NCBI RefSeq assembly: GCF_000300875.1 | Contig: NZ_AMSG01000019.1 | Location: 1 to 58,824 of the forward strand | Direction: 5' to 3' | Source: Galbibacter marinus | GTDB taxonomy: Bacteria > Bacteroidota > Bacteroidia > Flavobacteriales > Flavobacteriaceae | DNA length: 58,824 nt | Part shown: piece after piece, positions 1 through 58,824 of the stretch | How the letters are laid out: the number at the start of each line of letters is the position of its first letter | How positions within the stretch are numbered: position 1 is the first letter of the stretch | Translations under genes and position numbers: made by a program | Notes under the pieces: model-generated | What the model saw: only the letters and a program-made list of their open reading frames with translations | Database searches by the model: none | What the model was told of the DNA's origin: nothing

Positions 1-4
1 ATGC

Positions 5-1309
5 GTGGCGCAAATCGAACCGAAGTATCCAGTAAAACATTATAGTGAAGAGGAGCTGATTCAATTGGTCAGTATTGAGCCTACAGGTCAATATTCAAGA
101 AGAATTTGGTTTTTAATAGAATGGTTACTCGGATCGGAACTTACGGGTATTTCCAGCATTAGTAAAAAAAGCTATGTTGACGTAATCAACACCCAATTAC
201 AATATGGTGTAAAAGGAATACGGTCACCCCGTCAAATGGTCAATAACAATTTACCCGGAACCGTTGACTTCTGCCCACTGGTTCGTAAAACAACTATATT
301 GGAGCATCATATTCAGGAAAATTTATCCGCCAGAAACAAAATCTATCTAAAGGGTATACGAAAAAGTATTTTACAAAGAGCTGCTTCCTTTTTATTATTA
401 AAAGATTCCAAGGCTTCTTTTACCATTGAAGGGGAAAGTCCAAAAAGCAAACGCACTGCGCGTTGGGGACAAGCCATAGGACAAGCAGGCATGAAAGACT
501 TAAGCCATGAGGAATTTGAACGTCTACAGCAACTCGTTATAGAAAACCCCCGTTTTATTGACATGGGCTATCGTAAAAAAGGAGGTTTTATTGGTGAAAG
601 AGATCAGGATACTTTTTCTCCCATTCCAGACCACATTTCCGCAAAACATGAAGATATTCCGATACTGATAACGGGATTGTTGGAAACCAATCGTAAGCTT
701 TTAGACGATGAGATAGATGCTGTACTTGCTGCAACCATTATTGCATTTGGTTTTGTAAACATCCACCCTTTTGTAGATGGAAATGGACGTATTCATCGTT
801 ATTTGGTTCATCATATATTAGCAAAAAAAAGTTTTTCGCAGCAAGGAATTATTTTCCCTGTTTCCGCCTCTATTCTTGACCATATCGGAGACTATCACAA
901 AGTACTAGAGCGTTATTCCATCCCTTTATTGGATTTTATTGAATGGAAGGAGACTGCTGATCACAGTGTTGAAGTTATCGGTGAAACTATTGATTACTAC
1001 CGTTATTTTGATGCAACTGCACATGCGGAGTTTTTATATGGTTGTGTCAAGGATACCATTGAAAATATTATTCCTCAAGAAGTTGATTATTTGATCAAAT
1101 ACGAAGAGTTCAAGTATTATATTGATAATACATATGAAATGCCTGATGATATGGTATCATTATTAGTACGCTTTTTGGAGCAAAACAATGGAAAATTTTC
1201 TAAACGGGCAAAAGGGAAAGAATTTTCAATGCTTACAGAAAAAGAAATTGAAGATATTCAATCCCAATATAATTTGATTTTTAATCCCATAAAAAATAAA
1301 AAGCACTAA
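5..1309 (+). CDS. Fic-domain protein (probable AMP-transferase), possibly 5' partial
   Basis: Fic proteins transfer AMP or another phosphate-containing group to hydroxyl side chains of target proteins. The signature HPFVDGNGRIHR is intact at about residues 254-265, with the catalytic His at 254. An inhibitory-helix motif of the (S/T)xxxE(G/N) type, SFTIEG, lies upstream at residues 138-143, which fits a class II Fic enzyme restrained by its own N-terminal helix. The reading frame is open to the left edge of the window. The GTG at 5 is the first possible start inside the window, so the true start may lie outside. The 3' end converges on a tyrosine-recombinase remnant, so the gene sits in an accessory region. 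The substrate cannot be read from the sequence. Confidence 0.88.
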   Translation: MAQIEPKYPVKHYSEEELIQLVSIEPTGQYSRRIWFLIEWLLGSELTGISSISKKSYVDVINTQLQYGVKGIRSPRQMVNNNLPGTVDFCPLVRKTTILEHHIQENLSARNKIYLKGIRKSILQRAASFLLLKDSKASFTIEGESPKSKRTARWGQAIGQAGMKDLSHEEFERLQQLVIENPRFIDMGYRKKGGFIGERDQDTFSPIPDHISAKHEDIPILITGLLETNRKLLDDEIDAVLAATIIAFGFVNIHPFVDGNGRIHRYLVHHILAKKSFSQQGIIFPVSASILDHIGDYHKVLERYSIPLLDFIEWKETADHSVEVIGETIDYYRYFDATAHAEFLYGCVKDTIENIIPQEVDYLIKYEEFKYYIDNTYEMPDDMVSLLVRFLEQNNGKFSKRAKGKEFSMLTEKEIEDIQSQYNLIFNPIKNKKH

Positions 1310-1474
1310 AAAATTAATCACTTTATCCAAAGCCGTATCAGCTTCCTTTTTCATAAAATTAGCTTGATAATTTATAGTGGTAGTTACCGAAGAATGACGA
1401 TATAGCTTCTGTAACATTTGAATAGGAATTCTATCACCAGAAATATTACCAAAAGTGTGACGTGCAATGTGCAC
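1307..1474 (-). pseudogene. Tyrosine recombinase / integrase, C-terminal fragment
   Basis: The minus-strand frame starting at 1474 encodes a segment with the end of a tyrosine recombinase catalytic domain: HIARHTF (box II HxxR), then RHSSVTTTINYQANF, which carries the second catalytic His and the nucleophilic Tyr. The stretch through DTALDKVINF is a normal family C-terminus. The whole N-terminal part, including the first catalytic Arg and the arm-binding and core-binding domains, is missing. Beyond about 1307 the frame only runs antisense through the 3' end of the Fic gene. The upstream break at 1474/1475 is sharp. It is a fossil of an integrative element and no longer active. Confidence 0.82.
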
Positions 1475-1475
1475 T

Positions 1476-1640
1476 ATCTCATATAGCCGTAGTCGAAAAA
1501 CATACTATTATGAAGGTGACTTTAAACTGGAAGTCAATATATCTATTACTATAATAAGTAATAGCGAAGTAACCCAGATTTTTGCAGGCAGCTATTTTTC
1601 TCAAAAAAATTCTATCGTGCATGGTTTGTGCAGTGTCTGA
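1476..1640 (+). pseudogene. Unidentified open remnant abutting the integrase scar
   Basis: A plus-strand frame is open from the integrase break to a TGA near 1638-1640. It has a protein-like composition (it begins SYSRSRKTYYYEGDFKLEV) but no convincing start codon. It may be the C-terminal end of a gene whose front was removed together with the integrase. I do not recognise the family, and chance openness over about 55 codons cannot be excluded. The remaining bases up to 1722 are AT-rich leader for the peptide gene that follows. Confidence 0.25.
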
Positions 1641-1722
1641 CAGTATATTAGCATTATCAAAACCAATCTAAGCGCATAGATATGTTTTATAAACAAAATA
1701 TAATCACTTAAATTTTAAAATC

Positions 1723-1911
1723 ATGACAAATTTTAACTTATCAAATTATGGTGTTAATGAAATTAGCAAAGCAGAAAAAACAGAAAATAACGGAGGCTTC
1801 GTTGCAATTACCATTTTCGGGGTTGTCATCGCTTCCCATTATGTAGCCGCTGCCGCCGCAGGAATTGCAATTGGCGCAGGCATTGGTGTGGCAGCATATT
1901 ATGGAGATTAA
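1723..1911 (+). CDS. Double-glycine-leader peptide, class IIb bacteriocin-like (peptide 1)
   Basis: A 62-residue peptide with an acidic, hydrophilic leader of about 25 residues ending in ENNGG, the Gly-Gly processing site of C39-peptidase ABC exporters. The predicted mature part of about 37 residues is hydrophobic and rich in Ala and Gly, with overlapping GxxxG spacings (GIAIG, GAGIG). Such motifs mediate helix-helix pairing in two-peptide bacteriocins. A second peptide of the same design starts 40 bp downstream, and a third small membrane peptide and a terminator follow. No peptidase-containing exporter lies in this window, so secretion would depend on a transporter elsewhere. Antimicrobial activity is inferred; a signalling or adhesion role is also possible. 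Confidence 0.7.
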   Translation: MTNFNLSNYGVNEISKAEKTENNGGFVAITIFGVVIASHYVAAAAAGIAIGAGIGVAAYYGD

Positions 1912-1951
1912 TATATAATGAAATTTTAACTAAATATATTTTTATAAGCAT

Positions 1952-2143
1952 ATGAAAAACTTGTACATTGACTCAGGAATTATCGAACTAAGTCCAAAGA
2001 ATTTAGAGGAAACTAACGGAGGTATCATAATTGCTTCTGGATTGGCAGTAGCAGGCTATTTTTTAGGAGGCATAGCAGTTGGCGCTGCTATCGGTTATGG
2101 AGCATCGGCCGCTATTGAAGGTATAGAAGGATGGTTTGAATAA
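1952..2143 (+). CDS. Double-glycine-leader peptide, class IIb bacteriocin-like (peptide 2)
   Basis: A 63-residue peptide with a leader of about 24 residues ending LEETNGG. The predicted mature segment of about 39 residues is dominated by Gly, Ala and Ile, with GGIAVGAAIGYG containing two GxxxG steps, and ends in an acidic, aromatic tail (EGIEGWFE). The leader has the usual pattern of bacteriocin leaders: hydrophobic residues spaced before ELSPKNLEE, then GG. It lies directly behind peptide 1 on the same strand, as the two components of class IIb bacteriocins do. The two mature parts are unlike in sequence but alike in design, which fits complementary subunits rather than a duplication. Confidence 0.7.
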   Translation: MKNLYIDSGIIELSPKNLEETNGGIIIASGLAVAGYFLGGIAVGAAIGYGASAAIEGIEGWFE

Positions 2144-2151
2144 AATTTGAA

Positions 2152-2271
2152 ATGAAAAATATAAAAATGGAAAATAAAGAGAAAAATAGAACTTCGAATT
2201 TAAAAATGTACGTTTTTATTGTTGGGATGTCTATAGGTGCTGTAGTAGGTGCTTTCGCTTATTATATGTAA
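2152..2271 (+). CDS. 39-residue single-helix membrane peptide (possible immunity protein)
   Basis: A short frame starting 8 bp after the stop of peptide 2: ATG at 2152, TAA at 2269-2271. The first 19 residues are charged and Lys/Asn-rich; the rest forms one transmembrane helix with small-residue steps (MSIGAVVGAFAYYM). It has no Gly-Gly leader, so it is not a third bacteriocin of the same kind. A small helix-only protein downstream of a two-peptide bacteriocin pair suggests an immunity protein, but this rests on position and size alone. It shares the transcription unit and the terminator at 2353. Confidence 0.45.
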   Translation: MKNIKMENKEKNRTSNLKMYVFIVGMSIGAVVGAFAYYM

Positions 2272-2352
2272 ATGTATAAATTTTATTAAATAAGGATTAG
2301 CATTTTTGGGGAATTCACTCTGATTTAATTGTGCTGATCTCCTAAACGATTT

Positions 2353-2387
2353 AAAACTGTTTCAATTACAAATTGGAACAGTTTTTT
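2353..2387 (+). terminator. Rho-independent terminator of the bacteriocin-like operon
   Basis: A 14-bp stem, AAAACTGTTTCAAT with ATTGGAACAGTTTT (one T-G wobble), encloses a 5-nt loop and is followed by a run of T. It lies 82 bp after the last small peptide and ends that unit before the AraC fragment on the other strand. Confidence 0.75.
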
Positions 2388-2430
2388 CTATGCCTTAGGA
2401 TTATTTAAGGATCAATCACAAAAGTTGTGT

Positions 2431-2685
2431 TTATATTAAAATATTATTTCGACTTTTGTCTTCAAAATAAGAATCCTTGGAGACCCATATAGAATTACTG
2501 AAATCATTTTTACCCGAATTACTTATCAACCAAAAGCTATCTCCGAATATTTGCTTAAATAGTGCTTTCATCTTTGTCTCACTCATCCCAAGCCTTTTTG
2601 CCAGTTCTGGCAATTTCACAGGGGTGCTAAGATCCGACAGTACGATTGACTGGATTTCATAACCATACTGCGGAAACCCATTCAT
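2431..2685 (-). pseudogene. AraC-family regulator fragment
   Basis: The frame contains the first helix-turn-helix of an AraC/XylS DNA-binding domain (PVKLPELAKRLGMSETKMKA, then LFKQIFGDS). It then runs out into unrelated sequence instead of the second HTH. The ligand-binding N-terminal domain is also absent. Only a middle slice survives, broken on both sides. With the integrase remnant at 1.4 kb it marks this stretch as recombination debris. Confidence 0.65.
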
Positions 2686-2737
2686 CTTTAGTGGATGGGA
2701 GGAAAGCAGTCATCCCCTTTGCTAATTTTAAAAACTT

Positions 2738-3481
2738 CTAATAATCAATTGCAACCTCTGCATATTCCACTGGCAAAACAATATCCTTATGATCAGAGTG
2801 CGCTTTAGGATTATAAACATCCTTACTCACAGGGTAGGCTCTTAAAAGTTCATCTGGCATGTCGTCCTTAATAACCTCTTTAATAGTACTTACACTCAAG
2901 GAGCCATCCAACCAAACGTCAATATCAGAATCATTTAAAATAACTGGTCGTCTTAGTTTGGTATTATGGATTTTTGCAAACAGAGGTGTTGCAGGTTTTG
3001 TGAGTATCGTAAAGGTATTATAACCATCCTTTGTAACATTGTAAATTCCAGCGAGGCTGATAGGGTTTTGATCCTGCCTATCAAAATAAAATGGAACCTT
3101 AAACTTTTTAGGCGCCGTATGGGGTTCAAAAAAACCAGTGACTGGAACAATGCACCGTCTACCCATGGCACTGAATTTATAAATGAAGTGATGAAAAAGT
3201 TTTTCAGACTGTGCGTTCAATCCTCCGCCAAACCGGACGGCATTCTTATAGTACTCAACATGCCCAGCACCTAATTTATTACTTGGCATTATACCCCAAA
3301 GAGAGGGTATGATACTATTTCTTTGTTCTTGAGGTAGGATCCACATTAAGGGGTGCGAAAAGCCGTTGGCATGGTAGTATCTTAGATCCTTTTCTGGCTT
3401 TACACTACCCAATATATTTTCTACATCATAATGATGCTCCAATGTTTGAACAGACTTAGTTTGACTCACCGAATAACACAT
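2738..3481 (-). CDS. SRAP-domain protein (HMCES/YedK family) for abasic-site DNA-protein crosslinking
   Basis: SRAP proteins form a covalent thiazolidine link between their N-terminal Cys and abasic sites in single-stranded DNA, shielding them. The start MCYSV exposes the essential Cys2 after Met removal. Further family features are RRCIVPVTGFFEP, containing the active-site Glu, and the C-terminal IHNTKLRRPVIL block with the conserved His. At 247 residues it is normal length. It stands alone, transcribed against the flow of the next operon. Bacterial SRAP genes are often SOS-associated, but no LexA-like operator was recognised upstream. Confidence 0.9.
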   Translation of the reverse strand: MCYSVSQTKSVQTLEHHYDVENILGSVKPEKDLRYYHANGFSHPLMWILPQEQRNSIIPSLWGIMPSNKLGAGHVEYYKNAVRFGGGLNAQSEKLFHHFIYKFSAMGRRCIVPVTGFFEPHTAPKKFKVPFYFDRQDQNPISLAGIYNVTKDGYNTFTILTKPATPLFAKIHNTKLRRPVILNDSDIDVWLDGSLSVSTIKEVIKDDMPDELLRAYPVSKDVYNPKAHSDHKDIVLPVEYAEVAIDY

Positions 3482-3903
3482 AATACGAAGGCATTTTATT
3501 AACCATTAAAATTAAAATTGCGTTGAAACCAGCTTATTATCAAATATAATAATTCACATAAAACATTAATAACAAACATCTTAAAAAAATATAATTCCTT
3601 TACTGTACTCATTTCCCTTAAGAATTGAGAAGTTGGATTATTTTTCACACTTTTTATAATTATGTTTTCAGCTTACGACTTTATTTAAACCCTTACAATA
3701 TACTCACTTAATTCTGTATACAAATAGCGCTGATTATCAATGCTTTTGATATGGTTTATTTTACTAGTGATTCGAATATCTAACGACTCCTCCCCACATA
3801 TATTCAAGAAAACCTGTTTTGGCTAAATCAATCATTGTTTTAGATAAATCCCTCACGAGTTATCCCAGGATATTTGTATTGAATTTTTAATACAAAAAAG
3901 AAA
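3482..3903. other. Intergenic region, no gene recognised
   Basis: 422 AT-rich bases between the divergent SRAP and SDR genes. No open frame of note, RNA or hairpin terminator was seen. It presumably holds both promoters, but no unambiguous TTG/TAnnTTTG pair stands out. Confidence 0.6.
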
Positions 3904-4671
3904 ATGTCAAACAACAAAATTGCATTGGTCACCGGTGGAAGCCGTGGTCTAGGAAGAGATATGGCTATCAGTCTATCCAAAAAAGGTTTGGATGTAGTGA
4001 TCACATACCATTCCAACAAAGAAGCTGCGGAATCAGTCATTAATGAAATCGAGAAATATGGACAAAAAGGGTTTGCTATCCCTCTTGACCTAACAGATTT
4101 CAATGGACTTGATTCTTTTATTGAATCCCTTTCCGATTCTTTAACTCAAACTCTTGGAACAGAAAAAATAGATTACTTAATAAATAATGGGGGATTCATC
4201 CATTACGCCAATTACACCCAGGCAACACTAGAACAGTTTGAGGAGCTGCTTAATGTTCACTTTAAAGGCCCTTTTTTCCTTACTCAAAAACTACTTAATC
4301 AGTCTCTTTTGAATGATCAAGGCGGCATTGTCAATATCTCTACTGGCCTTGCGCGTTTTACTACTCCTGGATTCGCTACCTATGCAGCCATGAAGGCTGC
4401 TATGGAAACACTCACCAAATATCAAGCCCAAGAATTAGGCAAGAAAGGGATTAGGTCAAATATCGTTGCTCCTGGAGCCATCGAAACCGATATAATGGGT
4501 GGTGTAGTAAGGGATAATAAAGAAATGAATTCCCTTTTAGCTTCACAAACAGCATTGGGACGTGTAGGATTGCCAGACGACATAGGAAGCGTTGTGGCAT
4601 TTTTATGTACTGATGATGCCAAGTGGATAAATGCTCAACGGATTGAGGTTTCTGGCGGTGCTAACTTATAA
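3904..4671 (+). CDS. SDR-family NAD(P)-dependent oxidoreductase (FabG-like)
   Basis: A classical short-chain dehydrogenase of 255 residues. The cofactor loop TGGSRGLG is at residues 10-17, and the catalytic triad is Ser146, Tyr160 and Lys164 (YAAMK). The structural NNAG motif reads NNGG (94-97), a small deviation. The residue pattern after beta-2 (TYHSNKEA) lacks an acidic residue, which suggests NADP(H) preference. It is followed 17 bp later by a SnoaL-like gene and then an AraC gene on the same strand, a layout common for small detoxification or xenobiotic-responsive units. The substrate is unknown. Confidence 0.9.
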   Translation: MSNNKIALVTGGSRGLGRDMAISLSKKGLDVVITYHSNKEAAESVINEIEKYGQKGFAIPLDLTDFNGLDSFIESLSDSLTQTLGTEKIDYLINNGGFIHYANYTQATLEQFEELLNVHFKGPFFLTQKLLNQSLLNDQGGIVNISTGLARFTTPGFATYAAMKAAMETLTKYQAQELGKKGIRSNIVAPGAIETDIMGGVVRDNKEMNSLLASQTALGRVGLPDDIGSVVAFLCTDDAKWINAQRIEVSGGANL

Positions 4672-4688
4672 TATTAAAAAATATCGAA

Positions 4689-5141
4689 ATGCAAAAAAGA
4701 AATACTAATATGGTCAAAGGATTGACCCAAGAAGAACTTAACACATTAGAGGTTTTCTACAGCGCTTGGAAAAGAAATAAACCTGAATTACTTAATGAGG
4801 TTTGCACCCCTGAATGGAAGGACATTCCATTAGCACCAGATCAGCAAGGGGGTCCAATCGGGTTACAAATAATAATGCGAAGACTCATCGATGCTTTTCC
4901 TGATATAGAGGTGGTCATTCATGAAATATATGGAACTCATGAAAAAGCAGCCGTAAGAGCAGAATTAAAGTTCACACATCATAAGGAGTTACTAGGCATT
5001 CCTTCAACAAATAACAAAGTAGCCATCGCTCTTCACGAGTTTCATCATCTGAAAGACGGAAAACTTACGCACACTTGGCATTTGGAGGATTGGTTTGGAC
5101 TGTTAATGCAAAGTGGTGCATGGTCTACTGGGGGGCTATAA
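4689..5141 (+). CDS. SnoaL-like / NTF2-fold ester cyclase-type protein
   Basis: A 150-residue protein with the cone-shaped alpha+beta barrel pattern of SnoaL-like polyketide-cyclase relatives: an N-terminal helix around FYSAWKRNKPELLNEV, a central IGLQIIMRRLIDAFPDIEVVIHEI block, and a C-terminal HEFHHLKDGKLTHTWHLEDWFGL segment typical of the 'ester cyclase' group. It is very probably co-transcribed with the SDR gene just upstream. These proteins bind small hydrophobic substrates; the activity here cannot be told. Confidence 0.8.
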   Translation: MQKRNTNMVKGLTQEELNTLEVFYSAWKRNKPELLNEVCTPEWKDIPLAPDQQGGPIGLQIIMRRLIDAFPDIEVVIHEIYGTHEKAAVRAELKFTHHKELLGIPSTNNKVAIALHEFHHLKDGKLTHTWHLEDWFGLLMQSGAWSTGGL

Positions 5142-5359
5142 GTAAATCCTTAGACGATATTCCAACCAACTTAATTCTAGGAAATATAGATTAAGAAATG
5201 AAAGGAAAAAGTACTGATAACCGGCACTACCAAGGGAATTACGAACCCGAAATTTAATTTTAAATTATGTTTCTTCTTCTAAATTGGCACTAGGAACTGC
5301 TTGGAATCTGATTAAATTGGTAAATTTAGAAACTCAATAGCTAGTCCAAAAATTGTATT

Positions 5360-6280
5360 ATGGCTAAAGAACTCAGAAAATTAAAGACAATCTCCGAATA
5401 TCATAGACAACGGAATTTGGAAAAACCCAAACACCCATTAATCAGTCTAATAGATTACTCCCAAATTGTCGATTTACCTAAGCACAATGATGTTCATTGG
5501 TTACATGACTTTTATTCAATAGCACTAAAAAAAAATCTGGATGTTAAAATGATATACGGTCAGCAGGAATATGATTTTGACGAAGGTCTTATGTCTTTTC
5601 TAGCTCCTAATCAGGTATTAAATATTGTGGTCGAGGATCAAACAACAAATAGTAATCGAGAGGGCTGGCTTCTATTTATTCACAAGGACTTTATTTGGAA
5701 TACTTCGTTGGCTACTAAAATTAAAACATATGATTTTTTTCTGTATGCTATAAACGAAGCACTCTTTTTATCGAATGAAGAACAACAGATTATCAATACT
5801 GTATTTCAAAATATTAATCGAGAGATCAATTCCAATATAGATACCTACAGCCAAAATATCATCATCTCACAAATTGAATTACTCCTTAACTACTGCGAAC
5901 GGTTTTACAACCGACAGTTCATTACCAGAAAGAAGGCCAACCATCAAATATTGAGTCAATTGGAAGTTATTTTACATGATTATTTTGCAAATGATGATGT
6001 CATCAACGAAGGATTGCCCACTGTTCAATTCGTTGCCGATGCGCTTCATGTTTCTCCAAACTATTTGAGTAGTTTGCTAAAATCCCTTACTGGTTTAAAT
6101 ACCCGGCAGCACATACATGAAAAGCTCATTGAGTTCGCCAAGGAAAAACTTTCCACAACAAATCTTACGGTGAGCCAGATAGCTTTCGAATTAGGTTTTG
6201 AACATGTTCAGTCATTTAATAAACTCTTTAAGTCCAAGACTAATCTGTCCCCATTAGAGTTTAGGGGAAGTTTCAGCTAA
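5360..6280 (+). CDS. AraC-family transcriptional regulator
   Basis: A 306-residue protein with an N-terminal cupin-type sensing region and a C-terminal double helix-turn-helix (about residues 210-300). The second HTH reads LTVSQIAFELGFEHVQSFNKLF, with the family FKxxTxxSPxxFR ending. It is the last gene of the same-strand trio with the SDR and SnoaL-like genes, separated from them by 218 bp, and is probably their regulator. No repeat that could serve as its operator was recognised. Confidence 0.88.
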   Translation: MAKELRKLKTISEYHRQRNLEKPKHPLISLIDYSQIVDLPKHNDVHWLHDFYSIALKKNLDVKMIYGQQEYDFDEGLMSFLAPNQVLNIVVEDQTTNSNREGWLLFIHKDFIWNTSLATKIKTYDFFLYAINEALFLSNEEQQIINTVFQNINREINSNIDTYSQNIIISQIELLLNYCERFYNRQFITRKKANHQILSQLEVILHDYFANDDVINEGLPTVQFVADALHVSPNYLSSLLKSLTGLNTRQHIHEKLIEFAKEKLSTTNLTVSQIAFELGFEHVQSFNKLFKSKTNLSPLEFRGSFS

Positions 6281-6452
6281 TGCCAAATACCTTATGAAAT
6301 GAAATAGCTTTTGTGGTGAAAACAAATTTTACCTCGTAAAGGATGAACAAAAATAAGTACAGCATCATGGATCCATTACCCGAAAACTATTTTTTATACT
6401 GTACTATAACATTCTCTCCTCAAGTGCATCCTTCCATATAAAAAACCGTTCC

Positions 6453-6487
6453 GTTTATCACTATAGTCGTGGATTATAGTGATAAAC
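6453..6487. repeat. Perfect 13-bp inverted repeat, probable terminator
   Basis: GTTTATCACTATA and its exact complement flank a 9-nt loop. On the minus strand the hairpin is followed within 7 nt by a T run (the A run at 6443-6448 on the plus strand). It therefore looks like the terminator of the azoreductase gene whose remnant ends 53 bp away. There is no T run on the plus-strand side. Confidence 0.55.
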
Positions 6488-6540
6488 AGGATTAACAGTG
6501 CTCACGGAAAACCTCTTAAGTTTCATAGAACCATGTAAGC

Positions 6541-6822
6541 TTATTCCATACACTTGATCTTCTCAAAAATAAACTGCTTGGATTGTTCAAAAATAGCACC
6601 ACCATATTCTTCATTGTCCAATGAGATTACATTTGTATCCTTCACTCCCATCATTGAAAACACAAATTTTAAATAACTCGTTTGATAGTTCATATTTTCA
6701 TTCTTTTCACCTAGGCCGTATCCGCTATCTCCTCTTGTCGATAATATAAATAACCTTTTATTTTTAAGTAAACCGACGTAATCACTATCGTTTAAACAAA
6801 TTAAGTGATAATCGAAATCCTG
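6541..6822 (-). pseudogene. FMN-dependent NADH-azoreductase (AzoR-like), C-terminal fragment
   Basis: The minus-strand frame ending in a TAA at 6543-6541 reads DYVGLLKNKRLFILSTRGDS, then YLKFVFSMMGVKDTNVISLD. This matches the last third of flavodoxin-fold NADH:quinone oxidoreductases/azoreductases (VGLLxNKRxxxxxTRG; FMGVxDxxxIxxD). The N-terminal FMN-phosphate loop and the central part are missing; homology fades near 6822, where another short open stretch begins on the plus strand. Non-functional. Confidence 0.68.
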
Positions 6823-6824
6823 AA

Positions 6825-7013
6825 ACGGGAAAGAGAGGTAAAAGAACGCTCGCCAAAAACAAAGTATATAAACATATTAATTTAAGAATTAGGGATATTT
6901 ATCCAAATTTCAACATTGGCATAACAACTGGGACAAAGGAAAATTTCGAAAATTTATGGTTTATGCCCTACAGGCATTGGAAATTTAAAGCAAAGGGAAG
7001 TGTGCCTAAATAA
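6825..7013 (+). pseudogene. Unidentified C-terminal remnant
   Basis: A plus-strand frame is open through the azoreductase break to a TAA at 7011-7013. It reads like a protein tail (KRTLAKNKVYKHINLRIRDI, followed by ENLWFMPYRHWKFKAKG). There is no plausible start. I do not recognise the family. It is recorded because it fills a recombination junction. Confidence 0.25.
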
Positions 7014-7043
7014 AAAAAAGCCCCGAAGCATATCTACAAAACT

Positions 7044-7061
7044 CTCACGCTACCGCGTGAG
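7044..7061. repeat. Short perfect hairpin CTCACGC/GCGTGAG
   Basis: A 7-bp G+C-rich stem with a TACC loop stands in AT-rich sequence just after the unidentified remnant. No T run follows directly on either strand. Role unknown; it could be part of a decayed element end. Confidence 0.4.
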
Positions 7062-7220
7062 CCTCCAATATGCCAAAAGGCTTTATGCAATAAAATCATT
7101 TTTAATGACTTATCTTAAGTAAAAAAAGATATAAGTTGATAAATTTTCATTAATTTGCAGGTAGATAGTGCCCAGCCAGTCATTACGCATTGGTGCTGCA
7201 CTTAAAAAAATCGAAAGATA

Positions 7221-7247
7221 AAAACCGGACTTGCTCCGGTTTTTTTG
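7221..7247. terminator. Rho-independent terminator (bidirectional)
   Basis: AAAACCGGA and TCCGGTTTT enclose a CTTGC loop with T runs on both strands. It lies 178 bp beyond the end of the efflux operon on the minus strand and could end that transcript, or the plus-strand remnant. The rest of 6281-7424 holds the remnants listed here and no intact gene. Confidence 0.7.
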
Positions 7248-7263
7248 TTTTTGATCCACTATC

Positions 7264-7321
7264 GTCCGGTTAGGCATTGCTATAAAAGAGAATAAGCTAA
7301 TTAGTTATATTTTTACCGGAC
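7264..7321. mobile_element. MITE-like 58-bp remnant with GTCCGGT/ACCGGAC ends
   Basis: The stretch begins GTCCGGT and ends with the complement ACCGGAC. Read on the minus strand from 7323, the end TGTCCGGTAAAAA resembles the left tip of the IS4 remnant at 11052 (TGTCCGATAAAAC). This suggests an internally deleted copy or facing IS ends beside the efflux operon. The lengths are short, so it may be coincidence. Confidence 0.35.
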
Positions 7322-7424
7322 ATCAATGGTTTTAAAAAATAAACCCGTTATTTTTGTAAGATCAATAACTTTTTAGAGCTATATTTCTATAGGTGATTTT
7401 TATTTTGCAAGGCTTAAACCTGGC

Positions 7425-8597
7425 TTACAAAGCATTTTCTTCCAGAGCTATTTTTGTCTTTCTAATTTTGAAATATAAAATAACTGCTGATAGCGATAAA
7501 CAAACTAGCGCTATAATAGCCATGGCGATCACCGGCCCATAAATATGTGAAATTTCGGCGTGGTTGAGATACAGTAATCGAAAGGTTTTTAAATAATGCG
7601 TTAGCGGAATTAACTCGGCGATAAATTGTACCCAGGCTGGCATTTGGCTTAGAGGCCAGGTAAATCCGCTAAGGATAAAGCTTGGCGTAGCAACGACCAT
7701 CAATACTTCTGTAGCTTTTAATTGATTGGGTAAAACAATGCTCACCAGGACCCCTATGCCACAAACGGCCAAAATAAAGACAAAAGTGCTTAATGAAAAT
7801 GCCCAAAAAGCACCACCAATAATCATATTGTAATATTTTGAAAAACCATAATAGAGTAGGAGTATGCCTATAGACATAAGCATATAGGGAATAATTTTAA
7901 CGGCCAACATTCCAAATGGATTGGGCATTTTTCGCACCAATTCTTTAAAGGTTCCGTTTTCATATTCGGCAGCAAAGGTTAGAGCCAGCCCCAGGAGTAA
8001 AACCTGCTGAAAAACCGTTAGCAAGACTCCAGGAAGCATAAAATATAGATAGTTTCCACTGCGGATACTTTGTTTTATGATGGTGGTTTTAAAAGGTTCG
8101 TAATTTTGTGCGGCTATATATTCGGGGACTCCTTTTTTCAATTGGGATTCTATTTGAATACCCGCTTTCATCGTCATTGCAACCCCATTTACCGCCATTA
8201 AAGCAGTATTGGAAGTAAGGGTGTTGGAAGCATCTACAAAAATGGTAATCTCGGGCAACCTGTTTTGTTGGATTCCGGAAGTAAATCCGTTTGGGAGATT
8301 AACAATAACAGTGGCTTCCTCATCTATAGCTTTATTTTCTGCATCATTAAGAGAGGGTAAAACTGCTGCTACCTCAATACTTTCGGTCTCCTCGAGCATA
8401 TCAATGAATTTAACACTCATTGGGCTCTGGTCTTGATCGACTACAATTATGGGCAAATCTGTGATTTTCCCTTTTTGATAAACAGCACCTATAAGCACAC
8501 CGTATAAAATGGGAGCGCCTATAAACAGTAATCGCAGGACATTATTGCTAAAGAACAGCCTGAATTCCCGATTTATTAAATGTATAAATTTCTTCAC
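7425..8597 (-). CDS. ABC-2 type transporter permease (drug-efflux type)
   Basis: A 390-residue membrane protein of the YhhJ/YbhR class. One N-terminal transmembrane helix (about 20-40) is followed by a periplasmic domain of about 140 residues (IIVVDQDQSPMS is the typical opening) and five or more C-terminal helices from about residue 180. It is the last gene of a TolC-HlyD-permease operon with 6 bp between it and the HlyD gene. Such operons usually carry two paralogous permeases. Here only one remains and no ATPase is present, so either it pairs with subunits encoded elsewhere or the operon was cut short by the rearrangement at 7.3 kb. Confidence 0.9.
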   Translation of the reverse strand: MKKFIHLINREFRLFFSNNVLRLLFIGAPILYGVLIGAVYQKGKITDLPIIVVDQDQSPMSVKFIDMLEETESIEVAAVLPSLNDAENKAIDEEATVIVNLPNGFTSGIQQNRLPEITIFVDASNTLTSNTALMAVNGVAMTMKAGIQIESQLKKGVPEYIAAQNYEPFKTTIIKQSIRSGNYLYFMLPGVLLTVFQQVLLLGLALTFAAEYENGTFKELVRKMPNPFGMLAVKIIPYMLMSIGILLLYYGFSKYYNMIIGGAFWAFSLSTFVFILAVCGIGVLVSIVLPNQLKATEVLMVVATPSFILSGFTWPLSQMPAWVQFIAELIPLTHYLKTFRLLYLNHAEISHIYGPVIAMAIIALVCLSLSAVILYFKIRKTKIALEENAL

Positions 8598-8603
8598 TTC
8601 AAT

Positions 8604-9569
8604 CTATTTGTCGAGTTCCAGGGAAACCGATGCTTTGGTTATCAATCCTCTTACCTCCGCGGGATTTGCGGGTTGCACCTCTACTTCAAACAAGGCTTGT
8701 TGCATGTCAAAATCGGGATAGGCAGTGGCGATGTTGGCGTATGAACTCAATGCCTTCACCATGACTACTTCACCATCAATAAGTTCAGTATCTTTATAAA
8801 GCACTTTTATTTTTACTTTTTTACCCGGTTTAATTTCTCCCAATTTACTTTCGGCAATGGTAAACCTGAAATAGACCGATTGATCTACATAACCGCTAAA
8901 CACGGGATAGCCAGCCAGGGCAAGCTCCCCAATCTCCAGGTTGATGGTTTCTACAGACATATCCTGGGGTGCGGTCATATATTTTTCCCGCTCAGCGGCA
9001 TCTACTTCAGAGATTGCTCCCGAGGCCTGCAATTGCTGTCCCAGGGCCATGGTTTGCTGTTCTAGACGCCCACCGGTGCGAGCTTCTTCCAATTCGGTTT
9101 TGGCAGCTTCGTATTGATTTCTAGCTCCCTGGTATTTAGCATAAACCTCGTCAAATTGCTGCTGGGGTATGAGGCTGTCCTGCAACATCTTTTCTAACCG
9201 GTTCTTAGATTTTTGGGCAAATTCAAATTGTTCCTTAAGTCCGTTTACCTTGTTTTGTAATTGGCGCAATTGGGCACTTGTAGCTCCCTTTTGGGCCATT
9301 TGGTACTGCGCTTCTGCGGATTTAAAAGCACCTTCGGCCTGTTGTTTTTTGGCATCGACTTCGGGAATATCTAAAATAGCCAAAGTGTCACCTTTTTTTA
9401 CAAGATCCCCTTTGGAGACCAATATCTTTTCAACAGTACCAGGCACTTTGGTAACCACTGATATTTGCGTCCGCTCAATTTTCCCCATAAAGGCTGGCTC
9501 AATTTTTTTGTCGGAGCAAGCGGCAAAAACAACCAGAATCGCTAAGAATAAACTATTTTTAATTTTCAT
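8604..9569 (-). CDS. HlyD-family periplasmic adaptor lipoprotein
   Basis: A membrane-fusion protein bridging an inner-membrane permease and a TolC channel. The lipobox LVVFAAC puts the lipidated Cys at residue 18. A biotinyl-lipoyl-like half (SVVTKVPGTVEKILVSKGDL) comes next, then a long Gln/Ala/Glu-rich coiled-coil hairpin (about 75-185) and a beta-barrel domain (from about 215). The start overlaps the TolC gene end by 11 bp, so translation is coupled. The codon choice and G+C are visibly higher than in neighbouring loci, pointing to transfer of this operon. Confidence 0.9.
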   Translation of the reverse strand: MKIKNSLFLAILVVFAACSDKKIEPAFMGKIERTQISVVTKVPGTVEKILVSKGDLVKKGDTLAILDIPEVDAKKQQAEGAFKSAEAQYQMAQKGATSAQLRQLQNKVNGLKEQFEFAQKSKNRLEKMLQDSLIPQQQFDEVYAKYQGARNQYEAAKTELEEARTGGRLEQQTMALGQQLQASGAISEVDAAEREKYMTAPQDMSVETINLEIGELALAGYPVFSGYVDQSVYFRFTIAESKLGEIKPGKKVKIKVLYKDTELIDGEVVMVKALSSYANIATAYPDFDMQQALFEVEVQPANPAEVRGLITKASVSLELDK

Positions 9570-10959
9570 TTTTGCTATAAATTTTATCCAACAACTCCCC
9601 GGTGGCCAGCAAAAGTTCTATTGTCGCTGCCCTTTGATTGAGAATTTGATTGTAATAATTTAAATTTACTTTGTAGTAATTATTTTCAGATTCCAGACGT
9701 TCTGTTAAATCAACTAAACCGGCGCGGTATTGTTTGGTAGCCAGCTGTAAATTGTTTTTGGCTATCTTAACGCGTTGGTCTGCCACTAAAACCTTTTGCT
9801 CTGCTGTTTTTAAATCAGATTGATTTTTAAATAACAGCAGCTCAAATTTCTCACGGGTATCCTTTAGCTTGGTTTTACTTATCTCGAGTTCGATCCCGGC
9901 CTTTTTTATGTTCTTGTTGTTTTCACCTCCCTTAAACAAATCCCATTGTAAACCAACGCCAACCGAAGCTGCCGGCTCCATGCGTATGTGCTCTGCTTCT
10001 AAAGTTACATCGCCGGCAATGGGTACATCTTTAAAGTCCATACTGGTGTCGAAGGCATTTAAATACGCCAAATTTCCAAAAGCAAAAACTTTTGGGAAAA
10101 AACTTCCCTTTTCTTTTTTATAAGCAAATTCCTTTGCTTTTTTTCCCGCTTCCAGGGCTTTTAACTCTACTCTCTTTTCTGCATCCAGGGAAGCCGTGCT
10201 TATCATAAAGGTTTTTAACTCATAGGCAATAGACTGTAATTCTTGTTTGGTCATTCGAGTAAGGTAACCAAGCTTGGCAAGTAATACATTTCTATTTCCT
10301 TCGGCTTCAAGCTGTTTCTCTTTCAGTTCCAGCATTGCTAATTTTACTTTATCCCGGTCATAAGGAATGGCTAGGCCATTTTCTATAGCTTTTAAAACCT
10401 TTTTATGTTCTGTTTCGAGCCGCTTTTCAGAATCTTCAATTAATTTATCCACCTCATTCAAGAGCATCAATTGGTCAAAAGTAGTAATGACTTCCTTAGC
10501 AATCTCTTCTTTACCAGCTTCAGCTAAAAAACGTTCTGCTTTTTCTTTTTCTTTTAATGCCTTTATGCCATTATTAATTTGGTTACCCGCAAAAATAAGC
10601 TGCCTTGCCGATAGCGAGCCTAGAAAAACCTGGGTTTGAAAATTGGAGACGAGGGGATCTTCTAAAAAAGGAGTGCCGCTAATAGGTAAATATTGGGTGG
10701 GAAACTTTGGGCTCAATTGTGAATATAAAAATCCGTAGCCGCCAGAAATTGAAATTTGGGGCAATCTTTTCCCCTTCATGATCTCCATATCAAATTGTGT
10801 GTTTTCAGCTTGCATTTGCTGTATATCAACTTCGGCACTTTCTGTAATCGCTTTTTGAATGGGCTCTTTTAAAATAGCTTCAATAAAGCTTTGGGCCTGG
10901 ATGGGGGTATCCAATAAGAATACCATTATAATGCCCAAACAGCTTAACTTCCTTTTCAT
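9559..10959 (-). CDS. TolC-family outer-membrane efflux protein
   Basis: A 466-residue TolC-like channel subunit with a signal peptide ending at TPIQAQ. Two repeats of long amphipathic helices rich in Glu, Lys and Ala alternate with beta-strand segments, as in the outer-membrane efflux family. It is the first gene of the operon; the adaptor gene overlaps its end. A -7-like element lies about 26 bp upstream of the start. The export cargo is unknown. Confidence 0.9.
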   Translation of the reverse strand: MKRKLSCLGIIMVFLLDTPIQAQSFIEAILKEPIQKAITESAEVDIQQMQAENTQFDMEIMKGKRLPQISISGGYGFLYSQLSPKFPTQYLPISGTPFLEDPLVSNFQTQVFLGSLSARQLIFAGNQINNGIKALKEKEKAERFLAEAGKEEIAKEVITTFDQLMLLNEVDKLIEDSEKRLETEHKKVLKAIENGLAIPYDRDKVKLAMLELKEKQLEAEGNRNVLLAKLGYLTRMTKQELQSIAYELKTFMISTASLDAEKRVELKALEAGKKAKEFAYKKEKGSFFPKVFAFGNLAYLNAFDTSMDFKDVPIAGDVTLEAEHIRMEPAASVGVGLQWDLFKGGENNKNIKKAGIELEISKTKLKDTREKFELLLFKNQSDLKTAEQKVLVADQRVKIAKNNLQLATKQYRAGLVDLTERLESENNYYKVNLNYYNQILNQRAATIELLLATGELLDKIYSKNEN

Positions 10960-10984
10960 ATTAGACTGATTTACCCAATTTCTT

Positions 10985-10992
10985 CAAAGTTA
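10985..10992 (-). promoter_or_regulatory. Probable -7 element of the TolC-HlyD-permease operon
   Basis: Read on the minus strand the octamer is TAACTTTG, matching the Bacteroidota TAnnTTTG element, about 26 bp before the tolC-like ATG. A TTG lies about 24 bp further upstream, slightly longer than the usual spacing, so the -33 is uncertain. Confidence 0.45.
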
Positions 10993-11051
10993 ACGAAAAT
11001 ATTTAATTGACAGAAGCAACCTATTTGACTATCGTCATTAAATAACAGTAG

Positions 11052-11630
11052 TGTCCGATAAAACTTTTTAAAAGCGGGATTTCCTTGATGGATTTCCCGC
11101 TTTATAGTAATTTGGTTTTTCCACAAACTAAATACTATGAACAAAAGTAACAACATTAGCTGACAGCCCATCATTAAGCAACTATTAAAATTGCTTTCCC
11201 CATCAATAATTACCCGGACAGTATCCCAACACAACAGCGACAGGTATTACAAGCGTTTTAAAACATACGATCATTTGGTAACGATGCTTTACGCAACTTT
11301 GAGCGGTGTTAGCTCCCTGCGTGAGCTATCCACTATATTATTGGCCTGCGAGGGGCGAATAGGTCATTTGAACCTTAAACATTTTCCAAAACGCAGCACT
11401 TTGTCCGATGCCAACAAAAATCGTAGTAGCAAAGTCTTTGCCAATATCTACTATAGCTTGTTTAGGACTTACCGTTCATTTTTATCGGACAGCAGTCCGT
11501 TTTCCTTGCCCGTCAAGCATTTAAAAATCGTTGATTCCACCACCATAAGCCTGTTCAGTGATATTTTAAAAGGTGTTGGCCGCAACCCTGTCAACGGTAA
11601 GAAAAAGGAAAAGCTTTTAAAGCATATATA
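11052..11630 (+). mobile_element. Decayed IS4-family insertion sequence, left part only
   Basis: The left tip TGTCCGATAAAAC is followed by a hairpin (AAGCGGGA with TCCCGCTT, about 11071-11104) of the sort that shields IS genes from outside transcription, and then a broken transposase gene. No right end is visible, and at about 11640 the sequence changes to an AraC fragment. It borders the efflux operon on its promoter side. Confidence 0.6.
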
Positions 11631-11631
11631 A
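11137..11631 (+). pseudogene. IS4-family transposase (DUF4372 N-terminal domain), truncated with internal stop
   Basis: From the ATG at 11137 the frame reads MNKSNNIS, a TGA at 11161-11163, then QPIIKQLLKLLSPSIITRTV and the typical IS4/DUF4372 block (RYYKRFKTYDHLVTMLYATL, SLRELS). It reaches the first catalytic Asp region (KIVDSTTISLF). After GRNPVNGKKK the expected GG(I/V)KxH sequence is lost and the frame ends. The remaining two thirds of the catalytic domain are absent. A premature stop and a truncation make it inactive. Confidence 0.8.
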
Positions 11632-11642
11632 CAGACCTCAGA

Positions 11643-11828
11643 ATGAATTATATTATTGGAAAGATTGAAAAAAACAAAAGATACAGAACAGTTAAAATTA
11701 ATTACCTGGCAGATGAATGTGGATTTCGTGATGTACACACTTTTATTCGCTCTTTCAAAATCAGAACTGGTGAAGTACCCACTAAATACATACAAAATCT
11801 AAGCTCGGAGAATTCTGAAGAAGCTTAG
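11643..11828 (+). pseudogene. AraC-family regulator, C-terminal fragment
   Basis: 61 codons encode the end of an AraC-type DNA-binding domain: INYIIGKIEKN-like start, then VKINYLADECGFRDVHTFIR, FKIRTGEVPTKYI. The first HTH and everything before it are missing. It follows directly on the broken IS4 element, so the IS or a deletion removed the front of the gene. An AraC regulator next to an efflux operon would have made functional sense before the damage. Confidence 0.65.
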
Positions 11829-12035
11829 AATTTGGTTTTTATTAAGGTCAAAGCAGATAATAGATCTCACTAAAAAGAGATAACAATAATGAATTAGTGC
11901 CAAATATAATCTTATATATTTGGGTGACTAGGCTCCATCACGTGGGGCATAACTCAAGCATTGTTTCCTAAATTTACATTATATAAAGCCAATCATAACC
12001 TGTAATTAAATGCAAACCCATCTAAACAAATCAAA

Positions 12036-12461
12036 ATGACCAAAACAACAATTTTATTACTCTTTAGTCTGATATTTTCAATTAGCACCTACAGCCAAAA
12101 TAATGTAAGTGGTAACGATCAACCCCTATATATTAATATCCTAGTTTCACCTGGGAAAACGGTAAGCGTTAATAATCATGTCAATATTCTACCTGAAAAT
12201 ATTAAAAAACACATCAGTAAAATTGTAAATAATCATTCCATCTTGGAAAATGAAAATTTAGTGTACCGGATTTACGGTACTAAAAGCATGAAGCTCGGAA
12301 ATATCATGGATATCCAACAGAAGTTACTTGGTCTATATCCAGCCAAATACGAGCGGTATGTAATTTTAGATGGAGATGAACAAATTCTAATAGATGACGC
12401 GAAGTGGACAAAGAAACTAGGTGAATTAGAAATTTTAAAAATTGATAAACCAGTTAGGTAA
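12036..12461 (+). CDS. Secreted protein of unknown function, weakly ExbD-like
   Basis: A 141-residue protein with a clear signal peptide (MTKTTILLLFSLIFSISTYS). The mature part (YINILVSPGKTVSVNNHVNI, a helix, then a YGTKSMKLGNIMDIQQKLL helix) faintly recalls the periplasmic beta-alpha-beta domain of ExbD/TolR proteins, but there is no membrane anchor beyond the signal and no ExbB partner. It is a single gene between remnants and the uptake locus. Function unknown. Confidence 0.6.
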   Translation: MTKTTILLLFSLIFSISTYSQNNVSGNDQPLYINILVSPGKTVSVNNHVNILPENIKKHISKIVNNHSILENENLVYRIYGTKSMKLGNIMDIQQKLLGLYPAKYERYVILDGDEQILIDDAKWTKKLGELEILKIDKPVR

Positions 12462-12679
12462 AGCGAATCTACGCTACATCTGAGACGACTTAAAAAAATG
12501 TGATGTTTAAACCATGCACCCATTGATCAATTTACTGAAGTTTAATGCACTAACAGATCATATACATTGACCTATTGGGGTGTTTCGCGATAGGTATTTT
12601 TTGCTGGGGATCCTTGCTGCAATTAGTTAAGGTACCCAAAGGCACAAAAATAGCGAATTGAAAATACCTAGGACCAACA

Positions 12680-14911
12680 CTAATAACAGTCCATTTTTAT
12701 CTGCTTGCGATTTTGGAAGTGACTTAAATCTTTCTTTAGATAACAATTACAAATACCCTGTAATTCTTTGGTGACTTCACGCTGCATAGCAATAGATCCA
12801 CAAATCATAACGCAGCCTCCTGATTTTAGGGTTTGAGCTATTTCTTGACCATCTTTTTTTATCAAGTGTTGCACATAAACCTTCTCTGAATCCAGCCTTG
12901 AGTACGCTGGTGTAAAACGATCCAACTTCTTATCTTTAATCGCCTTGTCAATAAAAGATTCATATAGCTCTAGAGACTCTGGATTTCTACCACCCCAATA
13001 AAGACGAAGTTTTTGTTTGGGTTTACTATTTTGATTCCCCTTTTTAATCAGCGCATTTTTAGGGGTATTAGAATGGATCATTCCCAAAAAAGGACCGATT
13101 CCCGTTCCAGTTGCAATAAGCACTGTTTCCTTTGCCTTTTTAGGTAAACGAAAATGTGGATTCTTTACAACCCCACAAGAGAGTACCTCTCCTTGATTTA
13201 GATCCCCTAGCCAATTAGAACACACCCCATTTGGATGTCTTTTTACACTTATAGCTAAGGTCCCCCCTCCAAGATCACCGATAGAGTACAATCTCTCACG
13301 TCCATCCTCTTTTGGAGTAATAGACAATAAATCTCCTGATGCGGTCTCAATACCGTTGGTGTTTTTTAAAGTTAATAGAAACGTATCTTGTTTAGTTAAT
13401 CGATCCACCACCACAAAATCAGTGCTTTGTTTCTTCGGAAGATTAATAGCACTCTTATCAAGCTGCAGGTTCACCCCTTGCTTAGATCCCCATGAAAAAG
13501 CCCAATTTGAAAATGCCTCAAAAGATTTGTCATTCACCGTAAACACCTCCTCGGTTGATTCCGCTGTTTCAAGATCCCGCAGCGCATTATGTGCCTGGTA
13601 AGCAAATTCACAAAACTTAGGGTACGAGGTCGATCCAAATCCAACAACTGAAAAAGAAAAAGACTGCTTTTGAGGGTGACTTCTAAGTAGTTTTATAAAA
13701 TTGTTGGCGCTAATTGGAGCCTCCCCTTGACCATAAGTCGCAGTGATTATGACAAGGTGCTTCATTTTTTCGAAGCTATTGTAATGATTCATCTGACCTA
13801 AAAAGCTTCGTTTACCAGCTTTAAGTAGGTTTTTATGAAACTCTTGGGCGTATTGTAGTGTTGTCCCACCTTCTGTTCCTACTAAGATGATATATTCAGA
13901 TTCACTGTTTTTGTATTTATTTTTAACACTACTCTTTGGGCGTTTAAAATAAATAATAAAACCAGTCACCATTAAAAAAGGAATGGCAAGACTGCCAAGA
14001 CCCAAGATAACACTCCATATGATACTACCCTCCCCTGTATGTAATACAGTAGCCCAGGAAGAAATTGTATTTACCATAGGATTTTTATCCTGAGCAAGCA
14101 CTTCGCCTGTGTACTGATTCAGTAGCACTTCCCTATCTTTAAGTCGGATCAAGTAATAATCCTCTACAAATTCAGAAAACGGATATTCTATCTCCTTAAG
14201 CTCACTTAAAGGTGTGTTTTTAAAAAGTTCAAAATCTTCGTAAGCCAATCTTGGCTCCTCAGATAAAGAATCATAATCAATCTGGTGAACTAGTTGCTTC
14301 TCCGGAATAATGTTAAAACGCAGTAGTGATAAGTATATCCCTGATAAAGATAAAATCAGAATCGGAATAAGGGTAAAACGTGAATACACCACATGGTTAA
14401 ACTGAGAATAGTTCTCACGGACCACAGGAGAAAAGAAATGCTTAATTCCCCCTTGGCGTTTGGCTATTAACACAATACCAGAGACAGCTATTAAAAGCAA
14501 TAAAAAAGAAACTAAACCGATTAAAAAGCGGCCTGTCGATTTTAAAAATAGAGATCGATGGAAATTGGTGCTAAATTGAAAAATAGGCGCTTTTTCTATA
14601 AGAGGCCCTAAGGCCTCACCTGTAAAAGGATCTACATAGAACTGCTGGGTTTGCCCGTCAATAATAGCCGAGACACTGACAAACTCATTTCGATCCTTTG
14701 AAATTGAAAGAATTTCATCATAGCTCGAATTCAAATTAATCAGTGTCTGCGACAATGTAAGATCACCAGCGTCTTTAACACTGTATGGATGTAATTTATT
14801 CGATATGGGTTCAACAGCCAGAATCGTCCCTGTTATGGATACTGCTAACAGAAACAAGGACGAAATTAAGGCTAATATAAAGTGGCTGTATCGCCATATA
14901 GAAAGGGTCAT
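12680..14911 (-). CDS. PepSY-membrane / flavodoxin / NADPH-reductase fusion protein (putative ferric or siderophore reductase)
   Basis: A 743-residue inner-membrane diflavin reductase. Residues 1-325 form a PepSY-associated domain with four transmembrane helices. The flavodoxin domain follows with FMN loops VGTEGGTTLQYA (about 344-355), TATYGQGEAP (390-399) and GFGSTSYPKF. The C-terminal CysJ/P450-reductase-like part has the FAD motif RLYS (540-543), the NADPH loop ATGTGIGPFLG (600-610) and the CGSIAMQREV segment. Electrons would pass from NADPH through FAD and FMN to the membrane domain and on to the periplasm. It is the last gene of the TonB-receptor operon, which suggests reduction of imported ferric chelate or another metal complex. 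The substrate is inferred. Confidence 0.88.
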   Translation of the reverse strand: MTLSIWRYSHFILALISSLFLLAVSITGTILAVEPISNKLHPYSVKDAGDLTLSQTLINLNSSYDEILSISKDRNEFVSVSAIIDGQTQQFYVDPFTGEALGPLIEKAPIFQFSTNFHRSLFLKSTGRFLIGLVSFLLLLIAVSGIVLIAKRQGGIKHFFSPVVRENYSQFNHVVYSRFTLIPILILSLSGIYLSLLRFNIIPEKQLVHQIDYDSLSEEPRLAYEDFELFKNTPLSELKEIEYPFSEFVEDYYLIRLKDREVLLNQYTGEVLAQDKNPMVNTISSWATVLHTGEGSIIWSVILGLGSLAIPFLMVTGFIIYFKRPKSSVKNKYKNSESEYIILVGTEGGTTLQYAQEFHKNLLKAGKRSFLGQMNHYNSFEKMKHLVIITATYGQGEAPISANNFIKLLRSHPQKQSFSFSVVGFGSTSYPKFCEFAYQAHNALRDLETAESTEEVFTVNDKSFEAFSNWAFSWGSKQGVNLQLDKSAINLPKKQSTDFVVVDRLTKQDTFLLTLKNTNGIETASGDLLSITPKEDGRERLYSIGDLGGGTLAISVKRHPNGVCSNWLGDLNQGEVLSCGVVKNPHFRLPKKAKETVLIATGTGIGPFLGMIHSNTPKNALIKKGNQNSKPKQKLRLYWGGRNPESLELYESFIDKAIKDKKLDRFTPAYSRLDSEKVYVQHLIKKDGQEIAQTLKSGGCVMICGSIAMQREVTKELQGICNCYLKKDLSHFQNRKQIKMDCY

Positions 14912-14921
14912 AATTGGGCGT

Positions 14922-15437
14922 TTAATTTGGCATCATACGAATATGGCGAATGTAACCTTTACCATTTACTGTGTTTCTAATGGTTGCTGATTCAATGGCA
15001 ACCTCAGCATCAATAGCATAGTACTCTTGATTCTCTACAGCCGATTCAAAACGTATGGTATACCCACTATCGACCTGTGACTGATCAAAAGACAATGAAA
15101 TAATATTGCGCTGACCATTACCTATAGTAGCCCCTGTGATGGCATCAATGCTTTCACTGGAACCATTACTAAAACTCCACCAATTCTTTAGATCTGGAAA
15201 CCATTCTTTATCATCTCCTTGGACATAAAGCGTTTTCACATAATCCCCATTGGGATCTACAAGTGACACCACCACATAGGCACGCTCACCAGTGTAGTTC
15301 ATCATTTGAATGAGACATTTATAAGTAACAGGTGGAGTGTTGATACTACTGCTAGTATTCCCGATCGCAAGAGGAGAATGAGCCTGAGTGATAAAGCATA
15401 TCCCTAATAATGCTACTATTTTACCTAAAAGTTTCAT
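14922..15437 (-). CDS. DUF2271-family periplasmic protein
   Basis: 171 residues with a signal peptide ending near ITQAHS. It carries the DUF2271 pattern: a beta-sandwich with CLIQMMNYTGERAYVVVSL, a tryptophan-rich middle (WFPDLKNWW), the SIDAITGATIGNGQR segment, and an IRHIRMMPN end. Genes of this family habitually accompany PepSY-flavoreductases; here it ends 10 bp before that gene. The SIDAITGAT stretch resembles the (D)GxTGAT flavin-attachment region of FMN-binding periplasmic domains, but covalent FMN is not proved. Confidence 0.75.
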   Translation of the reverse strand: MKLLGKIVALLGICFITQAHSPLAIGNTSSSINTPPVTYKCLIQMMNYTGERAYVVVSLVDPNGDYVKTLYVQGDDKEWFPDLKNWWSFSNGSSESIDAITGATIGNGQRNIISLSFDQSQVDSGYTIRFESAVENQEYYAIDAEVAIESATIRNTVNGKGYIRHIRMMPN

Positions 15438-15461
15438 GGTTCTATATTGTGTGTTCTATAA

Positions 15462-16970
15462 TTATTTTAGAAAAGTCAAATCTGCATTCTTCGCTACTAA
15501 TAGCTCGTTTGCACTAGCTAATTCATAAGGAGTTTCTCCAAACTCAGTAGTTAGATTTACATCCGCACCCTCTGATAGTAAGTATTGTAAAACCTCCACA
15601 TTATCGGTCTGTAAAGCCGCATAGTGTAAAGGTGTGTTTCCTTGACTATCTTTAGCGTTAATATCAGCACCTAAACCATTTACGGTCTGTAAAAGCGCTA
15701 AATTATTTTTTTGAACTGCTAAATGCCAAATGTTTTTTTCGTCTTCTTGAGCTTTTGTAAAGTCCACACCTTTTTCCTTTAAAGCCGCTACCTTGGTTTC
15801 AAAATCCTTAGGTAATCCACGAGTATCTAGTAGATAATACACTAGGCTATTGCCGTTTTTATCTATGAGTTTAGCATCTGCTCCCTTTGATAGAAGGTAA
15901 GCAACTACTTCGCTGCTATTGTTTTGAACTGCTATACTAAGAGCTGAATGACCGTCTTGGTTTAAATGATTGATATCATCTGATTTTTCACTTAGGTATT
16001 TTATGATCTCCAAATTATTCCGAGAACAAGCGTTTAGTAAGGCTGTATTACCATTGTGATCAACAGCATTAGGATCTACTCCTTTTTCGATAAAGTAATC
16101 ATAGATCTTTAGATCTTTTGAAGAACGAGAGAGATTGTGTAGTGGAGTAATACCTTGGTCGGAAGTAACATTAGGATTAACACCGAGTTCTTCTAAATAT
16201 TTAAATACCTCTAATGAGTTACTACTACCTCTACCTCCACGACTAGCAAACAATATTGCATTTTCCTTAGTCTTGGCGTTAGCCTTTGTTGAAACACCAC
16301 GATCAATAAGTGCATTTAACACATCGATATTTCCTCCTTGAGCCGCATAGGCAAATATACCATTACCACGGTTATCTGTAGCATTAATATCTAGTCCTTT
16401 GCTGATAAAGTAATCGATTAGATCTAAATTCTTAACCCTAGGAGCCGCTATTAAAATGACGCTGCGACCATCTTGATCTTTTTCATTGATAAGGTCGGAT
16501 CCATTTTTGATAAGGAATTCATACACATCCGTATTATCTTGCCCAGCAGCTGCGGTAAATTGAGATACCGTATAGCCGTGAGAATCAGTTAGATCAGTTT
16601 TAGCTCCTTTTTCAAGTAACACCTCTACGATGTCTAAATGCCCTCTAGAGGCTGCCCAAAAGATATAAGTTCTTGAATCATGCGTTCTTTTGTTTACATC
16701 ATTCCCTTGGGCTAAAAGATGTGCAATCGTGGCCTTAGAATTTCCACCAAAAATGGCGAAAGAAGTCGGATCATATCCACCGCGGTTGGACTCAGTGATA
16801 GAATGTCCTTGAGCGATTTTCGCATCAATATCCTCTATACTAGGTTTTGCAGCCCAGTAGTCTCTATCCATAAATGGATTTTCTTCTCCCTTATTTTGAG
16901 CAATACTCGTTAGTGAGGCTAAGGATGTAACCATACTTAGAAAGAAGATCTTAATGGTTTGTTTTTTCAT
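15462..16970 (-). CDS. Exported ankyrin-repeat protein
   Basis: 502 residues with a signal peptide (MKKQTIKIFFLSMVTSLASL, cleavage near SIAQ). The rest is a solenoid of about a dozen ankyrin repeats of about 33 residues, e.g. GHSALSIAVQNNSSEVVAYL and GNTPLHYAALQTDNVEVLQY. A periplasmic ankyrin protein is uncommon. Within this operon it may be a scaffold holding the receptor-side lipoprotein and the reductase together, which is inference from position. It lies 24 bp upstream of the DUF2271 gene. Confidence 0.88.
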   Translation of the reverse strand: MKKQTIKIFFLSMVTSLASLTSIAQNKGEENPFMDRDYWAAKPSIEDIDAKIAQGHSITESNRGGYDPTSFAIFGGNSKATIAHLLAQGNDVNKRTHDSRTYIFWAASRGHLDIVEVLLEKGAKTDLTDSHGYTVSQFTAAAGQDNTDVYEFLIKNGSDLINEKDQDGRSVILIAAPRVKNLDLIDYFISKGLDINATDNRGNGIFAYAAQGGNIDVLNALIDRGVSTKANAKTKENAILFASRGGRGSSNSLEVFKYLEELGVNPNVTSDQGITPLHNLSRSSKDLKIYDYFIEKGVDPNAVDHNGNTALLNACSRNNLEIIKYLSEKSDDINHLNQDGHSALSIAVQNNSSEVVAYLLSKGADAKLIDKNGNSLVYYLLDTRGLPKDFETKVAALKEKGVDFTKAQEDEKNIWHLAVQKNNLALLQTVNGLGADINAKDSQGNTPLHYAALQTDNVEVLQYLLSEGADVNLTTEFGETPYELASANELLVAKNADLTFLK

Positions 16971-17061
16971 TTCTTAGGTTTTTAAAGCGTATGTTCTAAT
17001 ATTGAAAGAATTCCGGGGGAACTCCCCGGAATTACTGTAATTAATGACTTTTTAAATGAGC

Positions 17062-18438
17062 TTAAAATGCTCCGATAAAATGACTTCCCGATACATTAAC
17101 TAGTTCTGCACCCTTAGTTACTTCACCTGACTCTGTATCGACAACATAAATGTTCCCGTTTTCTCCAACAGGAGCTTGAGTTAGATATATTTCAGTTCCA
17201 TCAACTGCAAAACCTTGGTATTGGAATAAGTAAAAATTTGGATCGTAAGGAATCTCAGTGATTTGTTCTGCCGTTCTAGCTTTTAGATCAACTAGTGCAA
17301 AAAATCCTTGCTCTCCAGCTACACCTTCCGCAGATCCTGCATGACGATAAGCAAGTACTGCTTTCCCGTTTTCAGCTGGTCTCCAAGCTAAGATGTACGC
17401 ATCTTGAACACCTAAAGCTTGGTCTAAGTTAAAGACATAAGAATCATCGTACTGGTTGTCTTCTCCTATTTTTAGAATATGTGAACCTTGAGGGTCTCCT
17501 TGATTAGCTTGATAAACGCTTCCTTCGAACTCAAAGGAATTTATGCTACGATATCCGTTGGTATTTCCATGACCTACTGTAGATGTTATAACTGTAGGGT
17601 TTAAAAGTGAAGGGTAGTCCAATACGATCGTTTTAGATCCTAAGATTTCACCATCACTATCACTTTCTGCAGTTGCAGGATCCACCTTACTAAGACGTGC
17701 CCCTATATACAATTTATCGCCAGCAGCATTCAAAGTAGGCATATCAATTCTAGAGATATAATATCCGTCTGCTTCCTCTTCTGGGCTTAACCCTACACTT
17801 TGCTCTTGATATTCTACAATAGTTGAATTTTGTAAATCCAAAGTCACAACACCCATAGTAGCCTCAGTACGAAGATAGGTATCATCTGTGGCATCTTCTG
17901 GTGTTCCGTTATCATCAAATTGATGTTCAGTTGAAACATAAACAGCGGCACCTGTTTTATCACCATCAAATAATTTAATCCATCTTGGTGCAGATCCTAC
18001 ATATTGTGCAATACTCACCTGTGATCCAGTTGGCGCAAAGTTTTGTCCACCTTCAACAGTGTATTTGGTATAGTTCCCTCCAGTATCCCCAGCATAACTA
18101 ATATTGAAAATTGTACTTCCATCTTCTGAAGCTTGTAGACGTGCGGTTCTGTTTGAAGGCACTATGAAACCATTATCAAATGGCTCAATTGAAACAGTTG
18201 GGTCCTTTGCATCTTCGCTACTTACGGAATAAATTAAAGTTCCACCGTTTCCATCACCCGGATTTTCTCCCATTTTTGCAGCTGCAATGGTAATCCATCT
18301 AGAGTCCTCTACTGGATCTGTTGGGTCTGGTTGTGGATCTAAATCCCCTGGACTATCGTCACTACTACATGCTGTCATAAGACCAACCGTTAGGATGGTA
18401 GCCACCATTGTTCTATAGGTCAAAAAGTTTATTTTCAT
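17062..18438 (-). CDS. DUF4374-family lipoprotein
   Basis: 458 residues. The signal ends in the lipobox TVGLMTAC with a CSSDDSPGD start to the mature protein, typical of surface-directed Bacteroidota lipoproteins. The body looks like a seven- or eight-bladed beta-propeller, with repeated short strands and GEDNQYDDSY/YDPNFYLFQYQGF-type loops. DUF4374 genes regularly follow TonB siderophore-receptor genes. Here it starts 21 bp after the receptor gene and is presumably its surface substrate-binding partner. Confidence 0.85.
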   Translation of the reverse strand: MKINFLTYRTMVATILTVGLMTACSSDDSPGDLDPQPDPTDPVEDSRWITIAAAKMGENPGDGNGGTLIYSVSSEDAKDPTVSIEPFDNGFIVPSNRTARLQASEDGSTIFNISYAGDTGGNYTKYTVEGGQNFAPTGSQVSIAQYVGSAPRWIKLFDGDKTGAAVYVSTEHQFDDNGTPEDATDDTYLRTEATMGVVTLDLQNSTIVEYQEQSVGLSPEEEADGYYISRIDMPTLNAAGDKLYIGARLSKVDPATAESDSDGEILGSKTIVLDYPSLLNPTVITSTVGHGNTNGYRSINSFEFEGSVYQANQGDPQGSHILKIGEDNQYDDSYVFNLDQALGVQDAYILAWRPAENGKAVLAYRHAGSAEGVAGEQGFFALVDLKARTAEQITEIPYDPNFYLFQYQGFAVDGTEIYLTQAPVGENGNIYVVDTESGEVTKGAELVNVSGSHFIGAF

Positions 18439-18459
18439 TGTTGAATGTATTTAATTTGG

Positions 18460-20886
18460 TTAAATAGAATTGATTATATAATTTAATTTAAGATAAAATG
18501 CGCGCCCAGGCTTTTGAACAGACAGGTTATCGTAAACCGGTTTGTCAAATAAATTTTTCACATCAAAACTCATCACAAAATTTTTGTTTGGGAATGTGTA
18601 ACTAAGTCCAAAGTCATGAACAACTTGTTCGGGTACTTTAAAAAATTCATCTCCTACGGTATTTTTACCCTGAGGCACCAAATATGAAAACTCATCCGTA
18701 TAGTAAACACTGTAAAAGAAGTTTAAAAGTGAATTTTTTTGAAGTAGATTTTCAAAAGTATAGTTGGCCCCGGCATTCATGGTGAAAAATGGAGTGTTGG
18801 GCACATCTATTTCTGCACCGCGATTTTCGATAGTCAGATCGAAACGAGTTAAGTTGAAATTAATACCTAAGTTCTTTCTGTAAGTATAGTTCAACTGGGC
18901 TTCTATTCCCTTAGATGTTCCATCTCCTTGGTTTTCATAGAGGATGGTTTCATCATTTACATTAAGTGATGTTTCAATAGGTAGACCAATTCTATCCTTT
19001 ATATTTCTGGCGAAAAAGTTGGTAGAAATGGTAAATTCATGTTTTTGAATGTTAAAGGATCCAAAGCGAAAACCTAAATTATAGTTATTGCTAAGCTCTG
19101 GTCTTATACTTGGGTTTGCAACCACATTATCTCCATCATTACCGAAAACTTCGGACTCGTTTGGCAAACGAATTGCTTTTTCAGCAGAGGTAAGCAGTGT
19201 AATTTTGGGATGAATGGCATAAGACACAGCAAAACCATACCCCTGATCATTTACCTTAGCAGTGGTAACCTCATCTTCTATTTCATTGGTTTGAGAATTG
19301 ATAAAGGGATCTGTATTGACTGTTTTTTGTTGGTAGTATTTACCAAATACACTACCGCGGAATTTTCCTTGAAAGGCATTTAATTCATAAGTGGCGGATA
19401 GTATATTTTTGTACAAATCTCTGGTCCCTTTAAATGTATTCTCTCTAACGGATCTTAGCTCATCACTATCTTCCCTATCAATACCACTATAGGCATGGTT
19501 TAATAGTATCTTGTGATGATCGTTGATGGTGTAGGACAATCCAGATCTAACTGAGGCTACATTTCTTTTAATTTTAGCCAAGGTAGGTCCACCTTCTTGT
19601 TGCGAACCCCAAGAATATTTAAATTCATCCCCTTTAAAATCGATAGCTCTTTCTCCATTCCAGCTATAGGCCCATGGAACGGTATCGTTTACCACCCGGT
19701 TACGCTTACCATATATACCGTGAACATTAAGCGATAATCCTTTAATTAAAAAGTCTGACTTTTGATAAGTAATATTTCCAAGCAAGGCTTCTGATTCCAT
19801 AAACCTACCCTTATAAGGGGTAATGGTCATAAAAGAACCATGTTGAATTTCTTTATAATCATCTGATGCGGTAACACCGACTAAAAATTGATCTGCCCAT
19901 TTCACATCCGTGAAACCAATTTGTGCAGTTCCACCTGTGGACCTGTAGGAATCGTTAAAACGTTTCGCGGTAATTGGAGTTTGTTTACCACCAAGACCCG
20001 TTACCACAACACTCCTTCCAGATACTTCATAATCATTGTCAGAATAGTTATGAAACAAAGATCCCTTTACAGTGAATCCTGAATTGGAAAAGCGATACAA
20101 ACCATTTGCATTAGCCTGCAAGGTATTGAATGATCCATAGGATACAGAAGCATTTAAATAGTTTCGAGCAGATTCCTGAAGAACAACATTAATAGCACCT
20201 CCCAATGCATCGTCCGCTAAATAACCTGGAACAACCCCTTTGTATACCTCTATACGCTTAATCATCGATGGCGGAAGACTGTTCAAACTAAAGGATGAAC
20301 CGTATACAGAAATTGGAATTCCGTCGATGAATATCCGTACGGCACTTCCTGATAATCCATTCAAACTATATTCAACCTGAGAACCTAAACCTCCGTTTTG
20401 ACGAATCTTAACTCCTACTGTTGTGTTTAACAACTCGTTGGTCTGAATATTTCGCTGACTTGCTTGCTTAGTCTCTATCACGTTGACTGCAAAACCTTCA
20501 GTTTCAATCGCAGTTGCTTTACTCTTTCCATTTACAGTAACTTCATCTAAATTTTCTGCGTTTTCTTTCAGAATATAATCTACTTTTGTCCTCTGGATAC
20601 TTGGAGATGTTTCCACCGTATGCGAAGTGTCGCTAAATCCAATATAAGAAACAGTGATAGTATGAGTCCCGTAAGGGAGCTCTAACTCGAATTCGCCTTC
20701 TTCGTTTGTAAGGGTAGCGTATTTTGTATCCTTTACCATAACGGTAGCAAATGCTAAAGATTCACCCTGAGAAGTGGTCACTACACCATGGACAGCACTG
20801 TCTTTGTTAGTCTGAGCCTGCAGAAATAGGACATTCAAAAACAAGGTGATTAAAATAAGTTTGCCTATTTTTAGGTTTGAGTTCAA
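18460..20886 (-). CDS. TonB-dependent receptor (siderophore/metal-chelate type)
   Basis: 808 residues: signal peptide, a carboxypeptidase-like regulatory domain (VHGVVTTSQGESLAFATVMV; EGEFELELPYGTHTITVSYI), a plug (IRQNGGLGSQVEYSLNGLSG; VRIFIDGIPI; KRIEVYKGVVPGYLADDALG) and a 22-strand barrel ending in KLNYIINSI. The start is TTG at 20886: an in-frame stop lies immediately upstream, and the signal peptide begins right there. It heads an operon with DUF4374, ankyrin, DUF2271 and the flavoreductase, and faces a PchR-like regulator. The combination points to iron-chelate or similar uptake, but the ligand is unknown. Confidence 0.9.
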   Translation of the reverse strand: MNSNLKIGKLILITLFLNVLFLQAQTNKDSAVHGVVTTSQGESLAFATVMVKDTKYATLTNEEGEFELELPYGTHTITVSYIGFSDTSHTVETSPSIQRTKVDYILKENAENLDEVTVNGKSKATAIETEGFAVNVIETKQASQRNIQTNELLNTTVGVKIRQNGGLGSQVEYSLNGLSGSAVRIFIDGIPISVYGSSFSLNSLPPSMIKRIEVYKGVVPGYLADDALGGAINVVLQESARNYLNASVSYGSFNTLQANANGLYRFSNSGFTVKGSLFHNYSDNDYEVSGRSVVVTGLGGKQTPITAKRFNDSYRSTGGTAQIGFTDVKWADQFLVGVTASDDYKEIQHGSFMTITPYKGRFMESEALLGNITYQKSDFLIKGLSLNVHGIYGKRNRVVNDTVPWAYSWNGERAIDFKGDEFKYSWGSQQEGGPTLAKIKRNVASVRSGLSYTINDHHKILLNHAYSGIDREDSDELRSVRENTFKGTRDLYKNILSATYELNAFQGKFRGSVFGKYYQQKTVNTDPFINSQTNEIEDEVTTAKVNDQGYGFAVSYAIHPKITLLTSAEKAIRLPNESEVFGNDGDNVVANPSIRPELSNNYNLGFRFGSFNIQKHEFTISTNFFARNIKDRIGLPIETSLNVNDETILYENQGDGTSKGIEAQLNYTYRKNLGINFNLTRFDLTIENRGAEIDVPNTPFFTMNAGANYTFENLLQKNSLLNFFYSVYYTDEFSYLVPQGKNTVGDEFFKVPEQVVHDFGLSYTFPNKNFVMSFDVKNLFDKPVYDNLSVQKPGRAFYLKLNYIINSI

Positions 20887-20914
20887 TTTTTATTTAGATT
20901 TAATATAAATTATT

Positions 20915-20932
20915 TTAGATTTGCAAATCTAA
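20915..20932. promoter_or_regulatory. 18-bp perfect palindrome covering both divergent -7 elements
   Basis: TTAGATTTGCAAATCTAA is a perfect dyad. It contains TAGATTTG, a match to TAnnTTTG, on both strands, so the -7 boxes of the receptor operon and of the AraC gene sit head to head inside one operator. For the receptor operon a TTG at 20952-20950 gives an 18-bp spacer. A repressor bound here would silence both directions. The half-site TTAGATT recurs at 40934. Confidence 0.7.
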
Positions 20933-20955
20933 TATAGTCTTGTAAGTTTCAATGC

Positions 20956-20989
20956 CGTAAAAGGAAGTTTTACATACGCAAAAGGAAGT
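20956..20989. promoter_or_regulatory. Two 13-bp direct repeats with 21-bp period, probable AraC/PchR binding site
   Basis: CGTAAAAGGAAGT (20956-20968) and CGCAAAAGGAAGT (20977-20989) match at 12 of 13 positions and are 21 bp apart, two helical turns. That is the usual arrangement for the two HTHs of AraC-family dimers. The site lies just upstream of the -33 of the receptor operon, a position for an activator, and immediately before the regulator's own ATG. Confidence 0.65.
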
Positions 20990-20990
20990 C

Positions 20991-22034
20991 ATGGAATCAA
21001 TCATAAAAAGTGAACTATTCGAAAATAGTATTTACCAGAAAAAATACTCGAGGGATTTTTTGACCGATGAAATTATTGAGAATCACATCGAGGTAAATGA
21101 CAAACAAGCATCCGGGATCATTAAGGAGCTCCAGTTGGATGGCCTTTTTCTAACCAACACCAACATCACCGCTCCCCAGGGGTGCCAATTTGAAATCCAC
21201 AACAACTTCCCTGTCTTTATTTTACATTTTGAATTTAGTGGTGATTTTAAATATATTCCACATCAGACTACGGATGCCTTAGTAGAAATTTCAGATTCCC
21301 AATACAATATTTTGTATCTCCCAAGTCTAAATGGAGTACTCGAATTTAAAGGAAACCCACATCGAACGCTTCAAGTTTATTTTACCTTAGATAGGATTAA
21401 AAAAATAGTAGGTGAGGATTATAAAGAGGTTCTTAAAAAGGTGGACATGGCAGTTAAAAAGGGGGAGCCATATACGTTTTGGAAACGCTCTACTCCTATC
21501 CTGCCGGAAATGGAAAAGACCTTACAGGAATTAATGGTCTGTTCTTTATGTGGGCACCTGAAAAAAACCTACTTACAATCTAAGGTGACCTCTCTAATGG
21601 TTGATGTCCTTGTGAAGGCGGATGAAATAGAGCAAACCGATGCTAAGAACGTTCTATTAAAATCAGACTTGGATGCATTACAGCAAGTGGATTATCATAT
21701 AAAAAAGAACCTTAATAAGAACCTAACTATTGCCGAGCTTTCAGTTATAGCTGGGTTTAATGAATCCAAACTAAAAAGGGATTTTAAGCTAGTTTATGGT
21801 AGCACTATATTTAAATACATAACAAAGCTACGAATGGAAAAAGCGATATCACTTATACGAGAGGATGGTTTTACCATTGCTGAAGCAGCTTACGAGGTAG
21901 GTTACAACAATCCACAACACTTCACAACGGCCTTTAAGCGAACATTAGGTTACCTACCTAAAATGCTTAAAAAAATCATTCTCGCAATAGAGTTTGGTGA
22001 TCTAGGATTTTATTTTTTCAATTATTTTATTTAA
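20991..22034 (+). CDS. AraC-family regulator, PchR-like
   Basis: 347 residues. The N-terminal half has the PchR-type sensing pattern (HNNFPVFILHFEFSGDF; GNPHRTLQVYFTLDRIKKIV). The C-terminal double HTH (about 240-330) reads LTIAELSVIAGFNESKLKRD and FTIAEAAYEVGYNNPQHFTT, with the FKRTLGYLPK ending. PchR-like regulators sense the imported ferric siderophore and activate the receptor gene. It is divergent from the TonB operon across a 104-bp region containing the palindrome and the direct repeats, which fits that role well. Confidence 0.9.
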   Translation: MESIIKSELFENSIYQKKYSRDFLTDEIIENHIEVNDKQASGIIKELQLDGLFLTNTNITAPQGCQFEIHNNFPVFILHFEFSGDFKYIPHQTTDALVEISDSQYNILYLPSLNGVLEFKGNPHRTLQVYFTLDRIKKIVGEDYKEVLKKVDMAVKKGEPYTFWKRSTPILPEMEKTLQELMVCSLCGHLKKTYLQSKVTSLMVDVLVKADEIEQTDAKNVLLKSDLDALQQVDYHIKKNLNKNLTIAELSVIAGFNESKLKRDFKLVYGSTIFKYITKLRMEKAISLIREDGFTIAEAAYEVGYNNPQHFTTAFKRTLGYLPKMLKKIILAIEFGDLGFYFFNYFI

Positions 22035-22267
22035 AGATTAAAATCATAACAAAACACAATTAATAATATTTTTGTATCTTTAATCTCATAATTGTATGAT
22101 AATCCACATGTTATAGTCACCCTTTAAACCAGAAAATTGCTATAACCAACAAATGACTTAGTTCAAATCAAATAACGGAATTAACGAACCGTATAGAATA
22201 AAAAGAGTTGGACTTGTTCTAAATTCAGCCCCCTATTAAATTTTTAAAACACCAATCTATACACACC

Positions 22268-23791
22268 ATGAATAGAATCACTTCCATTTTATCGGCTATT
22301 TTAATAACTTTTCTTTTTTGTAATTGTAAAGGGGAAAAAGATCAAAAATCACTTAAGGCCCAAAAAGCCAATACTGTTACGGTTATTATTGACTCTCAGC
22401 AATCTACTCCAACTTCCGTGGTTACACCTTTTTATTTCACCTATCCTCCTACCAATCGCGCAGTGTCATATTCGAAAAGCGACACCTTAACTATACCCCT
22501 TGAAAAACCAGAGATTATAACTCTTGAAAATCAAAATATCTTAACCGATAGTTTAATTGTTTATCCAAGTGACACGATCAAGTTAGCGGTTCATGAGGAT
22601 CGATTTGAGACTGAGTTGATAAGTAATGTAGTTAACCCAATACAAATCTCAACTTTTGATTCTATCGTTGATTCCTATGAATTAAAAGAGGTTATAGACT
22701 CCTTATATGGAATATATATCACCAATAATTACTCCAATTTAATGCCCTTATATAACGACTATTCTAGAATTGAGCTCCACCAAGTACTTCCAAATTTTGA
22801 AATGTTTAAAAAAGATACAACCTCATTACATTTATTATTGGAGAATTACATGTCGTTGTTTGAAAAGTTTAAAGAGGGGATTAGAAATAATTTCTCCGAT
22901 AAGGAGCGGTTGCTTTTAAATGAAATATTTAGAAACAAATTACATACTGCTTTATCCACATTATCAAGACATAGTGGAAGTCCTAAGATTCAGAAACTTT
23001 TAATTTCAGATTTGTTTATCTCAGATTCTACATTACTTTATCCAAATGCTTGGCGCTACTTAAATACGGCCATGGCAGAGGTTTACTTTAAGGATGATGT
23101 AGAGTATTCTAGATCAATGGCACATTTTAATTTGACCAAGAGATATGATTCTATCCCAGTTTACTTCTCAGACAAATTATCAAAATATGCTAGGATAATG
23201 AGTTTGGAAGAAATGATTTCTCAAGGGAATTCACTTAAGGAGGTCACAGCCTATTTTAATAAATTCAATAATGAATATGGAGAAACAGATTTCAAAGATT
23301 ATTTTGAATCCACCAATTTATTGAATTTAAAAGCAATGTATGGCACTGCCGATGGGGTTAACCTTATTAATAATACGAATCAAGTTACCAGTCTTGATAC
23401 TATAATGGGGTATTTAAAAGACAAGGTCGTGTATGTCGATTATTGGGCTAGTTGGTGTGCCCCATGTAGAAAGGCTATGCCAGCTTCGAGAGAATTACAT
23501 AAGCAATACATGGGAGAGGATGTGGTTTTCATTTACCTATCAATTGATAAGAATAAAGATGAATGGCAAAACGCTTCTACCATTGAGCAACTTGATGCTC
23601 ATGATCACAGCTATTTAGTATTAAATCACGATCAGTCTAAATTCACCGAGCAACTAAAAATCAAAACCATTCCAAGGTACCTTCTGTATAATAAAAAAGG
23701 GGAACTCGTACACCAGAATGCTCCTGGGCCTGATAGTAAAGAAATCCGAGAAATGATTGATAACTACTTAACTAAAGATGAAATTCTATAA
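22268..23791 (+). CDS. Lipoprotein with C-terminal thioredoxin-like (TlpA-type) domain
   Basis: 507 residues with lipobox FLFCNC. Residues about 30-370 are helical and unrecognised, as in many Bacteroidota TlpA-like lipoproteins. The C-terminal thioredoxin fold has the active site WASWCAPC with Cys397 and Cys400, the cis-Pro loop KIKTIPRYLLYN, and GPDSKEI near the end. Anchored in the periplasm, it would reduce or rearrange disulfides of exported proteins. A CPBP protease gene follows after 24 bp. Confidence 0.85.
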   Translation: MNRITSILSAILITFLFCNCKGEKDQKSLKAQKANTVTVIIDSQQSTPTSVVTPFYFTYPPTNRAVSYSKSDTLTIPLEKPEIITLENQNILTDSLIVYPSDTIKLAVHEDRFETELISNVVNPIQISTFDSIVDSYELKEVIDSLYGIYITNNYSNLMPLYNDYSRIELHQVLPNFEMFKKDTTSLHLLLENYMSLFEKFKEGIRNNFSDKERLLLNEIFRNKLHTALSTLSRHSGSPKIQKLLISDLFISDSTLLYPNAWRYLNTAMAEVYFKDDVEYSRSMAHFNLTKRYDSIPVYFSDKLSKYARIMSLEEMISQGNSLKEVTAYFNKFNNEYGETDFKDYFESTNLLNLKAMYGTADGVNLINNTNQVTSLDTIMGYLKDKVVYVDYWASWCAPCRKAMPASRELHKQYMGEDVVFIYLSIDKNKDEWQNASTIEQLDAHDHSYLVLNHDQSKFTEQLKIKTIPRYLLYNKKGELVHQNAPGPDSKEIREMIDNYLTKDEIL

Positions 23792-23815
23792 ACGCAGTGA
23801 TCAAGCAAAAGAATT

Positions 23816-24442
23816 ATGACAAAATGCCAATCTGAGATCATGAAGAATGTAACATTTAACGCTTTATTGCTTACAATAGTTTTACTACTAATAGGCGCCA
23901 CATTTACTGTGATTCTCTCATATTTTATTAAACCTTCGCTATTTTGGCACAAAGATTTAATTCAACTCATTAGTCTAAGCGCAGGTCTACTATCAGTACT
24001 TATCATCACCAAGTCTACCTCGCTTCTTTGGCAGTTTTTTAGAAAAGCGGGTGATATTAAACCTTATCACCTGTACTTACTACTTTTTTTTATTGCCATT
24101 AATTTACTACTACATTACCTGACTAATGATAGTTCAAATACTGCAGCTGGAACGACTAAAATTAGATTACTGCAAATGTTTCTTATAATTCCAGTCTTAG
24201 AAGAATTGGTTTTCAGAGGTGTTTTCCAAAGCCGTATAACTAAATCGTATAACTGGAGAGTAGGTGTTTTAGTTTCATCTTTATTATTTATGTTTATTCA
24301 TTATGGTGAGTTGGATTACATGTTGTTCTGCTTTATATTCAGTGTTTTCGCTGGGTATTTATATTACAAAACAGATTCCTTACTACTTTGTGTCATGTAT
24401 CATATTGCGGTGAATATTGGGATATTTCTTTTGAATAATTAA
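23816..24442 (+). CDS. CPBP-family intramembrane glutamic endopeptidase
   Basis: 208 residues and about six transmembrane helices. The ABI/CPBP motifs are all present: EExxxR (Glu129, Glu130, Arg134 in LEELVFRGVF), FxxxH (FMFIH, His162) and HxxxN (His196, Asn200). These metal-independent membrane proteases relate to Rce1 and to some bacteriocin-immunity proteins. A second possible start, the ATG at 23840, lies nearer the first hydrophobic helix. The close spacing suggests co-transcription with the thioredoxin-like lipoprotein. Substrate unknown. Confidence 0.88.
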   Translation: MTKCQSEIMKNVTFNALLLTIVLLLIGATFTVILSYFIKPSLFWHKDLIQLISLSAGLLSVLIITKSTSLLWQFFRKAGDIKPYHLYLLLFFIAINLLLHYLTNDSSNTAAGTTKIRLLQMFLIIPVLEELVFRGVFQSRITKSYNWRVGVLVSSLLFMFIHYGELDYMLFCFIFSVFAGYLYYKTDSLLLCVMYHIAVNIGIFLLNN

Positions 24443-24482
24443 AAGCTGACATCCTCTAAACTACACTACTAGGGTAGTGCGC

Positions 24483-25220
24483 TCACCAAGGCACCTCTCC
24501 CGTTTGAGGATTTGTTTCCTCACTGAAAAATTTACCAGTTGGACCATTGTGATTAATCAAGGCATATTTCACAATACGTTGTGCTGCTATCTCCACCTCA
24601 CCACCATTGCGATCCGTAAAATCCGTACTAGTATATCCAGGACATACAGCGTTGACCTTAAATGGCGTATTTCTTAATTCATATGCTAGATTAACTGTAT
24701 ACATATTCAATGCAGCTTTAGAGGCACTATACACCCCATATTTAGCATAATCATAGGCTGGCCAAGTGGGATCACTTTGTAAGGTAAGCGAGCCAACACT
24801 ACTACTTACATTTACAATTCTAGGTTGATCTGATTTACCTAAGAGTTCAATAAAAACCTTTGTAACGCTCGCAACTCCAAAGACATTGGTGTCAAAGGTA
24901 TTTTTAAATTGCTCTGGACTGGCCTCTAAAACGGTATAAGGACTCCCGCCATTGATACCTGCATTATTAATAAGGATATCAAGCGCGGAAATTTTCTTGT
25001 TTATCTCATTAAAAGCTGCCATTATAGAATCATTATCAGTAACATCCAATTGTATTGCTTTTACATTAGTAAACCCATGATGGTTTAACTTCTCCACTGC
25101 TTTGACACCTTTTTTTAAATCCCGACTTCCTAAAAACACATAGTACCCTTTTTCTAATAATTGTTTGGCGGTCGCAAAGCCTATGCCTTTGTTAGCTCCT
25201 GTAATGAATGCTTTATTCAT
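24483..25220 (-). CDS. SDR-family oxidoreductase
   Basis: 245 residues, classical SDR: cofactor loop TGANKGIG, LDVTD, NNAGINGG, VSSSVGS with the catalytic Ser, and YSASK as the Tyr-Lys pair. The 'carbonyl-reductase-like' feel (GSRDLKKG after beta-2, Arg present) suggests NADPH dependence. It lies 81 bp downstream of a Crp-family regulator gene on the same strand, which probably controls it. Confidence 0.9.
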   Translation of the reverse strand: MNKAFITGANKGIGFATAKQLLEKGYYVFLGSRDLKKGVKAVEKLNHHGFTNVKAIQLDVTDNDSIMAAFNEINKKISALDILINNAGINGGSPYTVLEASPEQFKNTFDTNVFGVASVTKVFIELLGKSDQPRIVNVSSSVGSLTLQSDPTWPAYDYAKYGVYSASKAALNMYTVNLAYELRNTPFKVNAVCPGYTSTDFTDRNGGEVEIAAQRIVKYALINHNGPTGKFFSEETNPQTGEVPW

Positions 25221-25301
25221 GTCTTTCTGTTTTACAATTACAAGACAAAGGTTAGTGAATAAAAAACTATAAAAATTACCAAATGATAATTACTAGTGCT
25301 T

Positions 25302-25868
25302 TTAAGTAATATTTTTCCTTATTCTACTTAGCGATTGTTGGGTCACCCCTAAATAAGACGCGATGTAAATCAAAGGAATACGATTGACCAATAAGGGATA
25401 GTTTTTCAAAAACTCTAAATAACGCGTGGTTCCGTCTTGAGAGACCACCGGTCCTTTCCTCGATTTTTGATGCATGCAAAGTTGTATCATTTTGTTTTTC
25501 ATGGCATCCCATTGGACAATAATCTGAGAGAGCTCTTCCCAATCCTTTTTTGAAAACACTATTAGTTTACAATCTGTACACGCTTGAATGTATTCTGAAG
25601 AAACAGAATTTCCCTGAAAATTGATATAATCAAATATTATACTGTTCTCACTGATAAAGCAACGGGTGATTTCTTCTGCTTGATTATTGTAATAACAACC
25701 TCTAAGCACTCCTTTAACGACAAAACCAGCCTTAGATGGAACTTTCCCCGTCTCTGAAAAATAACTATCCTTTGGTAGGTGTAATTCTTGGGCTTTACTT
25801 AAGACAAGGTCAATTTGATGCTTGTTTAAGTTCCCGAACTGTAAGATATATGCTATGAATTCTTCCAT
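25302..25868 (-). CDS. Crp/Fnr-family transcriptional regulator
   Basis: 188 residues. The cyclic-nucleotide-binding-like beta-roll spans about 10-125 (SYFSETGKVPSKAGFVVKGV; FISENSIIFDYINF) but lacks the Arg-Ser cAMP contact motif. The C-terminal winged HTH ends IPLIYIASYLGVTQQSLSRI. Stand-alone regulators of this kind in Bacteroidota usually control one adjacent enzyme gene; here that is the SDR downstream. Confidence 0.85.
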   Translation of the reverse strand: MEEFIAYILQFGNLNKHQIDLVLSKAQELHLPKDSYFSETGKVPSKAGFVVKGVLRGCYYNNQAEEITRCFISENSIIFDYINFQGNSVSSEYIQACTDCKLIVFSKKDWEELSQIIVQWDAMKNKMIQLCMHQKSRKGPVVSQDGTTRYLEFLKNYPLLVNRIPLIYIASYLGVTQQSLSRIRKNIT

Positions 25869-26076
25869 GAGCTACAAGTTAAAAAAATCCTCTTAAGCTT
25901 CTTTTATCATTTGGTAAAAATGACTTCTTATAACATTTTTAATGACGATATAAATTTTATCTCACACATCAAAAACAGCAGACAGTGTCTGTTAAAACCG
26001 AGAAAACAATTCAGCGGACCGCATCTGTTGAATTTAAACTAAGCTGGTCTCATTACCTAAAAACTAATGCTGATTG

Positions 26077-26250
26077 ATGACGAAAAACGAACGAAATTTT
26101 CATGAAATAGAAGCTAATAAAAACAATTGGAACGCTTTGACTCGTCTAAAAAAGCTTTATTTAAAACCCGTTGAAGTAAAGGACCGAAGGCCACTTCTTT
26201 ACCAAAAAAGTGTCTCCCTAGTAGTAATTTGTACTAAAGCCTTTTTTTAG
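26077..26250 (-). other. Antisense strand of a possible methyltransferase N-terminal remnant (coding frame is on plus)
   Basis: The 436-bp gap 25869-26304 holds one plus-strand frame, ATG at 26077 to TAG at 26248. Its N-terminus (NFHEIEANKNNWNALT) resembles the opening of small SAM methyltransferases (HEIEANKxxWNxKT) before degenerating. It is at best a remnant of 57 codons. Nothing else was recognised in the gap. Confidence 0.25.
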
Positions 26251-26304
26251 GATTTCTGTTCTAGAATCAATTTGAAAAATAAAGCTAATCCATGGATTAT
26301 TTAT

Positions 26305-26943
26305 TTACATTAGTTTGACCTTCCTACAGCTAATTCTCCAAAATTTCTGTGATGGTTTGCCACCTGTATATATGGTTGGTTCATCTATTTCAACGGCTTC
26401 ATAGAGCCCATAATCACTAAATTCCCTTTCAATGGCATCTAAATCGAAAAAGAATAAAGAGATTCCATGATTTGTTAAAAAAGTGTTTTTATCAATCTCC
26501 TCCCCTTTTCCAAATCGGTGATCCTTTGTGGAAAGGGTCACAAATACCATGATTCCATCAACTTCAAGTTGATTGAAACAATCGTTAATAAATTTGTTTC
26601 TCTCTGCGGCGCTTAATAAATGAAGTAAGGCGTAGCAGTAGATTCCTTGGTATACTCCTGAATCAAAAGGCATTTCCGTAATAGATCCATGATGAAGGTA
26701 ATAACTTCCATCAATAGAGTGCTCGGCAATTTCAATTGCTGTTTTCGATATCTCTATACCCGTGACACTAAAATTACTATTTATAAATGTTTTGGCATTT
26801 CTTCCATATCCAAAACCTGGAATAAGAACACTTTTGATATTGTTTTTTTGAAAAAGAGATTTAACTTCCATTGTAACCTCAGCGGGATCTTCACCCCACA
26901 TCTTTTGGTTGTCCTTAAAGCTTTGTTCCCAAAATTCACTCAA
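26305..26943 (-). CDS. Class I SAM-dependent methyltransferase (TPMT/TehB-like)
   Basis: 212 residues. The glycine-rich SAM loop reads LIPGFGYGRNAKTF, followed by the acidic VTGIEISKTAIEIAE motif II and IYCYALLHLL as motif IV. The N-terminal WEQSFKDNQKMWGEDP resembles thiopurine-methyltransferase-like and tellurite-resistance-type methyltransferases. Length is normal. The acceptor is unknown. It is on the same strand as the neighbouring oxidoreductase but 76 bp from it. Confidence 0.85.
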   Translation of the reverse strand: MSEFWEQSFKDNQKMWGEDPAEVTMEVKSLFQKNNIKSVLIPGFGYGRNAKTFINSNFSVTGIEISKTAIEIAEHSIDGSYYLHHGSITEMPFDSGVYQGIYCYALLHLLSAAERNKFINDCFNQLEVDGIMVFVTLSTKDHRFGKGEEIDKNTFLTNHGISLFFFDLDAIEREFSDYGLYEAVEIDEPTIYTGGKPSQKFWRISCRKVKLM

Positions 26944-27019
26944 ACTTTCAGTTTTATAACATTTTTTTGTATAACCTGTGTCTGACCATACATCGGTACT
27001 GCTTTTAGTCTAATTACTA

Positions 27020-27922
27020 TTAAAATTGTTCCTTGGTTAATTCTGCATTAACCATAGCACCAGCAAGATTTCCACTAGCTACTGAGTTTGCTACAGATCG
27101 CATCATATTTGAATTGTCACCACAGGCATAAATACCTTCAACAGTGGTTTTTTGAAATTCATCAACCTTAATATGCCCATGTTGGGTGAGTTCACAACCT
27201 AGTGCTTCCGGTAACCCCGAATGTTGACTAAAGGGGAATCCAGCATAAAGAGCATCAAATCCCATCATTTCTTGATTTTTAAAAACTACCTTTTGCAGGT
27301 GCCCATTATGATGTTTAACCTGTGAAATTTCTGATTCAATTATGTTGATATGGTTTTGATCGAGTTTCTTAAGTTGTTCGGATGTGAAGTCGGCTCTACC
27401 ATTGGTCAGAATATACAATTGAGAAGTAAGGTTACCAACAAGTGAAGCCAAATGAAAAGCACGGTCGCCATTGGCAATAATTCCTGTTTTGTTATTTCTA
27501 AACTCGTAACCATGGCAATACGGGCAATGTATTAATGAAATCCCCCAGCATTCAGCAAATCCACTTATCGGGGGAATTTCATCTTTAAGTCCTGTTGCAA
27601 AAATAACCTTCTTTGCCCAGAAGATTTTATCGGATTCTGTTTTTACCTCAAAACCTCCTTGGCTTTTTTTGGAAGTAACCGCAAGGTCGGTTATATAATC
27701 AACACTCTTATACTGGAGTACTTGTTCTTTAGCAATTGCGGCTATTTCAGCTGGAGGTACACCATCTTGAGTTATAAAATTATGAGAATGCGGGGTCTGC
27801 CGATTGCATGGTAAACTACTGTCAACAATTAAAACTTCTCTTAAGGATCGACCTAGTGCCAAGGCTGCTGATAGGCCTGCGTAGCTTCCGCCAACAATAA
27901 TTACTTCGTAATTAGATTTCAT
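27020..27922 (-). CDS. Thioredoxin-reductase-like FAD/NAD(P)-dependent oxidoreductase
   Basis: 300 residues. The FAD dinucleotide fold GGSYAGLSAALALGRS is at residues 11-26, the redox pair CPYC at Cys133/Cys136 (HCPYCHGYE), NAD(P) fold at ANGDRAFHLASLVG, and the C-terminal FAD motif EGIYACGDN. The low-molecular-weight thioredoxin-reductase scaffold with CPYC and an HxHNF-like front (PHSHNF) matches the 'thioredoxin reductase-like' group associated with TetR regulators. A TetR gene lies 50 bp upstream, and both genes carry the same operator. Confidence 0.9.
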   Translation of the reverse strand: MKSNYEVIIVGGSYAGLSAALALGRSLREVLIVDSSLPCNRQTPHSHNFITQDGVPPAEIAAIAKEQVLQYKSVDYITDLAVTSKKSQGGFEVKTESDKIFWAKKVIFATGLKDEIPPISGFAECWGISLIHCPYCHGYEFRNNKTGIIANGDRAFHLASLVGNLTSQLYILTNGRADFTSEQLKKLDQNHINIIESEISQVKHHNGHLQKVVFKNQEMMGFDALYAGFPFSQHSGLPEALGCELTQHGHIKVDEFQKTTVEGIYACGDNSNMMRSVANSVASGNLAGAMVNAELTKEQF

Positions 27923-27937
27923 TGTTTAAATTATTTT

Positions 27938-27955
27938 TGTCTCAAAACTGTGACA
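27938..27955. promoter_or_regulatory. TetR operator copy 1 (in front of the oxidoreductase)
   Basis: TGTCTCAAAACTGTGACA has the dyad TGTCnCA-N4-TGnGACA. A second copy at 28551 in front of the TetR gene matches at 16 of 18 positions. Position 15 bp before the oxidoreductase ATG suits a repressor. Confidence 0.65.
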
Positions 27956-27972
27956 TATTGTTAGAAATTTTT

Positions 27973-28527
27973 TTATGGACTAATCGCCTTTATATAAGAC
28001 GCCCAAGCAAGTTTTTTTATTTCCTCTTCACTTTTTGTGGTATGAGCTTTAGCATGAACAGTACTCTCCACAATACCCCTATGCAACACCTGAATCCATT
28101 GTGATGACATCTCAGAATTTACTTTACCCTGTTTTTGCAATTGGATAATGATCTTGTGAAAGGCTTTAAAAATAGCATCATAATCCGCACAATTTTTGTT
28201 CTCCGGGTTATGATAATGGTCTTCACCTTGATGAAGCCTTTTAAATAATGCATATTTTGAACCACAATCTATTCCAGCATAAAGCATGGACTCCAACTGA
28301 ACCAGTGGCTCATTACTACTTTGTATAGCCGTGAGCATGGCTTTCTTACAACTGGATTCTATCTCCTGTCTACATACAGCCACAAGCTCATTGCGATCCG
28401 CAAAATAGCGATGCAATGTTCGTCGAGTGATATCAGCATTATCCGCCACTTTTTGCAAGGGAGCAGATAGATCCTCACCAAAGATCTCAATAGCTGATTC
28501 TATTATTCTTGTTTTTGTGTCCATCAT
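27973..28527 (-). CDS. TetR/AcrR-family transcriptional regulator
   Basis: About 185 residues from the ATG at 28527. The N-terminal HTH reads LQKVADNADITRRTLHRYFA. The frame is open further to a TTG at 28539, but that TTG lies inside a TAnnTTTG -7 element (28544-28537 on the minus strand), so translation more likely begins at one of the paired ATGs at 28527/28524. The C-terminal domain has no recognisable ligand. The operator pair at 27938 and 28551 indicates autoregulation and control of the oxidoreductase downstream. Confidence 0.85.
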   Translation of the reverse strand: MMDTKTRIIESAIEIFGEDLSAPLQKVADNADITRRTLHRYFADRNELVAVCRQEIESSCKKAMLTAIQSSNEPLVQLESMLYAGIDCGSKYALFKRLHQGEDHYHNPENKNCADYDAIFKAFHKIIIQLQKQGKVNSEMSSQWIQVLHRGIVESTVHAKAHTTKSEEEIKKLAWASYIKAISP

Positions 28528-28536
28528 AGATATGGA

Positions 28537-28568
28537 CAAAGTTACTATAATTTCTCAAAAGTGTGACA
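28537..28568 (-). promoter_or_regulatory. TetR-gene promoter with operator copy 2
   Basis: TTTCTCAAAAGTGTGACA (28551-28568) is the second copy of the TGTCnCA-N4-TGnGACA operator. Immediately downstream on the minus strand is TAACTTTG (28544-28537), a perfect TAnnTTTG element. Transcription from it would start close to the ATG at 28527, giving a very short leader. The operator occupies the region between -33 and -7. Confidence 0.6.
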
Positions 28569-28620
28569 TTGCATTTAAATTATTCTTTCTATTTTTTTTA
28601 ATTACCTAAATAACAACCTA

Positions 28621-29544
28621 TTAAAACTTCATTTTTAGACCAATCGAAACATATGGCGACACAGAGAAGTAATAATCATTATCTGAAGCAAACACTCCTT
28701 TTAGGCTTCTCTCACTAAAAGAAGCTGGACGATATAAGTTTAACCCAGCCATACCCATAATAGAAAATCGAGATTCTCTAATTTCTATCTCCGGTCGAAA
28801 TCCTGTAACGATATATTGGTGGGAAAATATCAAATCTTCTCCACCGCGTTTTAACAGAGCAACTTGACCGTTCATTTCAAATGCATAAGCTAGGGTAAAC
28901 CTATCTGTGAATTCATACCCAATAGAAGCGTCTAGACCTTCAACCAATTCAATGTTCACATCATATTTCCCTCGAAAATCCCAGCGGAGGTAAAACGTTG
29001 GGAATACCATGGGGTACCCTAAAGAACTATTAATAGCTATTCCCCCTCCCAAATCCAAATTTGAATTTAAATGCCTTATTAAAACAACTCCACCACTAAA
29101 AAGTATATGCCTAAAATTAAGGCCAGAAAAATCGGTGGTAGGCATAAATAAGCCCATTCCTAAACTTGCCTTAAGTGACCATTTTTCACTAAGAGAACGT
29201 GCGTGATAGAAGCCTAGTTCGAGATTCATAATCTCCGATACCATTTCTTGGGTAAAATGATCATTATTAAATTTAGCATAGGCAGCACCAAGTCCCATCC
29301 CCCAGAGCTGAGGACGATTATATTGATCTACTCTTTTGGCTAAAGGTATTTTTAGCGCACCTTTGTAAATTATGGCTGAGCCTTCTGCATTTCCAATTTT
29401 TTCTTTTGGCTTTTCGCCTGGAGGTAAATAGTAGTAACCAGAATTTCCAATGTACTCCGTACGTAAAGAGAGTTCTTGTGCTTGAACTTTTACCCCTATT
29501 AATAAGGTGAGGTTTGCTAACATTATTATTGATATGGTTCTCAT
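28621..29544 (-). CDS. Outer-membrane beta-barrel protein of unknown function
   Basis: 307 residues with a signal peptide (MRTISIIMLANLTLLIGVKV, cleavage near VQAQ). The mature part alternates aromatic and glycine-rich strands (GLGAAYAKFNNDHF, SLKASLGMGLFMP, GFRPEIEIRESRFSIMG) and ends in Phe (VSIGLKMKF), a normal barrel-insertion signal. DUF6268-like proteins have this look, but I cannot assign it firmly. It lies downstream of the LytTR/LytS pair on the same strand and may be their target. Confidence 0.7.
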   Translation of the reverse strand: MRTISIIMLANLTLLIGVKVQAQELSLRTEYIGNSGYYYLPPGEKPKEKIGNAEGSAIIYKGALKIPLAKRVDQYNRPQLWGMGLGAAYAKFNNDHFTQEMVSEIMNLELGFYHARSLSEKWSLKASLGMGLFMPTTDFSGLNFRHILFSGGVVLIRHLNSNLDLGGGIAINSSLGYPMVFPTFYLRWDFRGKYDVNIELVEGLDASIGYEFTDRFTLAYAFEMNGQVALLKRGGEDLIFSHQYIVTGFRPEIEIRESRFSIMGMAGLNLYRPASFSERSLKGVFASDNDYYFSVSPYVSIGLKMKF

Positions 29545-29725
29545 CTGTCTTGTGATCTGATTTTATGTTTGATTGTAATTCAACACAAAAAAATAATTAA
29601 TACAAGACATTGAAAATCGGCAAACTATGGAGTTTAGAATTTCCTTGATGGAATTTAAAAGAAAGAACCTGAATTATTAAGTCCGATCGTTTGTTAGCAA
29701 TAATTTTCCCTTACCAGGTGTTTTT

Positions 29726-30484
29726 TTACTCTATACTACCGTCGATCCATTTTAAAAAGTCAGGAACTCGTACTCGACTCACTAGTACTTCGTGTGGACA
29801 TATTGGAGAAAAGCTAAGCTTTAACCGACTGTTGAAATGTCTGGCAATATTTTCAATCGCTTTTAGCTGTGCAATACAGTTACGAGACACCCTTAAAAAG
29901 CTCTGTGGATCTAGTTGGGGTTCTAACTGATCCAAAGTATAATTTACAATGTAGCGCTTGTTTTGAAAGGTATGTAAAAACACCACTCCCTGCTCGCTAT
30001 AAAAGTGGGCAATGTCTTTTGTTTCTACATAATGGTAATAGTCACCTTTTGAAATTAAAAACCTGTTTTTGGTTTTATTGGGCACTAACTGCTCCAAAAT
30101 GTGAGGAACCAATGTAGACTTTTTAGGGTTTTGATGAAAGTTCTCAAACTTCACGAGCGCTCCTTCCAACTCTTTTTCGTCAAAAGGTTTAAGCAAGTAA
30201 TCTATACTATTAAGCTTGAAAGCTTTAATGGCATGTTCGTCATAGGCAGTGGTAAATATTACGGGAGTCACTACCTCAACATGGTTGAATACATCGAAAC
30301 AGCTTCCATCTGCTAGGCGAATATCCATCAAAATTAAATCGACGGTATTTGATTTTAGGAATTCTATTGTTCCTGTAACGGATAAAGTTCGTTTTACTAA
30401 TACATAATTAGGTCGTAAAGCTGTCATCATTCGCTTAAGCTCTTCATAAGCAAATCGCTCATCTTCTACAATTAAGTATTCCAT
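29726..30484 (-). CDS. LytTR-type response regulator
   Basis: 252 residues. The receiver domain has acidic Glu7/Asp8/Glu9, phospho-acceptor Asp54 (ILMDIRLADG), Thr in IFTTAYDE and Lys in LLKPFD. The C-terminal LytTR domain (about 150-245) has YYHYVETKDIAHFYSEQG and SFLRVSRNCIAQLKAI. It is encoded 3 bp after the histidine kinase gene, forming a LytS/LytR-type two-component system that binds direct-repeat operators. No such operator was identified. Confidence 0.9.
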   Translation of the reverse strand: MEYLIVEDERFAYEELKRMMTALRPNYVLVKRTLSVTGTIEFLKSNTVDLILMDIRLADGSCFDVFNHVEVVTPVIFTTAYDEHAIKAFKLNSIDYLLKPFDEKELEGALVKFENFHQNPKKSTLVPHILEQLVPNKTKNRFLISKGDYYHYVETKDIAHFYSEQGVVFLHTFQNKRYIVNYTLDQLEPQLDPQSFLRVSRNCIAQLKAIENIARHFNSRLKLSFSPICPHEVLVSRVRVPDFLKWIDGSIE

Positions 30485-30487
30485 AAT

Positions 30488-31507
30488 TTAAATATAGGTG
30501 ATTCTTACTTTGAAGGTTTCATTTGTTTGTTCAACCTTAACTGTTCTGGAGTACAATTCGTATTGTTTACTCAAGTATTTTAAACCAATCCCTCCCCTTT
30601 CAACGCTATTGGAGCGTTGAATATTATTTTCAACCGTCAGGTATTTCTCTCCGTTATCGATAGTTATATGAAGTGGAAATTCCTCTGTTGCAATATTATG
30701 TTTAAAGACATTTTCTATGAGTAATTGTAGGGTTAATGGGATTATTTTATTTTGCTCTAGCTCTGGAGTCTTATGTAGTTCTAGGATAAATGAATTTTCA
30801 AATCGCATTTTCATCATGAAAAGATAGGAATCCAAGGCGTCTAACTCCTGCTCCACGGTTACAAGTGGCTGTCTGTTTAAAGACAACACATAACGATAGG
30901 TTTTAGAAAGTGCTTTGGTAAATTTATTAGCGTTTTCGGGATTCAGATAGATCAGCGAAGAAAGAACATTTAGTGAATTGAATAAAAAATGTGGATTCAT
31001 TTGCGCCCTAAGGGTGTCATGTTGAAATGACAAAACTTCGCGTTTGGCTTTTTCTGAATCTGCTATTGCTTTTTGTTCTGACTGAAAATAGTATATCAGT
31101 TCAAATACCAATAGTATGGGAATGTTGGTGATCATAAAGAATGCAAATTTTATAAGAAATGATGGTAAGCCTGTTTCAGGGACTAGAAGCACATCATATA
31201 TCATAAAATTAAAAACCCACAACAGCACTAAACAGATTAGTACAAGTCCAATAAGTTCAGCAAAGACTCTTAAGAATATGTTTTTTGCAAAGGGGAGGTG
31301 TTTATTGAGAAACATCACCAATCGAAAATCCGCCATACATAAGGTAATGACCACAAGGTAATGTGCAAGTATTTGAACATCTAAATTACTCCACACATTT
31401 TCCTTCAATAGGATGCTACTAAATAGCATTTGACACAGGGCGTAAGTCAAGGTTGACAAGAAAAAAATAAGAAGGTTTTTTAAACTAAAATGTTTTGAAC
31501 TGCTCAT
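30488..31507 (-). CDS. LytS/YehU-type sensor histidine kinase
   Basis: 339 residues with four transmembrane helices (about 12-32, 45-65, 80-102, 118-140) and little extracytoplasmic sequence, then the His_kinase motif LRAQMNPHFLFNSLN with His173 and an HATPase region (LQLLIENVFKHN; GIGLKYL). Kinases of this class sense the membrane or lipophilic signals. It is translated just ahead of its response regulator. Confidence 0.9.
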   Translation of the reverse strand: MSSSKHFSLKNLLIFFLSTLTYALCQMLFSSILLKENVWSNLDVQILAHYLVVITLCMADFRLVMFLNKHLPFAKNIFLRVFAELIGLVLICLVLLWVFNFMIYDVLLVPETGLPSFLIKFAFFMITNIPILLVFELIYYFQSEQKAIADSEKAKREVLSFQHDTLRAQMNPHFLFNSLNVLSSLIYLNPENANKFTKALSKTYRYVLSLNRQPLVTVEQELDALDSYLFMMKMRFENSFILELHKTPELEQNKIIPLTLQLLIENVFKHNIATEEFPLHITIDNGEKYLTVENNIQRSNSVERGGIGLKYLSKQYELYSRTVKVEQTNETFKVRITYI

Positions 31508-31625
31508 AGTTCAAAATTAAAATATCCAAGCTTTAAAAAGTGTTATAATTTGATGGACTTCATAATTTTTCATACGAATTTAAGAAAGTTGTAGAAGATG
31601 GCATCAATTCCTGCATTGAATTGTA

Positions 31626-32996
31626 TTAATCCGCGGTGTAATTATTCAGAAAATAGTCTAAGTACTTGGGGATTTGAGTACCTAAATAGTAGGGAAGATT
31701 CATCAGAAGAAACGGCTTACCATTAAGAGTCTCCAAATTTTCTATTTTAAACTCACCAGCGTAAATTCTAACAGCATAAGGGTGTTCTACTCCATCCATA
31801 AAAAAATGTAATGATCTTAGAGTCCCTGTTGAACCAGATTTCACTTCAATAGGAATAACTTTATCTCCATAAGGGAATACAATATCAACTTCTGATGATG
31901 CTTGAAGCTTTTCTCTAACCCAGAAATAAGGTTTAATATTTGCGATTGTATTTAATGACAGTAATTCTTGTATAATAATATGCGGTATCATTGCTCCTTT
32001 GAATGCATTACTTAAATCATTCATACTAAGTAGTTGTGCTTGTATCCCTAAAGTGTGATTTACTAAGCCAGTATCTAAGAATTGTAATCTTGGGGACTTT
32101 TTAAGATCGGGTTTGATGGGTGGCACCATATCTGTGGTAGGATAAATAAGCTGTATTATTTTAGCAGCATTTAAATTACGCATGGCTTCACCTACCTCCC
32201 TAGACTTATAATTAGAATTACCAAAGCTCTGAAACTTAATTCTTTGATCCATATAAAGTGGAGCAGCATCCATAATATGACGAATAATATTCCGCTGACT
32301 TGGATAAGAAGCATATTTTTCCACATCTTCCTTATAGCTGCCCCAAATACTCTCATACACGCGAGGAAGACTGGCTAAACTATTATCCTTGATATCTCTC
32401 TTTACTACTTCAGGCATTCCCCCAATAATTGCATACCTATGGAATAGACTCAGTGCTAAGTTATGCGCAACAGGACTTACAGGTATTTTGACTAATTGTT
32501 CTAAAATGGCACCATGACCAATTGCTTGGAGATATTCAGCAAAATTTAGTGGATGTAAATATAGAAACTCAACTCTACCAACTGGGAAGCTTTCCACATC
32601 TTTCATTGCAAATTCAAGTAAAGATCCAGCTGCTATAACATGAAGATCTGGAACCTCTTCCAAGAAATATCGCAAAAAATGAATTGCTTTTGGAAGTTCT
32701 TGAATTTCATCTATAAAAAGCAGTGTATTTTTCTGATTATCAACGCCAATCCTGTTTAGAAGAAATAAAGATTCTACTATAGAATGTACATCATCATAAG
32801 CTTCAAAAAGTGATTTATCTGAGGGCTTTTCTAGATTTAGATGAATAAAAAAATCATACCCTTTGGAAAAAGTTTTCACAAGAGTGGTTTTACCGACCTG
32901 TCTTGCCCCTCGCAATATTAGTGGTTTCCTGTGCTCTCTAGCTTTCCAGTCCTCTAAATGACTTGTTATATGCCTTTCGAAATTCATCTTTGTCAC
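31626..32996 (-). CDS. AAA_14/DUF4143 ATPase
   Basis: 456 residues. The N-terminal P-loop ATPase has Walker A GARQVGKTT (30-38) and Walker B LLFIDE (92-97). The C-terminal DUF4143 domain (about 205-370) includes the nuclease-like VDIVFPYGDKVIPIEVKSG segment, i.e. the D-ExK pattern of a restriction-endonuclease-like fold. These proteins are widespread, often multicopy and of unknown function; defence or selfish-element roles have been suggested. Four tandem repeats lie just upstream, so this copy carries its own repeat-type control region. Confidence 0.9.
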   Translation of the reverse strand: MTKMNFERHITSHLEDWKAREHRKPLILRGARQVGKTTLVKTFSKGYDFFIHLNLEKPSDKSLFEAYDDVHSIVESLFLLNRIGVDNQKNTLLFIDEIQELPKAIHFLRYFLEEVPDLHVIAAGSLLEFAMKDVESFPVGRVEFLYLHPLNFAEYLQAIGHGAILEQLVKIPVSPVAHNLALSLFHRYAIIGGMPEVVKRDIKDNSLASLPRVYESIWGSYKEDVEKYASYPSQRNIIRHIMDAAPLYMDQRIKFQSFGNSNYKSREVGEAMRNLNAAKIIQLIYPTTDMVPPIKPDLKKSPRLQFLDTGLVNHTLGIQAQLLSMNDLSNAFKGAMIPHIIIQELLSLNTIANIKPYFWVREKLQASSEVDIVFPYGDKVIPIEVKSGSTGTLRSLHFFMDGVEHPYAVRIYAGEFKIENLETLNGKPFLLMNLPYYLGTQIPKYLDYFLNNYTAD

Positions 32997-33033
32997 TGAT
33001 TTATTTCAAATTTAAAAAATTATTTGAAGTTCA

Positions 33034-33153
33034 TGTCACAAAATAAGGGTAATATTTCAAAATAATTGTAACAAAATAAGGGTAATATTTTCATTTCATG
33101 TCACAAGATAAGGGTAATATTCCCAAATATTTGTAACAGAATAAGGGTAATTT
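33034..33153. repeat. Four tandem 22-23-bp repeats in front of the DUF4143 ATPase gene
   Basis: Units begin at 33034, 33067, 33099 and 33132, periods 33, 32 and 33 bp. Each carries TGT(C/A)ACA, then (A/G)(A/G)ATAAGGGTAAT. Units 1 and 3 read TGTCACA and are preceded by TTCA; units 2 and 4 read TGTAACA and are preceded by an AT-only stretch. The array is therefore a 65-bp tandem duplication of a two-unit block. The spacers are 9-10 bp, too short for CRISPR. Located 38-157 bp upstream of the ATPase start. The rest of 32997-33354 holds nothing else recognisable. Confidence 0.85.
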
Positions 33154-33354
33154 ACGCTTTGGTTTAAAAATAATAAAGGAAAAAATTCACTGTTATACTC
33201 TAATTAGCCTAACCAATATAAAGGTTGGGAGAGACCACTTAACTTATTAATAAATTAACCCTTATCAATAATAGCCAAAAAAGCAGCCCTTTACCATTTA
33301 AAAAGCTGCTCATTAATCTAATTTTCAGGATAATCCCTAAGGTTAAGCAATAAT

Positions 33355-34218
33355 TTAGTAGTCAAGTCTACTCATAAATTCCCTTATCTTACCAATGATT
33401 TGGTCGCCATGATCCTCTAAAGCAAAGTGTCCAGTGTCATAAAGATTATAATCAAGGTTTTTGACATCTTTTTTAAAGGCCTCAGCACCGCTCTTTGGAA
33501 AGTACTCATCATTTTTACCCCAAACAACTAAAACTGGCGGTTGATAGTCTCTTAAATACTGCTGCCACTTTGGGTATAGTTTTAAGTTATTTTGATAGTC
33601 ATACCATAAATCCAAATTTACCTTATGAGCATTAGGACGCTGCATTCGCAGATAATCTAAATGCCAAGAGTCTGGATTAATTTTTTGATGATCTTTGGTT
33701 CCGTGCGTATAATCCCATTTTAATCCATCAAGTGTAAATGCTGGTAACAAAGGTGCTTCTGTTTCAGGATTCCGATCAGCCCACATAGCTTTTATCCCTT
33801 TCCAAACTTCTCCAATTCCTTCAAGGTAAGCGTTCCCATTCTGAGTAATAATTGCAGTAATACGCTCAGGATGAGCCGTTGCAAGTCTAAATCCTATAGG
33901 AGCACCATAATCTTGCATCATAATAGCATATGATTTGATCCCACGTTTGTCCAAGAAAGCATCAATTGTTTTTGCTATATTATCGAAGGTGTATTGATAA
34001 CTACTCGGATCAGGAAAATCACTCAAACCAAATCCAGGATAATCTGGCGCAATTAAGTGGTAAGAATCAGACAATTGATCTAATACCTTTCTGTATTGGT
34101 GTGAAGAAGACGGATACCCATGTAAAAGTACAATTGTCGGATTTTCTTCGTTTCCTGCTTCACGATAAGCGATGGTAACCCCATCTACATTATCTTGTTT
34201 AAACTTAGTGTTTCGCAT
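33355..34218 (-). CDS. Alpha/beta hydrolase of the haloalkane dehalogenase/epoxide hydrolase type
   Basis: 287 residues. HGYPSSSHQYR forms the oxyanion-hole loop, and the nucleophile elbow is MQDYGAPIG with Asp103, so this is an Asp- rather than Ser-nucleophile enzyme. VVWGKNDEYFP carries the acid and GHFALEDHG (His about 264) the base. Asp nucleophiles are typical of haloalkane dehalogenases and epoxide hydrolases. The substrate is not decidable. A TetR-type operator is 22 bp upstream and matches one in front of the TetR gene next door. Confidence 0.88.
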   Translation of the reverse strand: MRNTKFKQDNVDGVTIAYREAGNEENPTIVLLHGYPSSSHQYRKVLDQLSDSYHLIAPDYPGFGLSDFPDPSSYQYTFDNIAKTIDAFLDKRGIKSYAIMMQDYGAPIGFRLATAHPERITAIITQNGNAYLEGIGEVWKGIKAMWADRNPETEAPLLPAFTLDGLKWDYTHGTKDHQKINPDSWHLDYLRMQRPNAHKVNLDLWYDYQNNLKLYPKWQQYLRDYQPPVLVVWGKNDEYFPKSGAEAFKKDVKNLDYNLYDTGHFALEDHGDQIIGKIREFMSRLDY

Positions 34219-34239
34219 GATGTAAAAATTAAAAGTTTT

Positions 34240-34259
34240 ATTACCGACCGTTCGATAAA
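34240..34259. promoter_or_regulatory. TetR-type operator in front of the hydrolase
   Basis: On the minus strand TTTATCGAACGGTCGGTAAT, 16 of 20 positions identical with the site at 34866. The dyad TTTAyC...GGTAA around a CG-rich centre is typical of TetR-family operators. Confidence 0.65.
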
Positions 34260-34277
34260 TTACTTAGGTAATTTTTT

Positions 34278-34838
34278 TTACTCCAAGTACCTTTTGGAAA
34301 TATTTTTTAAAGTTCTATCAAAAATATTAGTGTTCCCAATTCCTCTTGTTAACACAAGACTTCCTTGGATATCAATGAGTGTTTGTAAAGCATAGTCATT
34401 AGCTACTTCAGTTGATAGATTGAGTTCCACCCCAATTCGCTCAAATCTCTCGATCCACTGCTTCATTCCATCCTGAATTTGTTTACCAAACAAATCAATT
34501 CCTGCTTCCATGGATAACGCTCTTAAAATACATGTTCGTTTCCCTCCATCGTATAACACGGCAATATTATCTAGAGCAATTTGTAAACGTACCTCGGGTT
34601 TTAAATTATCATCCTGTAAGACATCAAAAACATTTTGCTGAATAAAATCATGCAAATGTAAAAACACAGCATCAGCCATTTCTTTTTTCCCGTCAGGGAA
34701 ACGATGATACAAGCTGGCTTTCTTTAAGCCAGAAGCTGCGGCAAGATCTTGAAGACTTGCACCTTCATATCCTTTGGAACAAAATACTTCTGTTAACCCA
34801 TTAATAACCTCTTTGTCTAACGCTTTTTGTGGTCTCAT
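34278..34838 (-). CDS. TetR/AcrR-family transcriptional regulator
   Basis: 186 residues. N-terminal HTH: ASLQDLAAASGLKKASLYHR, FPDGKKEM. The C-terminal domain resembles the LmrA/YxaF-like group. It is on the same strand as the hydrolase gene, 59 bp upstream, and both are preceded by the same 20-bp operator, which supports autoregulation plus control of the hydrolase. Confidence 0.88.
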   Translation of the reverse strand: MRPQKALDKEVINGLTEVFCSKGYEGASLQDLAAASGLKKASLYHRFPDGKKEMADAVFLHLHDFIQQNVFDVLQDDNLKPEVRLQIALDNIAVLYDGGKRTCILRALSMEAGIDLFGKQIQDGMKQWIERFERIGVELNLSTEVANDYALQTLIDIQGSLVLTRGIGNTNIFDRTLKNISKRYLE

Positions 34839-34865
34839 AGGGCAAATGTATGAAACTTTAAGTAA

Positions 34866-34885
34866 TTTACCAAACGATCGGTAAA
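34866..34885. promoter_or_regulatory. TetR-type operator in front of the TetR gene
   Basis: TTTACCAAACGATCGGTAAA contains the dyad TTTACC/GGTAAA around CGATCG, 28 bp upstream of the regulator's ATG; its partner site is at 34240. Confidence 0.65.
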
Positions 34886-34978
34886 CAAATGTTGTATTGC
34901 GGTTTTAAACGTTCTTATATTAGTAAAACAAGGGGGCCTTTTGCCCCCTGTATCTACATATTAGTTTTGAAGCCTCTA

Positions 34979-35368
34979 TTACTTAACAACTGTTGCTTCC
35001 AACTCCACTTTTAAAGTTTCAAACAAACTCACCACCTCCATAAGGGTTAGAGATTGTTGCATTTTATGCTCTTCGATCCAGCTCTGAACAATGTCAAAAT
35101 GAGGCCAAAGTTCTGCCGTTGCAGTAGTGTAGATATTTAGTCGAACAATATTTTTACTCTCATAGCCCGCGCTATCAATTACTTTTTCTAAATTTTTGAT
35201 AGCAAGTTCTAACTGTGTTTTCATATCAGCTGTACTAGATACTCCGTGATCGTCAATTGCTGTTTGACCTGAGACATATAACGTACCTTCAGCATTTTTA
35301 ACTTCAACTGCTTGATTATAGCTGCGCTGATCTTGCCATTTCCAGGGATTCACTACTCTCTTTTCCAT
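34979..35368 (-). CDS. RidA-family (Rid/YjgF) protein
   Basis: 129 residues with the small trimeric Rid fold: LYVSGQTAID, the MKTQLELAIKNLEKVIDSAG helix, IVRLNIYTT with the family Arg, and a SLTLMEVVSL end replacing the usual RxxV/IE pattern. RidA enzymes hydrolyse reactive enamine/imine intermediates. Divergence of the C-terminal Arg-Glu region suggests a Rid subgroup other than archetypal RidA. It lies downstream of a Crp gene oriented the same way. Confidence 0.82.
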   Translation of the reverse strand: MEKRVVNPWKWQDQRSYNQAVEVKNAEGTLYVSGQTAIDDHGVSSTADMKTQLELAIKNLEKVIDSAGYESKNIVRLNIYTTATAELWPHFDIVQSWIEEHKMQQSLTLMEVVSLFETLKVELEATVVK

Positions 35369-35457
35369 GTATATAATCTTTACTTATTAAGACAACAAAT
35401 TTCGCAAAATGTAGTAACTGTCACCTGTGATGTAGATCACAAAAAGTAAAGACTAAA

Positions 35458-36018
35458 CTACGAAGACAACCTACTTAATGTTTCTCTCGAGACTCCAAGA
35501 TAAGAAGCTAATAGTGTTTTAGAAACTCTTTGCAAAAGTGAAGGGTATCGCCGTAAAAGATGTTCATACCGACTCTCCGTGGAAGAACTAAGCAAGGATA
35601 AGATACGCTGCTGTGAGGCAATATGACCAGCGGTTGCCTTTTCTAAAAAGAAATGTTCGAGTTTCGGTAATTTGTTGCAGAGGTTTTGATAATCCTTAAG
35701 GGTTATACATAAAATTTCTGAAGCTTCAAGACACTGTAAATTGATTTTGGCTCTGGCCATGGTATTAAAAGCTAAATAATCGGTTTCCCACCAATCCTCT
35801 CTTGGAAAAGAAAGAATGTGATCTTTTCCAGATTCATCCGTATAAAAGAGTTTCAAAAGCCCACTAACTACAAAAAACATTTGTGGCACAGTTTCTCCTA
35901 TTCGCACTAGATAATCCCCTTTTTTAAAGCGCTTCTTAGTAAAGTGAGTTGTAATTAATAAAAATTCTTCATCACTTAGTGGAAGTATTTCTTCAATGTG
36001 TTTTCTGAGTCTCTCCAT
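35458..36018 (-). CDS. Crp/Fnr-family transcriptional regulator
   Basis: 186 residues. The cNMP-binding-like domain (KKRFKKGDYLVRIGETVPQM; FFVVSGLLKLFYTDESGKDH) is followed by a helix and a winged HTH ending LLASYLGVSRETLSRLSS. No cAMP-contact Arg-Ser pair. It is placed 89 bp before the RidA-like gene on the same strand, its probable target, and 11 bp after the HxlR gene. Confidence 0.85.
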   Translation of the reverse strand: MERLRKHIEEILPLSDEEFLLITTHFTKKRFKKGDYLVRIGETVPQMFFVVSGLLKLFYTDESGKDHILSFPREDWWETDYLAFNTMARAKINLQCLEASEILCITLKDYQNLCNKLPKLEHFFLEKATAGHIASQQRILSLLSSSTESRYEHLLRRYPSLLQRVSKTLLASYLGVSRETLSRLSS

Positions 36019-36029
36019 GATTTTCTAGA

Positions 36030-36386
36030 TCAATTACCAATAATTTTCTTACGGTGTTCCACGCCCCAAGCAGTAAGATTTTTAATAATCGTCTGCAGGG
36101 AGCGTCCATGATCCGTGAGCTCGTATTGTACTGTAATGGGTTGGGTCTCCAACACAGTTCGTTTGATGAGCTGATTAAATTCCAATTCCTTTAATTCTTT
36201 ACTCAACATTCTATTTGAAATCCCAACAACATCTTTGGAGATATCCGAGAACCTCCTTTTGTTATAATAGCAAATAGAGGATATAATGGAGATTTTCCAT
36301 TTCCCATTAAGCACGTCCATAGAATCCTGTACTGCCATCATTTCACGCTTATATTCTTGTTCGAAATTCTCTCTTTTACACTCCAT
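36030..36386 (-). CDS. HxlR-family transcriptional regulator
   Basis: 118 residues, a MarR-like winged helix: VLNGKWKISIISSICYYNKR, RFSDISKDVVGISNRMLSKE, LKELEFNQLIKRTV and the wing TVQYELTDHGRSLQTII. Cys residues near the N-terminus (Cys3 and one in the ISSICYY segment) could sense oxidants or electrophiles as in YodB-type members. It faces an SDR pair across a symmetric 108-bp promoter region. Confidence 0.9.
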   Translation of the reverse strand: MECKRENFEQEYKREMMAVQDSMDVLNGKWKISIISSICYYNKRRFSDISKDVVGISNRMLSKELKELEFNQLIKRTVLETQPITVQYELTDHGRSLQTIIKNLTAWGVEHRKKIIGN

Positions 36387-36424
36387 AATGTTACCTAGTT
36401 ACACCAATGTTACAGTTATTAATA

Positions 36425-36469
36425 GGTACAAAGTTACTTAAAATAACCATTCTAATATACATTTGTACC
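36425..36469. promoter_or_regulatory. Divergent promoter region with inverted GGTACAAA/TTTGTACC
   Basis: TACATTTG (36458-36465, plus strand) and TAACTTTG (36436-36429, minus strand) are TAnnTTTG elements for the SDR and HxlR genes. GGTACAAA (36425-36432) and TTTGTACC (36462-36469) are exact complements at the outer edges of the two elements, giving a symmetric arrangement that one HxlR dimer pair could cover. Confidence 0.5.
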
Positions 36470-36494
36470 AGAAATCAATTTTAAATCGTAAACC

Positions 36495-37250
36495 ATGAAT
36501 AAATTAAAAGATAAAGTAGCACTAGTGACAGGGGCTTCGAAAGGAATAGGAGCTTCAATTGCAATCCATTTTGCTAAAGAAGGTGCTATGGTTGTAGTTA
36601 ACTACGCTTCAAGTAATAGTGACGCGCAAAAGGTTGTAAATACAATAATAAATGATGGTGGAACAGCCATTGCGGTTAAAGGCGATGTTTCTAAACAGAC
36701 AGATGTAGATCGTATATTTCGAGAAACAGAAAATGCGTATGGAACCTTGGATATACTGGTAAACAATGCCGGGGTTTTTCAGTACCTTCCAATAGATGAA
36801 TTAACGGAAGAATCTTTCCACAAACAATTTAACATCAACGTTTTGGGCTCAATTTTGAGCATTCAAAAAGCAGTTCAGTTTTTTGGAACAAAAGGGGGTA
36901 ACATAATAAACATTAGCTCTGAGGCTTCCAAATTGCCGCTTCCAACAGGATCCATATATTCTGCAAGCAAAGCAGCCCTAGATGCCGTTACCGTTTCCTT
37001 ATCAAAGGAACTCACTGGTAGGAATATCCGCATCAATTCACTTTTACCCGGTGTTGTAGACACCGTGGGATCAAGAAATGCAGGCTTCATTGGTAGTGAG
37101 GTAGAAAAAGACATGATTAATAAAACACCTCTTGGCCGAACTGGACAACCAGAAGATATCGCAAAAGTAGCAGTCTTTTTAGCCTCTGATGATGCTAATT
37201 GGATCAATGGACAGAAGCTATCGGTAACTGGTGGGATTTTTGGCTTGTAG
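36495..37250 (+). CDS. SDR-family oxidoreductase (FabG-like)
   Basis: 251 residues. TGASKGIG cofactor loop, NYASSNSDA after beta-2 (NADP type), NNAGVFQYLP, ISSEASKLPLPTGSIYSASK with catalytic Ser, Tyr and Lys. First gene of a three-SDR row on the plus strand, divergent from the HxlR regulator. HxlR-SDR pairs usually answer to electrophiles or quinones, but the substrate is unknown. Confidence 0.9.
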   Translation: MNKLKDKVALVTGASKGIGASIAIHFAKEGAMVVVNYASSNSDAQKVVNTIINDGGTAIAVKGDVSKQTDVDRIFRETENAYGTLDILVNNAGVFQYLPIDELTEESFHKQFNINVLGSILSIQKAVQFFGTKGGNIINISSEASKLPLPTGSIYSASKAALDAVTVSLSKELTGRNIRINSLLPGVVDTVGSRNAGFIGSEVEKDMINKTPLGRTGQPEDIAKVAVFLASDDANWINGQKLSVTGGIFGL

Positions 37251-37286
37251 GAGCAATTTATATTTAACAATTTAATCCATTACAGA

Positions 37287-38057
37287 ATGAGTAAACTTAA
37301 AGACAAAGTAGCTGTTATTACTGGTGGTAATAGCGGAATAGGATATGGTATTGCTTCCTCTTTTAGTGATGAGGGAGCGATCGGTGCCATAACTGGAAGG
37401 AATAAAGAAACCTTAAAAAGTTCCTTGGAAACACTTAATCCAAACTTTATAGCCTTGGAGGGTGATATCACTAGAAAAGATGATTTAGATCGTATTTTCA
37501 AAACAACTTCCGAGAAATTCGGAAAAATCGATGTACTAGTTGTTAATGCTGGAGGTGTAGTAGACGGAGTTCCTATGGAAACCATTACTGATATTACTGA
37601 AGAGCATTATGACAAATACATGGATTTAAATTTAAAGGGTGCATACTTTACAGTAAAAGCCTCTCTACCCTATCTAAAAGACGGTGCATCGATTATACTT
37701 ATTGGATCTAGTGCAGCACACCGTGCAGCTCCAGGAATGACCGTATATGGTGCTGCTAAAGCTGCCGTTATTTCGATGGCAAAGGGAATTTCGCTTGACT
37801 TACTTTCCAGAAATATTCGGGTCAATGTACTTTCCCCTGGCACCATTAGAACCCCAGCATTTGATAAAATGATTCCTGCAGAGTCAGTGAATGACGTACT
37901 TCAAACATGGGTAGACATCATCCCAGTTGGACGGGCTGGTCAGCCTTCAGACATCGGAAATGCGGCAGTATTTTTAGCCTCTGATGATTCTCAATTTGTT
38001 GTGGGCACAGAGATTTTGTCAGATGGAGGGATGACTAACATCAGCCTAATGAGGTAA
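37287..38057 (+). CDS. SDR-family oxidoreductase
   Basis: 256 residues: TGGNSGIGYG loop, TGRNKETL after beta-2 (Arg-rich, NADP type), LEGDIT, VVNAGGVV in place of NNAG, IGSSAAHRAAPGMTVYGAAK. It starts 36 bp after the preceding SDR gene and is surely co-transcribed. The two proteins are related but not near-identical, so an old duplication or independent recruitment. Confidence 0.9.
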   Translation: MSKLKDKVAVITGGNSGIGYGIASSFSDEGAIGAITGRNKETLKSSLETLNPNFIALEGDITRKDDLDRIFKTTSEKFGKIDVLVVNAGGVVDGVPMETITDITEEHYDKYMDLNLKGAYFTVKASLPYLKDGASIILIGSSAAHRAAPGMTVYGAAKAAVISMAKGISLDLLSRNIRVNVLSPGTIRTPAFDKMIPAESVNDVLQTWVDIIPVGRAGQPSDIGNAAVFLASDDSQFVVGTEILSDGGMTNISLMR

Positions 38058-38104
38058 TAAATCAAAGTGCATTAGAAAGAAATTTAATTATAAATAAAAC
38101 AGAT

Positions 38105-39190
38105 ATGATACAAAACAATAACAACGGATTATTACAAAAACCTCTAGGATCAGGTTTTGGTGCTAGCTCAACAGCTAATGATGTGATCAATGGAATTGAC
38201 TTGAAAGGGAAGATTGCCATTGTTACTGGCGCGAGCACAGGCATAGGATTAGAAACATTAAAAACATTATCAAATGCTGGGGCAACTGTCGTTGCTGGGG
38301 TGCGCAACATTGATAAAGCCAAGAATAATCTTCAAAATAGACCCAATGTTGAAATAGAACAATTGGATTTGATGGATGCTAATTCCATTAACAACTTTAC
38401 ACAAAAGTTTTTGGATTCCAAACGGCCTTTAGATTTACTTATTAATAATGCCGGAATTATGTTCGTTCCTCTTCGACGAAATGATCGCGGTATAGAATCG
38501 CAATTAGCAACAAATTACTTAGCGGTATTTCAGTTGACAGCAAATTTATGGAGCGCTTTAAAAGCGGCAGGAAATGCTAGAGTTCTAAATATCTCCTCTC
38601 AAGGCCACCAATTTGCTCCTTTTGATTTTGAAGATCCAAATTTTGAAAAAAGAGATTATGATTCGCTTTCCGCTTATGGACAGTCAAAAACGGCCATTAA
38701 TTTATTCACTTTTGAACTTGATAATCGTGCAAAAGATTTTGGAGCCGAGGGCGTCGATACTATTGCGCATCACACCGCTATTATAAATGGTCGTACAATT
38801 GCGGTTCTTGGGACTTCATTAGATGTAGTTTACCCAAAATCAAACAAAGATCTATTTAAAATTATTAAGGCAAACCATTTGGCCATCTCCCAGTTCGAGA
38901 CCAATCATCCTATTTTAAAATCGAATTTCCCACAAAGAAATCGTACTATGGCATTAATTTCAGAGGCCACCTTTATTATTGAAGCCACAGAAATAAGCGG
39001 AACTAGATATCAAGGTTGGGAAGCTTTGAGATTAGGTAGAGCCCTTTATATTTTAGAAAATGTAGTTCGAAATACAAAATGGGCACGGGAAAAGATACAA
39101 TACGGCGCTGTTGTGTTGACAAATAAAATGTTAGAAAGGGCCATTGAAGACATGCCGTATTCTACTTCAAAATTTGATTATGAGTTTTAA
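38105..39190 (+). CDS. Chimeric protein: SDR N-terminal two thirds fused in frame to a DprA-like C-terminal segment
   Basis: 361 residues made of two unrelated families. Residues 1-213 are an SDR of the retinol-dehydrogenase-like type: TGASTGIGLETLKTL, LLINNAGIMFVP, NISSQGH, and YGQSKTA with Tyr and Lys. At about Gly213 (nt 38741-38755) the sequence switches to the second half of a DprA/Smf Rossmann domain: AEGVDTIAHHTAI, GRTIAVLGTSLDVVYPKSNK, NFPQRNRTMALISEATFIIE, and a QGWEALRLGR block. The SDR C-terminus and the DprA nucleotide-binding front are both missing. Either a deletion joined two genes in frame or this is a genuine new fusion; the former seems more likely. The SDR active-site triad is present. 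Confidence 0.8.
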   Translation: MIQNNNNGLLQKPLGSGFGASSTANDVINGIDLKGKIAIVTGASTGIGLETLKTLSNAGATVVAGVRNIDKAKNNLQNRPNVEIEQLDLMDANSINNFTQKFLDSKRPLDLLINNAGIMFVPLRRNDRGIESQLATNYLAVFQLTANLWSALKAAGNARVLNISSQGHQFAPFDFEDPNFEKRDYDSLSAYGQSKTAINLFTFELDNRAKDFGAEGVDTIAHHTAIINGRTIAVLGTSLDVVYPKSNKDLFKIIKANHLAISQFETNHPILKSNFPQRNRTMALISEATFIIEATEISGTRYQGWEALRLGRALYILENVVRNTKWAREKIQYGAVVLTNKMLERAIEDMPYSTSKFDYEF

Positions 39191-39200
39191 AATATTAGGT

Positions 39201-39213
39201 ACATTGTTAGCTG
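39201..39213. repeat. ACATTGTTAGCTG core, same as at the attC-like site near 57.4 kb
   Basis: The 13-mer ACATTGTTAGCTG lies between the chimera's stop and the acetyltransferase start and is identical to 57370-57382, the right core of the attC-like structure there. Here the rest of the structure is missing, as if truncated on the left by the same event that formed the chimera. Confidence 0.45.
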
Positions 39214-39231
39214 TAATACAAATTAAAAACT

Positions 39232-39684
39232 GTGATAGAAATCCGATTATTAGAAAAAGACGAACACATTCCTTATGAACTATTATTATTAGCAGACGAA
39301 TCCATTGATTCTATAAATAAATATTTACTTAAATCTAAAATTTATATTGCACAAAAAGGGTCAGAAATAATAGGGATATTTTGTTTATATAAAAATAATG
39401 AAACTGATATAGAACTAAAAAATATTGCCATAAAAGAGAAATATCAAAGGTTAGAATATGGAACTACTTTGATAGATTTTATAAAGACCGAAGTAAAGAA
39501 AAATTTCAAAACTTTAATTGTTGGCACAGCAGATGTTGGGTTTAGGCAAATCAAATTTTATGAAAAAAACGGATTTATTAAATTTGATGTTAGAAAAAAC
39601 TTTTTCCTAGAGAACTATCCAGAACCAATTATTGAAAACGGTGAAAGATTAAAAGATATGATCCTTTTGAAGTTTGAACTCTAA
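39232..39684 (+). CDS. GNAT-family N-acetyltransferase
   Basis: 150 residues starting at GTG (VIEIRLLEKDEHIPYELLLL is the expected family opening). Motif A is IKNIAIKEKYQRLEYGTTLI-like (LKNIAIKEKYQRLEYGTTL), with Arg-x-x-Gly/Tyr reshaped to RLEYGT, and motif B is GTADVGFRQIKFYEKNGFIK. Known acceptors range from small amines to protein N-termini; the target here is unknown. It sits in a run of gene fragments and next to an attC-like core, so it is probably an acquired cassette-type gene. Confidence 0.85.
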   Translation: MIEIRLLEKDEHIPYELLLLADESIDSINKYLLKSKIYIAQKGSEIIGIFCLYKNNETDIELKNIAIKEKYQRLEYGTTLIDFIKTEVKKNFKTLIVGTADVGFRQIKFYEKNGFIKFDVRKNFFLENYPEPIIENGERLKDMILLKFEL

Positions 39685-39708
39685 ATTTGCCCTCAAAAAT
39701 CTTATTTT

Positions 39709-39927
39709 TTTATAGAGATTCCTATTCATTCTGAATTTGACGACCAAGCTAACGACCAAGCTAATAAACTAACTAAAGAACAGATTGAAGTTTTAAAATA
39801 TTGTAAACCAGCAAGGTCTAATAAAGATGTTCAAGTTGAAGCTCTTAAACTTAAAGTTCATACAGATAACTTTAAAAGATATATTGAACCTCTTATAAGA
39901 TGGGTTATTAGAAATAACCATTCCTAA
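39709..39927 (+). pseudogene. C-terminal winged-helix remnant of an AlbA_2/RecG-like protein
   Basis: An open frame without a start, ending in TAA at 39925-39927. It reads DDQANDQANKLTKEQIEVLK, CKPARSNKDVQVEALKL, then HTDNFKRYIEPLIRWVI. The 'Q-A/V-T/N' repeat linker plus a short winged helix (LTKEQIEVLxFCKxPR...NFKRYIxPL) is the tail found on AlbA_2/Schlafen-type ATP-binding 'RecG-like' regulators. Everything upstream is gone. From 39928 to 40215 nothing was recognised. Confidence 0.45.
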
Positions 39928-40215
39928 TAAACATAGGAGTCCAAATCAAGAATATATAATAAAGAAACAAGGTTTAAGGGTTTTAAATCTAATCAATCAA
40001 AAATAGCATGGCAGGTTTAGTAACTATATTTTCTGGATTATAGTTAGCTGAATCAAGTATCAGTAAAGTTTTAAGTAAAAAAGGAACTAGAATTTTCATC
40101 TTTACATTAGTACTAAAAACTGAGGATTTAAACGGCTGTGTTAGACTACATAGTACTTAATAAAACAATAGAATAAGGTAGCAAAGAAAAATTAAATTTC
40201 AACAACCTTTAGACC

Positions 40216-40866
40216 CTAAATAACAAGGAGCTTATCACATACCACCTTACTGAGGGTTTCAGAGGGTCTATTCTCATATGACACCTTCATAGTCCCATCA
40301 AAAGGTTCAACTTCCAAAATTGTAAGCTTGGTTTCTAAAGATAGTTCTTTACTATTTAGATATTTTAAAAAAGCATCTGATGATTTAGCCACAGCCATAA
40401 ATGTTACAGTATCTCCAGCTTTGTATTGGCTCAGTTGGCGGTATTGTTTTCCAGGAATATTACCGTCTGAATCTGGAATTGGAGAACCGTGAGGATCATA
40501 GTTTGGATACTCAAGAATCTCATCCATTTTAGAAAAGAACAACGGAGAATTTACATGTTCAATTTGCTCAGCTATATCATGTACTTCTTCCCATCCAAAA
40601 CCCATTACCTCCACTAAAAACATTTCTGTGAGGCGGTGCTTTCTGATAATTTGAGCAGCTTCCCCCTTGCCTTTTATGGTTAACTTTACAGGTTTGTACT
40701 TTTGATAATTTACTAGCTGCTTTTCTGAAAGCTTCTTCACCATGCTAGTAACCGTTGGCATTTTGATATCCAAATGCTTAGAAAGTTCGTTTACACTAAC
40801 CTCTCCTTCGCTATTGGAAAGTAAAAATATTGCTTTGAGATAATTCTCTTCAACTAATGAATTCAT
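40216..40866 (-). CDS. DtxR/MntR-family metal-dependent regulator
   Basis: 216 residues: N-terminal winged HTH (SLVEENYLKAIFLLSNSEGE; LDIKMPTVTSMVKKLSEKQL), the metal-binding dimerisation domain (KHRLTEMFLVEVMGFGWEEV; HDIAEQIEHVNSPLFF) with the typical Glu/His ligands, and a C-terminal FeoA/SH3-like domain (YKAGDTVTFMAVAKSS). It senses Mn(II) or Fe(II). It faces a TonB receptor across a 117-bp region with a 16-bp palindrome and is very probably its repressor. The start is fixed by the family opening; the promoter leaves almost no leader. Confidence 0.9.
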   Translation of the reverse strand: MNSLVEENYLKAIFLLSNSEGEVSVNELSKHLDIKMPTVTSMVKKLSEKQLVNYQKYKPVKLTIKGKGEAAQIIRKHRLTEMFLVEVMGFGWEEVHDIAEQIEHVNSPLFFSKMDEILEYPNYDPHGSPIPDSDGNIPGKQYRQLSQYKAGDTVTFMAVAKSSDAFLKYLNSKELSLETKLTILEVEPFDGTMKVSYENRPSETLSKVVCDKLLVI

Positions 40867-40870
40867 AAAA

Positions 40871-40901
40871 CAAATATAGCGCTTTGAGAAAAGATGATCA
40901 A
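40871..40901 (-). promoter_or_regulatory. Promoter of the DtxR-type gene, (nearly) leaderless
   Basis: On the minus strand TTG (40901-40899), 20 bp, then TATATTTG (40878-40871). The ATG at 40866 is only 4 bp beyond the -7 element, so the transcript probably begins at or within a few bases of the start codon. Confidence 0.6.
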
Positions 40902-40929
40902 TCGGATAAAATTATATATATTAAATTTA

Positions 40930-40960
40930 TTTGTTAGATTAATCTAACTTAGTATTTTTG
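40930..40960 (+). promoter_or_regulatory. TonB-receptor promoter with DtxR-type operator between -33 and -7
   Basis: TTTG (40930-40933), a 19-bp spacer, and TATTTTTG (40953-40960) fit the Bacteroidota promoter consensus. The perfect palindrome GTTAGATTAATCTAAC (40933-40948) fills the spacer, the ideal place for a repressor. Its arms TTAGATT/AATCTAA resemble DtxR-family half-sites and recur, spread by 4 bp, in the palindrome at 20915. Confidence 0.75.
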
Positions 40961-40983
40961 TTATCCTAATAAATAATTGCGTT

Positions 40984-43287
40984 ATGAAAACTAATTTGCT
41001 TAACAGACTATTATATCCATTGTTTCTGCTCTGTTTCTCTCCTATAGTTTATGCTCAAACGGCAACGCTTTCTGGTACTGTGAGCTGTGATAATACACCA
41101 TTGCCCTTTGTAAACATTCAGCTTGAAGGTACCGAAATAGGAAGTGCAACCGATAGTTTTGGAAGCTTTACTATAACTGGCATTTCGCCAGGAGAATATC
41201 GGATTATTGTATCGGCTGTTGGCTTTAAAACAGTTACTCAAACCCTTACTCTTAATTCTGGCGAGCATCGATCTTTAGCAATTGAATTAAGTGAAGAAGA
41301 TTCCCATCTGAGCGAAGTGGTAATCACAGCCACGATGAAAGAGGTGTCAAAACTAGAGAGTCCAGTACCTGTTGAAGTCTATTCTGCAAAATTCTTTAAA
41401 AGCAATCCTTCCGCTTCTATATTTGATGCTTTACAAAACATCAATGGAGTACGTCCTCAGATTAATTGTAATGTGTGTAATACAGGTGATATACACATTA
41501 ACGGATTGGAGGGGCCCTATACCATGGTACTAATCGACGGCATGCCAGTAGTGAGTGGGTTAGCCACAGTATACGGCCTTAGTGGTATTCCACAATCCTT
41601 AATTGATAGGGTAGAAATTGTAAAAGGACCAGCTTCTACTCTTTACGGGAGTGAAGCTGTAGGTGGGCTTATTAATATTATTACCAAAACACCTTCTCAA
41701 ACACCAAAATTAACTGTTGATACCTTTGGTAGTTCATGGGGAGAACTCAACCTAGATATATCATCCAAGATTCAAATAAACAAAAAGGTTCAATCGCTTC
41801 TCGGGGTCAATTACTTTAGGTATCAAAACCCCATAGATAAAAACGGGGATAACTTTACTGATGTTACTTTGCAGGATCGTATTTCCGTTTTTAATAAATG
41901 GCATATTAAGCGAAATCATAATCGTCAATTTTCTTTCGCAGGTCGCTATGTGTACGAAGATCGATGGGGTGGAGAAATGGATTGGTCTAAAGAATATCGG
42001 GGCGGAACAGAAATTTATGGGGAAAGTATTTATACCAGTCGTTGGGAACTTTTTGGAAATTACCAGTTACCCTTTGATGAAAAGTTACTTTTTCAGTTTA
42101 GCCTCAATGGTCATAATCAAAATAGTGCCTATGGGAATCTCTCATATATGGCTGATCAAAAAATAGCTTTTGGTCAACTCACCTGGAATAAGATATTTAA
42201 TCGGCATGATATACTCGCTGGATTGACCTACCGATACACTTATTATGATGACAATACCCCTGCAACAGCTTCCTTTAGTGATCCGAATTTTAATCAACCT
42301 AGCCATACCCACTTACCAGGATTGTTTATGCAGGATCAGATTAGTTTTCCTTCAAACCACAAAATATTGGTCGGATTGCGCTATGACTATAACTCCATTC
42401 ACGGAAGTATACTAACACCGCGGTTAAACTACAAATGGCATTCTAAAGATCAAAACAACATTATTCGTTTAGGTATAGGCAACGGCTACCGTGTAGCCAA
42501 TGTTTTTACCGAAGATCATGCCGCTTTAACAGGGGCGAGGTCAGTGGTGTTTCTGGACGACTTAAAACCTGAAAAGTCGTGGAATGCCAATATTAATTTG
42601 GTAAAAAAGCTTTACACGGACAAGGGTACATTTATACAATTTGATGCAAGTGTATTTTACACCTATTTTGAAAACAAAATCATTGCGGATTACAATACAG
42701 ACCCCAATAAGATCATCTATGATAACCTTGATGGCTATGCGGTATCCAAAGGTATTTCTTTAAATACAAATTGGGTATTAGCTAGTGGATTAAAGGTACT
42801 AGCGGGTGCAACCCTCATGGATGTATACAGCATAGAGCAATCTAAGCGTACACCACAGTTATTTACCGAGAAATTTACCGCAGTATGGAATGTTGGCTAT
42901 GAATTTAGTGCATTGAAATTAAAGCTTGACTATACCGGAAATCTTTACGGTCCCATGGCTCTACCGCTGCTTAGTGATACAGATCCGAGAAAAGAAAACT
43001 CCCCATGGTGGAGTATTCAGAACCTACAGCTCACAAAAAATATTGGTACTGGCTTTGAACTCTATGGTGGGGTGAAGAACTTACTGAATTGGACTCCTTG
43101 GAAGGACAGTCCTTTTATCATTGCTCGTTCCCATGATCCTTTTGATAAAAATGTGGAGTTTGATTCCAATGGCAAGGCCCTAGTGACTGATCAAAATCCA
43201 TATGGATTAACCTTTGACCCCTCTTATGTTTATGGACCGAATCAGGGCATTAGAGGATTTATGGGGATTCGTTGGCGGATGGATTAA
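40984..43287 (+). CDS. TonB-dependent receptor (metal-related, DtxR-controlled)
   Basis: 767 residues: signal peptide (ending VYAQ), carboxypeptidase-like domain (LSGTVSCDNTPLPFVNIQLE; GSFTITGISPGEYRIIVSAV), a plug with NCNVCNTGDIHINGLEGPYT, MVLIDGMPVV and IVKGPASTLYGSEAVGG, then the barrel ending in FMGIRWRMD. The CNVCNTGD cysteine pair in the plug marks a receptor subgroup often found with metal homeostasis genes. The operator in its promoter and the divergent DtxR gene suggest uptake of Mn or Fe complexes. The end overlaps the convergent SDR gene by 4 bp. Confidence 0.9.
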   Translation: MKTNLLNRLLYPLFLLCFSPIVYAQTATLSGTVSCDNTPLPFVNIQLEGTEIGSATDSFGSFTITGISPGEYRIIVSAVGFKTVTQTLTLNSGEHRSLAIELSEEDSHLSEVVITATMKEVSKLESPVPVEVYSAKFFKSNPSASIFDALQNINGVRPQINCNVCNTGDIHINGLEGPYTMVLIDGMPVVSGLATVYGLSGIPQSLIDRVEIVKGPASTLYGSEAVGGLINIITKTPSQTPKLTVDTFGSSWGELNLDISSKIQINKKVQSLLGVNYFRYQNPIDKNGDNFTDVTLQDRISVFNKWHIKRNHNRQFSFAGRYVYEDRWGGEMDWSKEYRGGTEIYGESIYTSRWELFGNYQLPFDEKLLFQFSLNGHNQNSAYGNLSYMADQKIAFGQLTWNKIFNRHDILAGLTYRYTYYDDNTPATASFSDPNFNQPSHTHLPGLFMQDQISFPSNHKILVGLRYDYNSIHGSILTPRLNYKWHSKDQNNIIRLGIGNGYRVANVFTEDHAALTGARSVVFLDDLKPEKSWNANINLVKKLYTDKGTFIQFDASVFYTYFENKIIADYNTDPNKIIYDNLDGYAVSKGISLNTNWVLASGLKVLAGATLMDVYSIEQSKRTPQLFTEKFTAVWNVGYEFSALKLKLDYTGNLYGPMALPLLSDTDPRKENSPWWSIQNLQLTKNIGTGFELYGGVKNLLNWTPWKDSPFIIARSHDPFDKNVEFDSNGKALVTDQNPYGLTFDPSYVYGPNQGIRGFMGIRWRMD

Positions 43288-43955
43288 GATATGAGTTCTA
43301 CAAACTCATTTCGCACATCTTCCCCAAAGGTTACAGAATTATAAGTACAATATTCACGAATTACAGGGTCAAAAGAATGAATAGCAATCTTAGAGGGTTT
43401 AAATTCCTTAGCCTGTAAGACGGTAAACATATTCAAGGCAGCTTTTGAGGTAGCATAGGCTGTCAGGCTGTAATCTGAGTAACAAAAGGTTTTATCCTTC
43501 ATCTTATTAATATCACCCAAAGCACTGGAAACATTAATAATTCTGGGGGATTCACCCTTTTCTAATAGGGGTTTTGTTATTTTAACCAAGCGTAAGACAG
43601 CAAAAAAGTTAATATCAAACAAGCATTTAACCTCATCCATTTTTATTTGACTAATTTTTTGTCCAAAACCATTTACCGTTTCGGCATTATTGATCAGTAA
43701 ATCCAATTTTCCAAACTTAGAATCTAAGAATTGTTTTAACTCATATAAACTATCTTTAGAGCAGAAATCAACCTCAATAACTCTACAATCCTGCGCCTCT
43801 ACATAGGTCTTTGTAAGTAACTCATAACTCTTTCCTGCTGCAGCAAGTATAACTTTATAGTTATATTCAAGCAGTAGGTCGGCAAATATTTTACCAAGCC
43901 CATTCCCCGCCTCTGTAACCAGAGCTATTCTTTTTTCCTCCATAACATTCACCAT
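43284..43955 (-). CDS. SDR-family oxidoreductase with degenerate cofactor loop
   Basis: 223 residues, shorter than usual. The loop reads VTEAGNGLGK instead of TGxxxGIG, LLINNAETVNGFG replaces NNAG, and VSSALGD and YSLTAYATSKAALN supply Ser, Tyr and Lys. The pattern resembles the 'carbonyl reductase' SDRs. Length and the altered glycine loop suggest weakened or different cofactor binding. It converges on the TonB receptor gene with a 4-bp overlap. Confidence 0.85.
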   Translation of the reverse strand: MVNVMEEKRIALVTEAGNGLGKIFADLLLEYNYKVILAAAGKSYELLTKTYVEAQDCRVIEVDFCSKDSLYELKQFLDSKFGKLDLLINNAETVNGFGQKISQIKMDEVKCLFDINFFAVLRLVKITKPLLEKGESPRIINVSSALGDINKMKDKTFCYSDYSLTAYATSKAALNMFTVLQAKEFKPSKIAIHSFDPVIREYCTYNSVTFGEDVRNEFVELIS

Positions 43956-44060
43956 GTTTTAATTTACAAATTTATCAAACACTTTGCCATAACGAATACA
44001 TTTTTATTTTAAGGGGTTGGTTTACTAGTTTTTGGTTTCATAGTAGCTGGCCTTTTTAAT

Positions 44061-44948
44061 TTATGATTTTCTGAATTGATTAGGTGTGGATCCAGATTGT
44101 TTTTTAAAGAACCTTGTAAAATGCGTGGGTTCATCAAAATTTAATCGGTGCGATATCTCTGCGATATCTAGGTCCGAATATTTCAGCAAACTTTTACTCT
44201 CGGTAAATAAACGTTCATTTATAATATCCTTTGCACTCTTACCTGTAAGGCTTTTTACCGTGGTTGTCAGGTAATTTGGCGTTATATTTAAGGCCTCGGC
44301 ATAGGAGCTTACGTTCTTAGTATCTACATACATCTTATCTACGAGTATTTCAAATTGATTGGCTATGGTCTGTGATCTTGATAACTGATATTCCTGTGTT
44401 TTACTTCGTTCAAAAATCGCCTTGCAATAATACAATAAAGAAGCTAACATTCCTTCCAACATCTTGCCTTGATATGGGTGTGGATTCCTAGAAACTGAAT
44501 ACATACGCTTCATATCAAAAACCAAGGATTTATGCTCCACTTCATTAAGTAAGAGCATGTTCTTTTCAGAAATTTTCAAAAATGGAAAATCTGTAATCAA
44601 ATCAGAGAAAGAGTTCCCAAGAAACTCTTTTCTAAACAACATAAAATAACCCGTCATACGTTTGTCCCTTACCCATGAAAATACTTGGCCAGGCACTACA
44701 AATAACAAGGGGAAACCTTCTAAATTAAGTAAATCCGTATTGAGATTAAACTCGGTTTCCCCGTAATTACTCATTAGTGCGATCTGGTAGAACCCCTGTC
44801 TATAAGGAGGCATACATCTCCTAGCAGAAGGCTCTAAACTTTCGATAGTAAAAATATCGAAATCTGGTATTTGGCTTTGATGTTCTAAGCCAATACCCTG
44901 GTAAAAATCATTAAAAGTTTCAAAAATTGGAATTTTGGTCTCGATCAT
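44061..44948 (-). CDS. AraC-family transcriptional regulator
   Basis: 295 residues. A cupin-like N-terminal domain (CMPPYRQGFYQIALMS; LPLLFVVPGQVFSWV-like segment) is followed by a double HTH (about 195-290): VSSYAEALNITPNYLTTTVK and LDIAEISHRLNFDEPTHFTR with FKKQSGSTPNQFR. It lies just downstream of the RND efflux operon on the same strand, so it is a candidate regulator of the pump. Confidence 0.88.
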   Translation of the reverse strand: MIETKIPIFETFNDFYQGIGLEHQSQIPDFDIFTIESLEPSARRCMPPYRQGFYQIALMSNYGETEFNLNTDLLNLEGFPLLFVVPGQVFSWVRDKRMTGYFMLFRKEFLGNSFSDLITDFPFLKISEKNMLLLNEVEHKSLVFDMKRMYSVSRNPHPYQGKMLEGMLASLLYYCKAIFERSKTQEYQLSRSQTIANQFEILVDKMYVDTKNVSSYAEALNITPNYLTTTVKSLTGKSAKDIINERLFTESKSLLKYSDLDIAEISHRLNFDEPTHFTRFFKKQSGSTPNQFRKS

Positions 44949-45056
44949 TAATAATGCTTACAACTTAATTTATTTTGCTTTTTTACAATGTGCAAAGCAC
45001 AGTTACCTTCAAAAATCTACTGCTATATTGGTCTTTTTTTTATTCAAACACTTACA

Positions 45057-46541
45057 TTACTTTTGAGTTTGCCATTTTTTTTCAGCAACTTTCATGGATT
45101 CGTACTTTTGATCCAAATCCTCTGGGGTTAATAATTCCCATCCTCCACCGAGTGCTTTATAGATGGACACCAGGGAAGTTGCCGATGCAATTTCACTTAA
45201 GGCTAATGCGTTTTGTGAGACCAGTAAAGTGTTCTCTGCACTTAGATAATCGATAAAATTATCCAGACCAGCGTTATAGCGTTGCTGAGCAATTTGAGCA
45301 GCCTCTGAACTAGCCTTAGAAGAGGTTCTTAAAATCTCTCTCCTTTTTAATTCGTACCCATAATCACTCATAGCCGTTTTAATATCTTCCAATCCTTGTA
45401 AAACAGCTTTCTCATATTGGCTTAATGCTGCAAGTGTTTTAGCGTCATTGCTATTTATTTGTTGTTTAACTCTTCCAAGGTTAAAGGCAGCCCAGCTAAT
45501 TCTTGGAATTACACTCCAGGTAAAGGAGGAGTTACTTCCAAAATTTGAAAAATCTACCGCAGAAAATCCAATGGAACCATTGAAGCTAATTTTAGGATAT
45601 AAATCAGCTACAGAGATATTATATTCGGATATTCTTATTTGCAAGGCTGCCTCCGCCCTTCTAACATCAGGTCTCCTTCGTAGCAATTCTTCTATATTCC
45701 CTAAAGAAACGGTTTTTGGCAAACTCGGTAGTGGTTGTGGTGATATAATTTCATCTTCCAAACCACCAGGGACCTCACCCACAAGAACACTTAGGCTATT
45801 TTTAAGCGCCTCTAATTGGGCTTTTAATTGTGGTATGGTAGCCCGTGTGGCTTCCAGTTGCGCAAGTGCCCTAGAGACATCCAGCTGATTACTAGTCCCA
45901 GCCTCTGCCAACTGTAAAGTGAGATCATATGTTTCTTGTTGACCTTTAAGGTTTCTTTTAGCAATATCAATGCGATATTGTGTTCCTCTTAGGGCTAAAT
46001 AATTGGTAGCAACCTCAGCGTAAATACTCAGGTATACACCGTGCATGTCAGCCACAGCCTGTTGTTTTGTGGCATAGGCACCTTTAATTCTATTGGTCAC
46101 TCTACCAAATAGGTCCGCCTCCCAGCTTGCGTCTAAGCTTCCACTATAGGTGCTGTATGTAGGATTTTCTCCCTGAACGAACACATTTTCCCCCATTCGC
46201 TCTCTGGTATACCCAGCGTTGGCTGTAATGGTTGGCCAGCGGTCAAATTTTCGTTCTTTGACTAAGGCCTTGGCGGCTTGATAATTTGCAACCGCCGTGT
46301 TAATATCTAGATTGTGCTGTTGTGCCTTTTTAATTAGGCTATCCAAAACAGGATCCTTGAAAGCTGACCACCAACTGATGGTAACATCCGACTCACTGAA
46401 CAATGTATCAGACACATCTGATTTTAATAAATCCTCATTTACAGTAAGTGGAAGTACAACCTCGTAATCCCTTTTTTGTACACCACAGGAAACAACTAAC
46501 CAAACTAGAGATAATAACAGCATTCTAACTATTGCATTCAT
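45057..46541 (-). CDS. RND efflux outer-membrane lipoprotein (OprM/NodT family)
   Basis: 494 residues with lipobox WLVVSC. It carries the NodT-type features: WWSAFKDPVLDSLI, two duplicated alpha-hairpin/beta units, ISAEVATNYLALRGTQYRID-like motif (IYAEVATNYLALRGTQYRI), RRRPDVRRAEAAL and YNAGLDNFIDYLSAE. It forms the trimeric exit duct for the RND pump upstream. The start overlaps the pump gene's end by 4 bp (ATGA type), so translation is coupled. Confidence 0.92.
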   Translation of the reverse strand: MNAIVRMLLLSLVWLVVSCGVQKRDYEVVLPLTVNEDLLKSDVSDTLFSESDVTISWWSAFKDPVLDSLIKKAQQHNLDINTAVANYQAAKALVKERKFDRWPTITANAGYTRERMGENVFVQGENPTYSTYSGSLDASWEADLFGRVTNRIKGAYATKQQAVADMHGVYLSIYAEVATNYLALRGTQYRIDIAKRNLKGQQETYDLTLQLAEAGTSNQLDVSRALAQLEATRATIPQLKAQLEALKNSLSVLVGEVPGGLEDEIISPQPLPSLPKTVSLGNIEELLRRRPDVRRAEAALQIRISEYNISVADLYPKISFNGSIGFSAVDFSNFGSNSSFTWSVIPRISWAAFNLGRVKQQINSNDAKTLAALSQYEKAVLQGLEDIKTAMSDYGYELKRREILRTSSKASSEAAQIAQQRYNAGLDNFIDYLSAENTLLVSQNALALSEIASATSLVSIYKALGGGWELLTPEDLDQKYESMKVAEKKWQTQK

Positions 46542-49500
46542 TTTGTTGTGGTTTTTAATGTGGTTAATTCACTTTTTGATATCACTTTCTCTTTTGACTG
46601 ACTCCATTTTCTACCCAAATAATAAAATACAGGGGTTAAGAATACACCGAATACCGTCACCCCTAACATTCCGCTAAATACAGCTACACCAAGGGCAACC
46701 CGAAGTTCTGCACCAGCACCTGTTGATAGGGCTAATGGTACTACACCTAGTATAAATGCCATAGCGGTCATTAAAATTGGACGTAGTCGTAATTTCGAAG
46801 CCTCAATTACCGCGGCTTTGAGCTCCATACCCTGTTCTTCTAATTGCTTGGCAAATTCCACAATCAGAATCGCATTCTTACTGGCAAGTCCAACTAGGAC
46901 AACTAGACCAATTTGCACCATTATATTGTTATCCAGTCCTGCAAGGTCTACTCCTATCATGGCAAACAATAATACCATGGGAACAATAAGAATTACCGAT
47001 AAGGGTAATACCAAGCTTTCAAACTGAGCAGCTAATAACAAGAAAACAAACACTACAGCCATAAAAAATGCCATCCCTGCAGTATTACCAGCAGCTTTCT
47101 CCTGGTACGCTAATTCTGTCCACTGGTATGAAATACCATCAGGTAAGACCTCATCAGCCAATCGTTCCATACGCTCCATGGCTTGACCGGAACTAAATCC
47201 TGGTGTAATATCCCCGTTAATCGCTGCAGATGGATACATATTAAATCTAGGAATCCTCGCTGGGCCAGAAATATCCTTTTGAGTGGCAATAGAACCTAGA
47301 GGAACCATAGCGCCATCTCTGTTTCGTATTTTTATATTGGTCAGATCCTCTGGAGTTAGTCTGTTGGGAGCATCGGCCTGTGCCGTTACCTGAAAGGTTC
47401 TCCCTAAATAATTAAATTCATTCACAAAAGCGGATCCCATAAAGATCTCTAAAGATTGAAAAACGTTTTGCACATCAACTCCCAATTTCTCTGCCTTTAC
47501 CCGATCGATATCCAAATACAATTGTGGACTTTGGTTATTGAAAAAGGTAAATACATTGTTAAGCATAGGGTCTTGGTTAGCAGCCATGGCCAAGGCATTG
47601 GTAGCCTCTAAAAGCTGGTCTGTACCTAAATTCCCTCTATCTTGAACCATCATCTTAAACCCACCAGCATTACCGATTCCACTTACAGATGGTGGTGGAA
47701 TAACAAGTACAATTGCATCGTCTACTGCGGCTAATTTACCTCGAATAGTCGCCAAGAGATCTGTGTATTCGAGCCCCTTATCCTCTCTTAGATCAAAATC
47801 TTCCAAAGTCAGAAATACCACCGCGGCATTCGAGGCATTTGTAAATGAAATTGGATCAAGACCTGTAAAAGAGATAGCCGTTTCTACCCCATCGATATCC
47901 AAAGATCGATCTAACACCTCTTTCACCACATCATCAGTTCTTGACAGGGATGCCCCTGGTGGCAACTGCACTACTGTAATAAAGTACTGCTGATCCATGG
48001 AGGGAATAAATCCTTTGGGAACTTTGTTGAATTCAAACCCAGTAAGCAGAATCAATCCAAAATACACGACCATGACCATTAAAGAGGTACGAACTAATTT
48101 GCGAACTCCGTTTCCATATTTTTCGGAAAGCAATTCCATGAAAACATTAAATTTCGCTCCTATATAAACAAAGGGTCTAAAAAGTATAAAGGTATCTTTA
48201 ACTTCTTTTTGCTTTTCATGTCTCATCAGTAAGGCTGCCATAGCAGGACTCAAGGTCAGAGACACAAATACTGAAATGGAGGTTGCCACAGCGATGGTAA
48301 TCCCAAATTGTTTGTAAAATTGCCCTGAGATTCCATCTAAAAATGCAGTTGGGATAAATACGGCGATAAGCACAAGCCCAATTGCCACTAATGCACCTCC
48401 AACTTCATCCATGGTTTTCTTAGCAGCCTCTTTAGGAGAAAATCCTTTTTGCAGATACCGTTCCATATTTTCTACCACCACAATGGCATCATCGACCACA
48501 ATACCAATGGCAAGAACCAACCCAAACAATGTCAGGGTGTTTAAGGAAAATCCGATGGCTTGCATCACAGCAAAAGTTCCTATGAGCGATACTGGTATGG
48601 CCAAAATTGGAATGATCGCCGCTCTCCAAGACTGTAAGAACAATAAAATAACAAGCACTACCAGAATTACAGCTTCCAAAATCGTAGTATATACTTGGTC
48701 GATGGATTTCTGGATAAATTTTGTTGGGTTATAGGCAATCTTATATTCGAGATCCGCTGGGAAATTCTTTGAAATTTCTTCCATGGTTTCTTCCACCGAA
48801 GCTGATGTCTGCAAAGCGTTACCTCCAGGTTGTTGGAGAATTGGCATCGCAATAGCTGGCATCTTTCCAAGGTAACCTTTTGTGGCATAGTTTTGAGCGC
48901 CTAATTCAGCTCTACCGACATCTTTTAATCGTACGATTCGGCCATTTTCCTTAGCCTTTATAATAACATTTTCAAATTGCTCAATAGTATTGAGCTTCCC
49001 TTGAGTTTGAATGTTCACCTCAAAGGCTGTTTGTTTGCCAGAAGGCAATGCATTAAGTGTTCCACCAGCAATTTGAACGTTTTGTGCCCTTAATGCCGCT
49101 ACCACTTCGGAAGCTGTAAGGTCTAAACTTGATATTTTATCAGGATCCAACCAAATACGCATTGCGTACTCCGCGGCACCAAAGAGTTGTATATCTCCAA
49201 TACCTTTAATACGGGCTAATTGATCCTTTATTTGTAATACTGCGTAGTTTCCAATAAAGGTAGGGTCATAAGTTTGGTTGGGTGAATAAAGGTTCACAAC
49301 CATAAGAATATCTGGAGATACTTTTTTGGTGGTGATTCCTAATCGCCTAACTGTTTCTGGCAAACGGGGTTCTGCAGTGGCAACCCTGTTTTGAACCTGT
49401 ACCTGGGCTTTATCTAGATCTGTACCCAATTCAAATGCGATTTGAATAGTTACCCGTCCATCGGATGTGGATTGGGAAGTCATATAGATCATATCTTCCA

Positions 49501-49720
49501 CCCCATTGATCTCTTTCTCGATAGGACCAGCAACGGTCTGTGAAAGCGTCTGTGCATTCGCCCCTGGATAGTTTGCCACAACCTGAATGGTCGGTGGTGC
49601 CACATCTGGGAATTGAGAAGTTGGCAAGGTGAAATATGCCAATCCACCCACGATAAGAATAAGCACGCTTAATACCGCTGCAAAAATGGGTCTTTGTATA
49701 AATATGTGACTAAATTTCAT
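46538..49720 (-). CDS. RND multidrug efflux pump, HAE1/AcrB-type inner-membrane subunit
   Basis: 1060 residues, the usual length: 12 transmembrane helices and two large periplasmic loops. It begins FSHIFIQRPIFAAVLSVLIL, with FPDVAPPTIQVVANYPGAN, VVDDAIVVVEN in helix 4 (the proton-relay Asp pair), GISGQFYKQFGITIAVATSI, and the AcrB-type LVLVGLASKNAILIVEFA near the end. Proton-driven export of lipophilic compounds. Middle gene of a complete adaptor-pump-channel operon. Confidence 0.94.
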   Translation of the reverse strand: MKFSHIFIQRPIFAAVLSVLILIVGGLAYFTLPTSQFPDVAPPTIQVVANYPGANAQTLSQTVAGPIEKEINGVEDMIYMTSQSTSDGRVTIQIAFELGTDLDKAQVQVQNRVATAEPRLPETVRRLGITTKKVSPDILMVVNLYSPNQTYDPTFIGNYAVLQIKDQLARIKGIGDIQLFGAAEYAMRIWLDPDKISSLDLTASEVVAALRAQNVQIAGGTLNALPSGKQTAFEVNIQTQGKLNTIEQFENVIIKAKENGRIVRLKDVGRAELGAQNYATKGYLGKMPAIAMPILQQPGGNALQTSASVEETMEEISKNFPADLEYKIAYNPTKFIQKSIDQVYTTILEAVILVVLVILLFLQSWRAAIIPILAIPVSLIGTFAVMQAIGFSLNTLTLFGLVLAIGIVVDDAIVVVENMERYLQKGFSPKEAAKKTMDEVGGALVAIGLVLIAVFIPTAFLDGISGQFYKQFGITIAVATSISVFVSLTLSPAMAALLMRHEKQKEVKDTFILFRPFVYIGAKFNVFMELLSEKYGNGVRKLVRTSLMVMVVYFGLILLTGFEFNKVPKGFIPSMDQQYFITVVQLPPGASLSRTDDVVKEVLDRSLDIDGVETAISFTGLDPISFTNASNAAVVFLTLEDFDLREDKGLEYTDLLATIRGKLAAVDDAIVLVIPPPSVSGIGNAGGFKMMVQDRGNLGTDQLLEATNALAMAANQDPMLNNVFTFFNNQSPQLYLDIDRVKAEKLGVDVQNVFQSLEIFMGSAFVNEFNYLGRTFQVTAQADAPNRLTPEDLTNIKIRNRDGAMVPLGSIATQKDISGPARIPRFNMYPSAAINGDITPGFSSGQAMERMERLADEVLPDGISYQWTELAYQEKAAGNTAGMAFFMAVVFVFLLLAAQFESLVLPLSVILIVPMVLLFAMIGVDLAGLDNNIMVQIGLVVLVGLASKNAILIVEFAKQLEEQGMELKAAVIEASKLRLRPILMTAMAFILGVVPLALSTGAGAELRVALGVAVFSGMLGVTVFGVFLTPVFYYLGRKWSQSKEKVISKSELTTLKTTTK

Positions 49721-49914
49721 TATTTTTTTGTTTCAGATTTTCAAATAACTGTCCCCTGCTCCTTGTTTTATATTTAAAAAAGGAGCAGTTTCATTGAAGG
49801 AATTCTGTTGTAGACTAGAGGGTTCTGCCTAAAAGAATTAAATGAACAACGAACAGTTTTATAACTTTTACCCTATAAGAGCGTAATTCCCTTAACCGTC
49901 AATCGGTACTTCCT

Positions 49915-51138
49915 CTACAGGTTTTGTGAGTGCTCCAAAGAAGCCAGTTCGGATTCTCCTTTTACTACGTTTGTCTCAGAGGTATGTACTAACATTCCTG
50001 GTCTAATTTTCTGAAGGTTATTGGTGATTAGTTTATCATCCTTACTCAAGCCTTCTCTGACAATTCGAAGTCCATTGGAGTGTAAGGGTCCTAATTCAAC
50101 TGCTTTACTAACCACTTCACTACTGTCATTTAGAACATATACAAATCTTACAGATTGATTGGTTCCGATAATATGATCAGGAATCATAATAGCATCGTGC
50201 ATAGCACTACCAATAACTCGTGCTTTGCCAAACATTCCAGGTTCCAACAATTGATCCTCGTTCTCTAGTACTGCACGACTTTCAATAGTCCCTGATTGCA
50301 TATCAATCTGATTGTCTATAAAGTCTAGCTTTCCCTTATGCACGAAATCTTCTTCATCCAATAATTGGATCTCTACAGGAATTCCTTTTTTGCGTGGGTC
50401 TGTACGCTTTCCATTATTGGCCAAACGAACATACTTTAAGTAACTCGACTCACTGGCAGTGAAATAAAAATGAATAGGGCTTGTTGCCACTATGGTTGTC
50501 AGCAATGTTGAATTGGCACTACCACCATCAATTAGGTTCCCCTGATTAACGCGGTCCCTACTAACGAGTCCTGATATAGGCGCCTTAACTTTGGTAAATT
50601 CTAAATCAAGTTGGGCCTGATCAACTTTGGCCTCTGCCAATTGTAAACTTGCCTTTGCGTGCGCTAAGGCTTGTTTTCTTTGGTCGTATTCCTCGATGGA
50701 AACCGCTCCTGTAGCTCTTAAGGACTCTACCCTACTGTAATTATCTTCCGCTATTTTCACAGTAGTCAGAGTTTGAGCATAATTTGCTTTGGCCTGATCT
50801 AATGCAATCCTGTATGGTCTTTGATCAATTACAAAAAGGACTTGTCCTTTTTTAACTAGTTGCCCGTCGGTGAAATTTACTTTTTCTAAAAAGCCACTGA
50901 CTCTTGCTCGTACATCCACGTGATTACTTGCTTCAAATCTTCCTGTATACTGATCCCATTCTGTAATGGACTCATATAAAGGCAGGGATGTTTCGACCTC
51001 AAGAACTGGAGTGGCAGCTTGTTGGCCTTCTTCTTGTGCACTTACACCATTTGGAATAAATGCTAAAACTAATAGAACGACTACAACGCCTATAGCAGCA
51101 TAAATGCCTACTTTCTGTGTTTTTGACTTCAACTTCAT
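49915..51138 (-). CDS. RND efflux periplasmic adaptor (AcrA/MexE type)
   Basis: 407 residues. N-terminal hydrophobic anchor (about 11-31), then PLYESITEWDQYTGRFEASN, a lipoyl half VDVRARVSGFLEKVNFTDGQ, a helical hairpin (about 105-170), the second lipoyl half APISGLVSRDRVNQGNLI, a beta-barrel and a membrane-proximal domain. The WDQYTGR segment is typical of MexE-like adaptors. First gene of the operon; 194 bp separate it from the pump gene. Confidence 0.92.
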   Translation of the reverse strand: MKLKSKTQKVGIYAAIGVVVVLLVLAFIPNGVSAQEEGQQAATPVLEVETSLPLYESITEWDQYTGRFEASNHVDVRARVSGFLEKVNFTDGQLVKKGQVLFVIDQRPYRIALDQAKANYAQTLTTVKIAEDNYSRVESLRATGAVSIEEYDQRKQALAHAKASLQLAEAKVDQAQLDLEFTKVKAPISGLVSRDRVNQGNLIDGGSANSTLLTTIVATSPIHFYFTASESSYLKYVRLANNGKRTDPRKKGIPVEIQLLDEEDFVHKGKLDFIDNQIDMQSGTIESRAVLENEDQLLEPGMFGKARVIGSAMHDAIMIPDHIIGTNQSVRFVYVLNDSSEVVSKAVELGPLHSNGLRIVREGLSKDDKLITNNLQKIRPGMLVHTSETNVVKGESELASLEHSQNL

Positions 51139-51493
51139 AATAATATGGTTCTCTACGGTTTATTATTTAAGGACAAAATTAAAGTAGAGATGCACCCTTT
51201 GGCTAACCATAATTTTTTAAAAAATGACCAAAATCTAATATCACAGAAAAAACAACCTAAAAATCAAAAACAAATCATAAAAATTACATTGAATATCAGA
51301 ACATTATAAAATTAATCCATCTAAATGTTTATTAATTTACATGCGTATCATTGGTTTGAGTTATAAGAAATTATCGTACCTTTAGATGGAATAAACCCTG
51401 ATATCGAAACAGTTAAGCACTTTCAAACATATTATAACCTTACCCAATTTCCAAGATCAAAGCCACTTGAATCAGTATATACCCTAGGTCGAT
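51139..51493. promoter_or_regulatory. Divergent promoter region of the efflux operon and a Crp-family gene
   Basis: 355 bp. On the minus strand TAATTTTG (51181-51174) is a TAnnTTTG match about 36 bp upstream of the adaptor start. CCATCTAAA (51317-51325) and TTTAGATGG (51381-51389) are perfect 9-bp inverted repeats 55 bp apart upstream of the Crp gene, possibly a looping operator or a hairpin base. No small gene was seen. Confidence 0.45.
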
Positions 51494-52069
51494 ATGGAAA
51501 ATGAACTTCTCACACAAACCTACAAGCATCCGCTAATTGACAGTACTGAGCTTGAAAAGTTGATTCACGCACATAAAAAAGTGAGTTTCAAAAAGGGGGA
51601 TTTGATATTAAAACAAGACAGCATCGCAAATGGATATTTAATCCTTGAAAGCGGCTTGATACGATCATATGTCAATGATTATAAAGGCAATGACATTACC
51701 ACGGAGTTTTTCTCTAGTAAGGATATCGTTATTGAAGCCATATCGCTATTTCAAAGAATACCCTCAACAGAAAATATTCAAGCGCTGACCAATTGTCAGT
51801 GCTGGGAATTAGATTTTGATGTTTTTCAGAGCCTTTACCATACCATCCCAGGGTTTTCAGAATGGGGACGCATTTGGATGGCCAAAAGCTTATTTAAGTT
51901 AAAGAAGCGTTCACTGGAAATGGTGACTGTTTCTGCCAAAGAAAGATACTTACAACTCATTAAAGAGAAGCCCCAGATAATTTTACAATCACCTTTGAAA
52001 AACATTGCAAGTTATTTGGGAATTACGGATTCCTCATTTAGTAGAATACGAAAAGAAATTTCTCGCTAA
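51494..52069 (+). CDS. Crp/Fnr-family transcriptional regulator
   Basis: 191 residues. Beta-roll (KKVSFKKGDLILKQDSIANG; YLILESGLIRSYVNDYKGND), dimer helix and HTH (IILQSPLKNIASYLGITDSS, FSRIRKEISR). Divergent from the RND efflux operon and followed by SRPBCC and DinB genes. Either set could be its target; no shared operator was recognised. Confidence 0.86.
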   Translation: MENELLTQTYKHPLIDSTELEKLIHAHKKVSFKKGDLILKQDSIANGYLILESGLIRSYVNDYKGNDITTEFFSSKDIVIEAISLFQRIPSTENIQALTNCQCWELDFDVFQSLYHTIPGFSEWGRIWMAKSLFKLKKRSLEMVTVSAKERYLQLIKEKPQIILQSPLKNIASYLGITDSSFSRIRKEISR

Positions 52070-52196
52070 AGTTCTTTTCTTGTCCTATGGCAAGAAAAAA
52101 AATCAATCATCTATTTACCTTTACAATCATACCCTAACTGCTGATATCTAATAAATTACAATTAAAGACAAAAAATTAATTGATAAACACCGAACA

Positions 52197-52655
52197 ATGA
52201 CAACAAAGACCTATTCCATTGACATTAGTGCAGAAGCTAGCAAAGTGTACAACATTATGTTAGGACTTGAAGATAAAAAAACCTATCAGAGCTGGACGGC
52301 TTCCTTTAATCCAACCTCCACCTTCGAGGGTAGCTGGGAAAAGGGATCAAAAATATTCTTTCTAGGAACAGACGACCAGGGGAATACCTCAGGAATGTTA
52401 TCCAAAATAGCAGAAAACATTCCAAACAAATTTGTATCCATAGAACATTGTGGTATCATTGAAAATGATCAAGAAATAACTCAAGGACCCGAAGTAGAAC
52501 AATGGGCGGGTTCTAAAGAAAACTACACCTACACTCAAAATAATGGCCTGACAAGGGTCACAGTTGAAATTGACACCAATGAAAAATACATTGACCACTT
52601 TGATGACACCTGGCCAAAGGCCTTAAACAAATTAAAAGAATTATCAGAATCATAA
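52197..52655 (+). CDS. SRPBCC (START/AHSA1-like) domain protein
   Basis: 152 residues: KTYSIDISAEASKVYNIMLG opens the fold, then YQSWTASFNPTSTFEGSWEK, GMLSKIAENIPNKFVSIEHC, and the long C-terminal helix near WPKALNKLKEL. The AHSA1-type subgroup binds hydrophobic ligands in a deep cavity; role unknown. The DinB gene begins 25 bp later on the same strand, so the two are probably co-expressed. Confidence 0.88.
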   Translation: MTTKTYSIDISAEASKVYNIMLGLEDKKTYQSWTASFNPTSTFEGSWEKGSKIFFLGTDDQGNTSGMLSKIAENIPNKFVSIEHCGIIENDQEITQGPEVEQWAGSKENYTYTQNNGLTRVTVEIDTNEKYIDHFDDTWPKALNKLKELSES

Positions 52656-52680
52656 CCCAACAACCTTAAAAACAACTAAA

Positions 52681-53295
52681 ATGAACCTCAAAAAAAACTT
52701 TCTTATTGTAACGCTTCTTCTCTGCCTGCCTTTAGTAGGGAATTCACAAGCTGAATCCCAAGAAGACAAAGCGTATGTTTTAACTTATTTTCATGAAACT
52801 CTAGAGAAGCTTCAGCAAGATGTCAACGGACTAAGTCAAGAGCAATTACAATTTAAAGCATCCGATAGCAGCTGGTCCATAAGTCAATGTTTGGAACATA
52901 TAAACAAAACTGAACCTTTGCTTTTTACAATGGTAAAAACCAGTATGGAGCAGCCAACTAATCCTGAGCGCAAAAAAGAAATCAAACTTAGCGATCAAGA
53001 CATCATCAACATGATTACAGATCGAAGTGCAAAATTTAAAGCTCCTAAAAATTTGATTGGAACAGGTAAATACAACAATGCAGATAAGGCTATAATGGAT
53101 TTGAAACAACAACGAAAAGAAATCTTATCATTTATTAAAAACACCCCAATTAAAGAGCTCAGGAACAGGGTGAATGATTCTCCTATGGGTGCAACAGATA
53201 CCTATCAATCTTTACTCTATGTGGCAGGTCATACGGCGCGTCATACTCTTCAAATCGAAGAGATTAAAAAGGCCGAAAATTTTCCCTCAAAATAA
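52681..53295 (+). CDS. Exported DinB-fold protein
   Basis: 204 residues with a signal peptide (ends LVGNSQA). The DinB four-helix bundle has the three His of its metal site: CLEHINK, SLLYVAGHTARHTLQIEEI. The LxxSxQSLxxHIN start pattern (SDSSWSISQCLEHINKTEPL-like) is typical. DinB-like proteins include thiol-dependent transferases; a periplasmic version is common in Bacteroidota. Function not known. Confidence 0.88.
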   Translation: MNLKKNFLIVTLLLCLPLVGNSQAESQEDKAYVLTYFHETLEKLQQDVNGLSQEQLQFKASDSSWSISQCLEHINKTEPLLFTMVKTSMEQPTNPERKKEIKLSDQDIINMITDRSAKFKAPKNLIGTGKYNNADKAIMDLKQQRKEILSFIKNTPIKELRNRVNDSPMGATDTYQSLLYVAGHTARHTLQIEEIKKAENFPSK

Positions 53296-53498
53296 TAGTT
53301 TACTTAAACCATTAAAATCCAGGCACCCTCAAATGTAAGGGTGCTTTTTATTTCAAAGTAGGTATGAATCAAAACTAAGGTTTAAACCATAGTACAACCA
53401 CCATTCTTAAAGGATTAAGCAATGTGGTTAACCGTAAAGTTTTTTGTATTTGCCTAATTAAATTTGCCAAAAACTAATTTAAATTAAACCTCAAAGAA

Positions 53499-54215
53499 AT
53501 GAAGAAACTACTTATTGTATTGATTCTTGTGATGTATTTAACCCCAAAAACCTCTAATGGACAAGAAGGTGATGCCGCTGCAGGCATTGTTGGTGGACTT
53601 GTTGCTATTGGAGTTGGCATAGCGGCTGTGGAACAGATGAAAGAGAACGCTGAGCTTACGGCTACTCAATGGGTACTGGCTAACAATCCTGAGTTGACCA
53701 GTTTTTCTTTAAAGACCTTGGATTTTGATGGAAAAAAATTAAAAGACATGTCCACAACCTCTGTGATTTCTTTTAAAATTCAAGAGTTTACCCCTTCAGA
53801 AAAACCAGAGCTTGATGGAAAAAAACAAGTACTTTTCGGATTTACCAGTCATGGGTGGATCAATGAATATGGTATCGATTACGAAAAAGTGAAATGGCAT
53901 CTTATCGATGCGACGGAATGGATGAATATGATGATAGCTTACGCTAGTTTATCCTCTGAGATTAAAGATCAAACACAATTAAAATCTATTTTAAAGGAAG
54001 GAAAAGTAGTGAACAAAGGTATTAGGGTGGGTGGAAAACTTGCAGTTCCCTTCTTCAAATTATCTGGAGATATGTATGTGGTTAGCGATTATTCCGCTGA
54101 TATGAAACTCATCTACAATGAAAGATCACTGGGTATATTTTTAAAACACTCCAATGATCTAGTACAAATAGGAAGAGGTGACATTATCAGTATCCACGAC
54201 TTCTTTTTTGATTAA
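53499..54215 (+). CDS. Secreted protein of unknown function
   Basis: 238 residues with a signal peptide (MKKLLIVLILVMYLTPKTSN, cleavage near NGQ) and a glycine-rich hydrophobic stretch right after it (AAAGIVGGLVAIGVGIAAV) that could be a membrane anchor. The remainder is mixed alpha/beta with several Trp (ATQWVLANNPELTSFSL; GWINEYGIDYEKVKW). I do not recognise the family. A TAnnTTTG element (TAAATTTG, 53459-53466) lies 33 bp upstream. Confidence 0.7.
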   Translation: MKKLLIVLILVMYLTPKTSNGQEGDAAAGIVGGLVAIGVGIAAVEQMKENAELTATQWVLANNPELTSFSLKTLDFDGKKLKDMSTTSVISFKIQEFTPSEKPELDGKKQVLFGFTSHGWINEYGIDYEKVKWHLIDATEWMNMMIAYASLSSEIKDQTQLKSILKEGKVVNKGIRVGGKLAVPFFKLSGDMYVVSDYSADMKLIYNERSLGIFLKHSNDLVQIGRGDIISIHDFFFD

Positions 54216-54345
54216 GACTAAAAAAACAATCGGTTAAGGAAGCTAAATACAAATTCAAATAAGAGTGATGTATTTAAAAACCTAACCGATTATTTTATTT
54301 GTATTTATTCTTCTTCTTTATGGTGAAAATCCTTCTCAATATGAC

Positions 54346-54429
54346 TTACAAAAAGTTATATTTTAATGTAATACCATAGGTTCCTGGATCACCCAATACC
54401 GCAGCAAAATGCCCTGGGCTAAAAAGATC
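54346..54429 (-). pseudogene. TonB-dependent receptor, last barrel strand only
   Basis: On the minus strand: FSPGHFAAVLGDPGTYGITL, then KYNFL and a stop at 54346. This is the usual end of a TonB receptor barrel (final strand with terminal aromatic). A stop precedes it in frame at 54430. Only about 28 codons remain. It shows that a receptor gene was deleted between the secreted protein and the TauE gene. The rest of 54216-54646 shows nothing else. Confidence 0.6.
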
Positions 54430-54646
54430 CTACCACCAGAGAAAAACAGTGAGACCCTAATAGGCCCTGAAACCTACTCTGGAATTGAGTAGAGCATAAC
54501 TTGGAGCAGGATTGGGCGTATTTAAAGATGGTTTGTTCTACTCTTTTAAATTAAGTAATAGTTGAATATTTTTTTATATCCTACCAACCCTATAGAATTA
54601 ATATTTTTTATACCTTAGCCCAAAAATTAATTGTAAGAAATTGACA

Positions 54647-55540
54647 ATGACTAGCATTCAACTTTTAAAACACAATATTCAAAAAATCAGCTTTAAGCAA
54701 ATCGGTTGGACTATTTTGACCCTGAACCTCCTTTTGATAGTGTATTTCGTATTCATCATTCAGCAGAGTGATGAATTTCTTTTTGCTTTTGACAATACCT
54801 TTTACACCTTTATCGCTATTGGTTTTTGCGCCCAATTAATAGATGGCGCTTTGGGTATGGCCTATGGCGCTAGTAGCAGTTCCCTATTACTACATTTTGG
54901 GGTTTCACCAAAAATAGCCTCGGCAAGTGTACATATGGCCGAAGTGTTTACCACAGGAGTTTCTGGACTATCACATTTAAAATTTAAAAATATTGACAAA
55001 AAGCTTTTAATAAAACTAGTTATACCTGGAGTAATTGGTGCTGTTGTGGGTGCATATTTGTTGTCAGCAGTATTGGATGGTGGTTTTATAAAGCCTTATA
55101 TTTCAGCGTACCTATTGATTTTAGGTATTCTCATTTTACTAAAAGGGATACGAAACAATTTTAAAAAGCATAAAAAGGTGAGAAAAGCTGGTCTTTTGGC
55201 ATTAGTTGGAGGTATGTTCGATGCACTTGGCGGTGGAGGTTGGGGTCCAATTGTGACCTCCAATATCCTCAACCAAGGGAAAGATCCTAGATTAACTATT
55301 GGAACAGTGAATACAGCTGAGTTTTTTGTTACTTTTTTTGCCACTGGAGTCTTTCTCTTTTATGTTGGAGTCGACAGCTGGCAAGTCGTTTTAGGTCTTA
55401 TTATCGGAGGAGTGTTAGCAGCTCCACTGGGAGCTTTGGTAGCTTCTAAAATAAACAAACGACTGTTAATGATCGTGGTGAGTTTGGTTATCATTCTAAC
55501 CTCATCTTTAAATATATATCATAGTTTTATTGGAGGGTAA
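54647..55540 (+). CDS. TauE/SafE-family sulfite/anion exporter-like permease
   Basis: About 297 residues from the ATG at 54647; a TTG six bases upstream is in frame but less likely. Nine or so transmembrane helices; the two internal repeats each open with a Gly-rich motif (FCAQLIDGALGMAYGASSSS; GLLALVGGMFDALGGGGWGP), the hallmark of the family. Members export sulfite, sulfonates or related anions. Convergent with an Rrf2-type gene 398 bp away, whose cysteines suggest redox or sulfur sensing. Confidence 0.9.
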   Translation: MTSIQLLKHNIQKISFKQIGWTILTLNLLLIVYFVFIIQQSDEFLFAFDNTFYTFIAIGFCAQLIDGALGMAYGASSSSLLLHFGVSPKIASASVHMAEVFTTGVSGLSHLKFKNIDKKLLIKLVIPGVIGAVVGAYLLSAVLDGGFIKPYISAYLLILGILILLKGIRNNFKKHKKVRKAGLLALVGGMFDALGGGGWGPIVTSNILNQGKDPRLTIGTVNTAEFFVTFFATGVFLFYVGVDSWQVVLGLIIGGVLAAPLGALVASKINKRLLMIVVSLVIILTSSLNIYHSFIGG

Positions 55541-55611
55541 GCGACTAGAATCTACATATAAAAGGAAAGTTGTTTTTGATAAATTATAACCAATTTAGGA
55601 TGTGTTCAGTT

Positions 55612-55809
55612 TTAATTTTTAGGAGGTTTTTGAAGTTTCTTTTCATACTGTATATACTCATCTGCACTAATGGTCACAATTTAACCATCTCGCATTACCA
55701 CCAATTTACCATTGTTGCGCCTTTTGGAATCAAGTAATCGCTCGAAGGATAGTTCAAGTCCTTTGATTATTTTTTCTGTAAACTCATTATTTTTTTCTTC
55801 CTCAGTCAT
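55612..55809 (-). pseudogene. Small conserved-type protein interrupted by an in-frame stop
   Basis: From the ATG at 55809 a 42-codon frame (MTEEEKNNEFTEKIIKGLEL; KLVVMRDG) ends in TAA at 55683-55681. Downstream, the same frame continues IVTISADEYIQYEKKLQK to a stop at 55612-55614. The expected run-through is VMRDGKIVTISADEY, so the TAA most probably replaced AAA. Small proteins of this kind are common and uncharacterised in Flavobacteriia. It may still make the short form. Nothing else was found between 55541 and 55938. Confidence 0.45.
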
Positions 55810-55938
55810 AATAATACATTAATTGATTCATCTTTTCTTTGTTGATAATAGACAGTTTTTGTTGATCCTTCTTTTGTGCTATTAATTCATGTTTTCCGAA
55901 AGAGTTATCAAAAATTAATGAATGGTCAACCGATTGGA

Positions 55939-56340
55939 TTACAACTCGATAATAGATCGCTCCAAGACAGGAATCATTTGCGCTCTCAGGTCTAGGAATA
56001 TCTTACGAACTCTACAGGTATCTTCATCGATACATTCCTCACACTTTTCGTAGAAATTTTCAGAGGTGCAGGTAGTTAGTGCGATTGGACCGTCCATCAT
56101 TCTCACAATGGTCACCACAGTGATATCTTTGGGATCCATAACAAAGCTATACCCTCCTTTTGGCCCCCGATGACTTTTGATTATTCTATTTTGTTTTAGA
56201 ATATTCATTATTGATTCCAAAAACTTATAAGGAATCTTCTTTGCTTCTGAAATTTCCTTTACAGAAATTGGCACCTGGTCATGGTGATCATAAATGTACA
56301 ACAGTGCCTTAATGGCATATTTTGCTTTGCGTGAGAGCAT
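55939..56340 (-). CDS. Rrf2-family regulator with four C-terminal cysteines
   Basis: 133 residues. Winged HTH (YAIKALLYIYDH; VKEISEAKKIPYKFLESIMN, then a wing HRGPKGGYSF). Cysteines at 91, 100, 103 and 109 (TTCTSENFYEKCEECIDEDT) could bind an Fe-S cluster as in IscR/NsrR relatives, although the spacing C-8-C-2-C-5-C is its own. It may act on the TauE permease gene or the flavin-type gene upstream. Fe-S or redox sensing is inferred. Confidence 0.88.
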   Translation of the reverse strand: MLSRKAKYAIKALLYIYDHHDQVPISVKEISEAKKIPYKFLESIMNILKQNRIIKSHRGPKGGYSFVMDPKDITVVTIVRMMDGPIALTTCTSENFYEKCEECIDEDTCRVRKIFLDLRAQMIPVLERSIIEL

Positions 56341-56461
56341 AATATTATTTCTATGAATACAATAATAAAGGTTACCTACAACATCTCAAAAATTAGTAGG
56401 TAATATTATTTTCAAAAAGTGCCTTTACTTGAAGCTATGGACATTCTATATCACCACCTCC

Positions 56462-57127
56462 TTAAAGCTCATTAGGCTTATCATTTTTTGGCTTTGAGGT
56501 CACTACTACAGCTTTTCCAATATATTCCTGTGAACCGATATTGCTAACAATAAAATGGGCTAAATCACCTCTTCTAATACTATTTGTGAGAATGGGTCCT
56601 TTGGTTATGACTATATAATCATGGTCATTAATCATTCCCGTTTCCTTAAGTCCAGTCGGGCGAACAATGGTATATGGTAGAATGCTTTTTTGAACGAGGT
56701 TTTCTTGTTTGTTATGGTCAGAAATATGTCCCTTTAAAATATTTTTTATAAAGGTTCTACTAAAAAAATCTAATTGATCCATGCTTTCGTTACTTCCTGC
56801 CGAACTGACAATCCATAGTCTGGTAGAGGAACTTCTATTCTCAAGAGCATCTACAACATTTCGTGTTGTCTGAGTTCTAACCTTAGAAGACTTGAAGGTT
56901 TCAGATCCAACGGCAACAACAACGGCATCAAATTTATGTTGGAATATCACATTTTGAATTTCCTTTTCATCTGTCGAGTCACCTTGGACAATACGAACCC
57001 CTGTTAAGGGTCTGTTTAATTTCTCGGCCGAGCGTACAAATGCCGTGACATGATGACCCTCCTCTAAAGCAAGCCTCATGATAAGACGACCTGTCCTCCC
57101 CGTTGCACCGATGATTAGAATTTCCAT
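56462..57127 (-). CDS. NAD(P)-binding atypical SDR (NmrA/BLVRB-like)
   Basis: 221 residues. Starts with the NADP loop IIGATGRTGRLIMRLALEEG, then VTAFVRSAEKL with the phosphate-binding Arg, VVVAVGS, and IVSSAGSNESMDQ. YTIVRPTGLKETG lacks the classical YxxxK, as in atypical SDRs. Similar proteins reduce flavin or biliverdin-like substrates, or just sense NADP. Its upstream region runs into an attC-like structure. Confidence 0.87.
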   Translation of the reverse strand: MEILIIGATGRTGRLIMRLALEEGHHVTAFVRSAEKLNRPLTGVRIVQGDSTDEKEIQNVIFQHKFDAVVVAVGSETFKSSKVRTQTTRNVVDALENRSSSTRLWIVSSAGSNESMDQLDFFSRTFIKNILKGHISDHNKQENLVQKSILPYTIVRPTGLKETGMINDHDYIVITKGPILTNSIRRGDLAHFIVSNIGSQEYIGKAVVVTSKPKNDKPNEL

Positions 57128-57189
57128 AAATCTACCACATTAAAATTCTAGGCTTAACCTTAAAGGTAACTAAATTATTGAAATTAATT

Positions 57190-57383
57190 GTTAGCCGTCT
57201 ATCGATTTTCACCACAAACGGTCTCGGCTCGTATGTTTGCTTTCTGATTAATAAAAGGGTTAGTATATGAAAAGTAGGCGATTACGTAGCACTTCACTTT
57301 CGGTTAAGCACAAAGTTTGATATGAGCTAAAACCCTTAAATTTACTACTATCTCGCCTATTTTTTATATACATTGTTAGCTGC
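57190..57383. repeat. attC-like structure A (inverted-repeat element at the DUF305 gene's 3' side)
   Basis: From GTTAGC (57190-57195) and AACGGTCTCGG (57217) to GTTAGCTGC (57375-57383). Near its right side are an 18-nt arm TATATGAAAAGTAGGCGA (57264-57281) and its partner TCGCCTATTTTTTATATA (57353-57370), 16 of 18 paired, around an unpaired centre. Together with GCAGCTAAC at 57995 the outer cores form GCAGCTAAC/GTTAGCTGC, one mismatch each from the integron attC consensus RYYYAAC/GTTRRRY. It abuts the stop codon of the DUF305 gene, as attC sites abut cassette genes. Confidence 0.5.
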
Positions 57384-57390
57384 TGGCTTT

Positions 57391-57960
57391 TTATTCAATA
57401 TCTTTAGTTTCTTGTTCTAACTTGCCTTTAAAATTTGGAACTGGTCTCTCCTTTTTCTCTAATTCCGTTTCAACAATTCCGTTCTCCTTAATATCCTTAA
57501 TCAACCATTCCATTTCCATAATTTCTCTGCGTTGAGCTTTAATAATTTCATCCGCAAGTTTCCGAACTCTTATATCTTTGATTTTTGCTCTTTCGCTTGT
57601 CAATATGGCAATTGAATGATGTGGAATCATCCCTTCCATATAATCGGTATCAGTCACAGTTACTTGACTTCTTACTAACCAAATTGCTCCAATTATCATA
57701 ATTGCTCCAAGTCCAAATATTACAATGTTAGTTGTCCTGCTTTTGTACATATTAAGCATATATGCAAGCATGATAATAATCATCGAACCACCCATTATTA
57801 TAGTCATGAACAGACGAGTTTCACTAAACCAAAAGTGGTCGATTATTTGATAAGAATGAGTGTACATTAGAAAGAACATTGCAATCATGGATGTCGCAAT
57901 CATCGCAAAAAATTTTCCGTATTTCCTTTTACTGTGTTGTCCGTTTTCCATTTTGTTCAA
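57391..57960 (-). CDS. DUF305-domain membrane protein
   Basis: 189 residues. Three transmembrane helices in the first 105 residues, then an extracytoplasmic DUF305 helical domain with MIPHHSIAILTSERAKIKDI and ADEIIKAQRREIMEMEWLI. The HH pair and downstream Met/Glu are suited to metal (Cu) binding in related proteins. The gene is enclosed by attC-like repeats: the stop lies 8 bp from one core and the start 35 bp from the other. It looks like a mobile single-gene cassette; copper handling is inferred. Confidence 0.85.
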   Translation of the reverse strand: MNKMENGQHSKRKYGKFFAMIATSMIAMFFLMYTHSYQIIDHFWFSETRLFMTIIMGGSMIIIMLAYMLNMYKSRTTNIVIFGLGAIMIIGAIWLVRSQVTVTDTDYMEGMIPHHSIAILTSERAKIKDIRVRKLADEIIKAQRREIMEMEWLIKDIKENGIVETELEKKERPVPNFKGKLEQETKDIE

Positions 57961-57994
57961 ATTTTTAAATTATAAGTTTTGAGTTATTCAGCTT

Positions 57995-58042
57995 GCAGCT
58001 AACGGTCTCTGGCTCGTATGTTTGCTTTCTGATTAATAAAAG
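57995..58042. repeat. attC-like structure B, left part only, interrupted at 58042/58043
   Basis: GCAGCTAAC (57995-58003) followed by a sequence identical to 57217-57257 except one inserted T (41 of 42). Similarity stops abruptly after AATAAAAG, where structure A goes on GGTTAGTATATG. The break is at the presumed left end of an IS110-family element, so the remaining part of structure B should lie beyond the right edge of the window. Confidence 0.6.
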
Positions 58043-58220
58043 TATCTAAATATACTATTTTTAAATAGTAATCAATACCAACATAGAAGGGACAGGGAGG
58101 TCTCGGCTAGATACATTTATTTGATATCGTTTCATAGGAATCTCGCCCTTCTATAACTTTCTTCGAATCTGAACAGTACCTAGGTCCTAATGTAAGAGAC
58201 CGTATCAAGTGCGAGCAAAG
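58043..58220 (+). ncRNA. Candidate bridge-RNA leader of the IS110-family element
   Basis: 178 non-coding nt between the presumed IS left end and the transposase ATG. It folds around TAGAAGGG (58084-58091) and CCCTTCTA (58146-58153), an 8-bp perfect stem enclosing about 54 nt with an inner GGAG/CTC pairing; GGTCTC (58099) can also pair with GAGACC (58196), and ACCTAGGT (58178) is a palindrome. IS110-group elements encode a guiding bridge RNA in this position and of about this length. The sequence alone does not show transcription. Confidence 0.45.
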
Positions 58221-58824
58221 ATGTTAAAGAAAGTTATGGTAAAAAAGAAAAAGAACATGAACAAAATTTTAAAACAATGTTTAGGTGTAGACGTTTCAAA
58301 GAAGTCCCTATCATTAGTTGTAGGCCTTTTAACCCCAAGTCTACAAAAGGAGTTTAAAGTGGGTAATGATGTTTCCAATGACCTTAGTGGGTTCAAGGAA
58401 CTTGACCGTTGGTTGGTTAATGTTCTAGCCCCTAATGTGGAGTTTATGGTTTTAATGGAGGCCACCGGCACTTATCACCAAAAGTTGGCACATTACCTGC
58501 ATGGAAAGGGTTATAAGGTCTGTATTATGCAGTCAGGTCGTGTAAAGCGCTATGCCCAGAGTTTAGATCAACGCTCAAAGACAGATGCATTGGACAGCAA
58601 GATGCTGAGCATGCTCGGGCTTGAGCGAGAACTTCGTTCTTGGCATCCACCCAGTGATGAACTGTTGCGCTTAAAGGCCTTATCTAGAGAGCGTAGTTCT
58701 TTGTTAAAGGATAGGACAATGGTGGGTAACAGAAATGATGCAATTGCTTCAGGAGTGTATGAAGATAAGAAAGCATCCAAAAGGCACAGTCAGCGAATAA
58801 AGCTACTGAATACTCAAATAATGG
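58221..58824 (+). CDS. IS110-family transposase (DEDD), 3' partial at the window edge
   Basis: 201 codons before the edge. From ATG 58221 the N-terminus is Lys-rich; translation may also start at ATG 58236 or 58257. The RuvC-like DEDD catalytic residues are visible: Asp24 (LGVDVSK), Glu80 (LMEATGTYH) and Asp122/Asp125 (KTDALDSKM). The C-terminal transposase_20 domain with the catalytic Ser lies outside. No frameshift is seen. IS110 elements lack terminal inverted repeats and insert without target duplication, consistent with the clean interruption of repeat B upstream. Confidence 0.85.
   Translation, partial: MLKKVMVKKKKNMNKILKQCLGVDVSKKSLSLVVGLLTPSLQKEFKVGNDVSNDLSGFKELDRWLVNVLAPNVEFMVLMEATGTYHQKLAHYLHGKGYKVCIMQSGRVKRYAQSLDQRSKTDALDSKMLSMLGLERELRSWHPPSDELLRLKALSRERSSLLKDRTMVGNRNDAIASGVYEDKKASKRHSQRIKLLNTQIM

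Follow-up and report, generated by a model that had tools for sequence, protein, structure and literature searches.

Does an open reading frame that begins as an SDR-type enzyme and ends as a DprA-like protein encode a new protein, or is it what remains of two broken genes? The question is raised by a frame of 361 codons in Galbibacter marinus. The window, i.e. the whole stretch of DNA analysed here (58,824 nt), is one entire contig of a 3.57 Mb assembly in 80 contigs, and the frame is composed as follows:

38105-39190, + strand: SDR-ShosA chimera, ORF of 361 aa without internal stop
38105..38743, + strand: SDR-type front part (residues 1-213), lacking the C-terminal third of an SDR (Pfam, NCBIfam, alignment, tree)
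38743..38744, + strand, uncertain by a few bases: in-frame junction KDFG / AEGVDT (codons compared to those of relatives of both parents)
38744..39190, + strand: second half of ShosA, residues 214-361 and stop (PADLOC ShosA PDLC03961, Pfam PF02481, alignment)

The initial annotation had read residues 1-213 as an SDR front and residues 214-361 as the second half of a DprA-type domain, with no stop at the junction, and all of this was confirmed. Pfam assigned adh_short to residues 36-210 (E 6.9e-25) and DNA_processg_A (PF02481) to residues 213-337, at profile positions 81-209 of 212 (E 2e-28). The SDR motifs TGASTGIG, NNAG and YGQSK as well as the DprA motifs GVDTIAHHTAI, VLGTSLDVVYP and NFPQRNR are present in the translation. 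Among solved structures matched by sequence, SDR chains fall on the front and DprA chains on the end (3uqz, residues 214-339, E 1e-16). With an identity of up to 67-68% to intact SDRs and of 62-63% to intact ShosA, the two-domain match is, as judged from sequence comparison, far beyond chance.

The SDR front closes a row of three SDR genes, of which the first two are intact:

36495..37250, + strand: SDR 1 of the row, 251 aa (Pfam adh_short_C2 / adh_short; same place in the Hymenobacter tibetensis plasmid row)
37287..38057, + strand: SDR 2 of the row, 256 aa (Pfam adh_short_C2 / adh_short; same place in the Hymenobacter tibetensis plasmid row)

NCBIfam identifies the front as a PRK06196-type oxidoreductase at profile positions 5-208 of 320 (score 243.3), compared with positions 5-316 (score 372.1) for an intact SDR relative; the curated cut-off of 414 exceeds both scores and itself separates neither. 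By this profile search the chimera lacks the C-terminal part and with it the full fold of such an SDR (about 320-340 aa), and a query with the SDR C-terminus matched nothing in the assembly at E≤1, an empty answer which alone proves nothing. Alignment with SDR relatives showed that the active-site features are kept (T41-G48, N114-G117, S165, Y191xxxK195). Among 397 family genomes, the three closest SDRs have uninterrupted frames of 335-346 aa and match the chimera up to residue 214-216. Over residues 1-213 the chimera is 65-68% identical to three intact SDRs. The SDR half was matched in 29 of 395 sampled phylum genomes, the chimera's own genome included (E≤1e-35); the 29 matches from the 28 other genomes end at residue 211-216 in 22 cases, at 220-233 in six and at 130 in one.

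A complete row of the order HTH-SDR-SDR-SDR, with the HTH gene on the other strand and a small hypothetical gene separating SDR 1 from SDR 2, is carried by the Hymenobacter tibetensis plasmid NZ_CP094672.1, where the third SDR is intact (1014 bp, 337 aa). In a tree of 15 SDRs, shown without support values, the SDR half falls into one group with the plasmid SDR and an SDR of H. volaticus. The chimera thus resembles the third gene of the plasmid row in residues 1-213 and in the gene order upstream, and differs from it in that the C-terminal third is replaced. Since the complete row is plasmid-borne in H. tibetensis, the row of the window is probably mobile cargo as well.

The other parent had been proposed to be a divergent DprA-like gene of defence regions, and this could be sharpened: by its similarities, the DprA-type half is ShosA, the DprA-like partner of ShosTA / DprA-PRTase anti-phage pairs. 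The PADLOC model PDLC03961 matches the chimera (E 1.4e-38) over positions 153-285 of 303, compared with positions 87-287 in an intact ShosA, and the first ~74 residues of ShosA are missing. The half is 62-63% identical to DprA-like proteins of 224-225 aa in two genomes (G195 and G222); alignments with ShosA relatives begin at chimera residue 213-214, in one case at 201, and the end of the chimera coincides with the end of intact ShosA. In both genomes a gene of about 210 aa follows the intact ShosA, and PADLOC calls the pair of G195 ShosA and ShosT. A complete ShosA (about 225 aa or longer, with the VSVVGSR front half) was not found at the locus, nor the front half elsewhere in the assembly, where a ShosA query matched only the chimera locus at E≤1. 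No relatives came up when the contigs were scanned with the ShosA half by itself; an alignment-based query then yielded 357 stretches in the genome collection (80 retained) and another 13 in viral contigs. ShosA genes occur across distant phyla and also on viral contigs. Compared with a ShosTA / DprA-PRTase pair, chimera residues 214-361 correspond to the second half of ShosA, with the same end and an 11-nt overlap onto a shosT-like start; unlike such a pair, the chimera lacks the first half, has an SDR as its front, and is not accompanied by a detectable ShosT.

A complete canonical dprA was not found in the chimera's genome, where TIGR00732 matches only the ShosA fragment. This profile exceeded its cut-off in five of seven genomes of the genus, G256 being likewise without a match. 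The canonical dprA may lie in a gap of the draft.

Each parent has therefore an intact form in relatives, as the initial annotation had proposed to look for, and the two forms meet near chimera residue 213. By codons the join reads GAT TTT GGA / GCC GAG GGC, between the KxFG of the SDR and the A(E/K)G(V/I)DT of ShosA, and two or three bases at most would be common to both parents at this point. Within the 58,824-nt window, no repeated 15- or 20-mer was found up to 60 nt from the junction. Both halves in one match were found only in the chimera's own genome, among 397 genomes of the family, 395 of the phylum and 7 of the genus (overlapping samples, each including the own genome; at most five candidates were scored per genome in the family and phylum scans, all in the genus scan). 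SDR motifs occur in none of 92 ORFs with a ShosA motif, and the DprA motif in none of 34 SDR ORFs; these counts rest on permissive motif matching, for the ShosA loci on the + strand, and not on profiles. An established SDR-DprA fusion family, with the same architecture common in relatives, is thus not seen in the genomes searched, and a literature search for comparable fusions found nothing to the point. The six other genomes of the genus hold no protein match to the chimera at E≤1e-20 and neither an empty nor an intact site. In their DNA the left flank (33000-38100) has a single match, 0.3 kb long and located at the HTH gene, in one of the six, and the TonB-receptor part of the right flank is matched in four of the six, at 64-66% identity.

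Downstream of the chimera, at the place of the expected partner gene, two features were found:

39180..39278, + strand: possible shosT remnant of 32 open codons, with an 11-nt overlap (ATGAGTTTTAA) between its start and the shosA stop, without PRTase domain
39232..39684, + strand: GNAT acetyltransferase ORF, 150 aa, where shosT is expected (Pfam Acetyltransf_7, E 1.2e-11)

The overlap (39180-39190) has almost the same letters in a Chryseobacterium plasmid. An ORF with a PRTase motif lies downstream of shosA in 73 of 93 loci, and in 37 of these 73 the stop and start overlap by 11 nt; the counts likewise come from permissive motif matching on the + strand rather than from profiles, and in six of the 93 the motif filter gave no ORF. 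Pfam returned nothing at E≤1 for the remnant ORF. In ungapped comparison, 22 of the window's 1102 12-mers starting with M reach the score of the remnant; with one gap allowed to the remnant and none to these controls, the number is 8, 11, 14 or 31 of 1102, depending on the place of the gap, and residues 5-12 alone are at chance level (14879 of 72039). As a sequence match, the remnant is only suggestive. A ShosT query against the own assembly gave a best match of only E 0.13, and no phosphoribosyltransferase adjoins the chimera in the Pfam search, the GNAT gene following instead, so that at most the start of shosT survives. The GNAT ORF is near full length in comparison with its relatives (tblastn; one relative covers 99%). 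It has a low GC content of 0.258 and a GTG start and lies directly after the broken shosTA stretch; in plasmid records, the best 8 of 46 matches are 36-41% identical and mostly from other phyla.

We consider it likely that the ORF is a private, deletion-made chimeric pseudogene which inactivated both the third SDR of the row and a ShosTA system. Chimeric pseudogenes that arise from deletions between genes are a known general kind. The present case is like them in its two cut parents, in being in frame and in being private to one genome, and unlike them only in the identity of the two parents. The deletion would have occurred by illegitimate recombination and not between long repeats, joining codon 213 of the SDR, the third gene of a mobile row, to codon ~75 of shosA, and the open frame would have been kept by luck, at one chance in three. 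A second loss may have taken shosT and left at most its start-codon overlap beside the GNAT gene. ShosA is reported as the antitoxin of ShosT; the loss of shosT thus probably preceded or accompanied that of the shosA front. As the chimera starts 47 nt after the second SDR, it may still be transcribed with the row. Its product is probably unable to reduce a substrate or to keep a toxin in check, and should misfold or be degraded. Each parent has lost core parts. The initial proposal that the third SDR of the row was joined to a defence-type DprA gene holds well here, with both parents intact elsewhere and the join confined to one genome.

An insertion in place of a deletion, by which a broken shosTA fragment was captured into the SDR gene and the remainder of the SDR was lost simultaneously, is improbable. 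It would suit a shosTA stretch of about 0.5 kb that is broken off inside shosA on one side and no further than shortly past the shosT start on the other, and it would suit the genus mates, none of which offers an empty or intact site. However, the 3′ part of the SDR gene must vanish as well, and by eye no transposase was seen among the ORFs listed at 33000-45000. The edges are without listed repeats, except for an exact 14-nt direct repeat (AGTTTTAAAATATT) that lies over the chimera's stop codon, i.e. that of shosA (39183-39196), with its other copy in an orphan tail fragment (39789-39802). As a recombination seam this repeat was rejected, as it sits at the ShosA stop and the tail, away from the SDR-ShosA join.

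It is very improbable that the ORF encodes a new and maintained two-part protein, in which the nucleotide-binding core of the SDR would use the ShosA half as a partner or stabilising domain, for example in an NAD(P)-responsive binding protein. All 361 codons are open, the Gly-rich, NNAG and YxxxK motifs are kept and the gene may be read with the SDR row. The initial suggestion that the open frame may encode a stable new protein was, however, weakened by the structure prediction proposed along with it. AlphaFold gave the fusion a mean pLDDT of 65.8, with ten-residue means of 90-96 over residues 31-110, 55-88 over 111-210, 39-61 over 211-310 and 70-81 over 311-350; low values are thus not confined to the ShosA side. 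An intact ShosA, modelled from six sequences, reached 90.0 (four of five control models 88.9-90.0, the fifth 57.8). The ShosA half therefore appears, in these models, to lose its predicted fold without its first half, whereas intact ShosA is predicted well. The missing front holds three strands (26-29, 39-44 and 69-72 in the intact model), so that the second half would stand without its neighbours. The second halves of the six control sequences were also used for the fusion, and the control query is one of its own six rows; the alignment behind the fusion model comprised 15 rows, those of the SDR type being of low identity. Two earlier alignments had been dropped before prediction: in one, of which the summary only was viewed, the front half of full-length ShosA might align onto the SDR part, and in the other SDR rows had aligned onto the ShosA part. 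In a Foldseek search with the fusion, the 50 rows shown of 1996 matches were all SDR-type enzymes.

The two halves differ in their signs of decay. Neither a stop nor a frameshift was found in the chimera. The ShosA half breaks 3 of 61 conserved columns, as many as or fewer than 16 of 65 intact ShosA, and its root-to-tip distance is ordinary (rank 27 of 66), so that it has diverged no more than many intact homologues; 65 of the 93 loci were taken for this comparison (loci up to L150, and L165 and L166). The SDR half departs from 10 of 112 conserved columns, compared with 2-6 in 13 of 14 intact SDRs and 20 in the remaining one, and its root-to-tip distance is the second longest of 15 (0.51 vs a median of 0.28); here 14 of 15 loci were used, L183 having been missed by the motif filter. 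The long branch may reflect faster change or only distance, and we take the changes of the SDR half to be towards residues that are common in other SDRs. The ShosA half thus looks free of mutational decay, which would fit a young join or a maintained protein, while the more broken SDR half and the absence of the fusion from all other genomes searched speak against the latter. A young join would explain both the unremarkable ShosA half and the more broken SDR half, and the chimera is probably young.

That a stable, expressed newborn fusion of an SDR cofactor core with half a phage-defence sensor is already being maintained is very unlikely, and nothing positively supports a stable new protein. 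If true, it would offer a rare glimpse of metabolic and defence genes recombining their domains, and the locus would gain greater importance only if the product were stable and maintained. For the chimeric pseudogene, the meaning is a different one: mobile cargo, here an SDR row known from a plasmid and a gene of the ShosA type, which is met in distant phyla and on viral contigs, can erode by joining, and automatic annotation could call the ORF 'SDR' or 'DprA', neither of which is complete.

An assembly artefact, by which two unconnected loci were wrongly put together in one contig of the draft, is very unlikely: the draft consists of 80 contigs, but for neither gene did a search of the assembly recover the missing half (an empty answer that alone shows nothing), no 15-mer near the junction is repeated in the window, GC is alike on both sides (0.366 and 0.374), and completeness and contamination are estimated at 100% and 0.15%.

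Two elements had further been named as marks of a deletion hotspot, and neither held up. For an attC-like core at 39201, the strict RYYYAAC..GTTRRRY pair is absent from both strands of 38700-40300; for a winged-helix tail at 39709, Pfam and NCBIfam gave no match at E≤1 and tblastn no relative in the plasmid collection. In 38000-41000, RNA families gave two matches at E≤1, both far under their gathering scores. A scan with an E. coli-type consensus counted 8 promoter-like sites vs 10.8 in shuffled sequences, and 0 terminators vs 1.1. The tail fragment itself (39709-39927) is open over 72-73 codons, matches no family and contains a 12-nt tandem repeat, ACGACCAAGCTA, twice. At 11191-11631 lies a short ORF of 146 aa, which looks like a cut transposase.
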